From: Oscillospiraceae bacterium
GTDB taxonomy: Bacteria > Bacillota > Clostridia > Oscillospirales > Ruminococcaceae
Length of the DNA stretch: 64,000 bases
Reading direction: 5' to 3'
Assembly (NCBI GenBank): GCA_015067025.1
Contig: SVNC01000009.1
Location: 29,149 to 93,148 of the forward strand
This document shows positions 1 to 64,000 of the stretch, one piece after another. A program made the translations under genes and the position numbers. The stretch's first letter is position 1; each line of letters begins with the position of its first letter. The notes under the pieces are model-generated. The model ran no database searches, was not told the origin of the DNA, and worked only from the letters and a program-made list of their open reading frames with translations.

Positions 1-640
1 CTGTATCGCATAATGCAAAGGGAATATCCTCGAAAAGCCCCTGTTCCTCAAAATAAGCGGTTATGTCATCATACGCCTTTTTACCGCAGTTTTTAAGGGT
101 TGCAAGAAGAAGCTCGCTCTTTTTAAGACTATCACAGAAAAGTGCAAATCGGCCGTTGCCCATAATCTCGTTTTCGTCAGCGATAAAGCCGATATCCTTA
201 TATATTGCCTGTCTTGTTTCTTCGGGCAAGCCTGCTCTGCATAAGGTATTAACAGGGCTTTGTCCTGCACATCTGCCGAAAAATCCCGCCTTTTCAAAAT
301 CCTCTGCAGTATCACAAAGATAGTAAAGGGCGTTTTTCAGCACGTATCTTGAACAGTAAAGATAGCGACAATCTATATCTATATTCTGCTTTTTACAGAT
401 TATTTCAGCTATCTTTTTCATTATATATCCGTCACGGGCAAGAAAATATATACGCTTTATATTCTGCTCCTTTGCGCTCTTAAGCACCTGTCTTACGTAG
501 CAATAAAGAGCGGGAGCAGTAACGTATGCAGTTACAAAAGAAAAAACATCCGAACCCTTAAAAAGACCGCTTGTTTTTAAAGCGGTCCTTGAAAGATTTT
601 CGGATTTTTTTAGTATGTTCTGATATTTTTTTATTTTCAA
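1..640 (-). CDS. HAD-superfamily-like protein of a polysaccharide locus (partial, 3' end outside window)
   Basis: An open frame of about 213 codons runs from a TTG start at 640-638 to the left edge with no stop. The TTG overlaps the TGA of the upstream glycosyltransferase (TTGA), so the two are probably translationally coupled. Near residue 65 the product reads RIYFLARDGYIMKKIAEI, and CRYLYCSRYVL follows about 20 residues later. This resembles the predicted HAD-superfamily hydrolases (COG5610 type) found in capsule and exopolysaccharide clusters of Clostridia. That assignment is from memory of the family. What is seen is a continuous frame with the same codon use as its neighbours. The C-terminal half is missing, so its activity cannot be judged. 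Confidence 0.6.
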   Translation of the reverse strand, partial: MKIKKYQNILKKSENLSRTALKTSGLFKGSDVFSFVTAYVTAPALYCYVRQVLKSAKEQNIKRIYFLARDGYIMKKIAEIICKKQNIDIDCRYLYCSRYVLKNALYYLCDTAEDFEKAGFFGRCAGQSPVNTLCRAGLPEETRQAIYKDIGFIADENEIMGNGRFALFCDSLKKSELLLATLKNCGKKAYDDITAYFEEQGLFEDIPFALCDT

Positions 641-1830
641 TTCACAGCCTCCGCAGGAACGGGTTCGATTGAGATTTCGGTTTCCGTTGTCTTTTCCTCA
701 ATAAATTCATTATATATTTCTTCCATTTCGGCTACGGCGTTTGAAAGCTCATATTTCTCTGCCGTTTTTCTGCCGTTTTCGCCAAGTTTTTCGCACATTT
801 CCTTGTCTTTTGACAAAAGTGCCACAGCATCTGTAAATCCCTTTAGATCATCTGCTTTGCAGATGAGAGCGTTTTCGCCCTGAACTGCATATTCTCTTGT
901 GCCTCTGTTATCGGAAACGATAAGCGGAAGTCCTGCCGCCATAGCTTCAATTGCCGCAAGTCCGAGTCCCTCTCTGTGACTGGGGAAAATGAACGTGTCA
1001 GCACAGTTTAAAAGCTCCTTGGCGTCAAAACGATAGCCTGCAAAGATTATTCTATCCTCTGCCGAAAGCTCCTTTGCAAGTGCTTTGCATTCATCCAGCA
1101 TTTTACCACTGCCGCATACGAGGAGATACACTCCTTCGTTTGCCGCCACCGCTCTTATTGAGGTGGTGATGTTCTTATTCTCGTTTATTTCTGAGTTTGA
1201 CATAACGAGAAAAGCGTCGTCGGGGATGCCGAACTCTTTTCTCATTTCTTCTCTTGTTCGTTTTGCGTTTCTTACCTTGCTGAAATCAGCGCCGATGCCG
1301 TGTATTTTATACACCTTGCATTTTTTCTTTCTGCTGAATTTTTCTGCAGCAATGAAATCTTCTTCGTTTATGGTTATAAGACCGTCGGTATACTTTACCA
1401 TCATTTTTTCAACAAGGTAATAAAGCTTGCTCGTTTTAGGTGCACCCTTGTAGAAATGGAAGCCGTGAGCGGTATAAAGCATAACTGTACCCTTTTTACG
1501 CTCTTTTCTCAGTGACATTCTTGCAATAGCTGCCGCTACGGGAGTATGACAATGTATGATGTCATATTTATCTTCTTTGACGAGCTTTTTCAGCTCCTTA
1601 TAAGACGTGAAATTCTTTGTGGCAAAGGGGGAACGATAAAAGGGTATCTGATGATATTTGTCGCAGTATGGAATATGTACCTTGTCACCCTTTTCAAAGT
1701 CGTTACCTGCACAGACGTGAACTGTGTAGCCCTGCTCTTTAAACCACTTGAGATAAGGAATGTGAAATTGTAAAATATGCTTTTTCGCAACAGAAGCCAC
1801 AAATAAAACCTTTTTAGCCAATTTCTCCAC
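637..1830 (-). CDS. Family 4 glycosyltransferase (EpsD/CapM-like)
   Basis: A 397-residue cytoplasmic glycosyltransferase of GT-B fold. The N-terminal half starts KKVLFVASVAKKHILQFHIP and carries HCHTPVAAAIARM and YTAHGFHFYKG, typical of GT4 enzymes that build exopolysaccharide or capsule repeat units on a lipid carrier. The C-terminal nucleotide-sugar domain has VCGSGKM, IIFAGYR and the E-x7-E segment HREGLGLAAIEAMAAGLP. The length is normal for the family. The start is ATG at 1830 after a GAGTGGAG-type ribosome site. The gene overlaps the next one downstream (HAD-like), and a near-consensus promoter lies about 50 bases upstream. Donor and acceptor sugars cannot be read from sequence. Confidence 0.88.
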   Translation of the reverse strand: MEKLAKKVLFVASVAKKHILQFHIPYLKWFKEQGYTVHVCAGNDFEKGDKVHIPYCDKYHQIPFYRSPFATKNFTSYKELKKLVKEDKYDIIHCHTPVAAAIARMSLRKERKKGTVMLYTAHGFHFYKGAPKTSKLYYLVEKMMVKYTDGLITINEEDFIAAEKFSRKKKCKVYKIHGIGADFSKVRNAKRTREEMRKEFGIPDDAFLVMSNSEINENKNITTSIRAVAANEGVYLLVCGSGKMLDECKALAKELSAEDRIIFAGYRFDAKELLNCADTFIFPSHREGLGLAAIEAMAAGLPLIVSDNRGTREYAVQGENALICKADDLKGFTDAVALLSKDKEMCEKLGENGRKTAEKYELSNAVAEMEEIYNEFIEEKTTETEISIEPVPAEAVN

Positions 1831-1881
1831 TCCCTTTCTGAAATAAATACATACTTATGTAATTATAATTACACACTATAC

Positions 1882-1910
1882 AGTATACTATAAAAAAATT
1901 CAAAAGTCAA
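1882..1910 (-). promoter_or_regulatory. SigA-type promoter of the polysaccharide genes
   Basis: Read on the minus strand: TTGACT (1910-1905), a 17-base spacer and TATACT (1887-1882), about 50 bases upstream of the glycosyltransferase start. Confidence 0.7.
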
Positions 1911-2015
1911 CAGAAAAATATCCATCGGGGAAAATTGGGGCGAGTTTGTTAAAGAAAGCCTGCTTTAGCGTGATTTTAACCAATAAAAGTATACTTTTTC
2001 TTCTTATTTTTGTTA

Positions 2016-2044
2016 TTGACAAAAGCCTTAAGCTATGGTATACT
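2016..2044 (+). promoter_or_regulatory. SigA-type promoter of pflBA
   Basis: TTGACA (2016-2021), 17 bases, TATACT (2039-2044): a consensus housekeeping promoter. Transcription should begin near 2051, just before the ZTP aptamer, giving a leader of almost 500 bases before pflB. Confidence 0.8.
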
Positions 2045-2052
2045 ACAAATGT

Positions 2053-2160
2053 AGGAATGATTATCATTTGCTGACGGACTTATGTGATTTAACACAGTGC
2101 AAAGATGATCGTTATCAGCCGACCGTCTGGGCAGTCCGAAAGGACTGCCTTTGTTTGTTG
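2053..2160 (+). promoter_or_regulatory. ZTP riboswitch (pfl motif) with intrinsic terminator
   Basis: The 3' half holds the hallmark GCCGACCGTCTGGGCAG (2118-2134) of the pfl motif, now known as the ZTP/ZMP (AICAR nucleotide) riboswitch. The 5' half holds GCTGACGGAC (2070-2079). GACGG (2073-2077) can pair with CCGTC (2123-2127) as the family's pseudoknot. A flanking stem forms from GATTATCAT near 2058 and ATGATCGTT near 2105. The conserved TGGGC runs straight into a terminator stem, GGCAGTCC-GAAA-GGACTGCC (2130-2149), followed by TTTGTTTGTT. Ligand binding would therefore compete with termination and switch pfl on. Logic: Z nucleotides rise when 10-formyl-tetrahydrofolate is short, and Pfl makes formate, the one-carbon source. 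Identified by motif recall, without a covariance search. Confidence 0.75.
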
Positions 2161-2367
2161 AAAAGAATTTTCAACAAACAGACACCGAGAAGCACACGCA
2201 GACAAGGAAAAAAACGCTGTCGGCGTACAAACGGCAAGGATGCCATAAAGCGAACACCCAAAGTGCATCACGATGATGCACAACATAGTGTTCGCATAAG
2301 GTACGGTAAGCGTTTTTTGACGCAGTAAGCAAAATGCGTTTGTCAAATCACTATATGATTTGACAAA
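2152..2367 (+). repeat. Cluster of nested perfect palindromes between riboswitch and pflB
   Basis: Several perfect inverted repeats are packed together. They are a 13-bp stem with GAA loop (2152-2164/2168-2180); GCGAACAC/GTGTTCGC (2250-2257/2288-2295) enclosing GTGCATCA/TGATGCAC (2263-2270/2274-2281); an outer AAAAACGCT/AGCGTTTTT pair (about 2209-2217/2309-2317); and TTTGTCAAATCA/TGATTTGACAAA (2339-2350/2356-2367). No convincing coding frame is present. The segment resembles a small non-autonomous palindromic element or a large folded leader RNA inserted downstream of the riboswitch. Confidence 0.6.
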
Positions 2368-2455
2368 CTTCCTGATACTACAACCGTACTATTCAGGATA
2401 CATCGATTTATAAAAATTTGCATTTTGCGGTGCGTGGGTTTATCGGATGCCTGAC

Positions 2456-2485
2456 GGCAGTACGAAAGGACTGCCCTTGTTTGTT
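2456..2485 (+). terminator. Second terminator-like hairpin, near-copy of the riboswitch terminator
   Basis: Matches the terminator at 2130-2159 in 28 of 30 positions, with the same GAAA-GGACTGCC arm and TTGTTTGTT tail. CTGACGG (2451-2457), the aptamer's 5' pseudoknot strand, directly precedes it. It looks like the remnant of a second riboswitch copy. It could still attenuate pflB. Confidence 0.55.
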
Positions 2486-2543
2486 TATATTATAGTAAAA
2501 ATAAGGAAAGAAAAAGTGAATTTCAGGAAAGGAAGTATGTGAA

Positions 2544-4793
2544 ATGGGAATTTTAACAGAACGCTTCAAGGAATACTGGGAGGGCTTTAAAGAAGGCGAA
2601 TGGCAGGACGGAATAAACACCCGTGACTTTATCGTAAAAAACTTTACCCCCTATTATGGTGACAGCAGCTTTTTATGCGGCCCTACAGAAAGAACAAAGA
2701 AGCTTAACGAAAAGCTGAACGAGCTTTTTAAGGAAGAAAGAGAAAAGGGTGGCGTACTTGATATAAATACAGACGTGGTATCCTCTCTTTGCAATTACCC
2801 TGCCGCATATCTTGATAAAGAAAACGAGCTTATCGTAGGCTATCAGACTGATAAGCCCCTTTGCCGAGGGGTAAACCCCTTTGGCGGTATCCGTATGGCA
2901 AGAAGTGCCTGCGAAGCCTACGGCTATAAATTATCCGAAAAGGTAGAAGAGCATTTTGAATACCGCACGACTCACAATGACGGTGTTTTCAGAGTATACA
3001 CAGACGAGATGAAGCTTGCCCGTCACGTAGGCATTATCACAGGTCTGCCCGACGCTTACGGCAGAGGCAGAATAATCGGCGACTACCGCAGAGTAGCTCT
3101 CTACGGCGTTGATTATCTTATCGAGCAGAAAACTCTTGATAAGAAGAAGATAGGCGAGGATATAATGGATGTGGAAACCATCCGTTTATCCGAGGAATTA
3201 TTCCAGCAGATAAGCTTCCTTAAAAAGATGAAGGAAATGGCTATGATGTACGGCTATGACATCAGTATGCCCGCAAGAGATACAAGAGAAGCTATCCAGT
3301 GGACTTACTTTGCTTATCTTGCATCTATTAAGGAGCAGAACGGTGCGGCAATGTCCCTTGGCAGAACCTCCACTTTCTTTGATATCTACGTATGCAGAGA
3401 TATGGAGCGTGGCACTATTACAGAAGAACAGGCACAGGAGCTTATTGACGATTTCGTTATGAAGCTGCGTAGTGCAAGACACCTCCGCACTCCCGAATAT
3501 AACGAGCTTTTCGGTGGCGATCCTATGTGGATCACAGAAAGCGTAGGCGGTATTACTACAGATAACGTTCCCTTAGTTACAAAGGGTAGCTACCGTATGC
3601 TTAACACCCTTTACAATTTAGGAAGCAGCCCTGAGCCCAACCTCACGATATTATGGTCTGAAAGACTGCCGGAACCCTTCAAGAAGTTCTGTGCACAGAT
3701 ATCTATTGATACAGACTCCATACAGTATGAAAATGACGACCTTATGAGAATGGAATACGGCGACGATTACGCTATCGCTTGCTGTGTATCCGCTATGAAG
3801 GTCGGCAAACAGATGCAGTTCTTCGGTGCAAGATTTAATCTGCCCAAGCTCCTGCTCCTTGCTATAAACGGTGGTTATGATAACGTTACAGGTATGAAGT
3901 TAGGTCCTCAGATGGAGGTTATGCAGGATGAATACCTCGACTTCTACAAGGTAAAGGAAAGACTTAATGTATACCGCAAGTGGCTTTGCAAGCTGTATGT
4001 AAATACAATGAACGTTATCCATTATATGCACGATAAGTACGCCTATGAAAAAACTCAGATGGCTCTGCATGATACAGAGGTTGACAGAATGATGGCTTTC
4101 GGTATTGCAGGTCTTTCGGTTATGGCAGACTCTCTCAGTGCTATAAAATTTGCAAAGGTAAAGCCTGTTCGTGATGAAAACGGCTATATCGTTGATTTTG
4201 ATACCGAGGGTGATTTTCCGAAATTCGGCAACGACGACAACCGTGTTGATAAGATCGCACAGAATATAATCCAGAGAGTTTCTGCAGAGCTTAAGGAAAA
4301 TCCCACATACAGAAATTCCCGTCATACTCTTTCTGCTCTTACCATTACGTCAAACGTAGTTTACGGTAAGAAGACGGGCTCAACTCCTGACGGCAGAAAG
4401 AAGGGCGAACCCTTTGCTCCCGGTGCAAATCCTATGCATAACCGCGAAACAAATGGTGCCGTTGCATCTCTTAACTCCGTTGCAAAGCTCCAGTACGATT
4501 ACTGCCGTGACGGTATTTCCAACACCTTTTCTATTATCCCCGACGCTTTAGGAAAGGGAGAAGATGAGCGTGCAGAAAACCTTGTGGCTATCCTTGACGG
4601 TTACTTCTCAAACTACGCACACCACCTCAATGTAAATGTTTTAAATAAGGAAAAGCTGATGGAGGCCTATGAAGATCCCGAAGCTTATCCCAATCTTACG
4701 ATCCGTGTATCAGGCTATGCTGTAAACTTCCATAAGCTGTCCAAGGAACAGCAGAGAGAGGTTATCAGCCGTACCTTCCACAGCAGTATATAA
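2544..4793 (+). CDS. pflB: Formate C-acetyltransferase (pyruvate formate-lyase)
   Basis: Converts pyruvate and CoA to acetyl-CoA and formate by a glycyl-radical mechanism; cytosolic, central to anaerobic sugar fermentation. At 749 residues it has the normal length. The adjacent catalytic cysteines are seen as IACCVSAMK (Cys413-Cys414). The radical loop near the C-terminus reads RVSGYAVNF, placing the radical glycine at residue 724. A strong site, GGAAAGGAAG, precedes the ATG. The dedicated activase gene follows one base after the stop, so the two form an operon. A ZTP riboswitch lies in the long leader. Nothing in the reading frame is unusual. Confidence 0.97.
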
Positions 4794-4794
4794 T

Positions 4795-5517
4795 ATGGCA
4801 GAGCTTACCTGTAAATACAGCTCTGTGCAGACTATGGGCACTTTAGACGGCCCGGGGGTAAGATTTGTTTTATTCCTGCAAGGTTGCCCTCTTTCCTGCG
4901 GGTACTGTCACAATCCCGAAACAAGAGCCTTTGACGGCGGTAAGACCGCCACGGTAACGGAAATTATGGCAAAGGTTTCAAGATGTCGCTCTTATTTTGG
5001 TAAAAAGGGCGGAATAACCGTCTCGGGCGGTGAACCTTTGGTACAGGCAAAATTTATAACAGAGCTTTTTAAAGAGTGCAGAAAAGCGGGCATTCACACC
5101 TGCATTGACACATCGGGATGTATACTAAGCGACGATATCGAAGAAATGTTGAATTACACCGATCTTTGTCTTCTTGATATCAAGATGACGAATAACGAGG
5201 ACTATAAAAAGCTTATCGGCTGTGATATGTCAGCACCACTGGGATTTCTTCAGAAGTTGTCGGAAAAGGACGTCAAGGTCTGGTTAAGACAGGTTATCGT
5301 TGAGGGTATAAACGATAACGAAGAAAACGTAAAGCTCTTTAACGACATTGCTGAAAAATACGACAACGTTACCTTTACGGAGCTTCTCCCGTTCAGAAAG
5401 CTTTGCGAAAGTAAATATAAGGAGATGAATATCCCATTCCCCTTTGAAGCTTACCCTGAAACCGAAAGAGCGGTAATAGAAAAGCTGTCACAGAAACTTA
5501 CTAAAAGAAACAAATAG
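4795..5517 (+). CDS. pflA: Pyruvate formate-lyase-activating enzyme
   Basis: A 240-residue radical-SAM enzyme that abstracts hydrogen from the PflB glycine to create the active radical. The cluster-binding motif C-x3-C-x2-C is CPLSCGYC (Cys31, Cys35, Cys38). It is preceded by TLDGPGVRFVLFLQG, the usual PflA N-terminus. A glycine-rich SAM segment follows (GGITVSGGEPL). The gene starts one base after the pflB stop, which implies translational coupling. It ends just before a symmetrical terminator. Length and motifs are fully typical. Confidence 0.96.
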   Translation: MAELTCKYSSVQTMGTLDGPGVRFVLFLQGCPLSCGYCHNPETRAFDGGKTATVTEIMAKVSRCRSYFGKKGGITVSGGEPLVQAKFITELFKECRKAGIHTCIDTSGCILSDDIEEMLNYTDLCLLDIKMTNNEDYKKLIGCDMSAPLGFLQKLSEKDVKVWLRQVIVEGINDNEENVKLFNDIAEKYDNVTFTELLPFRKLCESKYKEMNIPFPFEAYPETERAVIEKLSQKLTKRNK

Positions 5518-5523
5518 TATAAC

Positions 5524-5556
5524 AAAAAAGACACAGTAAAAAACTGTGTCTTTTTT
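5524..5556. terminator. Bidirectional terminator between pflA and the sugar ABC operon
   Basis: AAAAAAGACACAGT, a five-A loop, then ACTGTGTCTTTTTT. The arms are perfect and a T-run is present in both directions, so it can serve both convergent operons. Confidence 0.85.
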
Positions 5557-5585
5557 GTTATATGGAGATTTTGAGGAAATTGCTT

Positions 5586-6464
5586 TTATTCCTTTACCGA
5601 GCCTGAAACTAAATTTGAATAAATTGACTTCTGCATTGAAAGGAAGATTATAAGCGTGGGTATGATACAGATAATTATACCCGCAAAGATAATTTCCCAC
5701 TTTGAGCCGAGCGGTCCTATAAAGCGGTAAAGGGCAGTTGATACTACCTCAAGTCCATCACTGGGCATATAGAGCTTTGCTGTATAGAAGTCGTTATAAA
5801 TGCTTACAAGCTTTATAACAAGAACGGTTGCTATAGCAGGGCGGAGCATAGGTAAAATGATGCTCCAGTATACTCTCGGATAAGAGCAGCCGTCAAGGAT
5901 GGCACTTTCGTCAAGGGATACCGATATGTTGTTAAGGAACTGTATAAAAATGTATATTGAAATGATATCCGTACCGATATAAAGGATTATAGGAGCTGCA
6001 AGAGTATCGTATATTCCTAACATATGCACTATCTGGAATACCGTAACCTGCATTGAAATACTTGGGAGCAGAGCAACGCCTAAGAATATGGTTTTTATAA
6101 GTCTTGTAAAAAGCATATTGAAACGCTGTACCACAAAGGCGGTCATCGTGCCCGTTATGATAGTGCCTGCACAGGAGAATACGAGGATTATTGCAGTATT
6201 TAAAAGACCCTGCATTACCTTTCCGTCTTCAAAGGCGATCTTGAAGTTTTCAAGGTGGAGGGTTTTCGGCAGGTCAAAGGCACCCGATTCGAGAAAATCG
6301 GCGTGAGTCTTGAATGCACCGAATATTACTACTATAAGAGGAATAACCACCATAAGGCAAGCGGCAACAAGTATCACGTACTTCATTATAACGAAGAATA
6401 GTCTTATCGCCTTGGGAGTTTCCTTAAAGGTGTATTTGCTGAGATCTATTTTATTTTCTTCCAT
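5586..6464 (-). CDS. Carbohydrate ABC transporter permease (MalG/LacG-like)
   Basis: A 292-residue inner-membrane protein with about six hydrophobic helices (first near residues 25-50). The C-terminal half has the CUT1 permease EAA loop, seen around SLDESAILDGCSYPRVYWSIILPMLRPA, where the ATPase docks. It forms the import channel for an oligosaccharide with the permease encoded 8 bases upstream and the lipoprotein at 7615-9036. No ATPase gene is in the cluster; sugar importers of this type in Firmicutes often share an MsmK-like ATPase encoded elsewhere. The substrate cannot be told from sequence. Confidence 0.9.
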   Translation of the reverse strand: MEENKIDLSKYTFKETPKAIRLFFVIMKYVILVAACLMVVIPLIVVIFGAFKTHADFLESGAFDLPKTLHLENFKIAFEDGKVMQGLLNTAIILVFSCAGTIITGTMTAFVVQRFNMLFTRLIKTIFLGVALLPSISMQVTVFQIVHMLGIYDTLAAPIILYIGTDIISIYIFIQFLNNISVSLDESAILDGCSYPRVYWSIILPMLRPAIATVLVIKLVSIYNDFYTAKLYMPSDGLEVVSTALYRFIGPLGSKWEIIFAGIIICIIPTLIIFLSMQKSIYSNLVSGSVKE

Positions 6465-6472
6465 CTCTTCAC

Positions 6473-7378
6473 CTACTTTTCTTCTTTGAAGAATATCTTC
6501 TGAATAATAGTTATCACTATAATTATCAGAAGCAGAACTATCGCCATTGCTGAGGCAAGACCGACTTTATGGAAGGTAAAGCCTACCTCCTGCGTTTTTA
6601 TTACAAAGGTGCTGGTATCAAATTTACCGCCTGTTATTACGTAGGGTATCTCGAATACCGAGGTTGCACCCTTGATCGACAGAATAAGCTGTAAAGCAAC
6701 GATCGGTCTGATGCTGGGGAATATAATACGCCAGAAGCGTTGCCAAGCGTTCGCACCGTCAATTTCCGCCGCCTCATAAATATCAGGAGAAATTGACTGT
6801 ATAGCTCCGATGAACATAAGTATATCAAAGCCTATGTAACGCCATATAGAAGCAAATACCAGACACCAGTTGTTAAGGCTCTTGTTTGTAAGCCAGTTTA
6901 TTGGGTCAGAACCGAACAACGCCAAAATAGAGTTTAACGTTCCGCCGTCGTCAACCTTGAAAAATCTTTGGAATATAAGAGCTACGGCAACACCGTTCAT
7001 AAGATAGGGGAAGAAGATAAAGCCCTTGAATATTCCTGCTCCTTTTATCTTTGAGCATAAAAGAGTTGCGATAAAAAGTGCTAATGCAAGCTGGATAAAT
7101 GATCCTACAAAGTAATAAATACTGTTTATAAAGGTCTTGAGATAGGTCATATCAGTAAACAGAGTCTTGTAATTTTCAAAACCTATCCACTTTGCACTTA
7201 GTCCCAGCTCGTCACGTTCCTGAAAACTGAACAGTATCATATTGAAGGCAGGGATGATAGTAAAAAGTATAAGCAGGACTACGGGTACAAGCAGAAATAA
7301 AAAGGTAGTAAGATATTTCTGCCCCGTATAGCCCTTTATCCATTGTAAAAGGGTGCGTTTTGATTTGGTCTGCTGCAT
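6473..7378 (-). CDS. Carbohydrate ABC transporter permease (MalF/LacF-like)
   Basis: A 301-residue membrane protein. Its N-terminal segment is YLTTFLFLLVPVVLLILFTI, and several further helices follow. The EAA loop is seen as DIYEAAEIDGANAWQRFWRI, typical of the LacF/MsmF-type subunit of CUT1 sugar importers. It partners the permease 8 bases downstream. A 236-base gap with a stable hairpin separates it from the binding-protein gene, a common arrangement that lets the binding protein be made in excess. Confidence 0.9.
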   Translation of the reverse strand: MQQTKSKRTLLQWIKGYTGQKYLTTFLFLLVPVVLLILFTIIPAFNMILFSFQERDELGLSAKWIGFENYKTLFTDMTYLKTFINSIYYFVGSFIQLALALFIATLLCSKIKGAGIFKGFIFFPYLMNGVAVALIFQRFFKVDDGGTLNSILALFGSDPINWLTNKSLNNWCLVFASIWRYIGFDILMFIGAIQSISPDIYEAAEIDGANAWQRFWRIIFPSIRPIVALQLILSIKGATSVFEIPYVITGGKFDTSTFVIKTQEVGFTFHKVGLASAMAIVLLLIIIVITIIQKIFFKEEK

Positions 7379-7424
7379 AATAACGCCGATCCTTTCTTTT
7401 TGAAAAATTTCCTTTAATAAAGCT

Positions 7425-7454
7425 AATTCGGAAAGGTAAAAACCTCTCCGAATT
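7425..7454 (-). promoter_or_regulatory. Intercistronic hairpin between binding protein and permeases
   Basis: AATTCGGA-a-AGGT, loop AAAA, ACCT-c-TCCGAATT. There is no T-run, so it is more likely an RNA-stability or attenuation element than a full terminator. It would favour higher levels of the upstream binding-protein message. The rest of the 236-base gap shows nothing else. Confidence 0.5.
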
Positions 7455-7614
7455 AACTTTGTGTTTGGAGTATCTATGAAGAAAATACGTTAGCGAAATT
7501 TATATGTCAAACCGGCAAAGAATATAGTAATGCTGAAAAGTAAGGGATGATCTATGGGTTAATGAAAGGTATATGAAGCACATTACCATAATTCTTTGCT
7601 TCGGTCATAACATC

Positions 7615-9036
7615 TTAGCCTGCGAGGTATGTGCTGAGAGCTTCGTTAGCGTCTCTTGTAGCGTTCCACTTCGCATTCATATCATCAATGATCGTCTTGA
7701 AGCCTGCGTCGCCTTCGCCTGCGAATGCAGCTTCAGCCATTCTGAGCTTGAAGTTTGCAGAATCGCCTGCCCAGATACCAACTTCTGAGTCGTTGTCGAT
7801 TGCGTTCCATACGCCTGTAAGACCTTCGGGAGCTGTATTAGCTGTAAAGTATTCGCAGCCTTCAAAAGCTGAAAGGTAACCGGGGAGCTTGCTGCCCTTA
7901 AGTGCGTTTACGCTCTGTTCTGACTCGGAGAAACCTGAATCCTTGATGAACCATTCGATGTACTTCTTACCGAGTTCCTTAACGTCAGCAGCGCTGTTCT
8001 TGTTTACGCCCATGCAGTAGTCTGCTGCGAGCTGTGCGTACTGCTTGCCATCCTTAGCTGTGAAGGGGGCAGGCATATAACCGATATCATCAGGATTTAA
8101 GCCGTTGTCAGCAGCAATCTGCTTGAACTGAGAAACTGCCCATGAACCCATTGTCATTGTAGCAATTTCGCCCTTAGCGATCATAAGCTTTGAGCCTTCC
8201 CAGTCTGTACCCATGGGGTCGCTTTCGATGAGAGAAGAATCTGAATAGATGTCATACATCAGCTTGAATACGTTGTAATAAGCGTCGCCTTCGATGAAGA
8301 GGTCTTCCTTCTTTGTGAGCTTATCTGTTTCGTAGTTTGCGTTACCGGATGCGGACATTACCAGTGAGCACCACTGAGAAGCTGTCCAAGAAGCATCCTT
8401 GTAGTTTGTGTAATAAGGAATAGCGTCAGTCTTTTCTTCAATTGCCTTTAAAGCGTTGATGAATTCTTCTGCTGTCTTGGGAGCTGTTGTAATTCCTGCT
8501 GCTTCCCATACCTTCTTGTTGTAGCAGATACCGCCGCTAACTGAGCCGAGGTGAGCAAGACCATAAACTGTTCCGTCATACATTTTCTGGTCAGCCCACA
8601 TATAAGTTTCCTTCAGTTCGTCATATGAACCGAGGGGTTCAAAGAAGTTGCCGAGTTCTGCAACCTTTACAGTATCGGGTATCATAAGTACGTCGCCGTA
8701 GCTTGTTGTACTCATCATTGTTGAAACGTCGCCTGCATAATCCTTGAATGCCTGATATTCAACTGTGCAGTTGTACTTTTCTTCAAAAGCGTCTGTCATC
8801 TTTTCGAGAGAGCCGTCTTCCTTGCGGTCTGTACGATGTGTAAGAACCTTAAGGGTGAGCTTTTCACCGCTGTCTGTCTTAGACTCGTCATCGTTCTTTG
8901 ATTCTTCTGTTACTGAAGATGTTGTGTCATTCTTGGATGATGTGTCTGTTGATGATGTGTTCTGTGTCTGGCATGCTGTAAGTGAAAAAACTGCACTTGC
9001 TGCAAGAATACCAGCCATAATTCTTTTGAGTTTCAT
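7615..9036 (-). CDS. Sugar ABC transporter substrate-binding lipoprotein
   Basis: A 473-residue extracellular binding protein of the CUT1/MalE-like class. The signal peptide MKLKRIMAGILAASAVFSL ends in a lipobox (LTAC), so the mature protein is anchored to the membrane outer face by a lipidated cysteine. A Ser/Thr/Asp linker follows, then a two-lobed binding domain with YGLAHLGSVSGGICYNKKVW and TMTMGSWAVSQFKQIA. I use the ATG at 9036 because GGAGGAC lies directly before it; an ATG five codons upstream falls inside that ribosome site. It heads the operon with the two permeases. Two LacI-type operator palindromes upstream suggest sugar-responsive repression. The ligand is unknown. Confidence 0.92.
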   Translation of the reverse strand: MKLKRIMAGILAASAVFSLTACQTQNTSSTDTSSKNDTTSSVTEESKNDDESKTDSGEKLTLKVLTHRTDRKEDGSLEKMTDAFEEKYNCTVEYQAFKDYAGDVSTMMSTTSYGDVLMIPDTVKVAELGNFFEPLGSYDELKETYMWADQKMYDGTVYGLAHLGSVSGGICYNKKVWEAAGITTAPKTAEEFINALKAIEEKTDAIPYYTNYKDASWTASQWCSLVMSASGNANYETDKLTKKEDLFIEGDAYYNVFKLMYDIYSDSSLIESDPMGTDWEGSKLMIAKGEIATMTMGSWAVSQFKQIAADNGLNPDDIGYMPAPFTAKDGKQYAQLAADYCMGVNKNSAADVKELGKKYIEWFIKDSGFSESEQSVNALKGSKLPGYLSAFEGCEYFTANTAPEGLTGVWNAIDNDSEVGIWAGDSANFKLRMAEAAFAGEGDAGFKTIIDDMNAKWNATRDANEALSTYLAG

Positions 9037-9071
9037 TATGTAGTCCTCCATGATTAATTCTAAAATGAATT

Positions 9072-9086
9072 GTTAAAACGTTTTAC
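9072..9086. promoter_or_regulatory. LacI-family operator-like palindrome (proximal)
   Basis: GTTAAAACGTTTTAC, near-perfect dyad with central CG as in LacI/GalR-family sites, about 35 bases upstream of the binding-protein start. No LacI gene is in the window. Confidence 0.5.
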
Positions 9087-9267
9087 TTAAGTTTAAGTAA
9101 ATTATTTCCGCTTTCACTTAATATCATAACATAGATTAACTTAAAGTCAATTGGAGGATACAAATTTCGGTAAACTTTTATAATTAAATACACTATATTT
9201 TTTGCAGAATTGCTAAAATGTAAACGAAAGTTGGTTTGTTACATCTTTTTTTTACTTAAAAATCGTA

Positions 9268-9281
9268 TGTAACGCGTTACA
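9268..9281. promoter_or_regulatory. LacI-family operator-like palindrome (distal)
   Basis: TGTAACGCGTTACA is a perfect 14-base palindrome with central CG, about 230 bases upstream of the binding-protein gene. A half site, GGTTACA, follows. With the proximal site it could allow looping by one repressor. Confidence 0.5.
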
Positions 9282-9373
9282 TGGGTTACAAATTAATTTA
9301 GCTAAAATTTAAAAACTGTTATTTGATTTAAGTCAATTTGAGCTAAAAGAAAACAATTTATATTACTTCATTC

Positions 9374-9407
9374 AAAAAAGCCACACCTGATATTATCAGA
9401 TATGGCT
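9374..9407 (-). terminator. Terminator of the pheA-ispD operon
   Basis: Minus strand: GCCATATCTGATA/TATCAGGTGTGGC stem (9407-9380) followed by six T. A T-run also follows on the plus strand, but no plus-strand gene needs it. Confidence 0.75.
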
Positions 9408-9414
9408 TCGTTTT

Positions 9415-10095
9415 TTATTCACTTAAAAAAGCTTTAGCTATAATAAGATCCTCAGGCGAGGTAAGCTTTATATTGCGGTAATCGCCTTCAACCACGGCAA
9501 CGTTACAGCCGACAAGTTCGGCAGCACTTGCATCATCGGTAATTTCGGCATTATGCTCTGCTACATATTCTATAGCCTTTTTATATACCTCTTTTGTAAA
9601 CGCCTGAGGTGTCTGTGCTGACATAAGATTTTTTCTTTCGGGAGTATCGGAAATGAAACCGTTGTCCACTTTTTTTATAGTATCCTTTACCCGTACCGCC
9701 GCTATAGCACCACCGTTTTCTATGGCACTTTCGGTAACTCTGTTACAAAGTTCACAGGTTACAAGCGGCCTTGCACCGTCATGCACAGATATGATATCTG
9801 AGTTTTCGCTCATAGCATTAAAGGCGTTGACGGCAGATTCGTTTCTTTCCTTGCCGCCAAGAATCGTCTTTATCGGCTTTTCGCTTTTGACATTGTGTAA
9901 AAGCTCTTTTATAGCGTCAATGTTGCCTTCGGATGCAACTATTATAAGCTCATCGGCACAGCTTTTCAAAAACTTTTCTACGCTGTATAACAGTACGGGC
10001 TTTCCGTTTAAGTCGGCGGTTATTTTGTCAATTCCCATACGGGAGGAGCTTCCTGCCGCCAAAATAACGGCTGATATGAATTTACCCTTTTGCAT
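9415..10095 (-). CDS. ispD: 2-C-methyl-D-erythritol 4-phosphate cytidylyltransferase
   Basis: Third step of the MEP isoprenoid pathway: joins CTP and methylerythritol phosphate. At 226 residues it has the normal length. The N-terminal nucleotide-binding signature is AVILAAGSSSRMG followed by K at DKITADLNGKPVL. The substrate loop is SVHDGARPLVT and the C-terminal part has TDDASAAELVG. All are typical IspD motifs. The gene lies 13 bases after pheA and is probably co-transcribed with it, although the pathways are unrelated. A terminator follows immediately. Confidence 0.93.
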   Translation of the reverse strand: MQKGKFISAVILAAGSSSRMGIDKITADLNGKPVLLYSVEKFLKSCADELIIVASEGNIDAIKELLHNVKSEKPIKTILGGKERNESAVNAFNAMSENSDIISVHDGARPLVTCELCNRVTESAIENGGAIAAVRVKDTIKKVDNGFISDTPERKNLMSAQTPQAFTKEVYKKAIEYVAEHNAEITDDASAAELVGCNVAVVEGDYRNIKLTSPEDLIIAKAFLSE

Positions 10096-10108
10096 AACGC
10101 TCCTTCTG

Positions 10109-11233
10109 TCAGTTTATGTGACGGTAGTTACCTAAGAATTTATAATACTTCATCTCGTCCTTTAAGTTGACGAGCAGACGGTTTATATCGGGGTTATTGA
10201 TATTACCCTCAAAGTCAAGATAGAAAATGACGTCAAAGGTGTCATCCTTGATGTCCAAAAAGCCTTCAGGGACGGGAGCACTTTCGATCTTGCTGAGGTT
10301 AAGACCGTAAAAAGCAAATCTTGTCAGCATACGATAAAGCGAACCTGAGGTGTTTGGGATAGAAACGCAGATAGAAATAGTATCCGCCTTTTCTTCTATT
10401 CTTAACTTTTTTGATATGCAGATAAATCTTGTAGTGTTGTCAGGGTTATCTGCAATATTATCGTCTATAATCTGAAGATTATACAGCTTTGCACATTCGG
10501 GTGAGCATATTGCGGCTACCGTCATATCCTCAATTTCGCTTACCATTTTAGCGGCAAGGGCAGTATTCTGATAGGAATAAGTCTTTACACCCTTTTCCTG
10601 AAGGAATTTGGAGCATTGCATAAGTGCCTGCTCGTGAGAGTATATACTCTTTATATCTGAGCCTTTCTTTGCCGCAAGGCAGTGCTTTATTCTCACGTCG
10701 GTACGCTTGCAGATATAGAAATCATACTTTGATAAAAGTCTGTAGGTCTGGGACACTTCTCCTGCGGAGCTGTTATCTATGGGAAGAACGCCGTAATCCG
10801 CTTCGCCCTTATCAACTGCGGTAAATACGTCAGAAAAATCAGGATAGAAATTTATATCCTTTTCAGAAAAAAGCTTGTGGCACGCCTGTTCGGTATTGCT
10901 TCCTGCTGTACCCGGGCAGGCGATGACTATATCCTTTTCCTTTAAAGGCTCGAAGTCTACTTCTTCTTCCTTTGTAAGTAGCTTTGACTGAAGGCATTTT
11001 GAAATATCCATAATATTCTGGAAAAGAAATTCAGAACCGCAGGCAAGCTCAGCGGGAGATGCCGCTGACATTCTTGCTAAAATTTCTTCCTCTCTCTTGC
11101 TCTGAAATACGGGGAGATTATTTTCTTTCTTATATCTTGCCACGTCAACGCAAAGCTGCATACGGTCAAGGAAAAGCTTTAATATCTCGTCATCCGTTTT
11201 GTCTATCTGTTCTCTGATTTTTGATAAATCCAT
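10109..11233 (-). CDS. pheA: Bifunctional chorismate mutase/prephenate dehydratase
   Basis: Converts chorismate to prephenate and on to phenylpyruvate for phenylalanine synthesis. Three domains are seen in 374 residues. An AroQ-type mutase comes first (LSKIREQIDKTDDEILKLFL, residues 1-85). A dehydratase domain with GVLPIDNSSAG and the catalytic NTTRFICIS (about 110-290) follows. A C-terminal ACT domain for feedback control reads SLYRMLTRFAFYGLNLSKIE (about 300-370). In the ACT domain the usual ESRP reads ESAP, so phenylalanine sensing may differ. The gene is separated from the upstream kinase-like gene by a hairpin with a T-run. Confidence 0.94.
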   Translation of the reverse strand: MDLSKIREQIDKTDDEILKLFLDRMQLCVDVARYKKENNLPVFQSKREEEILARMSAASPAELACGSEFLFQNIMDISKCLQSKLLTKEEEVDFEPLKEKDIVIACPGTAGSNTEQACHKLFSEKDINFYPDFSDVFTAVDKGEADYGVLPIDNSSAGEVSQTYRLLSKYDFYICKRTDVRIKHCLAAKKGSDIKSIYSHEQALMQCSKFLQEKGVKTYSYQNTALAAKMVSEIEDMTVAAICSPECAKLYNLQIIDDNIADNPDNTTRFICISKKLRIEEKADTISICVSIPNTSGSLYRMLTRFAFYGLNLSKIESAPVPEGFLDIKDDTFDVIFYLDFEGNINNPDINRLLVNLKDEMKYYKFLGNYRHIN

Positions 11234-11243
11234 ATTTACTCCT

Positions 11244-11284
11244 GAAAAATCAGGCGTACCGACGCCTTAGCGACGGGACGCCTG
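11244..11284 (-). terminator. Terminator/attenuator before pheA
   Basis: Minus strand: CAGGCGT...ACGCCTG (11284-11251) with an internal stem, followed by ATTTTTC. The T-run segment CCTGATTTTTCAGG overlaps the pheA ribosome site, so the same bases could pair with the Shine-Dalgarno. Confidence 0.6.
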
Positions 11285-11293
11285 TCCATAAAC

Positions 11294-13060
11294 TTATTCT
11301 GCTGATGATTCCGTCTGTGAAGAAGAGCTGTTTGTAGTTGCACCTGTTCTTACAGAGTAGTAAACTGTAACCTTTTCGGATTTTTCTACGTTTATCTTGT
11401 CGCCGACCTTCTTGTTGCACTTAAGCACCATATTAGGCTCTATTTCATTTGCAACCTGAGGCTTCTTTTCAAACTTGATATTGCTCTGTGAAAGAAGTGC
11501 TGTGTATTCATCAACCGTCATACCCTCGTAATCGGGTAGCGGAACTTCGCTGGGTCCCTTACTTACTATAAGCTCTATTTCCTGACCGTTCTTTACTTCT
11601 GTATCAGCCTTTACGCTCTGCTTTATTACAAGACCTGCCGCAACCTTATCATCAAACTTATACGTTGCGGTTATCTTAAGGAAGGCGTAGCTCTGATTTT
11701 CCTGAACGGAAGTGAATATTCTGCCCACAAAGTTAGGTACGATATAGACCGTATCATTGGGAGCGACGCTTGTCACGCCTGAAGAGGTTTCTTCCGTCAG
11801 AGGAGGAAGCGTCAGTATTTCCTTTGAGCTTGTAGGCTCAGAGGTTTCAGGAACTGAATAGTAATTCGGGTCGGAGGAGTTTGTTCCGAAGTCCGAAGAA
11901 GCGAATATTCCTATTGCTATAGAGAAGGCTGTTACGATAGCAACGCAGATTATAATAGTGATTATAATTGCTGTGGGGTTGCTTTCCTGCTTCTTTTTCT
12001 TTTTGTTTTCTGCGGATGGATGCTCGTAGCTTGTTTCAACACGTTTGACGGGTTTTGAAACCACAGCCGCCTTTACAGGTTCTGTTTCCGCTGTGTTGAA
12101 TTTAGGCTGTTCAAAAAGCTTTACCACAAGCTCGGTTATTGACTGGATACGAGCTGAGGTGTTGAGCTTCAGACCGTTCATAATAACCTTAGAAACGTGG
12201 CTCGGAACGTTTCTGTTTATTGCCATAGGCTCTGCACAGGTGTCGTTGCCCATTCTTGAAATAGACTCAACGGGTGCACAGCCTGTCAGCACTCTGTAAA
12301 GCGTTGCGGCAATGCCGTAAACGTCCGTCCATGCGCCCTGCCACTCGGCAGATGAATACTGCTCAGGTGCGGCAAAGCCGGGGTACATCTCGCAGGCAAT
12401 TTCCGTATTTGTTGTACGGCCTGCACTTATCTGGAAATCAATTAGTTTAAGCTCGTTCTTTTCAGTTACGAGGATGGTCTGAGGGCTGATGCCTCTGTGG
12501 ATTATTCCCGCACTGTGAACCAGACTGAGAGTAGTCAATATCGGTGGGAACAGCTCCTTCACCCTGTCCCAGGTAAGCTCACCTGAGCAGTTTGAAAGAT
12601 AGCTTTTCAGCGAAATTCCGTTTACGTATTCAAAAATAACGTAAGCGGTGTTGTTTTCAGGGAAAATATCCAGTACTGTCTGGATATGGGTCATTGTGCG
12701 TGCCTTCATCAATGCCTTATTCAGCTCTATAAATTCTGACATATAGGTCTTATAAAGAGGCATCTGGTTTTGTTCTACTATTATATTGGGGTCGCCTTTT
12801 TTTCTGCTGCAGAGAGTGTCGGGCATATACTCCTTTATCGTTACCTTGGTATCGGTAGCTTTATCATAGCCGATATAGGTAGCACCCTCTCCGTTGTAGC
12901 TCAGAAGCTTTCCTGCAATGTATCTGTCGTTAAGCACTGTACCCGGTGCAAGATAAGAGGGAAGGTAGGGAGTTTCTTCGCTGTATCCGCACTGTTCGCA
13001 AGCACCGTCGCCGTTCTTTTCGCACATACATCCAAGACAAAGCTTATTAATCTGTGCCAT
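11294..13060 (-). CDS. Membrane PASTA protein with degenerate Ser/Thr kinase domain (probable pseudokinase)
   Basis: 588 residues. A zinc-ribbon-like start has CLGCMC and CEQCGY (8-25). A Hanks-type kinase fold follows (about 47-315), then a KKKKK stop and one transmembrane helix (364-388), then about two PASTA repeats outside (VPNFVGRIF, LPDYEGMTVDEY). The lysine is kept (VTIK, K76) and so is the metal-binding aspartate (D208). The catalytic loop, however, reads HRGISPQTI: catalytic Asp is Gly190 and the conserved Asn is Thr195. DFG reads DFQ. I checked these codons on the DNA. Canonical relatives read HRDISPDN and DFG. By family knowledge such changes abolish normal phosphotransfer, so a signalling scaffold or cell-wall sensor is more likely; this is inference. 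Confidence 0.85.
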   Translation of the reverse strand: MAQINKLCLGCMCEKNGDGACEQCGYSEETPYLPSYLAPGTVLNDRYIAGKLLSYNGEGATYIGYDKATDTKVTIKEYMPDTLCSRKKGDPNIIVEQNQMPLYKTYMSEFIELNKALMKARTMTHIQTVLDIFPENNTAYVIFEYVNGISLKSYLSNCSGELTWDRVKELFPPILTTLSLVHSAGIIHRGISPQTILVTEKNELKLIDFQISAGRTTNTEIACEMYPGFAAPEQYSSAEWQGAWTDVYGIAATLYRVLTGCAPVESISRMGNDTCAEPMAINRNVPSHVSKVIMNGLKLNTSARIQSITELVVKLFEQPKFNTAETEPVKAAVVSKPVKRVETSYEHPSAENKKKKKQESNPTAIIITIIICVAIVTAFSIAIGIFASSDFGTNSSDPNYYSVPETSEPTSSKEILTLPPLTEETSSGVTSVAPNDTVYIVPNFVGRIFTSVQENQSYAFLKITATYKFDDKVAAGLVIKQSVKADTEVKNGQEIELIVSKGPSEVPLPDYEGMTVDEYTALLSQSNIKFEKKPQVANEIEPNMVLKCNKKVGDKINVEKSEKVTVYYSVRTGATTNSSSSQTESSAE

Positions 13061-13152
13061 GTTGACAATCCTTTCTTTATTTCTTTATCTTACGCTTTGT
13101 CTTTCGGCAAAGCTGATATCTACACATTTTCTGATTATAATTTAACTACTAT

Positions 13153-13181
13153 ATAATAACCTAAAAAATTTTTCTTGTCAA
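13153..13181 (-). promoter_or_regulatory. SigA-type promoter of the PASTA kinase-like gene
   Basis: Minus strand TTGACA (13181-13176), 17 bases, TATTAT (13158-13153), about 90 bases before the start codon. Confidence 0.65.
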
Positions 13182-13281
13182 CGGTTTTAGCTAAATTGTA
13201 ATAATATTGTAACTTTTAAGAAAAAAACGATGTGATTTTAAATAATAAAACGCTGTGCGGAACACTTTTTCTTTGTACAAG

Positions 13282-13310
13282 TTGACAAATTGCAAAAATA
13301 ATATTATACT
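13282..13310 (+). promoter_or_regulatory. SigA-type promoter of the 107-residue hypothetical gene
   Basis: TTGACA (13282-13287), 17 bases, TATACT (13305-13310); the start codon is 34 bases downstream. Confidence 0.75.
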
Positions 13311-13344
13311 ATATATTAAGATATTTTGAAAGGTGACACACATT

Positions 13345-13668
13345 ATGTTGTTTCAGAAAAAGAAAAGCAAACAGAAGGATACGATGCCTTTAAAGTTAAA
13401 AATCGCCCTTGATAAAAGACCGCTCAAATACGTAACTATGCGTGACAGTGAGACCTACAAAGAGATAAGACTGGGTGAAAACGGGGCTATCAACATAATG
13501 GACGGAGATTTTGTGCTGGTATGTATGGGCAAGGACGTTATGCGTTGTGATCTTGATGAGGTGAGAGTGGCAGAGCTTATGAATTTGTCAGGTATCACGG
13601 TGAAAGGAATTGATAAGGGGACGGGAAATGAAATGTCTGTTATTGCCTATTTTGCAGACAAGTTCTGA
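13345..13668 (+). CDS. Hypothetical small cytosolic protein
   Basis: 107 residues, no signal peptide or membrane segment, strongly basic N-terminus (LFQKKKSKQKD) and then a compact mixed domain. I do not recognise a family. The start ATG at 13345 sits nine bases after AAAGGTG; a GTG four codons earlier is inside that ribosome site. It has its own consensus promoter and terminator, so it is a single-gene transcription unit divergent from the PASTA protein. That supports it being real and regularly expressed. No function is proposed. Confidence 0.75.
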   Translation: MLFQKKKSKQKDTMPLKLKIALDKRPLKYVTMRDSETYKEIRLGENGAINIMDGDFVLVCMGKDVMRCDLDEVRVAELMNLSGITVKGIDKGTGNEMSVIAYFADKF

Positions 13669-13743
13669 AAAATAAACTTAAATTTTTATATTTCAAAGTA
13701 ATTTTGTGCTATTCGTTTACAATAAAACGAAATAAATTTAGTA

Positions 13744-13777
13744 AAAACGAGGAAAATCTCTATTTTTCCTCGTTTTT
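13744..13777 (+). terminator. Terminator after the hypothetical gene
   Basis: AAAACGAGGAAAA, short loop, TTTTTCCTCG then TTTTT. It lies directly upstream of the rpe promoter. Confidence 0.7.
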
Positions 13778-13780
13778 CTC

Positions 13781-13809
13781 TTGACTAAAGTAAAATAATG
13801 TTATATGAT
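13781..13809 (+). promoter_or_regulatory. SigA-type promoter of rpe
   Basis: TTGACT (13781-13786), 17 bases, TATGAT (13804-13809). Confidence 0.6.
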
Positions 13810-13883
13810 TAAACTGTATAATTGTGTGAAGTGTAGCTCGCAACCACATAAATAATATATAGTAATAATAACAGAGGACTAAA

Positions 13884-14528
13884 ATGGAACTAAAACTTTC
13901 AGCATCAATGTTAGCAAGCGATCTTTCGAATATTGCAAAAGAAATAAAAAGATGCGAGGACGCAGGTATAGAATGGCTCCATATTGACGTTATGGACGGT
14001 GTGTTCGTTGATAATATCACCTACGGAAATAACGTCGTAGCCGCAATAAGAGATAAAAGCGATATCTTTTTTGATACACATCTGATGGTAACGGACCCCA
14101 CAAAGCTGATACCTCTTTTTGCAAAGGCGGGCAGCGATATGCTGACTATCCACATAGAAAGCAACGGAGATACCGCAGAAAATCTTAAGGCGATAAGAGC
14201 AAATAATATGAAGGCAGGACTTTCTGTAAAGCCCGGCACTCCCATTGAAAAAGTATACCCCTATCTTCCCTTATGCGATATGATACTGGTTATGACGGTA
14301 GAACCGGGATACGGCGGTCAGGGATTTATCCCTCACTGTGCAGATAAGGTAAAAGCACTCCGTGACTACTGTAACGAAAAGGGGATAGAAATTGATATAC
14401 AGGTAGACGGCGGAATAAACGCCGATACCGCAGATATAGTAAAAAAAGCAGGGGCAAACGTCCTTGTGGCAGGCACCTATCTTTTCAAGGCAGAGGATAT
14501 GAGAAAAGCGGCAGAACTTATCAGATAA
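13884..14528 (+). CDS. rpe: Ribulose-phosphate 3-epimerase
   Basis: Interconverts ribulose 5-phosphate and xylulose 5-phosphate in the pentose phosphate pathway. A TIM barrel of 214 residues, normal length. Seen motifs are LSASMLASD at the N-terminus, WLHIDVMDGVFVDN with the catalytic aspartate, DTHLMV, MTVEPGYGGQGFIP and DIQVDGGIN with the second catalytic aspartate. The start ATG follows AGAGGA. It is a single gene that converges with the MecA-like gene only 8 bases away, with no terminator between them. Confidence 0.95.
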   Translation: MELKLSASMLASDLSNIAKEIKRCEDAGIEWLHIDVMDGVFVDNITYGNNVVAAIRDKSDIFFDTHLMVTDPTKLIPLFAKAGSDMLTIHIESNGDTAENLKAIRANNMKAGLSVKPGTPIEKVYPYLPLCDMILVMTVEPGYGGQGFIPHCADKVKALRDYCNEKGIEIDIQVDGGINADTADIVKKAGANVLVAGTYLFKAEDMRKAAELIR

Positions 14529-14536
14529 TCTGTGAC

Positions 14537-15094
14537 TCAGAAAAGCTTAGACAGCTTTTCTATGGCGTTATCGCAGATAAAGCTGTAATGCTCGGCAGTT
14601 TCGCTTCTGATGATATCGTTGCAGTTGCCGATTTCCGCAAACTCATTTACAATAACCCTTATAAAAGGAGAGAGTGAGCAGGCGCTGATTATAAGGCGGT
14701 AATTTCCCTGAAGACGGTAAAGCGAAGACTCAAGACTGTTATATTTTTTGTAAAGCTGATGGCAAAGGGATATAATATCGTTAAGACATTCGCTTTGTGC
14801 TAAGATATATTCAGCTTTTGACGGGATTTTCCGCTTTCCTGTATTAGCACTGCCAAGGCAGGAAAGATAAAGCATACATCCGCCGTCGCTTTTCGGAAAA
14901 GCTTCGACAAGCAGTCTTTCTCCCGACAGATCGAGATTTTCACTTTCCTTTATAGCGGCAATAAGCCGCGACAGCGTGAGCTTTGTATTGTCAGAACGGC
15001 CTGCTATATCTTCGTAACGGATATTATAGCTATACATATCCGTTATTCCGAGAGTTATCTTGATCGTGTTTCCTGCAAGCATATCTATCTGCAT
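14537..15094 (-). CDS. MecA-like adaptor protein
   Basis: 185 residues, cytosolic. The N-terminal half (MQIDMLAGNTIKITLGITDM ... LLVEAFPKSDGGCMLYLSC) resembles MecA/YpbH, the adaptors that hand substrates to the ClpC protease. Clostridial versions share the EAF.SxDGGCxLY segment. The start is ATG at 15094 because GAGGTG lies in front; the longer frame to 15247 overlaps the divergent gene and lacks a ribosome site there. The C-terminal half is less conserved, so this could be a diverged paralog. It is transcribed divergently from the Rnf-like genes with 88 bases between. Confidence 0.55.
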   Translation of the reverse strand: MQIDMLAGNTIKITLGITDMYSYNIRYEDIAGRSDNTKLTLSRLIAAIKESENLDLSGERLLVEAFPKSDGGCMLYLSCLGSANTGKRKIPSKAEYILAQSECLNDIISLCHQLYKKYNSLESSLYRLQGNYRLIISACSLSPFIRVIVNEFAEIGNCNDIIRSETAEHYSFICDNAIEKLSKLF

Positions 15095-15182
15095 ATTGTC
15101 ACCTCGAATAATACATTTCCGTAACGGAAAATCAATATAAGGCGATATTTCGCCATAATCTGAAAGGATCATACACCCATAT

Positions 15183-16475
15183 ATGAGTAGCCCAACAAGA
15201 GAAGAGCTTCTTCGGAAGATCGACGAAGCACCGCTTCTGATGACCAAAGAAGCTGCAAAGAAAAAATTGCGAAAACCCCGTAGCGTTTATGCAGACCAGA
15301 TACTTCTGATGCTGGCTGTTATGGTGCTGTCGGTCTATATATACGGACCACGTGCCCTTGCGGTATGTGCATTTTCAGTACTGTGCTGTGCAATTACCGA
15401 TATGATAGGTTGTTTTCTTTCCAAGAAGGAATACAGCTTCAAGGACCTTTCCAACGTTGCCTACGGTATGGCGGTAGCACTTATGCTTCCTGCCTCGGTA
15501 GAATATTATATAGTAATGATCGGTGCGGTGCTTGCAATAACCGTAAAGCACGTTTTCGGCGGCAAGGATAACTATATCTTCAATCCTGCCGCAGTAGCCA
15601 TTGCATTTTTGATAATCTGCTATCCTCAGCAGGTGCTGATGTATCCTGCTCACAATGCAGAGCTTGCAATATTCGGTGCAAACGAAATGCCTCTTTTAAA
15701 CAGCATCGAAAGCAGCTTTATCAAAAACGGTGCTTTGCCGAATTTAACCGCTCTTGATATATTGATGGGCAATTTCGCAGGGCCTATGGGTACTACTCAT
15801 ATACTCGTTCTTATCGTCTGCGGAATATGTCTTCTTTTCCGTAAAAGCATTTCATTCAGTGCAACCCTTGGCGGAGTAGGAAGTATGGCGTTACTGAGCT
15901 TCCTTCTTACAGGCTCTGTGGATGCAACGGTATTCCGTTTTATAAGCGGCTTTGTGCTGTTCGGATTTATATTTCTTGCCAGCGACCCTCAGACTCTGCC
16001 CTATACAGGTGGCGGACGATTGCTTTACGGTATCTCCTTAGGCGTCATTGCTACCATTTTCAGAAACAGTGCAAACATCGAGGGTGTATTCGTATTCGCT
16101 CTGCTTATAACAAACGTGCTTTCTCTTTACCTTGATAAGCTCTTCTTTGATATAAAGAATAAATTAAAGCAGATGTTCAGTTACCTTAAAAATAATTTAG
16201 GTTCCTTTGAACGAATGTCAAAGGACGCAAAGCTCGGCAAGACTCCTGCTCTTTCAGATACTCAGGAGATCATAATCCAGCCTGTAAATTATAATATGCC
16301 CCCCATTGACAATAAAGTTACAAAGATAAAAAGAAAAAAGAAGTTAGGTTTTGCCGAAATAAAGGAAAGTATAGCGGATCTTTTCAAGAAGAACAATAAA
16401 CCTGTAAAGAAAACGGAGGTCAGTCATGGCGACAGCGAAACAGATAAAGCCGAAGAAAATAAAACAGAAGACTGA
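15183..16475 (+). CDS. RnfD/NqrB-family membrane protein
   Basis: 430 residues with about ten hydrophobic helices (from about residue 37 to 325) and a 100-residue basic/acidic cytoplasmic tail. Family marks are KHVFGGKDNYIFNPAAVAIA and FIFLASDPQTLPYTGGGR, matching the NPA and DP-T-P-T segments of RnfD. In RnfD a flavin is attached to Thr in an S/T-G-A-T motif; here the equivalent stretch reads LPNLTALDIL, so covalent flavin binding is doubtful. It starts a three-gene set in the order D-E-A, the Rnf order with C, G and B missing. The tail overlaps the next gene by 50 bases. Confidence 0.82.
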   Translation: MSSPTREELLRKIDEAPLLMTKEAAKKKLRKPRSVYADQILLMLAVMVLSVYIYGPRALAVCAFSVLCCAITDMIGCFLSKKEYSFKDLSNVAYGMAVALMLPASVEYYIVMIGAVLAITVKHVFGGKDNYIFNPAAVAIAFLIICYPQQVLMYPAHNAELAIFGANEMPLLNSIESSFIKNGALPNLTALDILMGNFAGPMGTTHILVLIVCGICLLFRKSISFSATLGGVGSMALLSFLLTGSVDATVFRFISGFVLFGFIFLASDPQTLPYTGGGRLLYGISLGVIATIFRNSANIEGVFVFALLITNVLSLYLDKLFFDIKNKLKQMFSYLKNNLGSFERMSKDAKLGKTPALSDTQEIIIQPVNYNMPPIDNKVTKIKRKKKLGFAEIKESIADLFKKNNKPVKKTEVSHGDSETDKAEENKTED

Positions 16476-17172
16476 TTTCAAGTTTACAAGAGATCTTCTT
16501 GACGGTCTTGCAAAGCAGAACGTCGTACTGATGACGGGTATTGTAAACGCACCTGTTATTATCGCCGCAACCTCTTTTAAAAAGGGAGTTGTTATAGCGA
16601 TTGCTTTTGCGATAATTTCCTTCCTTACAATACTCACCTGCTCCTTTATCCCTAAAAAGATAGTTTACACGCTCCGTGTAATTATATATGCTCTGGTAGG
16701 CTCGGTTTATTATATCCCGACGGTGTTACTGCTTGAAAGGATATTCCCACTTACCGTTCAGCTTATCGGTATCTATATGCCGCTTCTTATAGCAAACGCA
16801 CTTATATTCTCAAAGACAGAGAGCCGCTTCTATCTTGAATCAAAGCAGAAGATGGTTATAGACGTAATAATGTTTATCATAGGCTTTGGCGTTATATGTG
16901 TGCTTACAGGCGGATTCAGAGAGGTCATCTGCTTTGGCACCTTTGCAGGTGTCAAAATTCTGGATATAAGTATATCAGCCTTTGAAGCCCCCTTCGGCGG
17001 ATTTATACTCGTAGGAATAATGGCGGGTATGTTCAGAGCCTTATACAACTATCTCAGAAACAGAAGAATAAAGCAGAATGAAGAGCTTGCAAGAGCTGAA
17101 GCTCTTCGTAAAGCACAAAGCGAAAAGCTGATAGAAGAAGAAACGATATCAGAGCCTAAGCAACTGCAATAA
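16426..17172 (+). CDS. RnfE/NqrD-family membrane protein lacking FeS cysteines
   Basis: 248 residues, about six helices, with basic ends. It aligns by eye with RnfE: QNVVLMTGIVNAPVIIAAT corresponds to the family's NPVxVQxLGLCPxLAVT, and IGIYMPLLIANALIF to IGIYIPLIxVNCxIL. Both cluster cysteines are therefore replaced (LCP to VNAP, NC to NA). The rest keeps the fold, including FGTFAGVKILDISI and FEAPFGGFILVGIMAG. GGAGG precedes the ATG at 16426, which lies inside the previous gene. Family identity is fairly secure; an electron-transfer role through the known membrane FeS centre is not supported. Confidence 0.78.
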   Translation: MATAKQIKPKKIKQKTDFKFTRDLLDGLAKQNVVLMTGIVNAPVIIAATSFKKGVVIAIAFAIISFLTILTCSFIPKKIVYTLRVIIYALVGSVYYIPTVLLLERIFPLTVQLIGIYMPLLIANALIFSKTESRFYLESKQKMVIDVIMFIIGFGVICVLTGGFREVICFGTFAGVKILDISISAFEAPFGGFILVGIMAGMFRALYNYLRNRRIKQNEELARAEALRKAQSEKLIEEETISEPKQLQ

Positions 17173-17191
17173 AAAAGAAAAAGGAAAACCA

Positions 17192-17791
17192 ATGGATAAG
17201 CTTTTATTATTTATAAACACCGCAATGTTTGCCATGTTCGTTGAAAATGCAATTTTCAGCAGAGCGCTCGGCACGAGCGTTGCATTTTATGCTTCGAGAA
17301 AAAAAGATAGCATAATCGGGCTTGGTGTCGGCATAACATTTGTAACGGTACTGTCAAGTTTCGTCACCTTCTGGTTTGACGCATGGCTTTACGATTACGA
17401 ATATTACTACGTGATAATGCCGCTCATCTACACTCTTATAGTTAGTGTTATATACACTGCAAGTCTTCTTATCATCTGGAGGTTCTTGCCGAAGCTCTTC
17501 AGAAGTATAAAGAAATACGTACATCTGTCTGTATTCAATGCAACGGTACTTGGAGCGTTATTTTTAAACACCGTTTACCGTACCGATCTGTTACAATATA
17601 TTGCGTTTGGTGTGGGAATTTCCGCGGGCTTCTTTATTGCGGTATTCTTCCTGCATATAGCAAACGAAAGACTCAATTCTCCCCTTATTCCCGAAGCCTT
17701 CAGAGGTATGCCTATAATGATGGTCTTTATCGGAATAATGTCACTCGCATTCTACGCCCTGACAGGCTACAACACAGGAGCAATAGCTTAA
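17192..17791 (+). CDS. RnfA/NqrE-family membrane protein with no cysteine
   Basis: 199 residues, six helices. The N-terminus FVENAIFSRALGTSVAFYAS corresponds to RnfA's NNFVLxRFLGxCPFxGVS, and YVHLSVFNATVLGAL to LPLITTNCAVLG. Both cluster cysteines are absent, and the whole protein contains none. FAVTFVM-like and GGIxAG-type segments remain recognisable as GVGITFV and GVGISAGFFIAV. It lies 19 bases after the RnfE-like gene with a good ribosome site. In true Rnf, RnfA and RnfE form an inverted-topology pair holding a 2Fe-2S centre; here the pair persists without the ligands. Confidence 0.78.
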   Translation: MDKLLLFINTAMFAMFVENAIFSRALGTSVAFYASRKKDSIIGLGVGITFVTVLSSFVTFWFDAWLYDYEYYYVIMPLIYTLIVSVIYTASLLIIWRFLPKLFRSIKKYVHLSVFNATVLGALFLNTVYRTDLLQYIAFGVGISAGFFIAVFFLHIANERLNSPLIPEAFRGMPIMMVFIGIMSLAFYALTGYNTGAIA

Positions 17792-17830
17792 ACAAAAATC
17801 ACACTAAAAATAAAAAGGGATAATGAAGAT

Positions 17831-19066
17831 ATGAAAAACAAAGGGATAAAGGTTAAACGCCGTAGAAAAAATTTCTACAGAAAAAGAAAAAGCACCGGAC
17901 GTAAGGTACTGGAGGTAATTTTAATTATTCTCCTTATCGGAGCGTTAGTTTTTATAGGTTATTCAGTTGCACCTCCACTGATCAAGTTCTTCTCAGGAGA
18001 TAACGACAACTCATCAACCCGCGAGCCTGTATGGACTCCGCCTGAAACCACTACTTCCCAGACGGAAAGCAGTGTGGTTACAACTCCGCCCGTAACGACC
18101 GAAAAACCGGAGGATAAGCCTCAGCTTCTTGGTGGTACGAATGCAGTGACCGCACCCGACTCAGCTCTGCAAAGCTCTGCGGCTCTCAAAAAATATCTTG
18201 AAACCGCAAAAAACAGCGGATATAAGGCTGTGATCTTCTATCTTAAGGATGATACGGGACATCTTCTGTACAAATCATCCGTTGATACGATAAAGGATAA
18301 CACAACTATCGTTACAGGCAAGCTTACTGCCGCACAGATAGTAAAGATATGTAAGGAAGCACAGATCACTCCCGTTGCGTCTATCACAACACTTAACGAC
18401 CATCTGATACCGAAATTTGTTGACGGCACAGGCTACAGAACGTCAGATGACTGGGAGTGGCTTGATGCAGCCTACGACAAGGGCGGTCAGCCCTGGGCTA
18501 CCCCCTATTCTTCAGCTACTGTGACGTATCTTTCAAAGATAACCAAGGAGCTGTCACAGGCAGGCTTTGAAAGTATAATCTTAAAGGATGTGACTTTCCC
18601 TAATTTCGGTAACTACGATTACTCCTTACTTCCTGCTTATTTAAAGGAAAGTGCGAGAACAGAAAAGCTTGTGGCACTTATCAATAAGTGTGCTTCTACA
18701 GCGACTGCTTCTCATTCCTTCGTAAATATAGACGCGGCAAATCTGCTGACTCTTAACAAAGCATATTACAAGGGCACCGCAGAGGTCTGGAAGAATAAAG
18801 ACGGTATCACAGGTGCAGGTATAGTAGTTACTCTTGACGTCAATACTCTTGGTACGTCGTTACAGATATCCGACAGTGAAACTCTTAAGGTTGACAAGGA
18901 TATCGCAAAGGCGGTAACAGGCGTATTTACAAAGGTCAAGAAAACTGCCGGCAATACCGAAATAGCGGTAGGCATAAGCAATTCGTCAAAGCTCACGTCG
19001 GCACAGATAAAGAGTGCGGTAGCTGCATTTAAAAAACTCGGTTACGAAAACATCGTATTGATGTAA
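17831..19066 (+). CDS. Membrane-anchored TIM-barrel protein (DUF4015-like putative glycoside hydrolase)
   Basis: 411 residues. A very basic cytoplasmic start (KVKRRRKNFYRKRKS) is followed by one helix (about 27-50), a Thr/Pro/Ser linker (about 57-97) and an extracellular domain. The domain begins with ALQSSAALKKYLETAKNSGY and KAVIFYLKDDTGHLLYKS, like the DUF4015 putative glycosyl-hydrolase family in which Asp in the K-D-D-G segment lies at a barrel strand end. EWLDAA and SIILKDVTFPNFG follow later. It lies 39 bases after the RnfA-like gene on the same strand, so it may be part of that operon. Enzymatic activity is inferred only. Confidence 0.6.
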   Translation: MKNKGIKVKRRRKNFYRKRKSTGRKVLEVILIILLIGALVFIGYSVAPPLIKFFSGDNDNSSTREPVWTPPETTTSQTESSVVTTPPVTTEKPEDKPQLLGGTNAVTAPDSALQSSAALKKYLETAKNSGYKAVIFYLKDDTGHLLYKSSVDTIKDNTTIVTGKLTAAQIVKICKEAQITPVASITTLNDHLIPKFVDGTGYRTSDDWEWLDAAYDKGGQPWATPYSSATVTYLSKITKELSQAGFESIILKDVTFPNFGNYDYSLLPAYLKESARTEKLVALINKCASTATASHSFVNIDAANLLTLNKAYYKGTAEVWKNKDGITGAGIVVTLDVNTLGTSLQISDSETLKVDKDIAKAVTGVFTKVKKTAGNTEIAVGISNSSKLTSAQIKSAVAAFKKLGYENIVLM

Positions 19067-19077
19067 ATAAAAAAGTC

Positions 19078-19106
19078 TTGCATTTATATCTTAATTAGGG
19101 TATAAT
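19078..19106 (+). promoter_or_regulatory. SigA-type promoter of yajC
   Basis: TTGCAT (19078-19083), 17 bases, TATAAT (19101-19106), 43 bases before the yajC start. Confidence 0.65.
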
Positions 19107-19149
19107 AAGAAATATATCAAATCCGGACATAAGAAAGGAAACATAAAAA

Positions 19150-19494
19150 ATGACAGAAATTTTAAATCTTCTTGCTGAAACAGCAACACAGAATCCCGAC
19201 GCGGCAAACCCTGCTGCAATGCTCACAATGCTTATTCCCTTAGCGGCAATGATCCTTATCTTCTACTTCCTCATTATAAGACCTGAGAAGAAGCGTTCAA
19301 AGAAGATGAAGGAAATGCTCAACAACCTTGAAGTAGCGGATGAAGTCGTTACAACAGGCGGTATCATCGGCAGAGTACTCAGCGTTAAGGAAGATACAGT
19401 CCTTATCGAAACAGGCAGCGACAGAACGAAGATCCGTGTTTTAAAGGCAAGCATTGCTGAAAACAGAACCGTTCACGATACTACAGAAGGCTAA
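19150..19494 (+). CDS. yajC: Preprotein translocase subunit YajC
   Basis: 114 residues. The single helix IPLAAMILIFYFLIIRP is followed directly by EKKRSKKMKEMLNNL and VVTTGGIIGRV, the standard YajC layout. It is an accessory membrane protein of the SecDF-YajC complex that aids protein export. It starts after AAGAAAGGAAAC, has its own promoter and ends before a repeat and a terminator. secD and secF are not in the window, so it stands apart from its usual partners. Confidence 0.92.
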   Translation: MTEILNLLAETATQNPDAANPAAMLTMLIPLAAMILIFYFLIIRPEKKRSKKMKEMLNNLEVADEVVTTGGIIGRVLSVKEDTVLIETGSDRTKIRVLKASIAENRTVHDTTEG

Positions 19495-19527
19495 ACAAAG
19501 CTACTAACTATAAACAAAATAATTTAT

Positions 19528-19646
19528 GCGGGCGAACATCAGTCGTTGGTCTAAAGACCATCACTGTTTCTTACGAAACAGTGAGCCCCTACAACTAACC
19601 GTGTTATATCACGGAATTTCGTAGGGGACGAATTGAGTTCGCCCGC
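19528..19646. repeat. Branched palindromic intergenic repeat (MITE/REP-like)
   Basis: Outer arms GCGGGCGAAC (19528-19537) and GTTCGCCCGC (19637-19646) enclose three inner features: TGGTCT-aa-AGACCA (19547-19560), CACTGTTTC-ttac-GAAACAGTG (19562-19583) and CCCCTAC/GTAGGGG (19586-19592/19621-19627). Repeats with GCGGGCGA and GTAGGGG arms are frequent between genes in gut Firmicutes (from memory). No coding frame. It sits between yajC and its terminator. Confidence 0.7.
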
Positions 19647-19670
19647 TGTTATTATATAATTATTGTTGTT

Positions 19671-19692
19671 ACGCCGTAAGCGGCGTTTTTTT
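19671..19692 (+). terminator. Terminator of yajC
   Basis: ACGCCG-taag-CGGCGT followed by TTTTTTT. Confidence 0.75.
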
Positions 19693-19724
19693 ATATACAA
19701 GACGTATTTGCAAGTCGTTTTGAG

Positions 19725-20633
19725 TTAAAGAACACCCTTTATCCAACCTGTAACGCCGTTTTTAAGCCTTTCATCAGCCGGTGTGCCGTCGTCAAACATC
19801 AGATTATTCTGAATCCAGTTTATCATACAGTGCTGACCCATTTCAAAGCCGTAGAATACCGAGGATACACCGCCATCACCATTATATACCCATTTCGGGA
19901 AGAAACATATTGTATCAGGTAATTCGTTAAGCTCCTTTTCAAAGGGTGCTATGCACTCGTCGAAGATCGCCATTTCGTCATATCTGCCGTGAGCGATAAT
20001 GAGCTTTGTGCCACCCTTTATTATTTCCTTTATCTTATCAATGGCAGGGAGATAACCTGACGCTATCGGGATAGCACCGTCAAAAAATCCGATGTGATCC
20101 TCAAGAAGTTGCCAGGTGAAATATCCGCCTGAGGATGCACCCATAACAAATTTCTTGCTTATATTTTCCTTGTTATCTTTGCAGACCTTATCGAAAATCG
20201 CCTTTATCGGCTTGCTGTGGACCTTATCCCACGTACCCTTTATCCAGCCTTCTTCAGTTCTTTCTTCATTCGCAAGGGGAACAATGATATATGCTCCTCC
20301 CATCTCCTGTTGGTATTTTGGCGAAGCATACTGTTCAGCGCCACAGCACATTATACAGCCCTCTTCCATAAGAGAGTTGCTTGCTCCGTGTAACCACATC
20401 AGAACAGGGTATTTCTTATTCTTGTCAGCACCATGCTTTACAGGATCGTAAACATAATATCTGATATCCCCTGTTTCTTCACAGGGGTATATGTATTTAT
20501 CAAAAAGATCAAAGTATATCTTGCTTTTATACGTAGTCTGATAGCTGATAAATTCGCCTTCAGAAAGAAATTCTGCCCATTGGGGAACAGCGTTTTTATC
20601 CTGTTGAGTCTTTTTAAAATCAGGTAGTGCCAT
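19725..20633 (-). CDS. Alpha/beta-hydrolase (esterase/PHB-depolymerase-like)
   Basis: 302 residues, no signal peptide, so probably cytosolic. The nucleophile elbow is GASSGG in SKKFVMGASSGGYFTWQ. An aspartate follows in IIAHGRYDEMAIFD and a histidine in GQHCMINW, giving a plausible Ser-Asp-His triad. LMWLHGASNSLMEEG forms the oxyanion strand. It resembles the esterase D/poly-hydroxybutyrate depolymerase-type family (COG4099/COG3509 group), often found beside glycan-degradation genes. The substrate is unknown. It lies downstream of the DUF368 gene with a hairpin between, so weak co-transcription is possible. Confidence 0.78.
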   Translation of the reverse strand: MALPDFKKTQQDKNAVPQWAEFLSEGEFISYQTTYKSKIYFDLFDKYIYPCEETGDIRYYVYDPVKHGADKNKKYPVLMWLHGASNSLMEEGCIMCCGAEQYASPKYQQEMGGAYIIVPLANEERTEEGWIKGTWDKVHSKPIKAIFDKVCKDNKENISKKFVMGASSGGYFTWQLLEDHIGFFDGAIPIASGYLPAIDKIKEIIKGGTKLIIAHGRYDEMAIFDECIAPFEKELNELPDTICFFPKWVYNGDGGVSSVFYGFEMGQHCMINWIQNNLMFDDGTPADERLKNGVTGWIKGVL

Positions 20634-20656
20634 AAATTTTCTCCTTTATATATTTC

Positions 20657-20677
20657 TCGGGAGGCTGTGCCTCCCGA
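20657..20677. promoter_or_regulatory. Perfect hairpin between DUF368 gene and esterase
   Basis: TCGGGAGGC-tgt-GCCTCCCGA; GC-rich, no T-run on either side. Acts at most as a weak terminator or RNA 3'-end stabiliser. Confidence 0.5.
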
Positions 20678-20685
20678 TTCTTGCT

Positions 20686-21834
20686 TTATTTTGCTTCCAC
20701 CTTTGTGTGCTTACCTACTATAAGAGCAATTACGCCGCCTATGATCAAAGTAGCAAAGCCTGTAAGAGTTGATAAATTAAAGCCGAAGCCTGCGGGGAAT
20801 ATAACGTATATAGATCCTGCCACAAGTCCTAATATTACGCTATAGACCATAAGACTCCACTTTTTCATAAGGAAGGTTATAAGTCTTGCACCTATTACAA
20901 GACCTGCAACGGCACCTATTGCACAGGGGATTATGATTGCAAAGTCAAAGCCCTTTACTGCGGCTATTACCGTAGAGTATACACCGAGCGTCATCATAAC
21001 GAATGAGCCTGATACACCGGGGATTATCATTGCTATTGCCGCTACAAAGAGCGATACCATCATAGTAAGGAAAAAAGTTACGTCCATTGCATAGCTGACG
21101 TTAAGCGACATTTTTGACGTATCAGCTTCTATTACATCGTGATAGATAAAGGTAGCACTTTTGCCTGCTTCAATTACTGCATTTTCTTTGCTTGTAAACA
21201 TATTTGGAGTGTTTGCAGGAAGCTTAATACCGAAAATTCCTTTTATCTTATCGATAGTGGAATAATCATATACCGCTACTGCATCGCCTTCCATCGTTTC
21301 ATCAAGCTGAATAGTCTCGTCTTCAAATTCTATCGACCAACCGTTTATTGCTCTGTTGCTGTCGTTGTAAACCGTTATCGTAGTTGAAATGCCGTTGCTT
21401 TTCATATCAAAGCGATAAGGGTCTGCACCGCTGTTGTTTTCGAGAATTGCAAGACCCACAACTGCCGCGAGACCAATAACAAAGGGCAGGATGCAGATGG
21501 GTCTGAATTTTTCCTTTACCGTAGCATTACGGATTATAAGCGGAACACTGCCTATAATAAGTCCCATAAAGAACATATTTGTCTGAACGGGGAAGTTAGT
21601 GAATAAGAAGGTTATGATAAATGCAAAGCCTACTATGCCAATAACTGCACCTATTCCGAAGAATATAAGAAAAACCAGATTTTTCTTTATTTCTTTTATA
21701 TTCAGGGTAAGTGCACCGCACACCTTGTCGTAACAGCCGAATACAACGAGCATCGTACCGCCGCTGACGCCGGGGATGACGTTTGCTATACCAAAAACCA
21801 TACCGTAAACTACGGCTAACAGATACTGCAACAT
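20686..21834 (-). CDS. DUF368 (PopT-type) lipid-carrier transporter with inserted extracellular domain
   Basis: 382 residues. The two family repeats are seen as NVIPGVSGGTMLVVFG (19-34) and MIIPGVSGSFVMMTLG in the second half. DUF368 proteins (PopT) are undecaprenyl-phosphate recycling translocases. Between helices 4 and 5, residues about 133-249 form a hydrophilic beta-rich domain (TVYNDSNRAINGWSIEFED ... VIEAGKSATFIYHD) not found in ordinary DUF368 proteins of about 270 residues. Its N-G-W-S-I-E-F and E-A-G-K-S segments recall CBM2-like carbohydrate-binding folds. This is a resemblance only. The gene lies 22 bases after the P-type-ATPase-like gene, likely one operon. Confidence 0.8.
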   Translation of the reverse strand: MLQYLLAVVYGMVFGIANVIPGVSGGTMLVVFGCYDKVCGALTLNIKEIKKNLVFLIFFGIGAVIGIVGFAFIITFLFTNFPVQTNMFFMGLIIGSVPLIIRNATVKEKFRPICILPFVIGLAAVVGLAILENNSGADPYRFDMKSNGISTTITVYNDSNRAINGWSIEFEDETIQLDETMEGDAVAVYDYSTIDKIKGIFGIKLPANTPNMFTSKENAVIEAGKSATFIYHDVIEADTSKMSLNVSYAMDVTFFLTMMVSLFVAAIAMIIPGVSGSFVMMTLGVYSTVIAAVKGFDFAIIIPCAIGAVAGLVIGARLITFLMKKWSLMVYSVILGLVAGSIYVIFPAGFGFNLSTLTGFATLIIGGVIALIVGKHTKVEAK

Positions 21835-21856
21835 AAATTATACGCCTTTCTTTTGT

Positions 21857-24337
21857 CTAATCTATTTTCTTTATTATCTCTTTTGCTACACCGGGGATAA
21901 GTCCTGTGATAATTGCAGCGATAAGTGCCACGGGATGAGGCATCTCAAAGCCAAAAGCATCGTTTATAAAGGGCAGGTAAGTGATTACTGCCGATGCAAA
22001 AGCGGTAAATATTATCGTGATGACTGAGCCTTTGTCCAAAGCACCGTGCTTTAAGAGACTTGCAAGGCTTATTCTTGCTGATGAATTTGCAAGGGAAAGG
22101 GACGCAAAGCTGAAGGTGAGTGTTACAAAAAGAGTCGCCAAAGTCTGAGAGGCGGTCATAAGTCCGCCGCATATTACCGATATTATAATGCCGAGGAGAC
22201 CTATAGCTATTCCATCTATGAGAGAACGCAACAGAAAACGCTTGTTCATTTTTCCTCTGCCGATAAAGGCTGAGGGAGACATATCCGTCTTTATTTCTGC
22301 GGTGCATCCCATATAGCACATTGCACATACAGGTACTGTCCATACTGCAAGTATTCCTGCAAAGGCAGGGGTTATCGCAATTGTTCCGAATATTCCACCG
22401 AATAAAACTATAAGCAGTAAAGCTGTCATTGTACTAAGTGAAAAGGCTATACACTTCTTTATATTGCGGTGAAGCTGTCTTGCTTCCTTGGCAATATCCA
22501 CTATCTGCAGGAAATTATCCTCGCTTGTTACAAGGCCGCTTGCTTCATAAATACAGCCTGTGGTCTTCTGTAACGACGTTATGCCGAGGTCGCATTTCTG
22601 CATTAATTCATAATCTGCGTCAGTATAGCCGACTGCCGCCACAATCTCACCATTGCCGCGGAGTATATCTATTATTTCAAGCTTTTGCTCTGAGGTTATA
22701 TTGCTGAATATCTCGGCGTGGCTGTAATCAAGCTGAGTGCCCTTTGCATTAGCCTCACGCATAGCGTCGCCGGTTATCATACCACTGCATTTAAGACCTA
22801 TCTTCTTACCCATTGATGCGGCGGTCTCCGCACTGTCAGAGCTTGTCATAACAAGCTTTATACCCGCCTTTTTACAGCTCTGTACCGCAAGAGGAATCAT
22901 ATCTCTCGTTGCACTTATAAAGGATACCATACCCATATAGGTGTATTTTGCACTGTAAAGACTTTTGGGTACGTCTTTTTTACTGTCATATATGATATAT
23001 GCACTTGCCCAGACCTCAAGACCTCTTCTTGATAAGGAGGCGGCTCTTTGCTGGATGTCCAGGAGTCTGTCGGCTTCCATATCGCAAAGACTTATTATCT
23101 TATCAACAGAGCCCTTTACCGCAAGCAGATATTTTCCGTCAATTCTGTAAAGATTACCGCCAATTCGGTCGTTTTCATTATAAGGGTATTTTGTCACAAG
23201 CTCATTTGATTTAAGAGCCGATATATCAGCTCCTGAAAGGGCGGCGTTAAGTATAAACGTCTGCTCTGTAAGAGAAGGATCTTCACTGTCGCTGGCAAGT
23301 ACGGTAATGGTAGTCATAAGACTGTCGCTCTTGCTGTAGATACCTGCTACCTCTAACATATTTGGTGCTACCACCGCTGACTTATCTATGATGAGCGTAG
23401 TTAGTCCCGTCAGCTTCTGGAGTATACCTAAATTCTTTATCGCCGCACCCTTATCCTGGCAAAGCTTTGCTGAATGTGCCGTATACATACGGACGAAAAG
23501 TTCTGCATAGGGAGGTATCATACATATAAAAAGCGATGTGGCACAGATGACGTCAAAAAAGATGTTACGGGGAATGTCAGAGAAAATAAGACCTTTTATA
23601 AATATAAGAACGCATATTGCAATCGCACAAAGGGTAAGAGGAAGTCTCAGTTTTGCTAAGGTCTTTTCGTAATGAGAATAGTCAGGGTCGGGAAGTTTTG
23701 CCTTATCGGCGTTTATCCTCATTCGGTAAGCGTCTTCACCCGTCCCTACAACTCTTGCCACTGCACTGCCCGAAAGAACTCTTCCGCCTGCATATACACA
23801 GCTGGATTTAAGCACTGCAGAAGAATTGTTGTCAACGCCTGCGTTTTTCTTTACTGGTTTTTTATTACCTGTAAATCTGCTTTCGTCACAGGTAAAATCA
23901 AAGCACTCAAGTATATGGGCGTCGGCAGGCACCATTTCGCCGCTCTGAAGGATTATTACGTCATCGGGTACTATCTGCGACTGGGGGATAAGCTCTAATT
24001 TTCCCTCTCTTATCACTCTGTATTTCATCTTTGCCGCTGAAATAAGAGCGGATATCCTTTCGTTGCAGCCGTTGCAATGAACCGCAAGCAATACCGCCCC
24101 TGCAATTGCAATTGCAAGGCATGCGATACCCATTGCTACGCTCTGCAAAAAGATAATTTCGATAAGTCCTGATAAAAACAGTAATACTACCGTAATGTTG
24201 AGCAGTATATGACGGGATTTAAAGCTTTTGTCCTCGGTTTCGGTAAAGCTGTTTTCACCGTACATTTCAAGGTTCTGAGCGGCTTTTTCGTTTGTAAGGC
24301 CGCTGTAGTCCCCTTTAAAATTCAGAAATTCTGCCAT
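21857..24337 (-). CDS. P-type cation ATPase homolog with degenerate catalytic motifs
   Basis: 826 residues with P2-type layout: N-terminal region, about ten helices, actuator, phosphorylation and nucleotide domains, and a Ca-ATPase-like C-terminal helix bundle. The signature motifs are altered. DKTGTLT reads DKSAVVA (Asp318 kept), TGES reads TGNK (156-159), PEGL reads PPYA (275-278), GDGVND reads GYTDAD (570-575), and DPPR reads SATR. KGA is KGS with Lys kept. The DKSAV codons were checked on the DNA. No frameshift or stop occurs, so the gene is maintained. By family knowledge, loss of the DKTGT threonine and TGES glutamate should block a normal pump cycle. Ion specificity cannot be assigned. 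Confidence 0.85.
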   Translation of the reverse strand: MAEFLNFKGDYSGLTNEKAAQNLEMYGENSFTETEDKSFKSRHILLNITVVLLFLSGLIEIIFLQSVAMGIACLAIAIAGAVLLAVHCNGCNERISALISAAKMKYRVIREGKLELIPQSQIVPDDVIILQSGEMVPADAHILECFDFTCDESRFTGNKKPVKKNAGVDNNSSAVLKSSCVYAGGRVLSGSAVARVVGTGEDAYRMRINADKAKLPDPDYSHYEKTLAKLRLPLTLCAIAICVLIFIKGLIFSDIPRNIFFDVICATSLFICMIPPYAELFVRMYTAHSAKLCQDKGAAIKNLGILQKLTGLTTLIIDKSAVVAPNMLEVAGIYSKSDSLMTTITVLASDSEDPSLTEQTFILNAALSGADISALKSNELVTKYPYNENDRIGGNLYRIDGKYLLAVKGSVDKIISLCDMEADRLLDIQQRAASLSRRGLEVWASAYIIYDSKKDVPKSLYSAKYTYMGMVSFISATRDMIPLAVQSCKKAGIKLVMTSSDSAETAASMGKKIGLKCSGMITGDAMREANAKGTQLDYSHAEIFSNITSEQKLEIIDILRGNGEIVAAVGYTDADYELMQKCDLGITSLQKTTGCIYEASGLVTSEDNFLQIVDIAKEARQLHRNIKKCIAFSLSTMTALLLIVLFGGIFGTIAITPAFAGILAVWTVPVCAMCYMGCTAEIKTDMSPSAFIGRGKMNKRFLLRSLIDGIAIGLLGIIISVICGGLMTASQTLATLFVTLTFSFASLSLANSSARISLASLLKHGALDKGSVITIIFTAFASAVITYLPFINDAFGFEMPHPVALIAAIITGLIPGVAKEIIKKID

Positions 24338-24402
24338 GGTAAACCTCTTGTCATTATTTTATCTGTCGGAAACGCTCCGCTTGTTTTCTGCATATATACT
24401 TA

Positions 24403-24431
24403 ATTATCTCACAAAAACAGTGAAAAATCAA
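24403..24431 (-). promoter_or_regulatory. SigA-type promoter of the P-type-ATPase-like operon
   Basis: Minus strand TTGATT (24431-24426), 17 bases, GATAAT (24408-24403), about 66 bases before the start. Confidence 0.55.
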
Positions 24432-24638
24432 GCAAAGAAAGCTGATTTTTCCAAAATTAAAGTAAATCTTATCGGATAATGTCGGAAAGCTTGTCATAAT
24501 CGTGCTGATTAATACATATATATGTTGATTTTTGACAAAAAGTGTGATACAATATTATCTGTATCAGTATGTTAAAAATTTGTTAATCTGATTTTCGGAT
24601 CACGTTAAACATATCATCGTATGAAAGGATCGCAAATT

Positions 24639-25037
24639 ATGGAACCAAGTGCTAACAACCCTACCCCAAAACGCTTTAACATTCTTGCAATAGATGATAA
24701 CGTTCTGTTGCTGAGAACCGTTAAGGAAATGCTTTCAGCAAGCTATAACGTGGCAATAGCGACCTGTGGCAGTCAGGCCTTTGACCAGCTTGCCATAAAG
24801 ACGCCTGATCTTATACTTTTAGACTATGAGATGCCCTATCAGAACGGCAGTGAGCTGTTCAAAAAATTCAAGGAAGATCCTGCTATTGCAAATATCCCCG
24901 TGATATTCTTCACAAGCAGCTCTGACCTTGATACCGTAACCAAGCTTTTATCCTTAAAGCCTGATGGTTATATGTTAAAGCCGCCGAGCAAGGCTAAATT
25001 GGTAGCTCTTATAGAAAAGACCCTGCATAAGAACTGA
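24639..25037 (+). CDS. Single-domain response regulator
   Basis: 132 residues, consisting only of a receiver domain after a short Pro/Asn tail. Acidic pocket ILAIDDN, phospho-acceptor DLILLDYEMP, switch residue FFTSSSD and the lysine LKPPS are all present. There is no output domain, so it probably relays phosphate or works by binding a partner. I place the start at ATG 24639, preceded by AAAGGATC; an ATG six codons earlier lies within that ribosome site. It opens an operon with a lipid-kinase-like gene and a hybrid histidine kinase, its probable partner. Confidence 0.88.
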   Translation: MEPSANNPTPKRFNILAIDDNVLLLRTVKEMLSASYNVAIATCGSQAFDQLAIKTPDLILLDYEMPYQNGSELFKKFKEDPAIANIPVIFFTSSSDLDTVTKLLSLKPDGYMLKPPSKAKLVALIEKTLHKN

Positions 25038-25072
25038 TTTTTAAAAATAAGCCTTAAAGCAAGGAACAAAAA

Positions 25073-25987
25073 ATGATACATGTTTTTATTATAAATCCCT
25101 TTGCAGGACACCAGACCTTTGCAGATGACCTGCGTACAAAGCTCAGCAAGTATGAAGATCTTGAGTACTTTGTTTTCAATACAAGATACGAAAAATACGA
25201 AACTGAGCTTGTAAAAAAAATACTCAGAGTTTTTGAAGGTGAAAAGCTACGCGTCTATTGTTGCGGTGGCTCAGGTACTATGCGTCGAATGCTTAACGGC
25301 TTTGATGATCTGTCGGACGTGGAGATCGCCTTTTACCCCTGTGGGCTTACCAACGACTACCTTAAGGTATATGGCGATAACGAAGAGAAATTCCACAATA
25401 TAGACGAGCTTATTAATGGCGAGGTAGTGGATATAGATTACATAAAGACAAATCACGGTGTTGCACTGAACACGCTTTCCACAGGTCTTGACAGTGCGTG
25501 CCAGACAAAGATGAATCAATATCGCCCCTTGCGATTTATCAGCGATAAGCTCCCTTACATAATGGCGGTATATTATTCCTTATTCGTATCAAAAACTAAA
25601 GAGTATGAAGTAAAGCTGGACTACGATAAGCACGAGGGGTATTTTTCCGAGATCTTTTTCGGAAACGGACACGTATTGGGCGGAGATATCTTTTTTGCGG
25701 ATAATGCCTGCTCTACGGATGGTCTTGGTATCACGAGAATTGCAACCGTAAAAAAACGTGGATTTCCTTTGGCGGCACTTCTTGTAAATCTTAAGAAAAA
25801 GAATTTCGCAAAAGCGAGTAAGAAGATGAAATTCGGCCTTTCTAAAACTATAGAGATAAAACGTACTGACGGCAGACCCTTTACTATAAATCAGGATGGC
25901 GAGCTTATCCACGGCGTTACTGAGTGTAAAGCTGTAATGGTAAAGCAAGGGCTTCACTTTGTCGTACCCAAGGGGGTGAGACCGTGA
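25073..25987 (+). CDS. Diacylglycerol/lipid kinase-family protein with altered GGDGT motif
   Basis: 304 residues of DAGK-catalytic/YegS-DgkB type. It starts HVFIINPFAGH, like family members' IxNPxAG. The nucleotide motif GGDGT reads GGSGT (Ser67 in place of Asp; codons checked as GGT GGC TCA GGT ACT). The adjacent family segment GTxNDFAR is CGLTNDYLK, and the late FTINQDGELI keeps the DGE triad. The missing Asp is a near-invariant active-site residue, so activity may be altered or lost. The gene lies between a receiver and a hybrid kinase, with its stop overlapping the kinase start (GTGA), which ties it to signalling rather than bulk lipid metabolism. Confidence 0.8.
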   Translation: MIHVFIINPFAGHQTFADDLRTKLSKYEDLEYFVFNTRYEKYETELVKKILRVFEGEKLRVYCCGGSGTMRRMLNGFDDLSDVEIAFYPCGLTNDYLKVYGDNEEKFHNIDELINGEVVDIDYIKTNHGVALNTLSTGLDSACQTKMNQYRPLRFISDKLPYIMAVYYSLFVSKTKEYEVKLDYDKHEGYFSEIFFGNGHVLGGDIFFADNACSTDGLGITRIATVKKRGFPLAALLVNLKKKNFAKASKKMKFGLSKTIEIKRTDGRPFTINQDGELIHGVTECKAVMVKQGLHFVVPKGVRP

Positions 25988-28350
25988 GAGCGACCTACAG
26001 ATTTGCTTTTTTCTTAAACCTTATCTTCTTTATTGCAAAAAGTGTAGCAGCGGTTATTACGGGTCTTGTCCTTAACAAATATTCTTCTGTTATAATGATA
26101 GGCTACGGTGCGTTTGCAGCCGTTATAGCGTTTGTAATTGCTTTTGGTGTAGCAAAGCAAAGGCTGTCAGAAATTTTCCATAAGCGGCTTCAGTCTATAG
26201 TATTCATTATAGCCGATCTTTTTGTAGGCTTTGCCTTTGACTCAGCACAGGTAATGCTTTATTCAATGATGCTGACGTCAGTAGTTCTTTTCACCTTTAT
26301 AGACGGCAGGTTGATGAAATTCTACACTATCAATTCCTACGTCTTTCAGCTTGTATGCGTTATACTCATTCAGATAATCCTTGATTCTCCCCAGTCGGTA
26401 TTAGAGATGAATTTCGGTATCATTACCACCGCCGTTGCAAACTGGGTATTCGTCGGTATGATAGATATGATAGTCTATAAAAACCGACAGTATGCTGAGC
26501 AGGAGCGAAGTCTCGACGATCTGCTGAACTTAGTTGAAAAGAAGTGTGACGAATCAAGAGCGGCAACAAAGAGTAAAACTGCTTTCTTTGCGGTAATGTC
26601 TCACGAGATACGTACTCCTATCAATGCGATCATGGGTATGAACGAAACGATACTGCGTGAAAGTAAAGAAAAAAATATAAAGGAATACGCCCTTGAAACA
26701 AAAACCGCGGCAGATTCTTTGCTAAGTATCGTAAACGATATCCTTGACGTTACGAAAATCGAAGAAAGTAAGCTTAAAATAATTTCTGTAAGATACAGTA
26801 TGCCGTCAATGTTTACTGATATCTATAACCTTATAAAATTCAGGGCAGAAACAAAACAGCTTGAGCTTGTACTTGATATTGATGAAAATCTTCCGTCAGA
26901 AGCCTACGGTGATGACGTAAGACTTAAACAAGTACTTGTTAACCTGCTTACGAATGCAGTTAAATACACCCATACGGGTACTGTTACCTTTACCGCAAGA
27001 AGAGAAAGCGAAGATATGTTCTTCTTCAGCGTAAAGGATACAGGTATAGGTATAAAATCTGAAAGTATGGATACCCTTTTTGATATGTTTGCCCGAATGG
27101 ACGAAATAAAAAACCGAAATATCGAGGGTACAGGTCTTGGACTCAGCATTACGGCAACGCTGTTAAAACTGCAGAACTCAGAGCTTAAGGTAAAGAGCGA
27201 ATACGGCGAAGGGTCAGAATTCTACTTTACAATAAAGCAAAGAGTGGCAGATAATACTCCAATCGGTAAGTTTGAACCCGGTGCACATAACCACGAATAT
27301 AAGGAATACGTCACTGCTTACACAGCACCGGATGCACATATCCTTGTGGTGGATGATAACGCAATCAACCGCAAGGTGTTTATAAATCTCTTAAAGCCGA
27401 TGAAGATAAAAATAACAGAAGCGGCAAGTGGTAAGGAATGTATCGAGCTTATCAAAAAGACAAAGTTCGATATTGTATTTATGGACCATATGATGCCTGA
27501 AATGGATGGTCTTGATACCTTTGAAATAATGAAGGCGATGGACGACAATCTGTCAAAGGACGCACCGGTCATTATGCTTACGGCAAACGCTATGGCGGGT
27601 GCTAAGGAAATGTATCTTAAAGCAGGCTTTAAGAGTATGCTTACAAAGCCTATAAATCCTGCAACGCTTGAAAAGAAGATAATGTCTTTACTTCCTGCAC
27701 AGTACATAAAGCCTGTTGAAGCAGAAAAGGAAGAAGTACTTCTTCCGAAAACAGAAGAACTGCCGATGATAAGCGGCATAGACTGGCGGCTTGCCCACCT
27801 CAACTTAGGCGACAACGCGGCTATATTCGGTACTGTAAAGATGTTCATTTCAGCTATAAAGGCTGACGTTGATGAGCTGAACGGGTATTATCAGATGATA
27901 GCCCGGGGCGAGGGTACCGAAGAAACACTTAAAAACTATCGTGTAAAGGTGCATAGTATGAAAAGCTCTGCACTGCTTATCGGTATAATCTCTCTTGCCG
28001 GTATGGCAATGCGGCTTGAACAGGCAGCGGCTGAAAATGACAGCGACACCATTGTTTCAATGCACCCTGCCTTTGCAGATAGCTACCTTTCCTTCTATGA
28101 GCCTTTATCAGCACTTGTAAAGCCGAATACAGAAACTTTTAGTGCCAAAGCTGATATGGATAAAGTAAATGAAATAATAGATAATATTAAAAAGGCGGCA
28201 GAGGCGCTTGACGTAGATGCCCTTGACAGCCTTTCGGCCCAACTTGACGGATATGCCTTTGAGGGTGATATGAAAACTAAGATAGAAGAAATCAAAACTG
28301 CTATCTTTAATTTTGAAACGGACAAGCTCAGAAACGTTTCGCTTGAATAA
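25984..28350 (+). CDS. Hybrid sensor histidine kinase with receiver and HPt domains
   Basis: 788 residues starting at GTG. Five to six N-terminal helices (10-165) come first. A dimerisation domain follows with phospho-histidine His207 (FFAVMSHEIRTPINAIMGM). An ATPase domain has NLLTNAVKYT, DTGIGI and GTGLGLSIT. A receiver has ILVVDDNAIN and IVFMDHMMPEMDG. An HPt-like helical domain carries VHSMKSSALLIG. A full phosphorelay is thus in one protein. The GTG overlaps the lipid-kinase-like stop, so translation is coupled. There is no extracellular sensor domain, so sensing is probably through the membrane helices. It resembles the second hybrid kinase at 33516-36143. Confidence 0.92.
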   Translation: MRATYRFAFFLNLIFFIAKSVAAVITGLVLNKYSSVIMIGYGAFAAVIAFVIAFGVAKQRLSEIFHKRLQSIVFIIADLFVGFAFDSAQVMLYSMMLTSVVLFTFIDGRLMKFYTINSYVFQLVCVILIQIILDSPQSVLEMNFGIITTAVANWVFVGMIDMIVYKNRQYAEQERSLDDLLNLVEKKCDESRAATKSKTAFFAVMSHEIRTPINAIMGMNETILRESKEKNIKEYALETKTAADSLLSIVNDILDVTKIEESKLKIISVRYSMPSMFTDIYNLIKFRAETKQLELVLDIDENLPSEAYGDDVRLKQVLVNLLTNAVKYTHTGTVTFTARRESEDMFFFSVKDTGIGIKSESMDTLFDMFARMDEIKNRNIEGTGLGLSITATLLKLQNSELKVKSEYGEGSEFYFTIKQRVADNTPIGKFEPGAHNHEYKEYVTAYTAPDAHILVVDDNAINRKVFINLLKPMKIKITEAASGKECIELIKKTKFDIVFMDHMMPEMDGLDTFEIMKAMDDNLSKDAPVIMLTANAMAGAKEMYLKAGFKSMLTKPINPATLEKKIMSLLPAQYIKPVEAEKEEVLLPKTEELPMISGIDWRLAHLNLGDNAAIFGTVKMFISAIKADVDELNGYYQMIARGEGTEETLKNYRVKVHSMKSSALLIGIISLAGMAMRLEQAAAENDSDTIVSMHPAFADSYLSFYEPLSALVKPNTETFSAKADMDKVNEIIDNIKKAAEALDVDALDSLSAQLDGYAFEGDMKTKIEEIKTAIFNFETDKLRNVSLE

Positions 28351-28355
28351 AATAA

Positions 28356-28580
28356 AAATACACCGACGGTATTCGTCGGTGTGTGAATATTCCTCTATAA
28401 TGCGGTTATCTATTCCGTACCGGAGCATTATACCGATTATTTCATTTCGTGAGCGGTTCGTTCTTTTGCATATATATTCAAGCTGTTCTACCGTACTGTC
28501 TTTTATACGTACAGAAAACACCTTGTAGCCGTCGTCACCTTTTAAACCGCTTCTTTTGTAAGTTTAAGCTTTTCGCTCAT
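28356..28580 (-). pseudogene. Ribbon-helix-helix (CopG/Arc-like) gene, apparently frameshifted
   Basis: ATG at 28580 opens MSEKLKLTK and stops after 12 codons. A one-base backward shift at ACAAAAGAAG (about 28551-28557) restores RSGLKGDDGYKVFSVRIKDS and TVEQLEYICKRTNRSRNEII, a convincing ribbon-helix-helix DNA-binding sequence. The shifted frame reads on into the hairpin at 28360-28382 and then antisense to the kinase, so the natural stop is also unclear. Options are decay, sequencing error, or -1 frameshifting on the A-run. The boundaries given are approximate. Confidence 0.5.
28360..28382 (-). terminator. Terminator-like hairpin at the end of the hybrid kinase gene
   Basis: ACACCGACG-gtatt-CGTCGGTGT. 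The A-rich flank at 28344-28359 becomes the T-run on the minus strand, so it fits the broken ribbon-helix-helix gene better than the kinase. Confidence 0.55.
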
Positions 28581-28701
28581 TATTCAGTACCAACCTTTCG
28601 TTGTAATTTACGGGAATTTGCTTTCTAACATAAATTATATATTGCGAGTTGGTATAAAAATATGTTATAAAATATGTCACAGCTCTGAAAGGGAGAAAAT
28701 T

Positions 28702-29193
28702 ATGATTTGTACTATTGCCAGCAACGGTTCAGAATTTACTACGGGTTGTCTTAATGAACACGAAGAACCGCTTTCATCAATAAGAGCAGCTGTCAGAAAC
28801 AACGTATGGAAGTTATGTACAAGCGGATACGATGTTTTTTATTCAAATACTGAGATAGGCATTCCCTTATGGGCGGGTGCGGTTGTCACCGCAATAAATT
28901 TTTATAGCTCTGTAGAGCTTATGGTGGTTATTCCGTTTGAAGAGCAGACTACAAAGTGGCCTGAAGAACAAAGAGAAATGTATTATACCGTACATCAGAA
29001 ATCAGCGGACGCAAAAGTGCTTAATGCCCGTTATTTTGACGGATGCTATGAAGAGGCTGACGAATATATGATAGATAAAAGTGATGCTCTGCTTTATTTT
29101 GGTAAGGAGTCGGACGACAGCTTTATACTGAAATACGCAAAGGAAAAGAAAAAGAAGATATTTATTTTTAACAAAGACAATTTAGAGATTTAA
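28702..29193 (+). CDS. YpsA/DUF1273-like SLOG-family protein
   Basis: 163 residues, cytosolic. It follows the YpsA plan of a Rossmann-like SLOG domain: GYDVFYSNTEIGIPLWAGAV corresponds to the family's GxxxFxSGMAxGxDxWAAE, VELMVVIPFEEQTTKW to the IPFxxQxxxW strand, and GCYEEADEYMIDKSDALLYF to the YMIDxSDxLI segment. SLOG proteins are thought to bind nucleotides or nucleotide-like ligands. The motifs are looser than in B. subtilis YpsA. I use ATG 28702, preceded by GGGAG; the longer frame lacks a site. It is followed by a strong hairpin and stands alone. Confidence 0.68.
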   Translation: MICTIASNGSEFTTGCLNEHEEPLSSIRAAVRNNVWKLCTSGYDVFYSNTEIGIPLWAGAVVTAINFYSSVELMVVIPFEEQTTKWPEEQREMYYTVHQKSADAKVLNARYFDGCYEEADEYMIDKSDALLYFGKESDDSFILKYAKEKKKKIFIFNKDNLEI

Positions 29194-29198
29194 CATAT

Positions 29199-29230
29199 AG
29201 CGACTTCCTGCCGTGTGGCAGAAAGTCGCT
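29199..29230. terminator. Hairpin between the SLOG and VWA genes
   Basis: AGCGACTT-c-CTGCC-gtgt-GGCAG-a-AAGTCGCT: a 13-bp stem with a mismatch. No clear T-run, so either a bidirectional terminator of the convergent genes or a stability element. Confidence 0.5.
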
Positions 29231-29266
29231 ATTGCTATAAGCCGTGATACTGACAGGAGTCAACGC

Positions 29267-29908
29267 TTATCTTCTCTCATAATCTTCATCAATATCCTCT
29301 CTCCATTCGTCGCTTAAAGCTCTTCCGCATCGAACTGCACCCACAGCCTTAGCAACGGAGCTGAAAAGAGCGTTTGTACCCTTGCTGTCTGCTCTGTAAT
29401 TTACCGCTCTTTCGGGGGCGATGCCGTAATTTTGGGCAGTGGTTACTGCGTCGATATTTGCACCGATGAAGATAAATTCCCAGCCGTATTTTTCCTGCTG
29501 ACGCTTTATCATACTTTTTATTCTTTCGGCTGAATATTTATGGCTTGCATTTTCCATACCGTCAGTTGTTATGACGAAAAGTGTTTTTTCAGGTACGTCT
29601 TCTTTTCTTGCATACTTATGGATGTTGCCGATGTGCTTTATTGCTCCGCCTACGGCGTCAAGCAGAGCAGTAGAGCCTCTTACGAAATAATCATCCTCTG
29701 TCATCTGAGGTATGTCGCAAAGCTTTATTCTGTCGTGTAAAACCTCGCACTTGTCATCAAAAAGCAGGGTGGATACGTAGCAATCGCCTTCCTCCTTTTT
29801 CTGCTTTTCGATCATAGAATTAAAGCCGCCGATAGTGTCCTTCTCCAATCCTGACATTGAACCGCTTCTGTCTAAAATGAATACTAATTCTGTAATTTTG
29901 TTTCCCAT
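29267..29908 (-). CDS. von Willebrand factor A (VWA) domain protein
   Basis: 213 residues, essentially one VWA domain. The metal-ion-dependent adhesion site is complete: LVFILDRSGSMSG at the start, FVRGSTALLDAVGGAI and TLFVITTDGMENAS. There is no signal peptide, so it acts in the cytosol, like TerY/YfbK-type stress proteins rather than surface adhesins. A short Arg/Glu-rich tail ends the protein. It is followed on the same strand by, and lies about 100 bases from, a macro-domain gene, although it is transcribed after it. The pairing suggests shared stress or nucleotide-signalling work, which is inference. Confidence 0.85.
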   Translation of the reverse strand: MGNKITELVFILDRSGSMSGLEKDTIGGFNSMIEKQKKEEGDCYVSTLLFDDKCEVLHDRIKLCDIPQMTEDDYFVRGSTALLDAVGGAIKHIGNIHKYARKEDVPEKTLFVITTDGMENASHKYSAERIKSMIKRQQEKYGWEFIFIGANIDAVTTAQNYGIAPERAVNYRADSKGTNALFSSVAKAVGAVRCGRALSDEWREDIDEDYERR

Positions 29909-30010
29909 AATAAATTCCTCCGATTAATAAAAATGTGACTGTAAGTTTTCCTTACAATCACATTATAACGGATATTAAGTTTTAAATGGTCGCTTTCAAT
30001 GCGACATTTT

Positions 30011-31003
30011 TTATCCGCCCAGCAGACTCTGGTCAAAGGCGAATAACGCTTCGTTTATTTCAAAAATATCATAGTTGCCCTTTTCGATAAAATATTCTAT
30101 TATCACGTCGAATTTATTACTGCGAGACAGGGCAAAGCCTGCCTTTTTCAGCAGCTCGTTGGTATCATCAAGAGAAAGTTCTAAGGCTATTGCAAAGGCA
30201 ATGGCGGTAGGCTTGCTCGGTTTGTAATGCACGTCGTTACGGATTTTAGAAAACAGCTTTCTGTCCACGTTTGCTTTTTTATAACATTCAGAATCCTTGA
30301 TGCCCTTTTCATCTATTTTGCGTAACAGCATCTGAGAAAAGCTCTCGTCCAGTTCTTTTATCCTGTCGTCAAGAGAGATACTGTCACAGGTTCCCATGCA
30401 CATATCTTCGTTTGCAGGAGCTTTAAAAAGCGAAGTCTTTACGCTTGCGAACATCCGTCTTCTGTCCTGATGCTCTTCAGCATAGTTATCATCGATGTAC
30501 TGCTTGATATCAGAGAAAAGCTTTTCGCTTATTGAAAAGGAAGCCTTGTCAAAAACCACCATGTATACGTCCATTTCGTTATCCATAAGAAATTCGCTTA
30601 TCGTATCAACAGCGACTCCCATAGCCTTGTCTTTGGGATAACCGTAAATGCCTGCCGATATCAGGGGAAAGGCGATACTTTCACAGCCGTTCTCTTTTGC
30701 AAGAATAAGAGACTTTCTGTAGCAGGAAGCAAGCAATTCTTTTTCGTTGTTATTTCCGCCCTGCCATACAGGGCCTACTGTGTGTATTACGTATTCTGAG
30801 GGCAGGTTATACCCCTTTGTAATTTTAGCGTCACCCGTATCACAGCCGCCAAGAGTAAGACACTCGGCAAGTAACTCCTTGCCTGCCGCCTTATGAATAG
30901 CACCACATACTCCGCCACCGTCTTTAAGCTGATTGTTAGCGGCGTTTACTATAGCATCCACCTGCATTTTTGTGATATCGTTTCTGACTATTTTAAATGG
31001 CAT
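30011..31003 (-). CDS. Macro-domain protein with C-terminal helix-turn-helix-like domain
   Basis: 330 residues. Residues 1-170 form a macro domain: [33 protein letters not shown] and [16 protein letters not shown] are the ADP-ribose-binding loops of the YmdB/O-acetyl-ADP-ribose deacetylase group. Residues about 230-330 form an all-helical region ([32 protein letters not shown]) like XRE-type helix-turn-helix tails found in Firmicute macro proteins. I use ATG 31003, preceded by AAGGGGTG; a longer frame overlaps the divergent GH3 gene. A promoter lies just upstream. Likely role: removing or binding ADP-ribose marks, with possible DNA binding. Confidence 0.85.
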
Positions 31004-31033
31004 ATCAGCACCCCTTTTTGCTTTTATGATTAT

Positions 31034-31062
31034 ATGATAACATAAACGAAAAATTTTTTCAA
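31034..31062 (-). promoter_or_regulatory. Promoter of the macro-domain gene
   Basis: Minus strand TTGAAA (31062-31057), 17 bases, TATCAT (31039-31034), 30 bases before the start. Confidence 0.5.
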
Positions 31063-31078
31063 TAAGTGCATTTTCTTC

Positions 31079-31107
31079 TTGATTTAACTCTTGGTATGTG
31101 GTATGCT
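31079..31107 (+). promoter_or_regulatory. Promoter of the GH3 gene
   Basis: TTGATT (31079-31084), 17 bases, TATGCT (31102-31107), 36 bases before the GH3 start. It sits back to back with the macro-gene promoter, only 16 bases apart. Confidence 0.55.
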
Positions 31108-31143
31108 GAATATATGAATTTTTCTCGGAAAAGGAGAAGGTAT

Positions 31144-33174
31144 ATGATAAACGAAAAGGTAAAAGAAAGAGCAAAAAAATTAGTATCAGAAATGACTGTG
31201 GAAGAAAAATGCAGTCAGCTCCGTTATGATTCCCCTTCAATAGAAAGACTGGATATACCCGCTTATAACTGGTGGAATGAGGGACTCCACGGACTCGCCC
31301 GAGCAGGTACGGCAACTATGTTCCCTCAGGCTATCGCTATAGCGGCAACCTTTGATGAAGAGCTGACAAAGCGTATGGCTGAGATAATTGGCACAGAAGC
31401 AAGAGCAAAGTATAACGCAAGCAGTAAAAAGGGCGACAGAGATATTTATAAGGGACTCACTATCTGGTCACCCAATATAAATATATTCCGTGATCCCAGA
31501 TGGGGCAGAGGTCACGAAACCTACGGTGAAGACCCTTATCTTACCTCCGTACTTGGCAGTGCTTACGTAAAAGGGCTTCAGGGGGACGGTGAATATATGA
31601 CCGCCTCTGCTTGTGCAAAACATTTTGCAGTACACAGCGGACCTGAAAATTTAAGACACGAATTCGATGCGGTATGTTCAGAAAAGGAGCTTTTTGAAAC
31701 CTACCTCTACGCCTTTAAAAAACTGGTTGAAAGCGATGTATCAGGCGTTATGGGAGCGTACAACAGAGTTATGGGCGAGCCTGCCTGTGCAAGCAGAAAG
31801 CTTATGGATATACTGAAAAATCAGTGGGGTTATGACGGATATTTCGTTTCTGACTGCTGGGCAATTCAGGATTTTCATATGCATCATAAGGTGACCTCAA
31901 ACTTTGTAGAGTCCGCTGCTCTTGCTCTTAAAACAGGCTGTGACGTAAATTGCGGCTGTTCTTACGCCTACGTTCTTCAGGCGTACAATGAAGGTCTTGT
32001 TACTATAGAAGATATAGACAGAAGCGTCACAAAGCTCTTTGAGATACGCATTGCTCTCGGTATGTTTGATAAGACGGAGCTTGACGAAATCCCCTACACA
32101 GTAATTGACTGCAAGGAGCACAACGAGGTTTCCTTAAAGGCGGCAGAAAAGTCAATGGTACTGCTTAAAAACGATGGAATACTGCCTTTAAATAAGGATA
32201 AGATAAAGACTCTTGCGGTTATCGGTTGCAGTGCTGATAATGTGGATAGCTTAAAGGGTAACTATTATGGTACTGCATCGGGCTACACAACTTTCTTACA
32301 GGGTATAAAGAATAAGTGTGGTGATGATATCAGGGTACTTTACAGCGAAGGCTGTCACATTATGAAGGACAGATGTGAGGGACTGGCACAGCCCGATGAC
32401 AGAGTTTCCGAGGCGATAATTACTGCAGAAAACAGCGACGCAGTAGTTCTTTGCGTAGGTCTTGACGAGCATATCGAAGGTGAAGAAGGAGACCAGGGCA
32501 ATGAATATGCATCAGGCGATAAGACAAGTCTTCTGCTTCCCGAAAGCCAGCGCAGACTCATAAAGACAGTACTTGATACAGGAAAGCCCACGGTCGTGGT
32601 AATTTCCGCCGGTAGCTCAGTAGTAACGGGAGACGAAAGAGAAAATGCGCTTATATGTGCATGGTATTCAGGTCCTCACGGCGGTACTGCTCTTGCAAAT
32701 ATTCTTTTCGGTGACGTTTCTCCCTCAGGAAAGCTCCCCGTAACCTTCTACAAGGATACGGACGCACTCCCCGAATTCACCGATTACAGCATGAAAAACC
32801 GCACCTATAAGTATCTTGAAGATGACAGCAACGTGCTTTATCCCTTTGGCTTCGGTCTTACCTATTCAAAGTTTACGTCAGAGCTTATTTCTGTAGAAAA
32901 GACGGAAAAGGGAAGAGTGGTAAGGGTAAAGGCAGAAAACGTAGGTAATTATGACAGCGACGAGGTTATAGAGCTTTACGTAAGCTCAAAGGATAAGAAT
33001 GCCCCCTTACGTCCTTGGCTTTGCGGCTTTAAGAGAATAAATCTTAAAAAGGGAGAAAGCGGTATTTTTGAAATAGAAATGCCCGAAGATATCTTAGCGA
33101 TATATGACGAAAACGGCAAACCCTATTTTGCTGATGATTATGAATTCTTTGCAGGCTTTGGACAGAAAAAGTAA
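31144..33174 (+). CDS. Glycoside hydrolase family 3 (beta-xylosidase/beta-glucosidase-like)
   Basis: 676 residues without a signal peptide, so it acts on imported oligosaccharides. The N-terminal barrel has [34 protein letters not shown] and [12 protein letters not shown]. The nucleophile aspartate is in [12 protein letters not shown]; the SDC form is usual in the xylosidase branch. The second alpha/beta sandwich has [10 protein letters not shown] and the C-terminal fibronectin-III-like domain VIELYVSS. Length is normal for cytosolic GH3. The start at 31144 follows AAGGAGAAGG. Single-gene unit with its own promoter and terminator. Sugar specificity is inferred, not certain. Confidence 0.93.
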
Positions 33175-33181
33175 ATAAATA

Positions 33182-33206
33182 AACGGCAGGATCATCCTGC
33201 CGTTTT
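33182..33206. terminator. Bidirectional terminator between GH3 and GNAT genes
   Basis: AACGGCAGGAT-c-ATCCTGCCGTT, perfect arms, followed by TT. Confidence 0.8.
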
Positions 33207-33210
33207 CCTT

Positions 33211-33465
33211 TTATCTTATATTATTCTTCTCCATATACCTTTTAGCATAAGAACAGCTGGCGGTAACTTTTCCGCCCTTTCTTTTTATCTCTTCAATGGC
33301 AAGAGCCACAAGCTGAGCGGCAATGCCTTTACCCTGCATACAGCTGTCAACAAAGGTGTGGTTTATATCATAAACGCCCTTTTCGGTTTCGGGAAAGCAG
33401 ACTTCTCCTACCGGCTTTTCTTCTTCCATACAGATAATTCTGTTTTCTTCGGTAATAAAATTCAT
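33211..33465 (-). CDS. Small GNAT-fold N-acetyltransferase (YjdJ type)
   Basis: 84 residues, the size of the minimal YjdJ-type GNAT domain. The acetyl-CoA loop is seen as SCMQGKGIAAQLVALAIEE (Q/R-x-x-G-x-A). The strand pattern VGEVCFPETEKGVYDINHTF and the C-terminal KVTASCSYAKRYMEKN match the family, whose members end with C-xYAxxxxxxN. The start ATG follows AAGGAGAA. The substrate is unknown. It lies between the GH3 terminator and the hybrid kinase, both in separate units. Confidence 0.82.
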   Translation of the reverse strand: MNFITEENRIICMEEEKPVGEVCFPETEKGVYDINHTFVDSCMQGKGIAAQLVALAIEEIKRKGGKVTASCSYAKRYMEKNNIR

Positions 33466-33515
33466 TGCAGTTCTCCTTTTCAGAATATATTATGTGACAG
33501 AGAATTTAATTTTAT

Positions 33516-36143
33516 TTAAAATATCTGTTCAAGGGCAGAAATAATATCCTTATATAAAGTTATCATTTTGTCGTGGGTACTGTTTATAGTATCCATATCG
33601 TTATCCTTTGCCGCAAACTGCAGCTTTTCGGCAAGTTTTGAAAGCTTATCAAAGCCAAGCATTTTTGCGGAGCCTTTAAGTGTATGTACTTCTATTTCGT
33701 ACTGCTTTATATTATTATCCTTGTATGCGTCTTCTATAGGCTCATACTTCTTGCCAAAGAGAAACTCCTGAAGAAATTCGATATATACGCTTTCACTCTG
33801 ACAACAGTACATAATGCCCATATCTGTATTCACATCGGGTATCAGAGTCTTCAGCTTCTGTAACGGGGGTGACAGCTTTTTGAAAGAATCAGACTCATCA
33901 TCCGCCTTGTCGGATTTATCTTGCTCTCTTGTAACGGGTATCATCTTTTCATCAGGCAGATACTGTTTAATAAGAGCTTCTAATTTATCGGGCACTATAG
34001 GCTTTGACAGATAGTCTGTAAATCCTTTTTTAAGATACATTTCTTTCATACCGATAAGAGCATTGGCGGTAAGCATAACAACTGTCGTATTGTTATTTGG
34101 ATTTGTTTTGTCGCCCTTTATATGACCTAAGGTTTCGATACCGTCCATTACGGGCATCATATGGTCCATAAATATGATGTCGTATTTTTTCTTTGCGGTG
34201 ATTTCAAGTGCTTCCTGACCGCTGAGAGCGGTATCTACCTGCATATTGAAATTCTTTATAAGATTTACAAATACGTTAAGGTTTACAGCCACATCGTCAA
34301 CAACCAATATCTTAGCGTCAGGTGCGGTATAATCACATTCGTGCTTATAACTTTTTCCGCTTGTTGCTATAGTATCAAAATCAATCTTTCCAACGGGTGT
34401 TTCGCTTACAATTTTCTGAGGAATGCATACGGTAAAGGCAGAGCCCTTTCCGTATTCACTTTCTACGGATATAGTGCCATCCATCAGATTTACAAAGCTC
34501 TTTACAATATTAAGACCTAAGCCTGTACCTTCGATATTACGGTTTTTGTGTAAATCAAATCTTTCAAATTTGCCGAACAGCTTATCAAGATTTTCTTTAG
34601 CAATACCTATGCCTGAGTCCTTGACAGTAACCTTAAACATCAGCTGTTCCTGTTTTACTTCGCCGTCTATAATGAAATGAACATCGCCCTTTTCAGTATA
34701 TTTTACGGCATTTGTCAGCAGGTTTAAAATTACCTGACGGATGTGGGCAATGTCGCCGCGAAGAGAGCCGGGTATCCGCTCGTTACATTCCACATGGAAG
34801 GAAAGTCCCTTGCTCCTTACACGGTCGATAATCATGTTATAGCAGTCGACTATCATAGAGGACAGCTCATAGTTGGATTCGACGATCTCCATTTTTCCTG
34901 ATTCGATTTTAGAGATATCCAGTACGTCGTTTATGATAGACAGAAGCGACTGGGAGGAAGAGCGAATAGTGCTTGCATAATCAAGTACGTTTTCGTTTGT
35001 GGATTCTCTCAGTACCATCTCATTCATACCGATAATGGCATTGATAGGAGTTCTGATCTCATGCGACATATTGGAGAGGAAGTCACTCTTTGCGTCGTTT
35101 GCCTTTTTCAGACTCTCGAGCATTTCTTCTTCCTTTGTAAGATCGTATACAAAGACGATTATACAGTATGCGTGATTCTTTTTGTTTTTGCCTACAGTAA
35201 ACTGAAGAGTACAGCTTCTGTCACCGTTTATGGAACGGAGCTTTATTTCGTTTTGTCTTCCTGCAATGACTTCATCAAGGAATTTATCAGCATCTTCCTT
35301 TGATATATCAAACAAATCGTATAATCCGATATCAGAACCTTCTTTTATATCAAAGAACTGATTTGCACAGTCATTTCCCATATAGAATTTTTTAGTAATA
35401 TCAAAAACGAGGATATTTACGTTTGTTCCCTGATATATGTAGTCGCTGACGTTCTGCAGAGTAATGTTAAGAGCATTGTTATGTACGCAGTTGTACCAGG
35501 TGATAAGATATGATACCATTACGCCATAGCAGGTTGACGGAAAATAGGGAATGCCAAGTGTCGGGAAGAAGGTGTCAGGTGCTGTGGATACCATCAGAAA
35601 AAGATGTGCACAGACCATTATAAGTACTATTTTTCTGTTCTGGGTGGTCTTTCGGCTGAACAGCCAGGTAAAACCGACAACAAACAGCATAAGCACCGCA
35701 ATAGCAAGGAAGGTATAATGATACATACTACCAAACCACGGATCATTTGTGAACGTGGTACGTCCGTCCAGTACTGTAAAGTGCACATACTCGTTGGACG
35801 AAAACAGAACAATATCCCCGATAGCAAGTATAGAATAAACTATCGTAAAGCACCTCGTAGCGATTTTATTGAAATGTATCAGTTTTGCAATCAGTATCAT
35901 CAGGCAAAGCAGATAACCGTCAATCGCTACGATTCCTGCACCTCTTGTCAGGAACAGTATCGTTTCATCGGTGAACATTCCCATGAGTCCGAAGCTGTAA
36001 CACCACATTGACGTGCAGAATCCCGATATAAGAAAATAATTACGGATTATACCCGCCTTTTTCTCTCTTATGAAAAAGGAAACACCCGTCATTATCGCTA
36101 TCGTGCCTAAAATTATAAGGCTTACGTTTATCAGCTGTCCCAT
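33516..36143 (-). CDS. Hybrid sensor histidine kinase with PAS-like, receiver and HPt domains
   Basis: 875 residues. Seven or eight N-terminal helices (1-218) are followed by a PAS-like segment (about 225-345). Next come the kinase core with His361 (FLSNMSHEIRTPINAIIGM), ATPase motifs NLLTNAVKYT, DSGIGI and GTGLGLNIV, a receiver (ILVVDDVAVN, IIFMDHMMPVMDG) and an HPt domain (VHTLKGSAKMLGF). The same architecture as the kinase at 25984-28350 suggests paralogs. No output regulator is adjacent in its own unit; the AraC gene next to it is a separate unit. A consensus promoter starts right at the AraC stop. Confidence 0.92.
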   Translation of the reverse strand: MGQLINVSLIILGTIAIMTGVSFFIREKKAGIIRNYFLISGFCTSMWCYSFGLMGMFTDETILFLTRGAGIVAIDGYLLCLMILIAKLIHFNKIATRCFTIVYSILAIGDIVLFSSNEYVHFTVLDGRTTFTNDPWFGSMYHYTFLAIAVLMLFVVGFTWLFSRKTTQNRKIVLIMVCAHLFLMVSTAPDTFFPTLGIPYFPSTCYGVMVSYLITWYNCVHNNALNITLQNVSDYIYQGTNVNILVFDITKKFYMGNDCANQFFDIKEGSDIGLYDLFDISKEDADKFLDEVIAGRQNEIKLRSINGDRSCTLQFTVGKNKKNHAYCIIVFVYDLTKEEEMLESLKKANDAKSDFLSNMSHEIRTPINAIIGMNEMVLRESTNENVLDYASTIRSSSQSLLSIINDVLDISKIESGKMEIVESNYELSSMIVDCYNMIIDRVRSKGLSFHVECNERIPGSLRGDIAHIRQVILNLLTNAVKYTEKGDVHFIIDGEVKQEQLMFKVTVKDSGIGIAKENLDKLFGKFERFDLHKNRNIEGTGLGLNIVKSFVNLMDGTISVESEYGKGSAFTVCIPQKIVSETPVGKIDFDTIATSGKSYKHECDYTAPDAKILVVDDVAVNLNVFVNLIKNFNMQVDTALSGQEALEITAKKKYDIIFMDHMMPVMDGIETLGHIKGDKTNPNNNTTVVMLTANALIGMKEMYLKKGFTDYLSKPIVPDKLEALIKQYLPDEKMIPVTREQDKSDKADDESDSFKKLSPPLQKLKTLIPDVNTDMGIMYCCQSESVYIEFLQEFLFGKKYEPIEDAYKDNNIKQYEIEVHTLKGSAKMLGFDKLSKLAEKLQFAAKDNDMDTINSTHDKMITLYKDIISALEQIF

Positions 36144-36223
36144 TCTGTTCTCCTTAATAGTAAAATTCAGTATATAAAGAGGGTCTGATTTCTGCGTTTG
36201 TGTAAGAATTTAGATATAAGAAA

Positions 36224-36252
36224 ATTATACAACAAAAGTAAATAAAAGTCAA
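36224..36252 (-). promoter_or_regulatory. SigA-type promoter of the second hybrid kinase
   Basis: Minus strand TTGACT (36252-36247), 17 bases, TATAAT (36229-36224). The -35 box touches the AraC stop codon at 36253. Confidence 0.75.
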
Positions 36253-37086
36253 TTAAGTGGGTGCTATATACTGATTTGCCTGATTGTGTTTCGGCGCTTT
36301 CCCAAACTGCTTTACGTAAGCTCTGTAAAATACCGAATAATCCTTAAAGCCGCAGTTTTCTGCCGTTTCTTGGGCAGATATACCATTTTTAATCATATCC
36401 TTTGCACTGGTAAGGCGTTTTTTCGTTATATATTCCCAGGGGGCTGCACCTGTAGCCTGCCTGAATATACGGTTGAACTGAGACGTGCTGAGATAAAAAT
36501 GCTCTGCTAACGCGGAAACTGAAATATCCTCAGTAAGATGCTCATTGACGTACATAACGATGCGTTCTGCTGTATTCTGCTTTTTACGCTTTGACTTTTT
36601 CTTGTCGTTCCAGGCACGGTTAATTATATCAAGCAGAGTTATAAGATGAGTATTTATAGCGAGTCTTTTGGTATAGTCATCATTAGCACAACACATTTCT
36701 GAAAATAGTTTATTTACAAGCTTTGCGTCAAATTCGGTTTCTGAAAACATATTGTCACTGCCAAGTTCTCTTGCAGTAAAGGGAGTTAATAGCCTAAGCT
36801 CCGGATCAATGCTTTTTACAAGGTCCGGCGGAAAGTTTACTGCGTAACGTTCATAAGTGCTTTTACCGTTTATTTTCGGTGCGTGAGCTTCAGCAGGTCT
36901 GATTATCATAAGGCTTTTTTCGTCAAGCGGATATTTAGAACCCTCTACAAGATACTCCACGTCGCCTGAAATAAAGAAATATATTTCGCATCGGTCGTGA
37001 ATATGCATTGTAAAATTCTTTTCGTCAGGCTCATCGTCTATGGCGTGACGAATATAAATATCCCCGAAGCTGTATTCGTTCAGCAT
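36253..37086 (-). CDS. AraC-family transcriptional regulator
   Basis: 277 residues. An N-terminal cupin-like sensing domain (about 1-150) has HIHDRCEIYFFISGDVEYLV and LMIIRPAEAHA. A C-terminal double helix-turn-helix (about 178-270) has ISVSALAEHFYLSTSQFNRIF and a second motif near DYSVFYRAYVKQFGKAP. The start ATG at 37086 follows GAGGTG. It is divergent from the isomerase/oxidoreductase/transporter operon, so it very probably controls that operon in response to a sugar. Confidence 0.9.
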   Translation of the reverse strand: MLNEYSFGDIYIRHAIDDEPDEKNFTMHIHDRCEIYFFISGDVEYLVEGSKYPLDEKSLMIIRPAEAHAPKINGKSTYERYAVNFPPDLVKSIDPELRLLTPFTARELGSDNMFSETEFDAKLVNKLFSEMCCANDDYTKRLAINTHLITLLDIINRAWNDKKKSKRKKQNTAERIVMYVNEHLTEDISVSALAEHFYLSTSQFNRIFRQATGAAPWEYITKKRLTSAKDMIKNGISAQETAENCGFKDYSVFYRAYVKQFGKAPKHNQANQYIAPT

Positions 37087-37215
37087 AATATCACCTCTTT
37101 TCTGTATTGTAACATATAATGCGTTAATTTGCAATGTTTTATCCTTAAAAGACAATGGAAATTACAAAATAGTCGTGATACAATAAGTGTAACAAATCAA
37201 ACGGAGGTACTCATA

Positions 37216-38034
37216 ATGGGTTTTAAGCTTGCAGCATTTGCCGATGAGGCAGACGGCAGAATATCACATCAGATAAAAGCTATGACTGAAAACGGTGTCA
37301 GCTTTCTTGAAATAAGAGGCGTTGACGGACAGAATATTTCTGAAATCACCCCCCAAAAAGCAAAGGAAGTCAGAAAACAGCTTGATGATGCAGGGCTTGG
37401 TGTATGGTCACTTGGCTCACCCTACGGCAAAACGGGTATGGGAGAAGGCTTTGAAGAGCATCTTGAATCCTTCAGAAGAGGGCTTGAGCTTGCGGATATC
37501 CTCGGTACAAAGCACATCAGAATGTTCAGCTTCTACGTTCCGTCAGGTGAACAGGAAAAGTATAAAGAAGAAGTGTTCAGAAGACTCGGTTGCTTTATTG
37601 GTGCCGCTAAAAACAGCGACGTAATTCTCTGTCACGAAAATGAAAAGGGTATCTACGGCGATATGGCAGTACGATGTGCGGAGATACACAGAGAGTTTCC
37701 GCAGTTAAAGGCGGTATTCGACCCTGCAAACTTTATTCAGTGCGGACAGGATACGATTAAGGCGTGGGAGATGCTTTCACCCTATGTGGAATATATGCAC
37801 GTAAAGGACGCTATGGCGGACGGCTCAGTCGTACCTGCAGGAAAGGGAATAGGAAATCTTTCTTATCTTCTTTCACAGTACAAGGGCGAGGTGCTGACCT
37901 TAGAGCCTCACCTCTCGGTATTTGACGGCTTTGATAAGCTTGAAGCAGACGAAAAAACTAAGATGGGTTATTGCTACCCTTCATCCCGTGCGGCATTTGA
38001 CGCCGCAGTAAATGCACTTAAGGAACTTATATAA
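37216..38034 (+). CDS. Sugar phosphate isomerase/epimerase-like TIM barrel protein
   Basis: 272 residues of the xylose-isomerase-like TIM barrel superfamily (AP-endonuclease-2 fold). Metal-binding positions are suggested by FLEIRGVDGQNI, VILCHENEKG, AVFDPANF, MHVKDAM and LTLEPHL. The start ATG at 37216 follows ACGGAGG. Together with the Gfo/Idh/MocA dehydrogenase 12 bases downstream it forms a common catabolic pair for inositol-like or unusual sugars. The exact substrate cannot be assigned. Confidence 0.87.
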   Translation: MGFKLAAFADEADGRISHQIKAMTENGVSFLEIRGVDGQNISEITPQKAKEVRKQLDDAGLGVWSLGSPYGKTGMGEGFEEHLESFRRGLELADILGTKHIRMFSFYVPSGEQEKYKEEVFRRLGCFIGAAKNSDVILCHENEKGIYGDMAVRCAEIHREFPQLKAVFDPANFIQCGQDTIKAWEMLSPYVEYMHVKDAMADGSVVPAGKGIGNLSYLLSQYKGEVLTLEPHLSVFDGFDKLEADEKTKMGYCYPSSRAAFDAAVNALKELI

Positions 38035-38046
38035 GGAGAGAATATT

Positions 38047-39159
38047 ATGAATAAGATAAAACTTGGTATCGTAGGACTTGGCAATATGGGTAGCGGACAT
38101 TTTTACAACGTTTTCGGTGGCAAATGCCCCTCTGTAGAGATAACCGCAGTATGTGATATTGTTCCTGAAAAGATGGAAAAGGCAAAGGAACATCCCGAAG
38201 TAGCCTGCTTTACAGACTATATAGAAATGCTGGACAGCGGTCTTGTTGATGCGGTGCTTATAGCAGTACCCCATTACGACCATCCCACTGTTGCAAAGGA
38301 ATGTTTTAAAAGAAATATCAACGTACTTACTGAAAAGCCTGCAGGCGTTTATGCAAGACAGGTAAGAGAGATGAATGAGGCGGCTGATAAGGCAGGCGTA
38401 AAGTTTGGTATTATGTTCAATCAGCGTACAAACCCTATGTTTGCAAAGGCACGTGAAATTGTTCAGAGCGGTCAGCTTGGTGAGCTTAAAAGAATGGTTT
38501 GGATAATCACAAACTGGTATCGTACTCAGGCTTATTATGATTCAGGAAGCTGGAGAGCGACCTGGAATGGCGAGGGCGGCGGCGTACTGCTTAATCAGGC
38601 ACCTCACAACCTCGACTTATGGCAGTGGATATTCGGTATGCCAAAGCGTGTAAGAGCTTTCTGCGAATTCGGAAAGTATCATAATATCAAGGTTGAAGAC
38701 GACGTAACTATTTTTGGTGAATACGAAAACGGTGCAACCGCAACCTTTATTACAACAACCGGTGACGCTTGCGGAACAAACCGTCTTGAGATCACAGGCG
38801 ATAAGGGTAAGATCGTTGTAGAACACGGTAAGCTCTGCTGGTGGAAGCTGGATGTCCCTGAACGTGAATTCTGCTTTACGTCAAAGGAAGGCTTTGCTAC
38901 TCCTTCTAATACCTATGAAGAGTTTACCGCTCCCGAACCAGAGGGACATCCCGAGGTACTTGAAGCCTTCGCACAGTCTATCCTTAACGGTACTCCCATG
39001 ATTGCAGACGGCAGAGAGGGACTTAACTCTCTTTCTATCTCTAATGCGGCTTATCTTTCTTCCTGGACAAACGACTGGGCAGAAATACCCACGGCTGAAG
39101 AGCTTTTTGAAAAGCATTTGAACGAGCTTCGTGAGAATGAGAGCTGCTCAAAAAAATAA
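38047..39159 (+). CDS. Gfo/Idh/MocA-family NAD(P)-dependent oxidoreductase
   Basis: 370 residues. The Rossmann start KLGIVGLGNMGSGHFYNVF is followed by the family signature NVLTEKPAGVYARQ with catalytic lysine. HNLDLWQWIFG falls where the family has its H-x-x-D-x-x catalytic stretch, in the second alpha/beta domain. Such enzymes oxidise or reduce sugars and cyclitols. The length is normal. It lies 12 bases after the isomerase gene and 50 bases before the transporter gene, all on one strand. Confidence 0.92.
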   Translation: MNKIKLGIVGLGNMGSGHFYNVFGGKCPSVEITAVCDIVPEKMEKAKEHPEVACFTDYIEMLDSGLVDAVLIAVPHYDHPTVAKECFKRNINVLTEKPAGVYARQVREMNEAADKAGVKFGIMFNQRTNPMFAKAREIVQSGQLGELKRMVWIITNWYRTQAYYDSGSWRATWNGEGGGVLLNQAPHNLDLWQWIFGMPKRVRAFCEFGKYHNIKVEDDVTIFGEYENGATATFITTTGDACGTNRLEITGDKGKIVVEHGKLCWWKLDVPEREFCFTSKEGFATPSNTYEEFTAPEPEGHPEVLEAFAQSILNGTPMIADGREGLNSLSISNAAYLSSWTNDWAEIPTAEELFEKHLNELRENESCSKK

Positions 39160-39162
39160 TAG

Positions 39163-39200
39163 CCGCTCACGGCGAGAGTATAGATAAGCTCCGTGAGCGG
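39163..39200 (+). promoter_or_regulatory. Hairpin abutting the transporter ribosome site
   Basis: CCGCTCACGG (39163-39172) pairs with CCGTGAGCGG (39191-39200), a perfect 10-bp stem ending one base before TGGAGGG, the Shine-Dalgarno of the next gene. It could tune translation or protect the mRNA. Confidence 0.55.
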
Positions 39201-39211
39201 TGGAGGGTAAG

Positions 39212-40054
39212 ATGGTAGTAGAAGCTATACTTATGATGCTTGGAGTGACGACCTGTTACACCATAAGCTCACTAAGTGATAAATATGCAGTATCAAAGGC
39301 AAAGTTTACAGGTAATGAATTTACATTCCTGATGTGCTTTTCAATGTCGGTATTCCTTGCACTGACTCTGCCTTTTCAGAAGCTGTATTTTTCTTTCACC
39401 TGGCAAAGCTTTTTAGCGATACTTCTTATCGCACTATGCAAGTTAGCTGAATTTCAGATGAGTGCACTTGTACTTAAACAGTTATCAGCCTTTGAGCTTA
39501 AGGCGTGGCTCGGTATAACGCTTTTCGTATCCTATATAACTGATGTCTTTTACGGTGCGGATATGCGTATACTGAAACTACTCTGTATAGCTCTGACAGT
39601 TACAGGACTTATATTCATTGCAAAATCAGGCAAGGAAAGCAAAACGGACTACAAAAAAATTGCTGTTCCTCTTATTCTGTATCTTGCGGCAAAGTATGGC
39701 TACGGACTTATAATAAAGGCGTTTACTCCTTATATAGCTCCGACGGTTCAGTTACTGCCTGCCCTTATACTAATCGCACTATTAATGCTGTTTTTTGTAA
39801 AGCCTGCAGAGATAGTGAAAAAGAATAAGCAGGGCGCATTAAAGGTAGTTCTTGCACGTATCCCGAATACGATAGGAATGTTACTTGAAAATGCGGTAAT
39901 TGCAATAAGTCTTGCAAGCTATTCCTTTATCCAGCCGATGATTCTTGTAGTATTGTTCTTTATAGGACTCATCCGTAAAGAAAGATGCTCAAAGCTGAAC
40001 TTTATAGGCGGTATCATATGCGTTATCGGGGTAGTTGCCTTTCAGCTCGTATAA
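39212..40054 (+). CDS. EamA/DMT-family membrane transporter
   Basis: 280 residues and about ten hydrophobic helices in two halves. The first half starts AILMMLGVTTCYTISSLSDK and the second half PLILYLAAKYGYGLIIKAF, as in the drug/metabolite transporter superfamily. The C-terminal helix is NFIGGIICVIGVVAFQLV. I use ATG 39212, five bases after GGAGG; a GTG four codons upstream overlaps that site. As the last gene of the isomerase/oxidoreductase operon it could carry the sugar or its product. That is inferred from position. Confidence 0.75.
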   Translation: MVVEAILMMLGVTTCYTISSLSDKYAVSKAKFTGNEFTFLMCFSMSVFLALTLPFQKLYFSFTWQSFLAILLIALCKLAEFQMSALVLKQLSAFELKAWLGITLFVSYITDVFYGADMRILKLLCIALTVTGLIFIAKSGKESKTDYKKIAVPLILYLAAKYGYGLIIKAFTPYIAPTVQLLPALILIALLMLFFVKPAEIVKKNKQGALKVVLARIPNTIGMLLENAVIAISLASYSFIQPMILVVLFFIGLIRKERCSKLNFIGGIICVIGVVAFQLV

Positions 40055-40076
40055 ATATGAGTAAAATAAAAGTAGG

Positions 40077-40105
40077 AAGCCGTCTGCAGATGCAGACGGC
40101 TTTTA
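40077..40105. terminator. Bidirectional terminator between transporter and ilvD
   Basis: AAGCCGTCTGCA-ga-TGCAGACGGCTT followed by TT; serves the convergent operons. Confidence 0.8.
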
Positions 40106-40111
40106 ATCCAT

Positions 40112-41767
40112 TCAGTTAAGTATCGCACCCGACGCTCCGCCCGAAACCAGAGCCGCATAGCGTTTGAGATAGCCTGAAAGCTCTTTTTTCTTAGGTGTAA
40201 AATTCTTCATTCTTTCAGAAAGAATCGCCTCGTCTACCTTAAGCTCGATAGTATTTTCAGGGATATTTATGCTGATGATATCGCCTTCTTCTACAACGCC
40301 TATCATACCGCCCGAAGCGGCTTCAGGTGTTATATGTCCTACGCAAGCACCTCTTGTCGCACCGCTGAAGCGACCGTCTGTGATAAGCGCTACGCTGTTG
40401 CCAAGTCCCATACCCATAATTGCAGAGGTGGGATTCAGCATCTCTCTCATACCGGGACCTCCCTTAGGCCCTTCGTAGCGGATAACTACAACGTCCCCTG
40501 CCGTTATTTTTCCTGCGTTGATTGCCGCCTGTGCTTCTTCTTCAGAGTCAAATACCCTTGCAGGTCCTTCGTGAACGAGCATTTCGGGAAGTACGGCAGA
40601 ACGCTTTACTACGCTTCCTTCAGGAGCAAGATTACCCTTAAGCACCGCAATACCACCCGTTTCGCTATAGGGGTTTTCAATCGGTCTGATAACATTGGTA
40701 TCAAGATTTACACAGCCCTCTATATTTTCGCCTACGGTTTTTCCGGTTACAGTCATGCAGTCGGTATTTAATAATCCCTTTTTGTTAAGCTCATTCATAA
40801 CTGCGTAAACTCCGCCTGCTTCGTCAAGGTCCTCCATATAGGTCCTACCTGCGGGTGCAAGATGACAGAGATTAGGAGTTTTCTTGCTGATATCATTCGC
40901 AATATCGAGATTCAGCTCAATACCGCATTCGTGGGCAATTGCAGGGAGATGGAGCATACTGTTTGTGGAACAGCCGAGAGCCATATCAACGGTAAGAGCA
41001 TTTATAAGCGCCTTTTCAGTCATTATATCACGGGGACGGATATTCTTTTTGACCATATCCATTACTGCCATACCTGCGTGCTTTGCAAGTTCGATTCTTG
41101 CAGAATATACGGCAGGTATGGTGCCGTTGCCACGGAGTCCCATACCAAGAGCTTCGGTAAGGCAGTTCATTGAATTTGCGGTATACATACCCGAACAGGA
41201 GCCGCAGGTGGGACAGGTCTTGCATTCGTATTCATAAAGCTTTGCATCGTCCATTTTACCTGCGTTATATGCTCCGACAGCCTCAAACATACTTGAAAGG
41301 CTGGTTTTCTTTCCGTCTACTCTGCCTGCAAGCATAGGTCCTCCGCTGACAAAGACTGTAGGAACGTTCACTCTTGCCGCCGCCATTAAAAGTCCCGGCA
41401 CGTTCTTATCACAGTTAGGCACCATAACAAGTCCGTCAAAGCCGTGAGCCTTTGCCATAGCCTCTGTAGAATCGGCAATGAGGTCACGGGTGACAAGGGA
41501 ATATTTCATTCCCGTATGTCCCATAGCTATACCGTCGCATACTGCGATTGCAGGAAATACTATGGGCGTACCGCCTGCCATAGCAACGCCGAGCTTTACG
41601 GCGTTTACTATCTTATCAATATTCATATGACCGGGTACTATTTCATTATAGGAGCTTACTATACCGATAAGAGGTCTTTTCTGCTCCTCCTCGGTAAGAC
41701 CGAGGGCGTGGAACAGACTTCTGTGCGGTGCATTATGTACTCCGTCAACTACGTTTTCCTTTGACAT
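40112..41767 (-). CDS. ilvD: Dihydroxy-acid dehydratase
   Basis: 551 residues, normal length. Dehydrates dihydroxy-isovalerate/methylvalerate to the keto acids of valine and isoleucine, using an FeS cluster. Cluster cysteines are seen in [12 protein letters not shown] and [20 protein letters not shown]. The metal-binding and C-terminal motifs [18 protein letters not shown] and GRFSG are intact. Last gene of ilvA-B-N-C-D, 11 bases after ilvC. ilvE (transaminase) is not in the operon. Confidence 0.96.
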
Positions 41768-41778
41768 AAAAATTCTCC

Positions 41779-42813
<1,035 letters not shown>

Positions 42814-43320
42814 TTAAAGATTTAAGTTCTGTCGCAGTATGGAACTGCCTTTTTCTATCGAAGCCGTACCTGTACGGCAGATCTCCAGTATCGTATAATC
42901 ACGCATAAGTGATATGAATTCGTCCATCTTCGCCCCGTTTCCGATGAGCCTTAATACGATGGAATCACGGGAATAATCAATCGTTTCCGCCTTGAATGCC
43001 TCCGCCGCCGAATGGATTTCATTTCTTGTGTCGGGATCGTTTTTGAGTTTTATAAGCATCAGCTCACAGCTCAGAGAATTTTCTCCCGTCAGCTCCTTTA
43101 TAGAGCATACGTCGGGGAGTTTATAGAGCTGATTTATAAGCTGTTGCTTGCCGTCATCCTCTCCGTCAAAGCTGAAGGTTATACGGGAATATTCATTGGA
43201 CTCCGTTTCGCTGGCGGTAATAGAGCTTATGTTGAACTGTCTTCTGCGGAACATACTGGTCAGTCGGTTTAAAACGCCGAACTGATTTCTCACCAGTACC
43301 GCTAATGTATATCTGTTCAC
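42814..43320 (-). CDS. ilvN: Acetolactate synthase small (regulatory) subunit
   Basis: 168 residues. The N-terminal ACT domain has VLVRNQFGVLNRLTSMFRRR and NISSITASETE, where valine binds for feedback inhibition, followed by a typical C-terminal domain (about 80-160). It overlaps the end of ilvB by four bases, so the two subunits are translationally coupled. Cytosolic partner of IlvB. Confidence 0.94.
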   Translation of the reverse strand: MNRYTLAVLVRNQFGVLNRLTSMFRRRQFNISSITASETESNEYSRITFSFDGEDDGKQQLINQLYKLPDVCSIKELTGENSLSCELMLIKLKNDPDTRNEIHSAAEAFKAETIDYSRDSIVLRLIGNGAKMDEFISLMRDYTILEICRTGTASIEKGSSILRQNLNL

Positions 43321-44990
43321 TTTTCCACCTCCAGTTTTGTTATAATATCGTCCATACTGCCACCCGGCGGAAGCATAGGAAGAACGAATTCATCCTTATC
43401 TATCCTGCAGTCGATGACGTAAGGTCTGTTCTGACTGAACGCTCTTGAAAGTGCCTTGTCAAGCTCGTGGGGTGTAGTTACCGTTTCACCCTCTGCACCG
43501 AAGGCTCTTGCCAGAGCAGGGAAGTCGGTGCTTCTGTTCAGTACGCTGTTTGAATAATGCTTGTCGTAGAAAAGCGTCTGCCACTGTCTTACCATACCTA
43601 AAACGCCGTTGTTCATAATGAGTATTACTACGGGGATATTGTAGGTGGTAACGGTAGCAAGCTCGTTAAGGCACATACCAAAGCTTCCGTCGCCTGTAAC
43701 GAGTACGCTCCTTTCCTTTGTACCGTATGCTGCACCTATAGCCGCACCAAGACCGAAGCCCATAGTACCGAGTCCACCGCTTGAAACAAATCTGCGGGGA
43801 GCTTTAAAGTTAAGGTTCTGTGCCGACCACATCTGATGCTGTCCGACGTCGGTACATACCGCCGTGTTTTCACCAAGATATTTATTGAGGGTAAGTATTG
43901 CTTTTCTTGGCGTTAAGCCTTCACGGTTATCAAGATATTCCGTTTCCTCTTTTCTGAATCTGTTTATCTGCTCAGTCCATTCAGGTCTTATTTTTTCGTC
44001 AAGCAAGGGAAGTAACTTCTGAAGTGTGAGCTTTACGTCACCTCTCAATCCGCAGGCGGCGTTTACAGTCTTTGAAAGCTCCGAGCCGTCCACGTCTATA
44101 TGAACTATCTTCGCTTTTGTAGCGAATTTTGCACGGTTACCGGTTACACGGTCGTTAAAGCGTACACCGAGGGAAATGATAAGATCCGCATTATGCATTG
44201 ACATTGAAGAAGCGTAATGACCGTGCATACCCTGCATACCTAAAAATCTCGGATGATCGGTAGGTATAGCAGAAAGTCCCATAAGAGAACATCCGATAGG
44301 TGCGTCTATCCTTTCCGCAAGACATAGCATTTCTTCCTGTGCATTTGCAGTTATCACACCACCACCAAAATAAATAAATGGCTTTTTTGAAGCGTTGATA
44401 TATTCTGCCGCTTCTTCGATACGCATATCCTTTGCCGCATAAGGAGTTTCCTTTTCAGAGGGAGCTTTGGGCTGATATTCGCATTTTGCGATCTGTACGT
44501 CCTTCGGTACGTCAATAAGCACGGGACCCGGTCTGCCTGACTTGGCAAGCTTAAACGCCTCACGGATGGTATCAGCCAAATCGTTTACGTCGCCTACAAA
44601 ATAGTTATGCTTTGTTATAGGAAGAGTAACGCCCGTGATATCTATTTCCTGAAAGCTGTCAGAGCCTATCTGGGTCGTAGGTACGTTTCCGCAGATAGCA
44701 ATCAGCGGAATAGAGTCAAGATAAGCAGTTGCAATTCCCGTTACTAAATTTGTAGCGCCCGGACCTGAAGTGGATATTACCACTCCGACCTTGCCCGTCG
44801 TTCTTGCATATCCGTCTGCGGCGTGTGCCGCCCCTTGCTCGTGAGCTGTCAGGATATGAGTTATTTCCTCCTGATGGGTATAAAGACTGTCGTATACGTT
44901 TAATATCTGTCCGCCGGGATAACCGAAAACAGTATCACAGCCTTGTTCAATCAGGGTTTTTACAAGTATATCCGAACCTGAAAGTAACAT
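43317..44990 (-). CDS. ilvB: Acetolactate synthase large (catalytic) subunit
   Basis: 557 residues of thiamine-diphosphate enzyme. The glutamate that activates the cofactor is in TAHEQGAAHAADGYAR. The central FAD-type domain follows (about 190-330). The C-terminal cofactor motif is GDGSFGMCLNELATVTTYN ending in MNN. Condenses pyruvate (or pyruvate and 2-ketobutyrate from IlvA) to the acetohydroxy acids. Lies 34 bases after ilvA and overlaps ilvN. Confidence 0.97.
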   Translation of the reverse strand: MLLSGSDILVKTLIEQGCDTVFGYPGGQILNVYDSLYTHQEEITHILTAHEQGAAHAADGYARTTGKVGVVISTSGPGATNLVTGIATAYLDSIPLIAICGNVPTTQIGSDSFQEIDITGVTLPITKHNYFVGDVNDLADTIREAFKLAKSGRPGPVLIDVPKDVQIAKCEYQPKAPSEKETPYAAKDMRIEEAAEYINASKKPFIYFGGGVITANAQEEMLCLAERIDAPIGCSLMGLSAIPTDHPRFLGMQGMHGHYASSMSMHNADLIISLGVRFNDRVTGNRAKFATKAKIVHIDVDGSELSKTVNAACGLRGDVKLTLQKLLPLLDEKIRPEWTEQINRFRKEETEYLDNREGLTPRKAILTLNKYLGENTAVCTDVGQHQMWSAQNLNFKAPRRFVSSGGLGTMGFGLGAAIGAAYGTKERSVLVTGDGSFGMCLNELATVTTYNIPVVILIMNNGVLGMVRQWQTLFYDKHYSNSVLNRSTDFPALARAFGAEGETVTTPHELDKALSRAFSQNRPYVIDCRIDKDEFVLPMLPPGGSMDDIITKLEVEK

Positions 44991-45024
44991 TATATCATTC
45001 CTTTCTGAATTTATATGTCTTTTT

Positions 45025-46215
45025 TCACACTATTTTGAAGCCTTCACTACGAAGCGACTTTGTGATAAGTTTTACGTGGTTATAATCTCTTGTTTCCATT
45101 TCAATTCTTAAATAGCATCCGTTTACGCTTTCGGTATTTCCCTTTTCGTAATGAACGCCGGTTACGTTACCTCCGCAATCCGCAATGATACGGGAGATCT
45201 CTTTAAGCTGACCGGGTTTATCTATAAGCTCGATCAGCAGGCAGGTTGAACGTCCTGAATTTCTGAGACCTCTGTCTATAACACGGGAAAGACTAGTAAC
45301 GTCGATATTGCCTCCCGATACCACCGCAACCACACGCTTGCCCTTAAGATCAAACTTGTCGAACATAACGGCAGCAACTGCGGCGGCTCCCGCGCCCTCC
45401 GCTATCATCTTCTGCTTTTCTATAAGGGTGAGTATTGCACTTGCCACTTCGTCGTCGCTTACAAGGGCGATTTCGTCAACGTATTCCTTTACAAGGGCGT
45501 AGGTGTTTTCGCCCGGCTTCTTTACCGCAATTCCGTCTGCGATAGTCGAAACGGAAGGAAGGCTCTGTATCTCTCCGTTCTTTACGGAATTGTACATACT
45601 CGGAGCGCCGCCCACCTGAACGCCGTAAATTTTTATCGACGGTCTTATCTGCTTTGCCGTATAGGCAATTCCCGAAATAAGTCCACCGCCACCGATCGGT
45701 ACGACGATAGCGTCGATATTGTCAAGATCGTTTATGATCTCAAGTGCGATAGTACCCTGACCTGCAATGACGTTTTCATCATCAAAGGGATGGATAAAGG
45801 TGTAGCCTTCGCTGTCCCTGAGTTCCAGCGCCTTCTGATATGCGTCGTCGTAACAGCCTTCCACAAGACAGACCTCTGCACCGAAGCCTTTAGTCGCTTC
45901 TACCTTTGAGATGGGTGCTGAGTCGGGCAGGCATATCAGGGACTTAATGCCGTTCTTGGTTGCCGCAAGAGCAACACCCTGCGCATGATTTCCTGCTGAG
46001 CAGGCGATTACGCCCTTTTCCTTTTCTTCCTCGGTCAGCATTGCAATTTTGTATGCAGAGCCACGCACCTTGAAAGAGCCTGTGATCTGCAGGTTTTCAG
46101 GCTTTAAGTATAGCTCGCACCGGGGAGCGATACCGTAAGCTCTGACCACGTTTGTTTCACGGACGATGCTTTTAAGCACCGTCTGTGCATCGAATACCTT
46201 GTCAAGAGTTAACAT
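45025..46215 (-). CDS. ilvA: Threonine dehydratase with ACT domain
   Basis: 396 residues. PLP lysine is in QITGSFKVRGSAYK, the phosphate loop is VVPIGGGGLISG and the asparagine loop is CSAGNHAQGVA. The C-terminal single ACT-like domain (about 320-396) has LIELIDKPGQLKEISRIIAD. This short form is shared by biosynthetic IlvA of Firmicutes and catabolic TdcB. Placement at the head of the ilv operon behind a T-box supports the biosynthetic role: threonine to 2-ketobutyrate for isoleucine. Confidence 0.94.
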   Translation of the reverse strand: MLTLDKVFDAQTVLKSIVRETNVVRAYGIAPRCELYLKPENLQITGSFKVRGSAYKIAMLTEEEKEKGVIACSAGNHAQGVALAATKNGIKSLICLPDSAPISKVEATKGFGAEVCLVEGCYDDAYQKALELRDSEGYTFIHPFDDENVIAGQGTIALEIINDLDNIDAIVVPIGGGGLISGIAYTAKQIRPSIKIYGVQVGGAPSMYNSVKNGEIQSLPSVSTIADGIAVKKPGENTYALVKEYVDEIALVSDDEVASAILTLIEKQKMIAEGAGAAAVAAVMFDKFDLKGKRVVAVVSGGNIDVTSLSRVIDRGLRNSGRSTCLLIELIDKPGQLKEISRIIADCGGNVTGVHYEKGNTESVNGCYLRIEMETRDYNHVKLITKSLRSEGFKIV

Positions 46216-46270
46216 TTTTCATTCCGCCTTTCGTTTTTTCATATAATGTTTACGTGCTTTGAGGCAAAAT

Positions 46271-46565
46271 AAAAACCCGTCCCAAAGCTTTTTTGCTTTG
46301 AGACGGGTGTAATTTCTTAATTTTCACTCGCGGTACCACTCAAATTGCGGATAAAAATCCGCCACCTCTTCGAAGTCCATCAACTTCTATGCACTTACGT
46401 AGCATTCACGGGAAGCGCCTACTGGGTGTAAACCTTTGGGACTTCCGGCTCAGAAGGGATAGGAAAATCTATAGTCCTTTACCGGGATCGCACCATCCCC
46501 GGCTCTCTGTGAAATTCGTTATAGCTTCCGTCTTCATCGACGCCTTTAACATATTCGATTTGTTT
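46271..46565 (-). promoter_or_regulatory. T-box leader of the ilv operon
   Basis: Read on the minus strand, the T-box sequence TGGTACCGCG (46338-46329) is followed by GAGTGAAAA and a terminator: ACCCGTCTCAAAGC, loop, GCTTTGGGACGGGT and TTTTT (46308-46271). Stem I occupies the upstream 200 bases. An ATC triplet in GATTTTCCTATCCCTTCTG is a candidate specifier for isoleucine, which fits the operon; I assign it with low certainty. Uncharged tRNA would stabilise the antiterminator and switch ilvABNCD on. Confidence 0.88.
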
Positions 46566-46568
46566 AGG

Positions 46569-46597
46569 ATTATATCACTTTAAAGTGATAATGTCAA
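46569..46597 (-). promoter_or_regulatory. Consensus promoter of ilv operon with palindrome in spacer
   Basis: Minus strand TTGACA (46597-46592), 17 bases, TATAAT (46574-46569). A perfect 18-base palindrome, TATCACTTTAAAGTGATA (46573-46590), fills the spacer and overlaps the -10 edge, a position where a bound repressor would block polymerase. Confidence 0.75.
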
Positions 46598-46599
46598 GT

Positions 46600-46890
46600 A
46601 GTTTTTTAAAATTTTTTGAAATTTTTTTGATTTATTATAAAAAAACTTCTTGATATATTTTATCTGAACCTGTAATAACAGATGCTTTGGCCGTTGCTGC
46701 CTCGTTTTAGTTTTTCTTTGGAAATTATCTTACGGAATGTGGTTTTACAGAGTTCGGAAAGGTACGGATATATCCTTACTGCATAAAGGGGGAAAGGTTA
46801 CGTATCGGGTACAGGATAGCGTTATAGCGGCTGATTGATGAATTTTCGATATACATATATCGCGTGGTTTTAAAAGTGAATGGATGGAAA
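46600..46890. other. Intergenic stretch without recognised features
   Basis: About 290 bases between the ilv promoter and the terminator of the ABC exporter operon. AT-rich start, no convincing coding frame, RNA gene or repeat seen. Confidence 0.6.
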
Positions 46891-46916
46891 AGCCGCCTAC
46901 AGAAATGCAGGCGGCT
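46891..46916 (-). terminator. Terminator of the ABC exporter operon
   Basis: Minus strand AGCCGCCTGCA-tttc-TGTAGGCGGCT followed by TTTCC. Confidence 0.75.
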
Positions 46917-46960
46917 GGTTTGGTGATTTGGGTGGTTTGTTTTGGTTTAGACGTATCTGT

Positions 46961-48259
46961 TTATCTTGCTCTTACTGTAATAGCCTTTGCAGTCAGCTTC
47001 TTTGAGTGAGTAATCACAAGCGACGAAATTACACAGAAAAGATATACGCCTACAATAGTAACAGCAAATGTTGTAAAGTATTCTGTACTTACAACACGGA
47101 AGACTCTGTTAATCACATTTCCGGCAATATTGGCTACAAACAGGTTTATAAGAAGTGAAAGTCCGAAGCCTGTTATGGCAGAAAAAAGACTTATAACAAG
47201 CAGCTCGGTCAGGGTAATAAGATTGACCGACTTTCTTTTAGCACCAAGAACCCTCAGAAGCGAATTTCTTTTTATCGCGTCCAAATGGTAAAAATACAGT
47301 GCAGAGAAAAGAGATAAAAGCATAACAACATAGATAAGCGGCAGAATAAGAGCCATTAGCTCTCTGCCGAATATTACGATTTTTTCAAGCCATAAGAGGT
47401 AGATCTGCTGAAAGTTTCCGGAAAGGCTTATGCCTTCTTTTTTGCACAAATCCTGTGCATTTTCACATCCCTCGAAAGAGCCAAAGGTTATTTGCGTTTT
47501 ACGAAAATATGGATAACAATTGGAAGCGGCAGCGCATTTATCTGAAATATATAGGCTGTTGTCGATTTCATCGTTATGTCCGAAGCTGGAGTCGTATATA
47601 CCCACAACAGTTATATTATCAAGAAAAACTATTTCGCCTGTTACATCTGTAATGGTGATATTTTTTCCTATAATTGAAGCCATTTCTTCCTTGTTTATGC
47701 CAAGCTCTTTTAAAAAACTGTCCGGTATCATTATTTCATTATCTGCGGCAATTTCTCTGCCGTAAAGGTATCTTGTCAGATGTGGTTTTTCCTTATTGAT
47801 GCTGTTTTCGTCAGTTCTGTGAAATGTAGAATAGTTTAAGTCTATGGCAACCGGTTCGAAATAGGAGCTTTTTTCAAGATTATATATGTCGCCGCTACCA
47901 AATGATATGTTGATGGATGTGTCATTATCGCTGTACAGCTGTTCTGTGTCAAAATACCAATAGTTTGTCTTTACAGTAATGTCAGCAACTTCATCGGTTT
48001 TACTGCACAGATTGATAAAACGGTTTCGCAGGTCATCACTGTTTATTGTCATCGGATCAAACTCTGAAAAATGCAAAGCTGCCGCATACAATTCTTTTTG
48101 TGATATGTCCTGCATAATGCTTTGCATACTGCTTATGATATGCATAGCGGAAGAGCTTAGCACTAAAATTATAGTGATGCTGATAAACATGCGCATAAAC
48201 ATCTTTTTATAGCCCATGATGTTTTGTGTTGCCAATTTTATTATATTTGCAAAGCTCAT
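46961..48259 (-). CDS. FtsX/MacB-type ABC transporter permease
   Basis: 432 residues. One N-terminal helix (about 20-40) is followed by a large extracellular domain (about 45-290) and three C-terminal helices, the FtsX-like plan. The last block has SLLRVLGAKRKSVNLITLTELLVIS, the coupling segment of this family. The start ATG follows AGGAGG. It pairs with the adjacent permease and the ATPase at 49440-50114. Such systems export peptides or lipoproteins or drive envelope changes rather than import. Cargo unknown. Confidence 0.85.
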   Translation of the reverse strand: MSFANIIKLATQNIMGYKKMFMRMFISITIILVLSSSAMHIISSMQSIMQDISQKELYAAALHFSEFDPMTINSDDLRNRFINLCSKTDEVADITVKTNYWYFDTEQLYSDNDTSINISFGSGDIYNLEKSSYFEPVAIDLNYSTFHRTDENSINKEKPHLTRYLYGREIAADNEIMIPDSFLKELGINKEEMASIIGKNITITDVTGEIVFLDNITVVGIYDSSFGHNDEIDNSLYISDKCAAASNCYPYFRKTQITFGSFEGCENAQDLCKKEGISLSGNFQQIYLLWLEKIVIFGRELMALILPLIYVVMLLSLFSALYFYHLDAIKRNSLLRVLGAKRKSVNLITLTELLVISLFSAITGFGLSLLINLFVANIAGNVINRVFRVVSTEYFTTFAVTIVGVYLFCVISSLVITHSKKLTAKAITVRAR

Positions 48260-48268
48260 TTGTGCCTC

Positions 48269-49453
48269 CTATCTGTCGTTGTCGTTTGCAAGATGCGCCA
48301 GCTCTTTACTGCTGAGTTTTTTGAACTGCGAAAGAAGTGAGAAAGCAAGCAACAAAAGAAAAATGCAAAGAATTATCACTGAGCAGATAAAACCTTCTTT
48401 CAGCGTAATATTCAGTTTGAAGTTAAGCAGTTCTCCTGCAAGAGATATCACCTTGTCAAACAAAACCATATTTATAAGGTTTGTTATTGCACAGCTTATT
48501 ATTGTTGTAACAGCAAAGGGTAGAAAAAATACAGCAAATATCCATCTTCTTCTCATACCCTGAAGATATAGTATCGTAAAAAATTCCTTTCGAGACGCCA
48601 CCGATACCGAGAATATATTTGATATCGCAACGACAGAAATGGTCGCAAAAATTATGCCCATCACCCATAATAAAAAAATTATAATAAGAAAGCTGTTATC
48701 CTCAAGCAGATAGGTATCACCGGCTTCCATGACATACCCCAAAGCAGCCGCCCGGTCTACCGCTGCGGCAAAATCCTCGAAATGATGAGATACTGCCTCT
48801 AATTCAAACACCAGCGGGATATCATTGTGTAGTATATAATCGCTTGCCGAGTGAAAGGGAATTATATATTCCGGAAGCAAAACTTCTCCGGTTTCGTATA
48901 TCTTTTTTACATAGTAAATTTTTACATTGCTTCCACAATCGTTGAGTTCTATTTTATCGCCCTCGGAAATATCAGAACGCTCGGCAGTATAATCGCTTAT
49001 CCATATACTATCCTTTTCGGTGGAAAGCTCCTCGGCAGTTATTCCGTTATCGGAAAGCGCCTTTTTACGTTCTTCTGATGACAGTAAGAAATCAATATCC
49101 TGAAAATATACATAGCTGGCTGCGGAATACCATATTGATTTGTCGGAGTCAGGGCAGTAGAGAGTGAATTTTTTGCCCACTATTGCGGACGCGTTGACGC
49201 TTTCAAAGCCAAAAAGCGAAAGGTCATTCATTGTTTCGCCGTATGACCCTTGATGTATAGAACTGCACTTATAAATGTTGTTATGGCTTTTGTCAAGAGA
49301 AGTGTAATAGTCATTACGGAAATTTACCGCCATCACAAAAACGCTGCAACAGAAAGCGGAAGAAAAGGCAAGCAGCAAAAGAACTATAAGAAGAGGAAGC
49401 GCTATACGAGAAGCTTCTTTTTTTGACAAAGCAAGTATATCAGAGAATCTCAT
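48269..49453 (-). CDS. FtsX-like ABC transporter permease
   Basis: 394 residues. N-terminal helix about 17-40, extracellular domain about 45-260, then three helices (FLLWVMGIIFATISVVAI onward). SVASRKEFFTILYLQGMRRRWIFA is the coupling segment. Its start overlaps the ATPase stop by 14 bases, and the second permease follows nine bases later. The extracellular domain differs from that of the second permease, so the two probably form a heterodimer. Confidence 0.82.
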   Translation of the reverse strand: MRFSDILALSKKEASRIALPLLIVLLLLAFSSAFCCSVFVMAVNFRNDYYTSLDKSHNNIYKCSSIHQGSYGETMNDLSLFGFESVNASAIVGKKFTLYCPDSDKSIWYSAASYVYFQDIDFLLSSEERKKALSDNGITAEELSTEKDSIWISDYTAERSDISEGDKIELNDCGSNVKIYYVKKIYETGEVLLPEYIIPFHSASDYILHNDIPLVFELEAVSHHFEDFAAAVDRAAALGYVMEAGDTYLLEDNSFLIIIFLLWVMGIIFATISVVAISNIFSVSVASRKEFFTILYLQGMRRRWIFAVFFLPFAVTTIISCAITNLINMVLFDKVISLAGELLNFKLNITLKEGFICSVIILCIFLLLLAFSLLSQFKKLSSKELAHLANDNDR

Positions 49454-50114
49454 CTTTTACCACCGATCCGTCACAGAGTGTTATTATTCTGTCGCAAAGC
49501 ATTGCGTCCTCATTGCTATGGGTTATAAGCAGGACAAGACGATCCTCTTGTACACAGGAGCGTAGCAGGGACATAATTTCTTTTCTGTTTGCTTCATCAA
49601 GGTTTCCGCAGGGCTCGTCAGCCAGAATAACCGAGGGCTCTGTTATCAGTGCTCTTGCGATTGCTGTACGCTGTTTTTCGCCGCCTGACAGCTTTGAACA
49701 GCGGGTGTTGAGTTTTTCTTCAAGTCCCACCGCTTTAGCAATAGCTCTTATTTTGCTGTCTCTGTCTTTTTTTCTTATGTTTGATATTATAAGAGGAACC
49801 TCAATATTCTGATATACCGTGTATGTACCCTCTATATAAAAGGACTGGAAGATATAGCCCAGCTTTTTGCTTCGGTATTCACAAAGCTGTTCTTCCGTCA
49901 TTTCGGATACAGAAATATCGTCCAGTGTTATTTTGCCTTCGGTAGGCGTATCTATGCCGCCTAACAAATTAAAGAGTGTGGATTTACCACTGCCTGATTT
50001 TCCGACAATTGCTACAAGCTGTCCAAAGGGAATATCAAGATTTATATTTTTTAAAGCGTGACAGACGTTGCTACCGTCCTTAAAATCCTTGCTGATATTT
50101 TCTATTTTAAACAT
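49440..50114 (-). CDS. MacB/LolD-type ABC transporter ATPase
   Basis: 224 residues. Walker A GKSGSGKST, signature LSGGEKQRTAIARALI, Walker B VILADEPCGNLD and switch histidine LLITHSNED are all intact. The LGYIFQSFYIEGTYTVYQN Q-loop is typical of FtsE/LolD/MacB enzymes. I use ATG 50114 (MFKIENISKDF), where homologs begin; an upstream extension of 34 codons covers a hairpin and has no ribosome site. It energises the two permeases downstream. Confidence 0.92.
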   Translation of the reverse strand: MFKIENISKDFKDGSNVCHALKNINLDIPFGQLVAIVGKSGSGKSTLFNLLGGIDTPTEGKITLDDISVSEMTEEQLCEYRSKKLGYIFQSFYIEGTYTVYQNIEVPLIISNIRKKDRDSKIRAIAKAVGLEEKLNTRCSKLSGGEKQRTAIARALITEPSVILADEPCGNLDEANRKEIMSLLRSCVQEDRLVLLITHSNEDAMLCDRIITLCDGSVVKDEIL

Positions 50115-50142
50115 ATGTTTTATTTTCTTTCTATAAATTTCT

Positions 50143-50173
50143 CCGCACAGCTTATCGGATATAAGCTGTGCGG
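50143..50173 (-). terminator. Hairpin between lipoprotein gene and ABC ATPase
   Basis: CCGCACAGCTTAT-cggat-ATAAGCTGTGCGG, perfect 13-bp arms. Only a weak T-rich tail, so partial termination that lowers ABC expression relative to the lipoproteins is plausible. Confidence 0.55.
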
Positions 50174-50181
50174 ATTTGTTG

Positions 50182-50628
50182 TTATACTTCTTTGTAGGTT
50201 TCTGCACCAAAGACAATGCTGTTTACATCTCGATCATAAGCAATCGTAGTGAGAAAAGAAAAATCTTCTATACCCTGAAATAGATTGATAAAGATCATTT
50301 CATCGCCTTTGTGATACATATAATCGTAGCCCTCTTCCATTTTGTCGGCAAGCCACGAAACCTGTTCGGGGAATATATCCGTGTATGCTTTTTCACAATA
50401 AGCGTCATAGTCAAAGCCTTCAAAGGTCATTGTGCCATCCTGATTGAAAACAATATGCTGCTTGGAAGTATCGCCGTCAAGATAGAATGTCTTGTCAAAG
50501 GTAACATCCTTCCAGATAAGCTCTTCTTCACTGTTGCTTTCCACAGTTTGCTGTGAGCAGGCGCAGAGAGTAAATATTACTGATAATGCCAGCATTGTTA
50601 TGCTGAAAATTTTAATAATTTTTTTCAT
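50182..50628 (-). CDS. Small lipoprotein of unknown function
   Basis: 148 residues. Signal MKKIIKIFSITMLALSVIFT with lipobox LCAC; mature acidic domain with FNQDGTMTFEGFDYDAYCEK. No family recognised. Because it sits between another lipoprotein and the ABC exporter genes on the same strand, it may be a partner, cargo or immunity factor of the exporter, which is inference. Confidence 0.8.
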   Translation of the reverse strand: MKKIIKIFSITMLALSVIFTLCACSQQTVESNSEEELIWKDVTFDKTFYLDGDTSKQHIVFNQDGTMTFEGFDYDAYCEKAYTDIFPEQVSWLADKMEEGYDYMYHKGDEMIFINLFQGIEDFSFLTTIAYDRDVNSIVFGAETYKEV

Positions 50629-50661
50629 GACTGTTTCCTTTTAGGTTTGTTTTTTGCTGAT

Positions 50662-51051
50662 TTAAACTCTTTTATATGTCCATTTGCGGCTCTGACCGTC
50701 TGTATATGTGACTTCTTTACCGGTATTACTGATTTTTCCTGTTACACTACACTTGCCAAATGAAACATTATTGAGTGTTATTGTAATTTTTGAGTTGTTG
50801 ATTGAATATTTGGCTAAATTTGATGATAAGTATCCGGACAAATATTCGTTGCCGTACGGTAAGTACTTTACTGTCGCACTACCTGATGTTGTGGTTCCGT
50901 TAACTGTTATGGTGCTTTTGTTTGAATTATAGACCGTTTTTGTGGTTTTGTATGTGTAATTTATCTTGGTGTCGTCGTCACATCCTGTACACATCATAGT
51001 ACCTACTACCAACATAGCGGCTAATACGCCTGATAAAATTTTTTTGAACAT
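50662..51051 (-). CDS. Small lipoprotein of unknown function
   Basis: 129 residues. Signal MFKKILSGVLAAMLVVGTM with lipobox CTGC (MMCTGCDDD). The mature part is Ser/Thr/Asn-rich and beta-like (KSTITVNGTTTSGSATVKY, KITITLNNVSFGKCSVTG). No family recognised. It heads the exporter operon behind a consensus promoter. Confidence 0.8.
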   Translation of the reverse strand: MFKKILSGVLAAMLVVGTMMCTGCDDDTKINYTYKTTKTVYNSNKSTITVNGTTTSGSATVKYLPYGNEYLSGYLSSNLAKYSINNSKITITLNNVSFGKCSVTGKISNTGKEVTYTDGQSRKWTYKRV

Positions 51052-51144
51052 TGTAATTCTCCTTTTTAGTGTGTTGTTAAGATTTGAAATTTGAATTTGT
51101 TGATTTTCAGCTGATGTTAGTATTAAATTGTTGCAACATTTACT

Positions 51145-51173
51145 ATAATATCATATATGGTAACAAATGTCAA
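51145..51173 (-). promoter_or_regulatory. SigA-type promoter of the lipoprotein/ABC exporter operon
   Basis: Minus strand TTGACA (51173-51168), 17 bases, TATTAT (51150-51145), about 95 bases before the first lipoprotein. Confidence 0.7.
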
Positions 51174-51780
51174 GCAATTTTTTTATATTATAAGCAATAT
51201 ATTGACATTTTGCAATAGGAAAATTAAGTGATTTCTTCGCTTGGCAAAGCTTTTGTTATTGATTAAAATTCTGTTTTTGTGAAAATACACTCGACCACAC
51301 TGTCAATTATAACACCCACACGACAGATTTTCTTTGACAGAAATATCTGCATTGTAAAGGGGCATAGAGTGAGGGTGAACTAAAATCGTGAAATTACCCC
51401 ACCATTCTATTTATATATGATGCCTTTGCAAGTAGCCGTATTTATGCACAAGATGCACATGCAAAAGGCAAGATGCCCTATGGCATCTTATCTTGATAAA
51501 AGCTGTTTTGTACCGCTTGTCGCAAAACCGCATTGCATAAAGGAAATTCGTGTGTTTTTACCTTTGACTTGTACCGCTTATACGTACCTCTTAGCTGAGT
51601 TTACGGAATTTTGGCAGGTTAGTAAATTGCCGTCTTGGTACTGCTGACAGGTAAATTTACCTGATTTTTGTTCATCTTAAAAAATCGTAAGTTGCCATTG
51701 GCACGTTTTTAAAAAATTTTGACCGCTTAGAAAAAATAACGGCAGGAAAATTTGAAAAACGACCACTTGTCGTAAAAATA
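51174..51780. other. Long intergenic region, no gene recognised
   Basis: About 600 bases. A 76-codon frame at 51417-51647 has no ribosome site and unconvincing composition, so I do not call it. There are two palindromes: AAGATGCC-ctat-GGCATCTT (about 51470-51489) and the perfect CAGGTAAATTTACCTG (51648-51663) followed by ATTTTT. Confidence 0.5.
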
Positions 51781-51809
51781 TTGCATCTAAAATGCCGCAC
51801 GGATATAAT
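51781..51809 (+). promoter_or_regulatory. SigA-type promoter of the secreted-protein cluster
   Basis: TTGCAT (51781-51786), 17 bases, TATAAT (51804-51809). Transcription from about 51816 leaves a 216-base untranslated leader. Confidence 0.65.
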
Positions 51810-51815
51810 TAAGAC

Positions 51816-52031
51816 AGACGAGGGAAACCGAGGTGCACATCGGGAGTAACTCAGACGGAAAGAGAATAAAAAATACAATTACATTTTTTTAACGTCACAG
51901 CATTACGTCACACCAACGTCTTTGTAAAAACAAAAACATTTTTATTCGCAAATTACTAAAACGAAACCAAAACCAAAACCAAAACGAAAAGAAAAAATCA
52001 CACAACATTTTATCAAAAAGGAGTTATTATT
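51816..52031 (+). promoter_or_regulatory. Long 5' leader of the secreted-protein cluster
   Basis: The first 50 bases hold possible short stems (CCGAGGTGCACATCGG; GAG...CTC around 51823-51857). The rest is AT-rich with a run of four CCAAAA units near 51966-51984, then AAAAGGAG before the ATG. No known riboswitch class recognised. Confidence 0.4.
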
Positions 52032-52868
52032 ATGAACAAGAAATTCAAGGCAATCGTAGCCGGCACAATGGCAGCAGCAACAGTTGCAACAACAGCAGTA
52101 GCATTAACAGCATCAGCGGCAACCATTCGCTTCAATTCAACAGGTAACACATTTGGCTATAGTACAAACAATGTTATCAATTACAAGAATTTAACTTATC
52201 TCGGTGATAACACTATCACATACTCTAATGTGACAAATCTTAAGGAGGGCAATGTAGTTCTCGCCATTAATTTCGAGGATCCCAACGAAGACTATTTCTC
52301 CGATTACGATATAATGGATGAATATCTCGAGAAGCTTCAGCTTAAGAACAGTAGTGGCAATTCTATCGTAGGAAACTCTTACGCTCTTAAGGTAAAGGGT
52401 GGACTTTTTGATGAAGAACTCGTTACTGTAGTACCTACAAGAGATGTAACAAACAAGATTGACATTACATCTGCAAAAATCACTCCTGTTTGGGAAGCAT
52501 CAGCTAATTCATATTCTACTTCTACCGCTTGGCTTGAAGTAAATTACAAGATTAATGGCAGCCATATATTAGTTGACAAAAACGACTTCAGCTCCCGCTA
52601 TGTTGCAGGAGAAATTAAGAATGATTTCAATGATTTCTATTCAGCTACCGATGTGACAACAGGTACATGGAAGATGAAAGTAAATCTTTCTGATTTCAAA
52701 TACAGCGGTACAACTTACACTATAAACTATAAGGGCGTAAAGGTTGCTACAGTTAAAACTCCTAAGTTACCTCAGGTATACAATAGCTACTTAAGAAAGT
52801 ATCAGGATTTTGTAATCTATTCCGACCACTTTAAGTCTACTTTAGGATGCACAGTTACTAACTATTGA
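52032..52868 (+). CDS. Secreted protein, paralog 1 of 3
   Basis: 278 residues. Signal peptide with a KFKAIVAGTMAAATVATT core ending TASA-A, no anchor seen, so released or loosely held outside. The mature chain shares with the next two genes a block (NVINYKNLTYLG ... NTITYSNVTNLKEGNVVLAI then NFEDPNED) and a downstream DITSAKITPV segment. It is rich in Asn, Ser, Thr, Tyr and predicted beta strands. No known family recognised. AAAAGGAG lies before the ATG. Confidence 0.85.
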   Translation: MNKKFKAIVAGTMAAATVATTAVALTASAATIRFNSTGNTFGYSTNNVINYKNLTYLGDNTITYSNVTNLKEGNVVLAINFEDPNEDYFSDYDIMDEYLEKLQLKNSSGNSIVGNSYALKVKGGLFDEELVTVVPTRDVTNKIDITSAKITPVWEASANSYSTSTAWLEVNYKINGSHILVDKNDFSSRYVAGEIKNDFNDFYSATDVTTGTWKMKVNLSDFKYSGTTYTINYKGVKVATVKTPKLPQVYNSYLRKYQDFVIYSDHFKSTLGCTVTNY

Positions 52869-52903
52869 TTGAGCATCATTATATCTTAACGTATACGCCG
52901 AAT

Positions 52904-52928
52904 ATCGCCCGATTAAAAATCGGGCGAT
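52904..52928 (+). terminator. Intercistronic hairpin between secreted paralogs 1 and 2
   Basis: ATCGCCCGAT-taaaa-ATCGGGCGAT, perfect arms, no T-run; more a processing/stability element than a full terminator. Confidence 0.5.
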
Positions 52929-52981
52929 GATACTTTAACGAAGAATAAAAACTTAAAACAGACATAAGTGAGGAAAAAATC

Positions 52982-53746
52982 ATGAAAAAATTAAGAAAGA
53001 TAGTTGCCGCTGTATTAGGAGCAGCAACGGTAGCAACAGTAGCGACAATAACAGCAAGTGCGGCAAGAGCAAATGTTAAATTCGGTGCAGTTACACCTAC
53101 TTATTATAAAACGGATAATACTGTCAATTACACGGAACTTAAACCATCTTATTGCGAGAATACCGTTTCCTTTAGCAGTGTAAGCAAAAAACTGAAAGAA
53201 GGTAACGTAGTTTTTGCTGTAGATTTTACAGAGCCGGGCGATGATATTATCAGTGATGAAACTTTTGACGAAATAGATGACTATATGGCTTCTCTCAGAT
53301 TAGATAAGCGTTTTATGTTCTATATGGGAGCAGGTTATGATGGATGTACCACATATCCATTAGAAGTAGTCAACGGTCTATGGAACGAAATGAATGTTAT
53401 AGTAGGTAGCCCTACAATATACAGAGATAAATTTGATATTACCTCAGCAACTGCACAAAAGCTCAAATCAAGCAGTTTCTATCGTCTGACATTCGACTAT
53501 AAAATCAAGGGACACAATATAATACCCGATTTCTGGACTGCTCTTGGCACTGAGGCTTCTAACCCTTATTTCTATGATGTTAAATTCAATGATATATTTG
53601 GTTATAACAAGTCCACCACAGGTAAGCTTCAGATGGATATCAGCTCTGAAAACATCGGCAAAACTTTACCTCTTTGGGCTGACCACACAATAGTTGGATA
53701 TATTACAATATCATCTTCAGGTAAGGTTACATTTAAGAATTGCTGA
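52982..53746 (+). CDS. Secreted protein, paralog 2 of 3
   Basis: 254 residues. Signal MKKLRKIVAAVLGAATVATV ending TASA-A, almost identical to that of paralog 3. Mature chain: NTVNYTELKPSYCENTVSFS, then KLKEGNVVFAVDFTEPGDD, then WNEMNVIVGS and FDITSA. The closeness of signal peptides and motifs shows a recent tandem duplication. Function unknown. Confidence 0.85.
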   Translation: MKKLRKIVAAVLGAATVATVATITASAARANVKFGAVTPTYYKTDNTVNYTELKPSYCENTVSFSSVSKKLKEGNVVFAVDFTEPGDDIISDETFDEIDDYMASLRLDKRFMFYMGAGYDGCTTYPLEVVNGLWNEMNVIVGSPTIYRDKFDITSATAQKLKSSSFYRLTFDYKIKGHNIIPDFWTALGTEASNPYFYDVKFNDIFGYNKSTTGKLQMDISSENIGKTLPLWADHTIVGYITISSSGKVTFKNC

Positions 53747-53808
53747 TTATAAACTATTATATTCACACAGAATGAAAACAACAAAAATTTATTATTCGAG
53801 GTAAATCT

Positions 53809-54588
53809 ATGAAGAAATTAAGAAAAATAGTTGCCGCTGTGCTGGCAACAGCAACAGTAGCAACGGTAGTGTCAATAACAGCAAGTGCGGCAGATATTAT
53901 GTTGGGTAAAGTTACACCTACGGCTGATTACAGAAAAGCCCCTACAATTCATTACTCTGAGCTTTCAGACTTCTTCGACAATGACATCGTGTATTCCAGT
54001 GTAAGCAGTAGTTTAGGCAGAGATAACGTGGTGCTCAGTGTTGATTTTACAGAACCCGGTTCTCAGAACATCAGAAGCGACGTGTATAACGAAATCCAGT
54101 ATTATATGGAAAACATTTATCTTAAAGACACAAACGGAAAGTTCCTTACAGAGAACAAGTATCCTCTTGTAATTGACCAGTGGAGCTTTGGAGATAACGG
54201 CAGAGTAAATGTTATCGTAGGCAGCAACGACATATTCAAAGGGTCTTCCTTTGATATTTCAAATGTAAGATTTTATCTCGGTTCAAGATATGACGGACGC
54301 AAAGAGCGTGATGTTATTCAGTTCAATTTCAAGTTCAAGGGTTCTGCTGTTTTACCCAGTTACAAGGTAACAATCGGCAATACTTTATGTGATGTCAGAG
54401 TTGGTTACAACTATATTGACGATATTGATAACGCCAAATGCAGAACAACAGGTAAGCTTACAGTATATATCCCTCATACAATTGTAGCAAATGGGGAAAC
54501 GACTGTACCTATGAGCATTAACGGTGTGAAGGTGGCTGATATCACTTTATCAGCATCCAAATGCTGCCCTGTTTATAAGAATTACTGA
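53809..54588 (+). CDS. Secreted protein, paralog 3 of 3
   Basis: 259 residues. Signal MKKLRKIVAAVLATATVATV ending TASA-A. Mature chain: IHYSELSDFFDNDIVYSSVS, DNVVLSVDFTEPGSQ, RVNVIVGSNDIF and SFDISNVRFYLG. The C-terminus is CCPVYKNY; paralog 1 ends CTVTNY and paralog 2 FKNC, so a Cys near the end is shared. It closes the cluster before a terminator. Function unknown. Confidence 0.85.
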   Translation: MKKLRKIVAAVLATATVATVVSITASAADIMLGKVTPTADYRKAPTIHYSELSDFFDNDIVYSSVSSSLGRDNVVLSVDFTEPGSQNIRSDVYNEIQYYMENIYLKDTNGKFLTENKYPLVIDQWSFGDNGRVNVIVGSNDIFKGSSFDISNVRFYLGSRYDGRKERDVIQFNFKFKGSAVLPSYKVTIGNTLCDVRVGYNYIDDIDNAKCRTTGKLTVYIPHTIVANGETTVPMSINGVKVADITLSASKCCPVYKNY

Positions 54589-54626
54589 TTATAACAAATT
54601 AATATAGGTAATGTTCTCCAAAATAA

Positions 54627-54661
54627 AGCATTCGATTTTTTATCGGATGCTTTTCTTTTTT
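54627..54661 (+). terminator. Terminator of the secreted-protein cluster
   Basis: AGCATTCGA-tttttta-TCGGATGCT (one G-T pair) followed by TTTCTTTTTTT. Confidence 0.75.
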
Positions 54662-54729
54662 TGCGAATTTTTAAATAATTTTTAAAAACCACCCAAAATT
54701 TTCTTGCTATATTTTATTTCCCTCCCGAA

Positions 54730-54736
54730 CATAATA
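54730..54736 (+). promoter_or_regulatory. Possible SigG -10 element of the SASP gene
   Basis: CATAATA matches the forespore SigG -10 consensus, 107 bases before the SASP gene. The -35 region (TGCTATA, 54705-54711) fits poorly, so this is tentative. Confidence 0.3.
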
Positions 54737-54842
54737 ATGTTGCAAGGTCAAAAGACGTTGCGAAATGAAGTTAAAAACTCATTGAAAATCTAAAAGATAA
54801 AATGGATATGTAAATATTCATTAAAATCGAAAGGAAAACAAA

Positions 54843-55028
54843 ATGGCAAGTAATAAGAAAAACAAGGCAGCTTTAAACTCTATCAAGATGCAGGCTGCAA
54901 ACGAAGTAGGCGTAAATCTTAAGGAAAATGGTTACAATGGTGACCTCACATCTAAGCAGGCAGGTAGTGTCGGCGGTCAGATGGTTAAGAAAATGATCGA
55001 ATCCTACGAAAACAACAACCAGCAGTAA
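54843..55028 (+). CDS. Small acid-soluble spore protein, alpha/beta type
   Basis: 61 residues, normal length. The DNA-binding helix region VNLKENGYNGDLTSKQAG followed by SVGGQMVKKMIESYE is the hallmark of alpha/beta-type SASPs, which coat and protect spore DNA. The start ATG follows GAAAGGAAAAC. Its presence implies that the organism makes endospores. The germination-protease cleavage site is less clear than in Bacillus. Confidence 0.93.
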   Translation: MASNKKNKAALNSIKMQAANEVGVNLKENGYNGDLTSKQAGSVGGQMVKKMIESYENNNQQ

Positions 55029-55069
55029 GTGATCCTCCAAATATAGCATAATATAGGCTATGTAACTGC

Positions 55070-55155
55070 ACCCCGATACCAAGGGTAAGTAATTTATTAA
55101 TATTCTTTGCGAATATTCTGAAATTACTATAACTTCCTTGGTATCGGGGTTTTTA
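55070..55155 (+). terminator. Extended nested hairpin/terminator after the SASP gene
   Basis: ACCCCGATACCAAGG pairs with CCTTGGTATCGGGGT (15 bp), enclosing AGTAATTT/AAATTACT and AATATTC/GAATATT. TTTTTATT follows. It is far larger than a normal terminator and may be a palindromic element used as one. Confidence 0.65.
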
Positions 55156-55158
55156 TTA

Positions 55159-55187
55159 TTGACACAAAAGGGATAATATGGTATTTT
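55159..55187 (+). promoter_or_regulatory. Possible SigA promoter upstream of ECF sigma 1
   Basis: TTGACA (55159-55164), 17 bases, TATTTT (55182-55187). The -10 box is weak. Confidence 0.35.
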
Positions 55188-55224
55188 AAAATTATAAAAT
55201 TTTTTCTCGAATTTCGCAGACAAA

Positions 55225-55256
55225 ATGCTATGCCCGATTGTAATGTAAGTGAAAGC
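55225..55256 (+). promoter_or_regulatory. Conserved block upstream of ECF sigma 1 (shared with ECF sigma 2)
   Basis: ATGCTAT, then ATTGTAATGTAAGTGAAAGC; about 24 of 32 positions equal the block at 60632-60663 ahead of the second ECF gene. A candidate autoregulated promoter; the exact boxes are not assigned. Confidence 0.55.
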
Positions 55257-55293
55257 ACTTATATTGCAATATAAAAAAACAAAGGAGAACGTC

Positions 55294-55755
55294 ATGACAA
55301 CATCAGAATACAGCGTGCTTCTTGGTGAGATATACGACAGGCAGGTAGATACTATCTACAGAGTATGCCGTATGTATATGAAAAATCACCAGGATGCTGC
55401 AGACATGGTACATAATACTTTTTTATCATTACTGAAAAAACAAAAGACCTTCGAAAATGAGGAACACGAAAAATCATGGCTTATAAAGGTAGCTGTGAAT
55501 ATGTGTAAGAACGAGCTTAAGCACTGGCGCAGAAAAGCTGAGGATATAAGCGAGTTGGAAATTACTGCAGAGGATAAAAGGGATGAAGTGATGCCTCTTG
55601 TCCTGCAATTGCCCGATGAACTTAAAGTGCCTTTATATCTTCATTATTATGAAGGTTACCGCAGTGAAGAGATAGGTAAGATGCTCGGTATATCAGCCTC
55701 TGCGGTAAGAACAAGGCTGCAGAAGGCAAGGGAACAGCTTAAAGAAAATTTCTGA
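55294..55755 (+). CDS. ECF-type RNA polymerase sigma factor (1)
   Basis: 153 residues with sigma2 (YRVCRMYMKNHQDAADMVHN) and sigma4 (SEEIGKMLGISASAVRTRLQKARE) regions and no sigma3, the ECF plan. The start ATG at 55294 follows AAAGGAGAAC; a longer frame starts within the upstream regulatory block. The gene 27 bases downstream encodes a large single-pass membrane protein, the likely anti-sigma/sensor. It is closely similar to ECF sigma 2 at 60908-61372, e.g. the shared EEHEKSWLI/EEHEKAWLI and ELKVPLYLHYYEGY/ELKVPVYLHYYAGY segments. Confidence 0.93.
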   Translation: MTTSEYSVLLGEIYDRQVDTIYRVCRMYMKNHQDAADMVHNTFLSLLKKQKTFENEEHEKSWLIKVAVNMCKNELKHWRRKAEDISELEITAEDKRDEVMPLVLQLPDELKVPLYLHYYEGYRSEEIGKMLGISASAVRTRLQKAREQLKENF

Positions 55756-55782
55756 CGCGAAATCCGAGAAAGGAATGATTTT

Positions 55783-58044
55783 ATGAATAAGAAAGATTTT
55801 GAGATTTTATCTCCTACATATAAAGAAAAAACAGAAATGAAAGAAAGATTGATGCGAGAAGCTACAAAGGAGGAAAAGAAACCCGTATGGCTTGAAATCT
55901 CCTTTTATGCAAAAATAGCGGCGTCTCTTATGCTGATAGTTGGTGTTGCAGTAGTTATCGGACTTATTGTAAACAGCGGCGGAACAGGAATTGATATTTC
56001 TACACCGCCTGTCTCAAAGCCTGTAATTAACAACTCATCATCCGAAAGCGAGGATTTATCAAGCAGTAAGATAGAAGAACAGCCCTCAGAAAAGCTCAAC
56101 GCCAAAATTTATCTGTGCAGCGACACAAACCATACCGATGATACTCAGACACACGGCAGTGCTTCGATTAACTTATCTATTGCACAGTATAATTTAGAGC
56201 TTAAGGATTATCAGGTATTTCTTTGCGAGGACAACTGTGAGAAATCTGCACTTGTAAGTCGTGCATCCCAGGGAAACGCACCTGTATATAATGTAATATC
56301 AGACGGAGAAATTGACGGAAATCCGAAAGCACTCAGATTCAGAATGACAATACCTGAATCTATGGTGGAAAGCTTAAAGGAACAGGGCAATTATGAAAGC
56401 GTAACACAGCGACTTGACAGCAACTATTATTATCTTATAGAGCTTGACGAAAAGCACTACGCTTATATTCACCTTGCAAGAAAAAAAGATGCCGAAAAAA
56501 CTGAAGACGAAGTTGCAAACGCCGACGCTATCATTAAAAATGCTAAGATAGATCTTAATTCTGATACTTCATCTGAAACAGAGAGCGATTTATCTTCCAA
56601 TACGTCTTCTGAGGAGGAAAGTATTATCGAATCCGAGCCGACCGATTCTGATACAGAAAGTAACGATACCTCTGTAGATTCAGAAGAAGAACCCGATTTT
56701 ATCAGTGGTCCTTACGTTACAGATATTGGCACCTTTGACACAAGCGGTGTGCTTTATGAAAAGCCTGTTATTGAAAATGAAAAAATAAAGATACAGGTGC
56801 AGGACCTTTATTACGGTAAATATACCGTAATGCTGTCATATTTAGTTACAAATAATGGGGACGAAGAGCTGGATATAGGAACGTATACTGCGGGTATGGG
56901 AAATTATCCCGATGTATTTGTAAATGGGTACAGTTATCTTGATGTAAGCACCTATAGTGAGTATATCACTACACAGCTATCAAAGGAAAAGCTAAGCCAC
57001 GGAGAAACGTCAATGGTAACGATAGAGATACGCTACGATTTTCTCCTATCTGTTGGAATAACCAACGTGACTGAGCTTAAAACCGCACTTTATTATGGAA
57101 AGAGATGGAGCGAAAACGAGGTGGATTTTGAAGAATACGAAACCGCCTGCATAGAAGTAAAGACATCTCTTTATGACGAAGGTGAAAAGCCTGTAATAAA
57201 TTATGAAGAACAGCTTAAAAACGAAACAGTTCAGGAGAAAACAGGCTATACCTTCCTTCAGTTTATTGATACTCCCTTTGATGAGCAAAACGGTATTGTT
57301 ATAGAAAATGCGGCACTTCTTAAAACAAAATCTGATATAGACGGCAAGGAGCATTATACAGTAAGGCTTACCGTTCATAACGTAACGGATAATACTGTTG
57401 ATTTCCGTACGGCTGTGCATGTGATAAACGATATTGCTACTGTAATGGTGGGAGCAATTCATCCGGGTAATGATATATTTGCAGGTGAGAGACTTATCCT
57501 TGATGTTAATACAATGAGTATTGACGATCTTGCAAATTACGGAATAACTGACATAAGAGAAATCAGACTGTGTAACGATATTATAACCGGCAATGATGAA
57601 CGTGAACAATTTTATAACGAAATTGTATTCTCGGATGAAGAAGATGGAGCCGAATTGTCAGAAGAGCTTTATAACGGAAACGGAGTTGTTATCACCGTGG
57701 GAAAAATCTATGAGGAATACGAGCATGGAAACGTCACGCTTCTTTTTGATACCGCAAAAAGTATGAAGAGGTTTGGGTTTACGGGTAATGCCTGCACTAT
57801 AAACGGAAAAGAATTTGTTATAGGCAACAGCTCGTATGAGATTCAGGTCGGACATTTGGGTGGTTGGGATGCACCTATAGAGGGTTCGGTTAAAAAGCCT
57901 TTTGTTTTATTTATTCCTATGGAAATGTATGATGAGATAGGCATAACCTCCGTATCGGAAATAGAAGAAGTAACGTTGAAATTAACGATCTATAACGATG
58001 ACGGAGCTATAGCCGACGAGCCTGTTATAAAAGTAAAGCAATAA
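55783..58044 (+). CDS. Giant single-pass membrane protein, probable anti-sigma/sensor of ECF sigma 1
   Basis: 753 residues. A short cytoplasmic part (1-40, MKERLMREATKEEKK) is followed by one helix (about 43-66) and VNSGGTGIDIS. Then come Ser/Glu/Asp-rich linkers (about 80-105 and 255-305) and a long extracellular region with beta-sandwich-like blocks, among them VVITVGKIYEEYEHGNVTLL. The cytoplasmic part is too short for a zinc anti-sigma domain and has no HxxxCxxC. The tail after the helix (GGTGID) is shared with the counterpart at 61394-63808. Pairing with the sigma gene is the reason for the anti-sigma proposal. Confidence 0.72.
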   Translation: MNKKDFEILSPTYKEKTEMKERLMREATKEEKKPVWLEISFYAKIAASLMLIVGVAVVIGLIVNSGGTGIDISTPPVSKPVINNSSSESEDLSSSKIEEQPSEKLNAKIYLCSDTNHTDDTQTHGSASINLSIAQYNLELKDYQVFLCEDNCEKSALVSRASQGNAPVYNVISDGEIDGNPKALRFRMTIPESMVESLKEQGNYESVTQRLDSNYYYLIELDEKHYAYIHLARKKDAEKTEDEVANADAIIKNAKIDLNSDTSSETESDLSSNTSSEEESIIESEPTDSDTESNDTSVDSEEEPDFISGPYVTDIGTFDTSGVLYEKPVIENEKIKIQVQDLYYGKYTVMLSYLVTNNGDEELDIGTYTAGMGNYPDVFVNGYSYLDVSTYSEYITTQLSKEKLSHGETSMVTIEIRYDFLLSVGITNVTELKTALYYGKRWSENEVDFEEYETACIEVKTSLYDEGEKPVINYEEQLKNETVQEKTGYTFLQFIDTPFDEQNGIVIENAALLKTKSDIDGKEHYTVRLTVHNVTDNTVDFRTAVHVINDIATVMVGAIHPGNDIFAGERLILDVNTMSIDDLANYGITDIREIRLCNDIITGNDEREQFYNEIVFSDEEDGAELSEELYNGNGVVITVGKIYEEYEHGNVTLLFDTAKSMKRFGFTGNACTINGKEFVIGNSSYEIQVGHLGGWDAPIEGSVKKPFVLFIPMEMYDEIGITSVSEIEEVTLKLTIYNDDGAIADEPVIKVKQ

Positions 58045-58053
58045 ATAAAAAAC

Positions 58054-58078
58054 CCTCTGCCGTGGCAGAGGTTTTTTT
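58054..58078 (+). terminator. Terminator of ECF system 1
   Basis: CCTCTGCC-gt-GGCAGAGG followed by TTTTTTT. Confidence 0.85.
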
Positions 58079-58140
58079 ATGTTTTGTCGTCCTTCATTAT
58101 CCGCTTAATTGCGGTATAGAAAAAATTCTGGGGGATTATT

Positions 58141-58347
58141 TTACTTGTTCTTTTTCTTGAGCATAATACCGCTTACTGTTAAAGCACCGGCTGCAAGAGC
58201 TGTAGGAACTACTGTAAGTATAATACCTGTAGGCACGTTTTCAGGTACACCGGAAGAAGTACCGGGAGCTGTTTCCTCAGCGGAAGCTACAGTTGTGCAG
58301 GAGAGAACGGTAATAACGGTGATAAGTGTCGCTAAAAGCTTTTTCAT
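58141..58347 (-). CDS. Small surface protein with sortase-like NVPTG sorting signal
   Basis: 68 residues: signal peptide MKKLLATLITVITVLSCTTV ending ASA, then a 20-residue Glu/Thr/Ser spacer, then ENVPTGIILTVVPTALAAG and a KKKNK tail. NVPTG followed by a hydrophobic helix and a positive tail has the shape of a sortase substrate (compare LPxTG/NPxTG). The mature peptide would be only about 20 residues, too small for an enzyme. AGGAGGAC lies before the ATG, which supports it being real. It could alternatively be a plain small membrane protein. Confidence 0.65.
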   Translation of the reverse strand: MKKLLATLITVITVLSCTTVASAEETAPGTSSGVPENVPTGIILTVVPTALAAGALTVSGIMLKKKNK

Positions 58348-58450
58348 ATCTTATGTCCTCCTTTTTATCATTTTGTTCTTTTTTCTTTATAGGCATTCAA
58401 GAGCCTTCAAAACAGTAGTCGGAGGACGTTATAAAAAAGTTTCAAAAATT

Positions 58451-58813
58451 TTAAAAATTATTTTGTTTTTCTGAAAGACCGAAGCTTACGGATAAAGCAT
58501 TATCCACTCTTGTCATAGCTGATACGTCAAGCTCTCCCATTCTTTCCTTAAGACGCTGCTTGTCAAGAGTCCTTACTTGTTCTAATAAAACGATAGAATC
58601 CTTTTGCAGACCACACTCGCCTGCATCTATAGAAATATGCGTCGGGAGCTTAGACTTGTCACGCTGGCTGGTTATCGCCGCCGCAATTACAGTCGGGCTG
58701 TGTCGGTTGCCCACGTCGTTCTGCACGATGAGTACGGGACGCATACCGCCTTGCTCACTTCCGACCACAGGACTAAGATCCGCATAATAAATTTCTCCTC
58801 TTTTTATATTCAT
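58451..58813 (-). CDS. MazF/NdoA-type mRNA endoribonuclease toxin
   Basis: 120 residues of PemK/MazF family: [38 protein letters not shown] and [18 protein letters not shown] are the conserved strands, and [13 protein letters not shown] completes the fold. Such enzymes cut mRNA at short sequences. I prefer ATG 58813 ([10 protein letters not shown]), eight bases from GGAAAGGAA; ATG 58819 touches that site. No antitoxin gene is visible upstream or downstream, so it is orphan here; clostridial ndoA genes are often found alone. Confidence 0.92.
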
Positions 58814-58994
58814 AGCCATTTCCTTTCCAGAGCCTTACGGCATATCCATTTAATGTACATCAGTATTTTTAACCTGTAGTATAGATTTATACAAAAGCTG
58901 CTTATTTTTTCTGTCGTTTAAGGGAATATACTGTACGCAAAAAGCGTCTTCCATATATCATATTAGAAAAATGATAATCCGTTACCGCTTTTTC

Positions 58995-59023
58995 TTGACT
59001 TTTTTCGTGTATATAAATATAAT
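58995..59023 (+). promoter_or_regulatory. SigA-type promoter of the SGNH lipoprotein
   Basis: TTGACT (58995-59000), 17 bases, TATAAT (59018-59023), 41 bases before the start. Confidence 0.7.
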
Positions 59024-59064
59024 ATAAAGTACAGGTAATTTATTAATGACTGAAAGGACAGACT

Positions 59065-60522
59065 ATGAAAAAAAGAATAAAAATAACAGCATTACTGCTT
59101 GCTGTATCTCTCGTTTTATCAGGTTGTGCAGATAATGCAGTAACCTCATCTGCTACTGACAGCAGTACAGAAACCTCTGCTACACAGTCTGAAGTGGAAA
59201 GCAAGGACGAAGCATCCTCTTCCAAGTCTGAAGTGGAAAGCAAGGATGAATCTTCAGCTACCGAATCTGAAACACAGAAGCCGGAAGAAACTCCTGCTCC
59301 CGAAACTACTACAACACAGACCACAACTAACGCTCCCGAAACAGAAAGCAAGGATGAAACATCTATGAACGAAACACAGACACAAAAGCCCGAAGAAAAG
59401 CCTGACGCCGACCCTGTATACAGTGCAATGGTAGACCGTTCGCTTATGGAGCTTGGCAACCTTCAGAGAATGAAGAAGTTTTTTGAAAAGCTTGAAAAGG
59501 GCGAAGAGGTTACAGTAGCCTTTATCGGCGGTTCTATAACAGAAGGTATGACAGCAGGTGCAGAGCTTTGCTGGGCAAAGCTTACATACGAGGCACTCTG
59601 TGAGCAGTATCCGAATGCAAAGATAAACTACGTAAATGCAGGTATGAGCGGTACTCCCAGTATCCTCGGCAATATAAGAGCGGGCAGAGACGTGCTCTGC
59701 CATAATCCCGACCTTACCTTTGTGGAATTTGCCGTAAACGATGGTGGTGAGCAGGATTACAAGGACAGCTATGAAGCCCTTGTCCGTACACTTTTAGAAC
59801 AGGAAGACAGCCCTGCGGTAGCTCTTTACTTTACAGTTATAAAGAGCGGTCACACCTGCGAAAAGCATATGTCTGAAATAGGCAGAGCTTACGGACTTCC
59901 TATGGTGTCACTTAATAACGTCCTGTCTGTAGAATTTGAATCAGGCAGAATGAAGTGGGAAGATTATTCCGACGACGAATCTCATCCTAACGTATGGGGT
60001 CATGAAATGACAAAGGACCTTATCATGAATATGATGAATAAGGCAAAGGCAAAGATCGACGAGGGCGGCATCGGAGAAGTTGAAGCTATACCTGAAAAGT
60101 GGGTAAATAACGACCGCTATTACGGAATGAAGTATTTCGATGACGCTAACCCCCTTGACGGCTTTACAATGATAGATACAGGCTCTTTCAGCGGTGAGGG
60201 TGATACTATCCAGCAGTTCCCGAACGGTTGGGCGGCAAAGATAGTACCCACAGACGCAAAGCCTATGAAGTTCACCTTTACAGGCAAGACTCTTATGATG
60301 GTCTATAAGTGTGTAAAATCCCAGAGAGGCGGCTCTCTCAAGGTTACCGTTGACGGAAAGGTGACAGGTACGTATTCCACTCAGGCAAACGATGGCTGGA
60401 ATAACCCTGTTGCGGTTCAGGTATTCACAGGAGCTGAAGGCGTACACGAGGTTACTATAGAGCTTGTTGATAAGGATGGAAAGCTTATCGTAGCCGATAT
60501 TTTAGGCTTCGGCGTTTGCTGA
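59065..60522 (+). CDS. SGNH/GDSL-hydrolase lipoprotein (putative carbohydrate esterase)
   Basis: 485 residues. Lipobox LSGC after a short signal; then a Glu/Ser/Thr linker (about 25-115) with two SEVESKDE repeats. The catalytic domain has nucleophile block VAFIGGSITEG, oxyanion glycine NAGMSGTPS, Asn FVEFAVNDGGEQD and the Asp/His pair DDESHPNVWGH. A C-terminal beta domain (about 360-485, LMMVYKCVKSQRGG...) may bind sugars. It is likely anchored outside and removes acyl groups from polysaccharide. Substrate unknown. Confidence 0.87.
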   Translation: MKKRIKITALLLAVSLVLSGCADNAVTSSATDSSTETSATQSEVESKDEASSSKSEVESKDESSATESETQKPEETPAPETTTTQTTTNAPETESKDETSMNETQTQKPEEKPDADPVYSAMVDRSLMELGNLQRMKKFFEKLEKGEEVTVAFIGGSITEGMTAGAELCWAKLTYEALCEQYPNAKINYVNAGMSGTPSILGNIRAGRDVLCHNPDLTFVEFAVNDGGEQDYKDSYEALVRTLLEQEDSPAVALYFTVIKSGHTCEKHMSEIGRAYGLPMVSLNNVLSVEFESGRMKWEDYSDDESHPNVWGHEMTKDLIMNMMNKAKAKIDEGGIGEVEAIPEKWVNNDRYYGMKYFDDANPLDGFTMIDTGSFSGEGDTIQQFPNGWAAKIVPTDAKPMKFTFTGKTLMMVYKCVKSQRGGSLKVTVDGKVTGTYSTQANDGWNNPVAVQVFTGAEGVHEVTIELVDKDGKLIVADILGFGVC

Positions 60523-60567
60523 TTACAGAGTTCTATTTAATTTGTCGTTATAATTTTATATGAAAGC

Positions 60568-60604
60568 TTTATCCCATTGTTTTAAGCAACGGGATAAATT
60601 TTTT
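60568..60604 (+). terminator. Terminator of the SGNH lipoprotein gene
   Basis: TTTATCCCATTGTT-ttaa-GCAACGGGATAAA followed by TTTTTT; G-T and A-C irregularities at the top of the stem. Confidence 0.7.
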
Positions 60605-60631
60605 GAAAAAATTTGATTTTTCATCAACGAT

Positions 60632-60663
60632 ATGCTATCCTTAATTGTATTATAGGTGAAAGC
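60632..60663 (+). promoter_or_regulatory. Conserved block upstream of ECF sigma 2 (shared with ECF sigma 1)
   Basis: ATGCTAT, then ATTGTATTATAGGTGAAAGC; partner of 55225-55256. Contains TATTAT (60648-60653), a possible -10, but no good -35 at the right spacing. Confidence 0.55.
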
Positions 60664-60678
60664 GAGTTGCAACCGCGG

Positions 60679-60800
60679 GTGGTTTCTATATTTTTGAAAT
60701 CAAAGATTTCAAAAATGATTGCAGTCAAACCAGACTGCTACCGTCGAACCACAATTTGAACGCCCTTTTAAAAACTCATCAATCGCCTTCGGCAATTGAT
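60679..60800 (+). promoter_or_regulatory. Structured leader RNA of ECF system 2
   Basis: GTGGTT (60679-60684) pairs with AACCAC (60747-60752). It encloses ATTTTTGAAATC-aaa-GATTTCAAAAAT (60690-60716) and GCAGTC-aaacca-GACTGC (60721-60738), a three-way junction. A third hairpin is ATCAATcGCC-ttc-GGCaATTGAT (60778-60800). No known class recognised. Confidence 0.5.
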
Positions 60801-60907
60801 ACCACACTTATTACTTTTTTACTTATTACCTCTTACTTTGAAATATGTCCCCGACAAATTTTAATTTATGGTACCATAAAAATATTTCCCGAAGGGAGGA
60901 AAGTCCT

Positions 60908-61372
60908 ATGGCTGATAAAAACGAATATACAAAAATAGCTGAAGAGATATACGACCGTCATTTTGAAACGGTCTACAGCGTCTGCTTTATGTATATGAAA
61001 AACAGACAGGACACCGAAGACGCAGTTAATAACACCTTCTTAAAGCTTCTTGAAAAGCGTAAGCAATTTGAAAGTGAGGAACATGAAAAAGCCTGGCTAA
61101 TAAGGGTAGCTATAAATATCTGCAAGAATACCGTAACCCATTGGAGCAGAAATTCTGTTGATATTTCCACCCTGCCTCTGACGAGCGAGCAGGTACATAA
61201 TGAGGTGTTAAGGCAGGTGCTTGAGTTACCCTCTGAGCTTAAAGTGCCCGTATACCTGCACTATTACGCAGGCTACAGCAGTAAGGAAATAGGAAAACTG
61301 CTTGGCATTGCAGATTCCTCAGTGCGTTCACGGATAATGAAAGCTAAAAAGATTCTCGAAAAAGAGCTTTAA
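60908..61372 (+). CDS. ECF-type RNA polymerase sigma factor (2)
   Basis: 154 residues with sigma2 (VYSVCFMYMKNRQDTEDAVN) and sigma4 (SKEIGKLLGIADSSVRSRIM) regions only. The start ATG at 60908 follows GGGAGG. It is a clear paralog of ECF sigma 1 over its whole length. Its partner membrane protein begins 21 bases after the stop. The gene is preceded by a long structured leader. Confidence 0.93.
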   Translation: MADKNEYTKIAEEIYDRHFETVYSVCFMYMKNRQDTEDAVNNTFLKLLEKRKQFESEEHEKAWLIRVAINICKNTVTHWSRNSVDISTLPLTSEQVHNEVLRQVLELPSELKVPVYLHYYAGYSSKEIGKLLGIADSSVRSRIMKAKKILEKEL

Positions 61373-61393
61373 TCTATAGAAAGGATGGTAATT

Positions 61394-63808
61394 ATGGATA
61401 AGAATATTTTTTATGAAGCTATTCCTACAGCAGAGCAGAAAATAAGACTTAAAAAACGTATCTTTGAAGAGCAGACAGAAGCTCAGGATAACAAAATGAA
61501 AAAAGTATCACCCTTTAAGACGGCGGCGGCAGTAGCGGCGGCATTCGTGCTGGTTGTAGGTGCAGTAGCGCTTGTAGCAATAGTTGCTAATATGGGCGGT
61601 ACGGGTATAGATTATGTACCGCAGAATAGCGGCAGCGACAGGCACGAAGCAAGCAACGGTGGTGTTGATGACCCCGAAAGTGTTGTGATAGGAACAACAG
61701 ACCTTAAAGCAAAATACCCCCAGTATTTCGACCTTGATACAAGTAAGGGACTTGTAGTCTATACGTGGTTTACACCACAGGTAGGTGATGAGGACGTATG
61801 TATTCTTGTTCCCGGTAAAAACATAGGTTATACAGATGACGAAATACTGAGTATGCCTGTGGTATCGGTTTCAGAGATGAAAGAGATATTAAAAAGCTAT
61901 AACGTAAGTAGTGATAAGATAAGTGTGGCTTTTTTCAAGCATCCGTCCTTAGCTACGGCAGGATATGATGCTGACAGCTTTTTAAATAAGATATGCAAAG
62001 AGCTTGGTTTAGAAAATAAAGTACAGGATCTCAGCGAAAAGTATCCTAAGTATTTTAATCTTGATACTACAGACGGACTTGCAGTCTACACCTGGAAAAC
62101 CGAATCAGACCCACAAAAGGATATGTGCGTTCTTCTTCCCGGAAAGGATAAAGCCCACGCCGAACATGAAATAGTAACCAGTCAGGGCATTTCGGTAGCT
62201 GAAATGAAAGAGATACTTGCAAGCTATCTCATTTCTCCCGAAAATATAAGTGTGAGATATTTTGATTATTTTTCACCTTCGATAAAATTTGACAATGATC
62301 AAGCACTGAACAGACATCTTCTGGATATAAGCATACAGCTTGGTATTGTTGCAGATCATCGGGATAAGTACCCTACGTATTATGCTCTCGACACAATAAA
62401 CGGACTTAAGGTCTACGTATGGCAGCCTGCTCCCGATTCCTATTCCTGTGTTCTGGTAGAGGGTAAAAACAATGCATATACCGATGATGAAATACTGGCT
62501 CTGCCTGAGGCTACTCTCGCAGATATGAAGGAGATACTGTCAAGCTATGATATTCCAACTGAAATGATAGAAGTAGCAATCTTTGAACATCCTACGTCAG
62601 GCTTCAAGTTTGATATAAATCAGGATTTTATCCCTATGATCCGTGAAAGACTTGGCATAGCTCTTGAAAATGATGATGCCTGGGGTATTAATATGTCGGT
62701 AGCCTTTAAGAATGACACTGAGTTTGTTCTGTCTATCGGTCAGACCTTGCCCGAAGGCGTGCATATGGATGGAAAGCTTACCACCTCTCCCGAATATGTG
62801 TTATATGTTGATTACGAAGGTAAGCGAATAACTTATCAGGAATATGCAAAGCTTAAGGGACTTTCATATAAAGGACCTTTTGCCTGGGACTGTGTGCTTT
62901 ATACGATAGAAGAAAACGGCTGGCTCATACTGAATGAGGATATTTCTCTGACCTACGGAAAGCTACCCGAGGGGAAATATTATATAAAGAAAGATATAGT
63001 GTATTACGGTAACGATGGCAAGAGCCAAGAAAAAAGCTATTTTGCAGAATTTATTGTAGAGCCCGAACCGACCATGCCTGAGGATGAAAAGGATGCGGTG
63101 GTAAGCGTTGTAAACGGAGTGGATGTAAAATTAGGTGAGGGTGAATTCTTCAATGGCAATGAAAATATATTAAGCTTTAATTTTGCCGTAGTTTACGATA
63201 CACCTCATAATTTCTACCACGACACCTTTACAGAAAATGGCGGAGATATACCCCTTATATTCCCCGCAGATGAAAATACAGTCTATAAGACGATCGAGGT
63301 CGGCGATAAGCTTAGTCCTGACTTTACCGTAACCGAGGCAAGCTTTAACTGCAACGTAATAAAGGGAGCGGGTAATATAATAGAAAATCTTGATCCCAAA
63401 ATGAGCGAAAACAGACTGAGAGCAGAGGGTAACGTCACGGTAACCGCTTACGCCTATAAGCAGAAATATGATAACGGCACTTCTGAGGTTATGGTAATAG
63501 TCGATCCCAGAAAGGATATGAACGGCGAGATAACTCTTTACAGACTGTACCGTGAGCGACTTTATGATTTCAGATACGTAAGCGAAAACGGTGGTCTTTT
63601 TGAAGCTACGTCAAGCACTCCTGTAATGAAACTTTCACAGGTTGACGGCGAGAAGTTTGATAAGACCGGGCTTTGGGAAGTAGAACTCGACATTACAGCC
63701 ATTGAGATGGTGTATACCGAGAGAGGTGGACAGAGCTTCATTTCTCCTGAAATTTCTGATATAAGATTTATAAAAGAGATTGAAGTCAGCGATCCTGTGG
63801 CAGAATAA
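61394..63808 (+). CDS. Giant single-pass membrane protein with three internal repeats, probable anti-sigma/sensor of ECF sigma 2
   Basis: 804 residues. Short cytoplasmic start (KNIFYEAIPTAEQKIRLKKR), one helix (about 40-68) and ANMGGTGIDY. Then three repeats of about 100 residues, beginning YPQYFDLDTSKGLVVYTW, YPKYFNLDTTDGLAVYTW and YPTYYALDTINGLKVYVW. Each continues with V-P/E-GK, H/D-x-E-I and MKEIL-x-SY. A C-terminal region (about 440-804) resembles bacterial Ig-like sandwich blocks. ATG 61394 is preferred because the ATG at 61385 lies in GAAAGGATGG. No catalytic motif seen. Pairing and the shared GGTGID motif link it to system 1. Confidence 0.75.
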   Translation: MDKNIFYEAIPTAEQKIRLKKRIFEEQTEAQDNKMKKVSPFKTAAAVAAAFVLVVGAVALVAIVANMGGTGIDYVPQNSGSDRHEASNGGVDDPESVVIGTTDLKAKYPQYFDLDTSKGLVVYTWFTPQVGDEDVCILVPGKNIGYTDDEILSMPVVSVSEMKEILKSYNVSSDKISVAFFKHPSLATAGYDADSFLNKICKELGLENKVQDLSEKYPKYFNLDTTDGLAVYTWKTESDPQKDMCVLLPGKDKAHAEHEIVTSQGISVAEMKEILASYLISPENISVRYFDYFSPSIKFDNDQALNRHLLDISIQLGIVADHRDKYPTYYALDTINGLKVYVWQPAPDSYSCVLVEGKNNAYTDDEILALPEATLADMKEILSSYDIPTEMIEVAIFEHPTSGFKFDINQDFIPMIRERLGIALENDDAWGINMSVAFKNDTEFVLSIGQTLPEGVHMDGKLTTSPEYVLYVDYEGKRITYQEYAKLKGLSYKGPFAWDCVLYTIEENGWLILNEDISLTYGKLPEGKYYIKKDIVYYGNDGKSQEKSYFAEFIVEPEPTMPEDEKDAVVSVVNGVDVKLGEGEFFNGNENILSFNFAVVYDTPHNFYHDTFTENGGDIPLIFPADENTVYKTIEVGDKLSPDFTVTEASFNCNVIKGAGNIIENLDPKMSENRLRAEGNVTVTAYAYKQKYDNGTSEVMVIVDPRKDMNGEITLYRLYRERLYDFRYVSENGGLFEATSSTPVMKLSQVDGEKFDKTGLWEVELDITAIEMVYTERGGQSFISPEISDIRFIKEIEVSDPVAE

Positions 63809-63843
63809 ATTACAAGTGATTTTTTCAGAAAATAAATAAAGAA

Positions 63844-63867
63844 ACCGCCCTCGGAAACGAGGGCGGT
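63844..63867 (+). terminator. Terminator-like hairpin after ECF system 2
   Basis: ACCGCCCTCG-gaaa-CGAGGGCGGT, GAAA tetraloop, weak T tail (ATTGTCTT). Confidence 0.65.
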
Positions 63868-63896
63868 ATTGTCTTGGACGCTTTAGCACGAAACAA

Positions 63897-64000
63897 CCCC
63901 CGGTTCTACCGGGGGAAAAAAAGCTTTAGCAAGCGATTGAAATAAACAACCTCCCAATGGTATAATAGAAAAGGTTTGGCGACCGCATTACTATTAAAAC
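63897..64000 (+). mobile_element. Possible left end of an IS200/IS605-like element (cut by window edge)
   Basis: CCCCCGGT-tct-ACCGGGGG (63897-63915) is an isolated strong hairpin followed by AAAAAAA. A promoter, TTGAAA (63937-63942), 18 bases, TATAAT (63961-63966), faces out of the window. A subterminal hairpin plus an outward promoter is what the end of a TnpA-Y1 element would look like; no transposase is visible here, so this is a guess. Confidence 0.3.

Follow-up and report, generated by a model that had tools for sequence, protein, structure and literature searches.

An extra Rnf-type membrane core without iron-sulphur and covalent-flavin ligands is conserved in a group of gut bacteria

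Gene content of the locus

The window, a stretch of 64,000 nucleotides from an Oscillospiraceae bacterium, encodes three adjacent genes in the order of the Rnf membrane subunits D, E and A (Table 1). All three exceed the Pfam cut-offs for NQR2_RnfD_RnfE or Rnf-Nqr, and their top PDB matches are Rnf chains (for D, RnfD 7zc6_D; phmmer, E 4.9e-29). The profile search proposed in a first-pass annotation, which had been made from the sequence alone, thus assigns them to the RnfD, RnfE and RnfA families. They fall far short of the NCBIfam cut-offs for working subunits (127 of 207 bits for rnfD, 41 of 213 for rnfE and 87 of 229 for rnfA). The D and E frames overlap by 50 nt; as first described, the coordinates are right and the closely spaced frames are open, and they are under purifying selection. 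D ends in a tail with a conserved motif, in which T360, E362 and P373 are invariant and D376, K378 and K381 almost so (alignment A3, 32 rows). Genes matched by Pfam around the trio are rpe, mecA, DUF4015 and yajC.

Table 1. Features of the derived locus (positions in the window; residue names of ordinary Rnf follow A. woodii).
Feature	Position	Strand	Evidence
D, RnfD-like membrane subunit, ~100-residue tail	15183..16475	+	430 aa; PF03116 (NQR2_RnfD_RnfE) E 4.2e-54
D Asn134 = RnfD N123, riboflavin contact, kept	15582..15584	+	N in 56/67 genus loci
D region of RnfD FMN threonine T156, no Thr	15675..15722	+	Thr in 0/67 genus loci, 9 gaps
D Asp268 = RnfD D249, riboflavin/cation contact, kept	15984..15986	+	D 59, E 8 of 67
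D-tail motif DTQEI..NYNMPPIDNKVTKIKRKK, cytosolic side assumed	16257..16340	+	alignment A3, 32 rows
E, RnfE-like membrane subunit	16426..17172	+	248 aa; PF02508 (Rnf-Nqr) E 1.7e-18
E Ala42, replaces RnfE cluster Cys25	16549..16551	+	Cys in 0/68 genus loci
E Arg84 = RnfE R67, kept	16675..16677	+	R in 68/68 genus loci
E Asn124 = RnfE N107, kept	16795..16797	+	N in 68/68 genus loci
E Ala125, replaces RnfE cluster Cys108	16798..16800	+	Cys in 0/68 genus loci
E Glu132 = RnfE E115, kept	16819..16821	+	E in 67/68 genus loci
A, RnfA-like membrane subunit, no cysteine	17192..17791	+	199 aa; PF02508 (Rnf-Nqr) E 1e-27
A Ser29, replaces RnfA cluster Cys25	17276..17278	+	Cys in 0/70 genus loci, one gap
A Ala117, replaces RnfA cluster Cys113	17540..17542	+	Cys kept in 54/70, lost in 16
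DUF4015 gene, predicted outside TIM barrel	17831..19066	+	PF13200 E 1.1e-13; predicted N-terminal helix 29-47
DUF4015 Lys252, at Asp of 4s1a FDYIRFP motif	18584..18586	+	motif comparison
yajC, next same-strand gene	19150..19494	+	PF02699 E 1.9e-28
Terminator-like hairpin 3' of yajC	19671..19686	+	consensus scan only

A separate canonical rnf operon, which the first-pass annotation had suggested looking for, is present in the same genome: a complete ordinary rnfCDGEAB lies at a place apart from the derived operon. It contains the only RnfG-type gene (FMN_bind match) of the genome, so that there is no spare rnfG. The one other 51K-type match, a candidate for a spare rnfC, is a 602-aa frame on C28, judging by length probably a subunit of hydrogenase type.

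Conservation and selection

The derived trio is under purifying selection. Its dN/dS against three relatives is 0.03-0.13, with synonymous sites partly saturated, and A is the most conserved of the three (0.03-0.06). An A-like copy occurs in 35 of the 36 genus genomes, and the order D-E-A-DUF4015 was seen in 65 of 70 loci. Neither rnfC nor rnfG nor rnfB adjoins the trio at any of the 70 loci; their reported absence thus extends to all relatives in this set, none of which has them intact beside the trio. Contig ends cut off D at L119, D and E at L133, and DUF4015 at L102 and L134; the L090 locus is split, and L043 and L167 are one locus. Many residues are invariant in the derived trio that are not so in ordinary Rnf.

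Loss of cofactor ligands

Reference numbering is that of A. woodii Rnf (chain 9eri), whose site letters agree with those in the accessible text of PMC11889175. None of the four cysteines of the RnfA/RnfE [2Fe-2S] centre is present in the window (0/4) and A has no cysteine at all, as had been proposed by eye. Ordinary Rnf copies (n = 23) carry cysteine at RnfE C25 (23/23), RnfE C108 (22/23) and RnfA C25 (22/23). Both RnfE cysteines are absent from 83 of 83 derived loci (68 from the genus and 15 from outside it) and, in a separate protein search, from 99 of 100 E-like matches, a few of which have gaps at a site; the sole match with both is P0100, apparently an ordinary RnfE. Cysteine persists at RnfA C113 in 54 of 70 relatives, which limits the loss of all four to 16 loci, 13 of them in the window's own subclade. 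No other conserved cysteine occupies the cluster site: E Cys72 is almost invariant in the genus (65/68) and lies away from it. RnfA P107 has become a histidine (His111), invariant in 70/70 genus loci and 3/3 loci of g27 and absent from the remaining 13 derived loci; no metal site built on it could be made out.

The window residue at RnfD T156 aligns as Met (phmmer) or Ile (MAFFT), never Thr, in agreement with the reported absence of the RnfD flavin motif. The FMN pocket of RnfD (R129, T156 and E188) is lost in 67/67 genus loci, and the FMN threonine is present in 4 of the 15 derived loci outside the genus. RnfD contacts for non-covalent riboflavin (N123 and D249) persist in the aligned window D, which may still bind it. 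RnfD N123 is missing in 11 of 67 genus D proteins (7 S, 2 C, 1 P, 1 gap), and the gate F245 is kept in all 67. The first-pass statement that every known redox ligand has gone therefore holds for the [2Fe-2S] cysteines and the FMN threonine of the window and is otherwise too strong, because D N134 and D268 remain and most relatives keep RnfA C113. Judged by these alignments, a group of gut bacteria has a conserved extra Rnf membrane core minus its iron-sulphur and covalent-flavin ligands. With these ligands missing, the trio would work without the usual electron transfer.

Ion-path residues

Most columns conserved in ordinary RnfE are lost in derived E, where 9 of 52 are kept at ≥90%. R67, N107 and E115 are all among these nine (p 0.004; p 0.014 when the variable L103 is counted too). 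Among 100 E-like proteins, R67 is R in 92 and K in 4, while N107 and E115 are kept in 97 each; derived loci outside the genus keep E115 in 8 and N107 in 9 of 15. In RnfA, N112 is kept in 70/70 and L108 in 68/70 genus loci; Q85, T110 and T111 are lost, and ion-path sites are not over-represented among the kept ones (p 0.43). RnfA R154, described as meeting the RnfB cluster, is lost together with RnfB. In A. woodii, the accessible text of PMC11889175 reports no growth of an RnfA T110G mutant and growth like wild type of an RnfE E115A mutant.

The DUF4015 partner gene

Directly 3' of A, in every locus reaching that far, lies a DUF4015 gene, the sole DUF4015 match in the window genome. The first-pass annotation had proposed to check co-occurrence with this downstream TIM-barrel gene, and the linkage is steady across the genus; in one locus D-E have moved away and A-DUF4015 remain joined. 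No A-DUF4015 fusion was found among the 31 matches listed from the best 7998 candidates scored. The structure model (pLDDT 85.8) has its best fold matches in 4s1a (DUF4015), Cwp19 and PgaB. The protein is predicted to be a TIM barrel anchored by a single helix, with the fold of wall-type or poly-GlcNAc sugar enzymes. Since the Asp of the 4s1a motif, whose catalytic role is putative, is Lys in the window, the barrel may be no working enzyme.

Gene-order series and origin

The trio, for which a new class had been suggested, is not isolated: it stands at the end of a gene-order series, which in other families of the order runs through C-D-G-E-A-B-DUF4015, C-D-E-A-DUF4015 and D-E-A-DUF4015. By eye, at least 21 of 147 genomes have a derived locus, with DUF4015 beside 16 of these 21, and DUF4015 adjoins at least 17 ordinary rnf operons; some second copies, including G112, G165 and L046, were left unclassified in these counts. 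Five loci of family f24 have no DUF4015 within 2.5-3.5 kb downstream. The RnfC-like proteins of C-D-E-A relatives have both 4Fe-4S cysteine sets (11/11) and have lost the glycine loop present in 19/19 ordinary RnfC.

In family f7, D shows the same similarity to ordinary D (63%) that two ordinary copies share (63%), and A and E have diverged. Four f7 genomes keep the derived complex and DUF4015 with no ordinary Rnf match. A single origin of all derived complexes was considered and rejected: a quick tree put the derived rows on one side, yet constraining the derived loci of f7 to group with two ordinary loci of that family raised the likelihood by 9.56 (p-AU 0.658). The f7 derived loci also have an upstream neighbour common to ordinary f7, presumably PrmA from its sequence. 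Because of the identity by gene and this shared neighbour, the f7 change seems to be a second, in-place conversion, subject to the quick tree and its long branches.

Possible functions of the derived complex

That the trio is what remains of a second rnf operon, left by duplication and now decaying, as the missing ligands and subunits and one stop in the aligned stretch of three genus A-like matches (G001, G021 and G148) could suggest, is hardly credible: retention in 35 of 36 genus genomes, the conserved D-E-A-DUF4015 order, dN/dS far below 1 and the many newly invariant residues led us to reject a pseudogene. A regulatory, decoy or assembly role towards the same cell's ordinary Rnf, conceivable where both complexes are encoded as in the window genome, is improbable in view of the separate places of the two operons there and of the four f7 genomes with no ordinary Rnf match. 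A redox complex of another kind would hold riboflavin in D, joined in C-D-E-A relatives by RnfC-like clusters, and would use a shortened electron route. The intact 4Fe-4S cysteine sets, the FMN threonine of some loci outside the genus and the riboflavin contacts of window D fit such a route, but the window lineage has no adjoining RnfC, RnfG or RnfB and no spare RnfG-type gene, both RnfE cysteines are gone from every derived locus and the RnfC-like proteins have lost their glycine loop, and we consider it doubtful.

Alternatively, D may be the working part, a transporter of some small solute (riboflavin or another one); A and E would then be its structural partners, and DUF4015 would handle the solute or its source on the outside. 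The accessible text of PMC9588780 likens RnfD topology to urea and ammonium transporters; D keeps N123 (mostly), D249 (as D or E) and F245 where the FMN pocket is lost, and f7 D has stayed close to ordinary D while A and E diverged. However, N123 is absent from some genus D proteins, RnfD is described as dry and without Na+ (PMC11889175, accessible text), and A, not D, is the most conserved of the trio, which leaves such a transporter unlikely, if somewhat less so than the redox complex.

The reading we favour, at less than even chances, is that D-E-A form a redox-silent, ion-gated conformational machine that moves or holds the predicted surface DUF4015 protein. Besides the ligand loss, DUF4015 linkage, selection and series to ordinary Rnf that sequence comparison establishes, it takes in an ion flux and a DUF4015 partnership that we infer. 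A and E would still be an alternating-access pair that passes Na+ or H+ downhill by way of E R84, E132 and N124 and A N116 and L112, along a gradient that the separately encoded ordinary Rnf would set up. DUF4015, with its RnfG-like build (a single helix at the N-terminus plus a domain on the outside), would fill RnfG's place and follow the inward/outward switch of A/E, its load possibly being a wall glycan, and D would be a scaffold that may still hold riboflavin. We counted for the ion-gated machine the R67/N107/E115 enrichment and the retention of these residues among the 100 E-like proteins, the kept RnfA N112 and L108, the joint loss of RnfA R154 and RnfB, the published Na+ path in RnfA/E with its approach of RnfG, the dN/dS, the A-DUF4015 linkage, the single helix and barrel fold of DUF4015 and the four f7 genomes with the derived complex only. 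Against it we counted the RnfA p of 0.43, the lost Q85, T110 and T111 together with the failure of T110G to grow, the growth of E115A, the poorer retention of E115 and N107 outside the genus, the f24 loci without DUF4015, Lys252 and the lack of an A-DUF4015 fusion among the matches listed. A bolder version, in which an electron-driven ion pump turned, on two or more independent occasions, into an envelope machine powered by the ion gradient, with Na+ or H+ running back along the former pump path to drive a surface glycan-handling barrel in RnfG's seat, is speculative and rather unlikely; if true, it would add a new class of ion-motive machine alongside Mot, Exb/Ton and Tol.

Significance and comparison with known systems

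Published views differ on how electrons are coupled to ions in Rnf: in their accessible text, PMC11889175 sites the Na+ path in RnfA/E, with RnfG coming closer on their switch, and PMC9588780 sites it in RnfD. A natural Rnf core that remains under selection after losing its redox parts indicates which residues matter beyond the usual electron transfer, namely RnfE R67, N107 and E115 and RnfD N123, D249 and F245. The presence of DUF4015 beside derived and some ordinary rnf genes hints at a second, envelope-related Rnf job outliving the redox job. Annotators should be aware that derived trio genes can pass for working Rnf. One such E-like protein (P0044) is labelled RnfE in public databases, and anyone relying on gene counts would assign these cells a surplus redox pump or, in family f7, take the derived complex for their only one. 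We found no description of a redox-free Rnf in the literature searched, mostly outside subscription papers.

The trio shares with the Rnf complex of A. woodii and C. tetanomorphum (RnfABCDGE) the homology of its three proteins, seen in their sequences and in the predicted numbers of helices, and in the window it keeps RnfE R67, N107 and E115 and RnfD N123 and D249. It differs in lacking the [2Fe-2S] cysteines, the FMN threonine and adjoining RnfB, RnfC and RnfG, in its linkage to DUF4015 and in the long tail of D. The four cysteines absent from the window trio are called strictly conserved in Nqr/Rnf (PMC9588780, accessible text). NQR likewise derives from a duplicated rnf operon; as far as the accessible text of PMC4014512 describes it, it lost rnfB, its NqrA is an RnfC descendant that lost its cofactors, and, unlike the window trio, it acquired NqrF and went on working as a redox pump. 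A two-subunit Nqr/Rnf-like complex (PMC10979944, accessible text) has an RnfD-like subunit in which, as in window D, the FMN threonine is not conserved; with only two apparent subunits, an RnfG-like flavoprotein, an NAD-binding domain and a proposed electron transfer, it differs from the trio. The window DUF4015 shares a profile match (PF13200) and fold with 4s1a, where the motif Asp before Phe-Pro corresponds to Lys252, and is 11% and 8% identical to the glycan-acting domains of Cwp19 and PgaB, respectively; unlike all three, it has one membrane helix, a basic N-tail and Rnf-type gene neighbours.

A trio of Rnf-like membrane subunits beside a DUF4015 gene

The RnfD-like (D), RnfE-like (E) and RnfA-like (A) products of the window all pass Pfam cut-offs, which bears out the family membership proposed in the first-pass annotation, and miss the NCBIfam cut-offs for working subunits by far. 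The E frame starts 50 nt before the end of D. A hydropathy scan predicts eight helices in D, six each in E and A, and one in the product of the next gene, DUF4015 (PF13200), a predicted TIM barrel outside the cell. A motif in the D tail, DTQEI..NYNMPPIDNKVTKIKRKK, is nearly invariant across the genus and may dock a cytosolic partner. DUF4015 has a basic N-terminal tail (KIKRxKNLYKKRKS type) that is conserved throughout the genus and can be recognized in several other derived loci (Rnf cores that have lost cluster cysteines). Two minus-strand frames flank the region: one upstream of rpe, which we take to be a PASTA-type serine/threonine kinase, and one encoding a multi-helix membrane protein, presumably DUF368-like, with a hydrophilic middle stretch. 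The window genome also carries a separate canonical operon of the kind that the first-pass annotation proposed to look for in relatives: rnfC-D-G-E-A-B lies on another contig (L037) with its cluster cysteines intact, and the genome has one RnfG-type gene.

Features of the derived Rnf region, in window coordinates
Feature	Position	Strand	Remark
Kinase-like frame (assumed)	11294-13060	-	upstream of rpe
D (RnfD-like)	15183-16475	+	NQR2_RnfD_RnfE Pfam match, E 4.2e-54
D-tail motif	16257-16340		within D
E (RnfE-like)	16426-17172	+	Rnf-Nqr Pfam match, E 1.7e-18
A (RnfA-like)	17192-17791	+	Rnf-Nqr Pfam match, E 1e-27
DUF4015 gene	17831-19066	+	next gene after A
DUF4015 basic tail	17831-17900		N-terminal
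yajC	19150-19494	+	next after DUF4015 gene
Membrane protein frame (DUF368-like, assumed)	20686-21834	-

Redox ligands lost and residues kept

Derived loci of the genus (70 with A, 68 with E, 67 with D) were aligned with 23 copies of ordinary Rnf, of which the order survey supplied 22 and the window genome one, and numbered on A. woodii Rnf (chain 9eri), where the letters match the residues named in PMC11889175. In the window, the cluster cysteines are replaced (RnfA C25 by S29 and C113 by A117; RnfE C25 by A42 and C108 by A125) and D has no Thr at T156. Cysteine is absent from the genus at RnfE C25 and C108 (0/68 each) and at RnfA C25 (0/70, one gap), and is present at RnfA C113 in 54 of 70 loci; the 16 losses comprise 13 loci of the window's subclade (L078-L089, L126) plus L116, L117 and L134. 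A separate protein search gave 100 E-like proteins, of which 99 have neither cysteine. At RnfD T156, Thr occurs in none of 67 loci (nine are gaps), and the FMN-pocket residues R129 and E188 are likewise kept in none. RnfA R154, which has been placed near the RnfB cluster, is lost (R in 5/70), as are RnfA E158 (0/70) and the Ser-Pro-His sequence in the N-terminal arm of RnfD, an arm that sits inside RnfC according to PMC9588780.

The first-pass claim that every known redox ligand is gone thus holds in the window for the cluster cysteines and T156, but is too strong for RnfD, where riboflavin contacts are kept. N123 is conserved in 56 of 67 loci, D249 in 59 (Glu in the other eight) and F245 in all 67; the equivalents Asn124 and Asp248 adjoin riboflavin, and Asp248 is a possible Na+ site (PMC9588780). 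In RnfE, 9 of the 52 columns at least 90% conserved in ordinary Rnf remain so in the genus, among them R67 (68/68), N107 (68/68) and E115 (67/68); because these sites were chosen from PMC11889175, the p-value of 0.004 (0.014 with variable L103 counted) serves as a guide. RnfA showed no such enrichment across the genus loci (p 0.43): N112 and L108 are kept, and Q85, T110 and T111 are lost. As described in PMC11889175, RnfE R67A and E115K and RnfA T110G mutants do not grow, and E115A grows like wild type.

Selection and spread in the genus

The frames had been judged intact and the complex probably made, and purifying selection agrees. Between the window and L078, L079 and L126, dN/dS is 0.026-0.056 for A, 0.075-0.113 for E, 0.104-0.128 for D and 0.079-0.092 for DUF4015, comparable to rpe (0.061-0.089), with synonymous sites partly saturated, most of all in DUF4015. 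Of 36 genomes in the genus, 35, that of the window among them, have an A-like match better than E 1e-50; the remaining one, G024, has a completeness of 72%, and two matches (G001, G021) contain one stop inside the aligned stretch. Records that carry a name are MAGs under Ruminiclostridium sp., Oscillospiraceae, Clostridia and a few further labels, and their titles place many of them in deer, goat and rabbit guts. Co-occurrence with the TIM-barrel gene, a check proposed in the first-pass annotation, is borne out by the order D, E, A, DUF4015 in 65 of 70 loci. Four of the five exceptions are cut short by the end of their contig; in the fifth (L090), A and DUF4015 remain between rpe and yajC, and D-E lies on another contig beside mecA. 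As first described for the window, rnfC, rnfG and rnfB are found beside none of the 70 loci, within each contig's reach.

Gene-order series and a probable second conversion

Other families of the order have plain C-D-G-E-A-B operons, and several have C-D-G-E-A-B followed by DUF4015 (L038, L039, L047, L063, L153, L164, L165, L166), which extends the Rnf-DUF4015 link beyond the redox-dead form. We also found C-D-E-A-DUF4015 (L041, L151, L161-L163, L167), D-E-A-DUF4015 (L060, L148-L150) and, where a contig begins, A-DUF4015 (L051). Five C-D-E-A loci of family f24 (L062, L157-L160) have no DUF4015 within 2.5-3.5 kb downstream; some of their downstream frames are presumably lipoprotein-like and others TasA/camelysin-like (start MKTKKSRILLS). 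Tallied by eye, derived loci occur in at least 21 of 147 sampled order genomes, with DUF4015 adjoining in 16, and DUF4015 adjoins at least 17 ordinary operons. In L055 (G053:C9), a second operon that is complete (C-D-G-E-A-B), cluster cysteines are shifted or lost despite the presence of G and B (LFGCGSFF in the RnfA cluster region, Gly at the second RnfE site).

Derived loci outside the genus keep no cysteine at RnfA C25 (0/16), RnfE C25 (0/15) or RnfE C108 (0/15), and keep RnfA C113 in 6/16. RnfE R67 is Arg in 14/15 and Lys in 1/15, E115 is kept in 8/15 and N107 in 9/15, RnfA N112 in 15/16, and RnfD N123 in 14/15, D249 in 13/15 (plus one Glu) and the FMN Thr in 4/15. Their RnfC-like proteins (n=11) retain both 4Fe-4S cysteine sets and have lost the glycine loop of the FMN/NAD site, which is present in 19 of 19 ordinary RnfC.

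Two separate conversions are favored, one of them in place in family f7. Four f7 genomes (G041, G064, G078, G116) have only derived-grade matches (two PF02508 each, best E ~1e-26 to 1e-27) in C-D-E-A-DUF4015 loci, and a fifth member of their genus, G092, carries an ordinary C-D-G-E-A-B-DUF4015 operon whose upstream neighbor is the same gene, apparently prmA. Each of the five genes in derived L161 matches the G092 operon best (D 63%, DUF4015 54%, C 44%, A 40%, E 36%), with lower identity to other derived loci (D 35-37%). Compared with each other, the ordinary operons of f7, two in number, are 63% (D), 75% (A), 59% (E) and 55% (C) identical, so D has not sped up, whereas A and E have. A quick A+E+D tree separates ordinary Rnf from the derived copies (SH-aLRT 99), but the likelihood was higher when the f7 copies were constrained to group; with the identities and the shared upstream gene, this favors two conversions.

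Possible function and nearest known systems

We tentatively propose that the trio forms a complex acting as an ion-gated machine. A and E would keep an hourglass and part of the gate, run downhill on the gradient from ordinary Rnf and pass their switching to DUF4015, with wall glycan as the putative load; the four f7 genomes, which show no ordinary Rnf match, would have to obtain the gradient elsewhere. DUF4015 resembles RnfG in having one N-terminal helix and a domain predicted to lie outside, and may occupy its place in the complex. A transporter centered on D is an alternative that we consider unlikely, and a cryptic redox role with riboflavin, whose contacts are kept in D, is doubtful. That the trio regulates ordinary Rnf is improbable; the window genome encodes both, and the four f7 genomes have derived-grade matches only.

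No description of a redox-free Rnf core was found in the literature searched. The nearest precedents are NQR and a two-subunit Nqr/Rnf-like complex, both of which are described as electron-moving.
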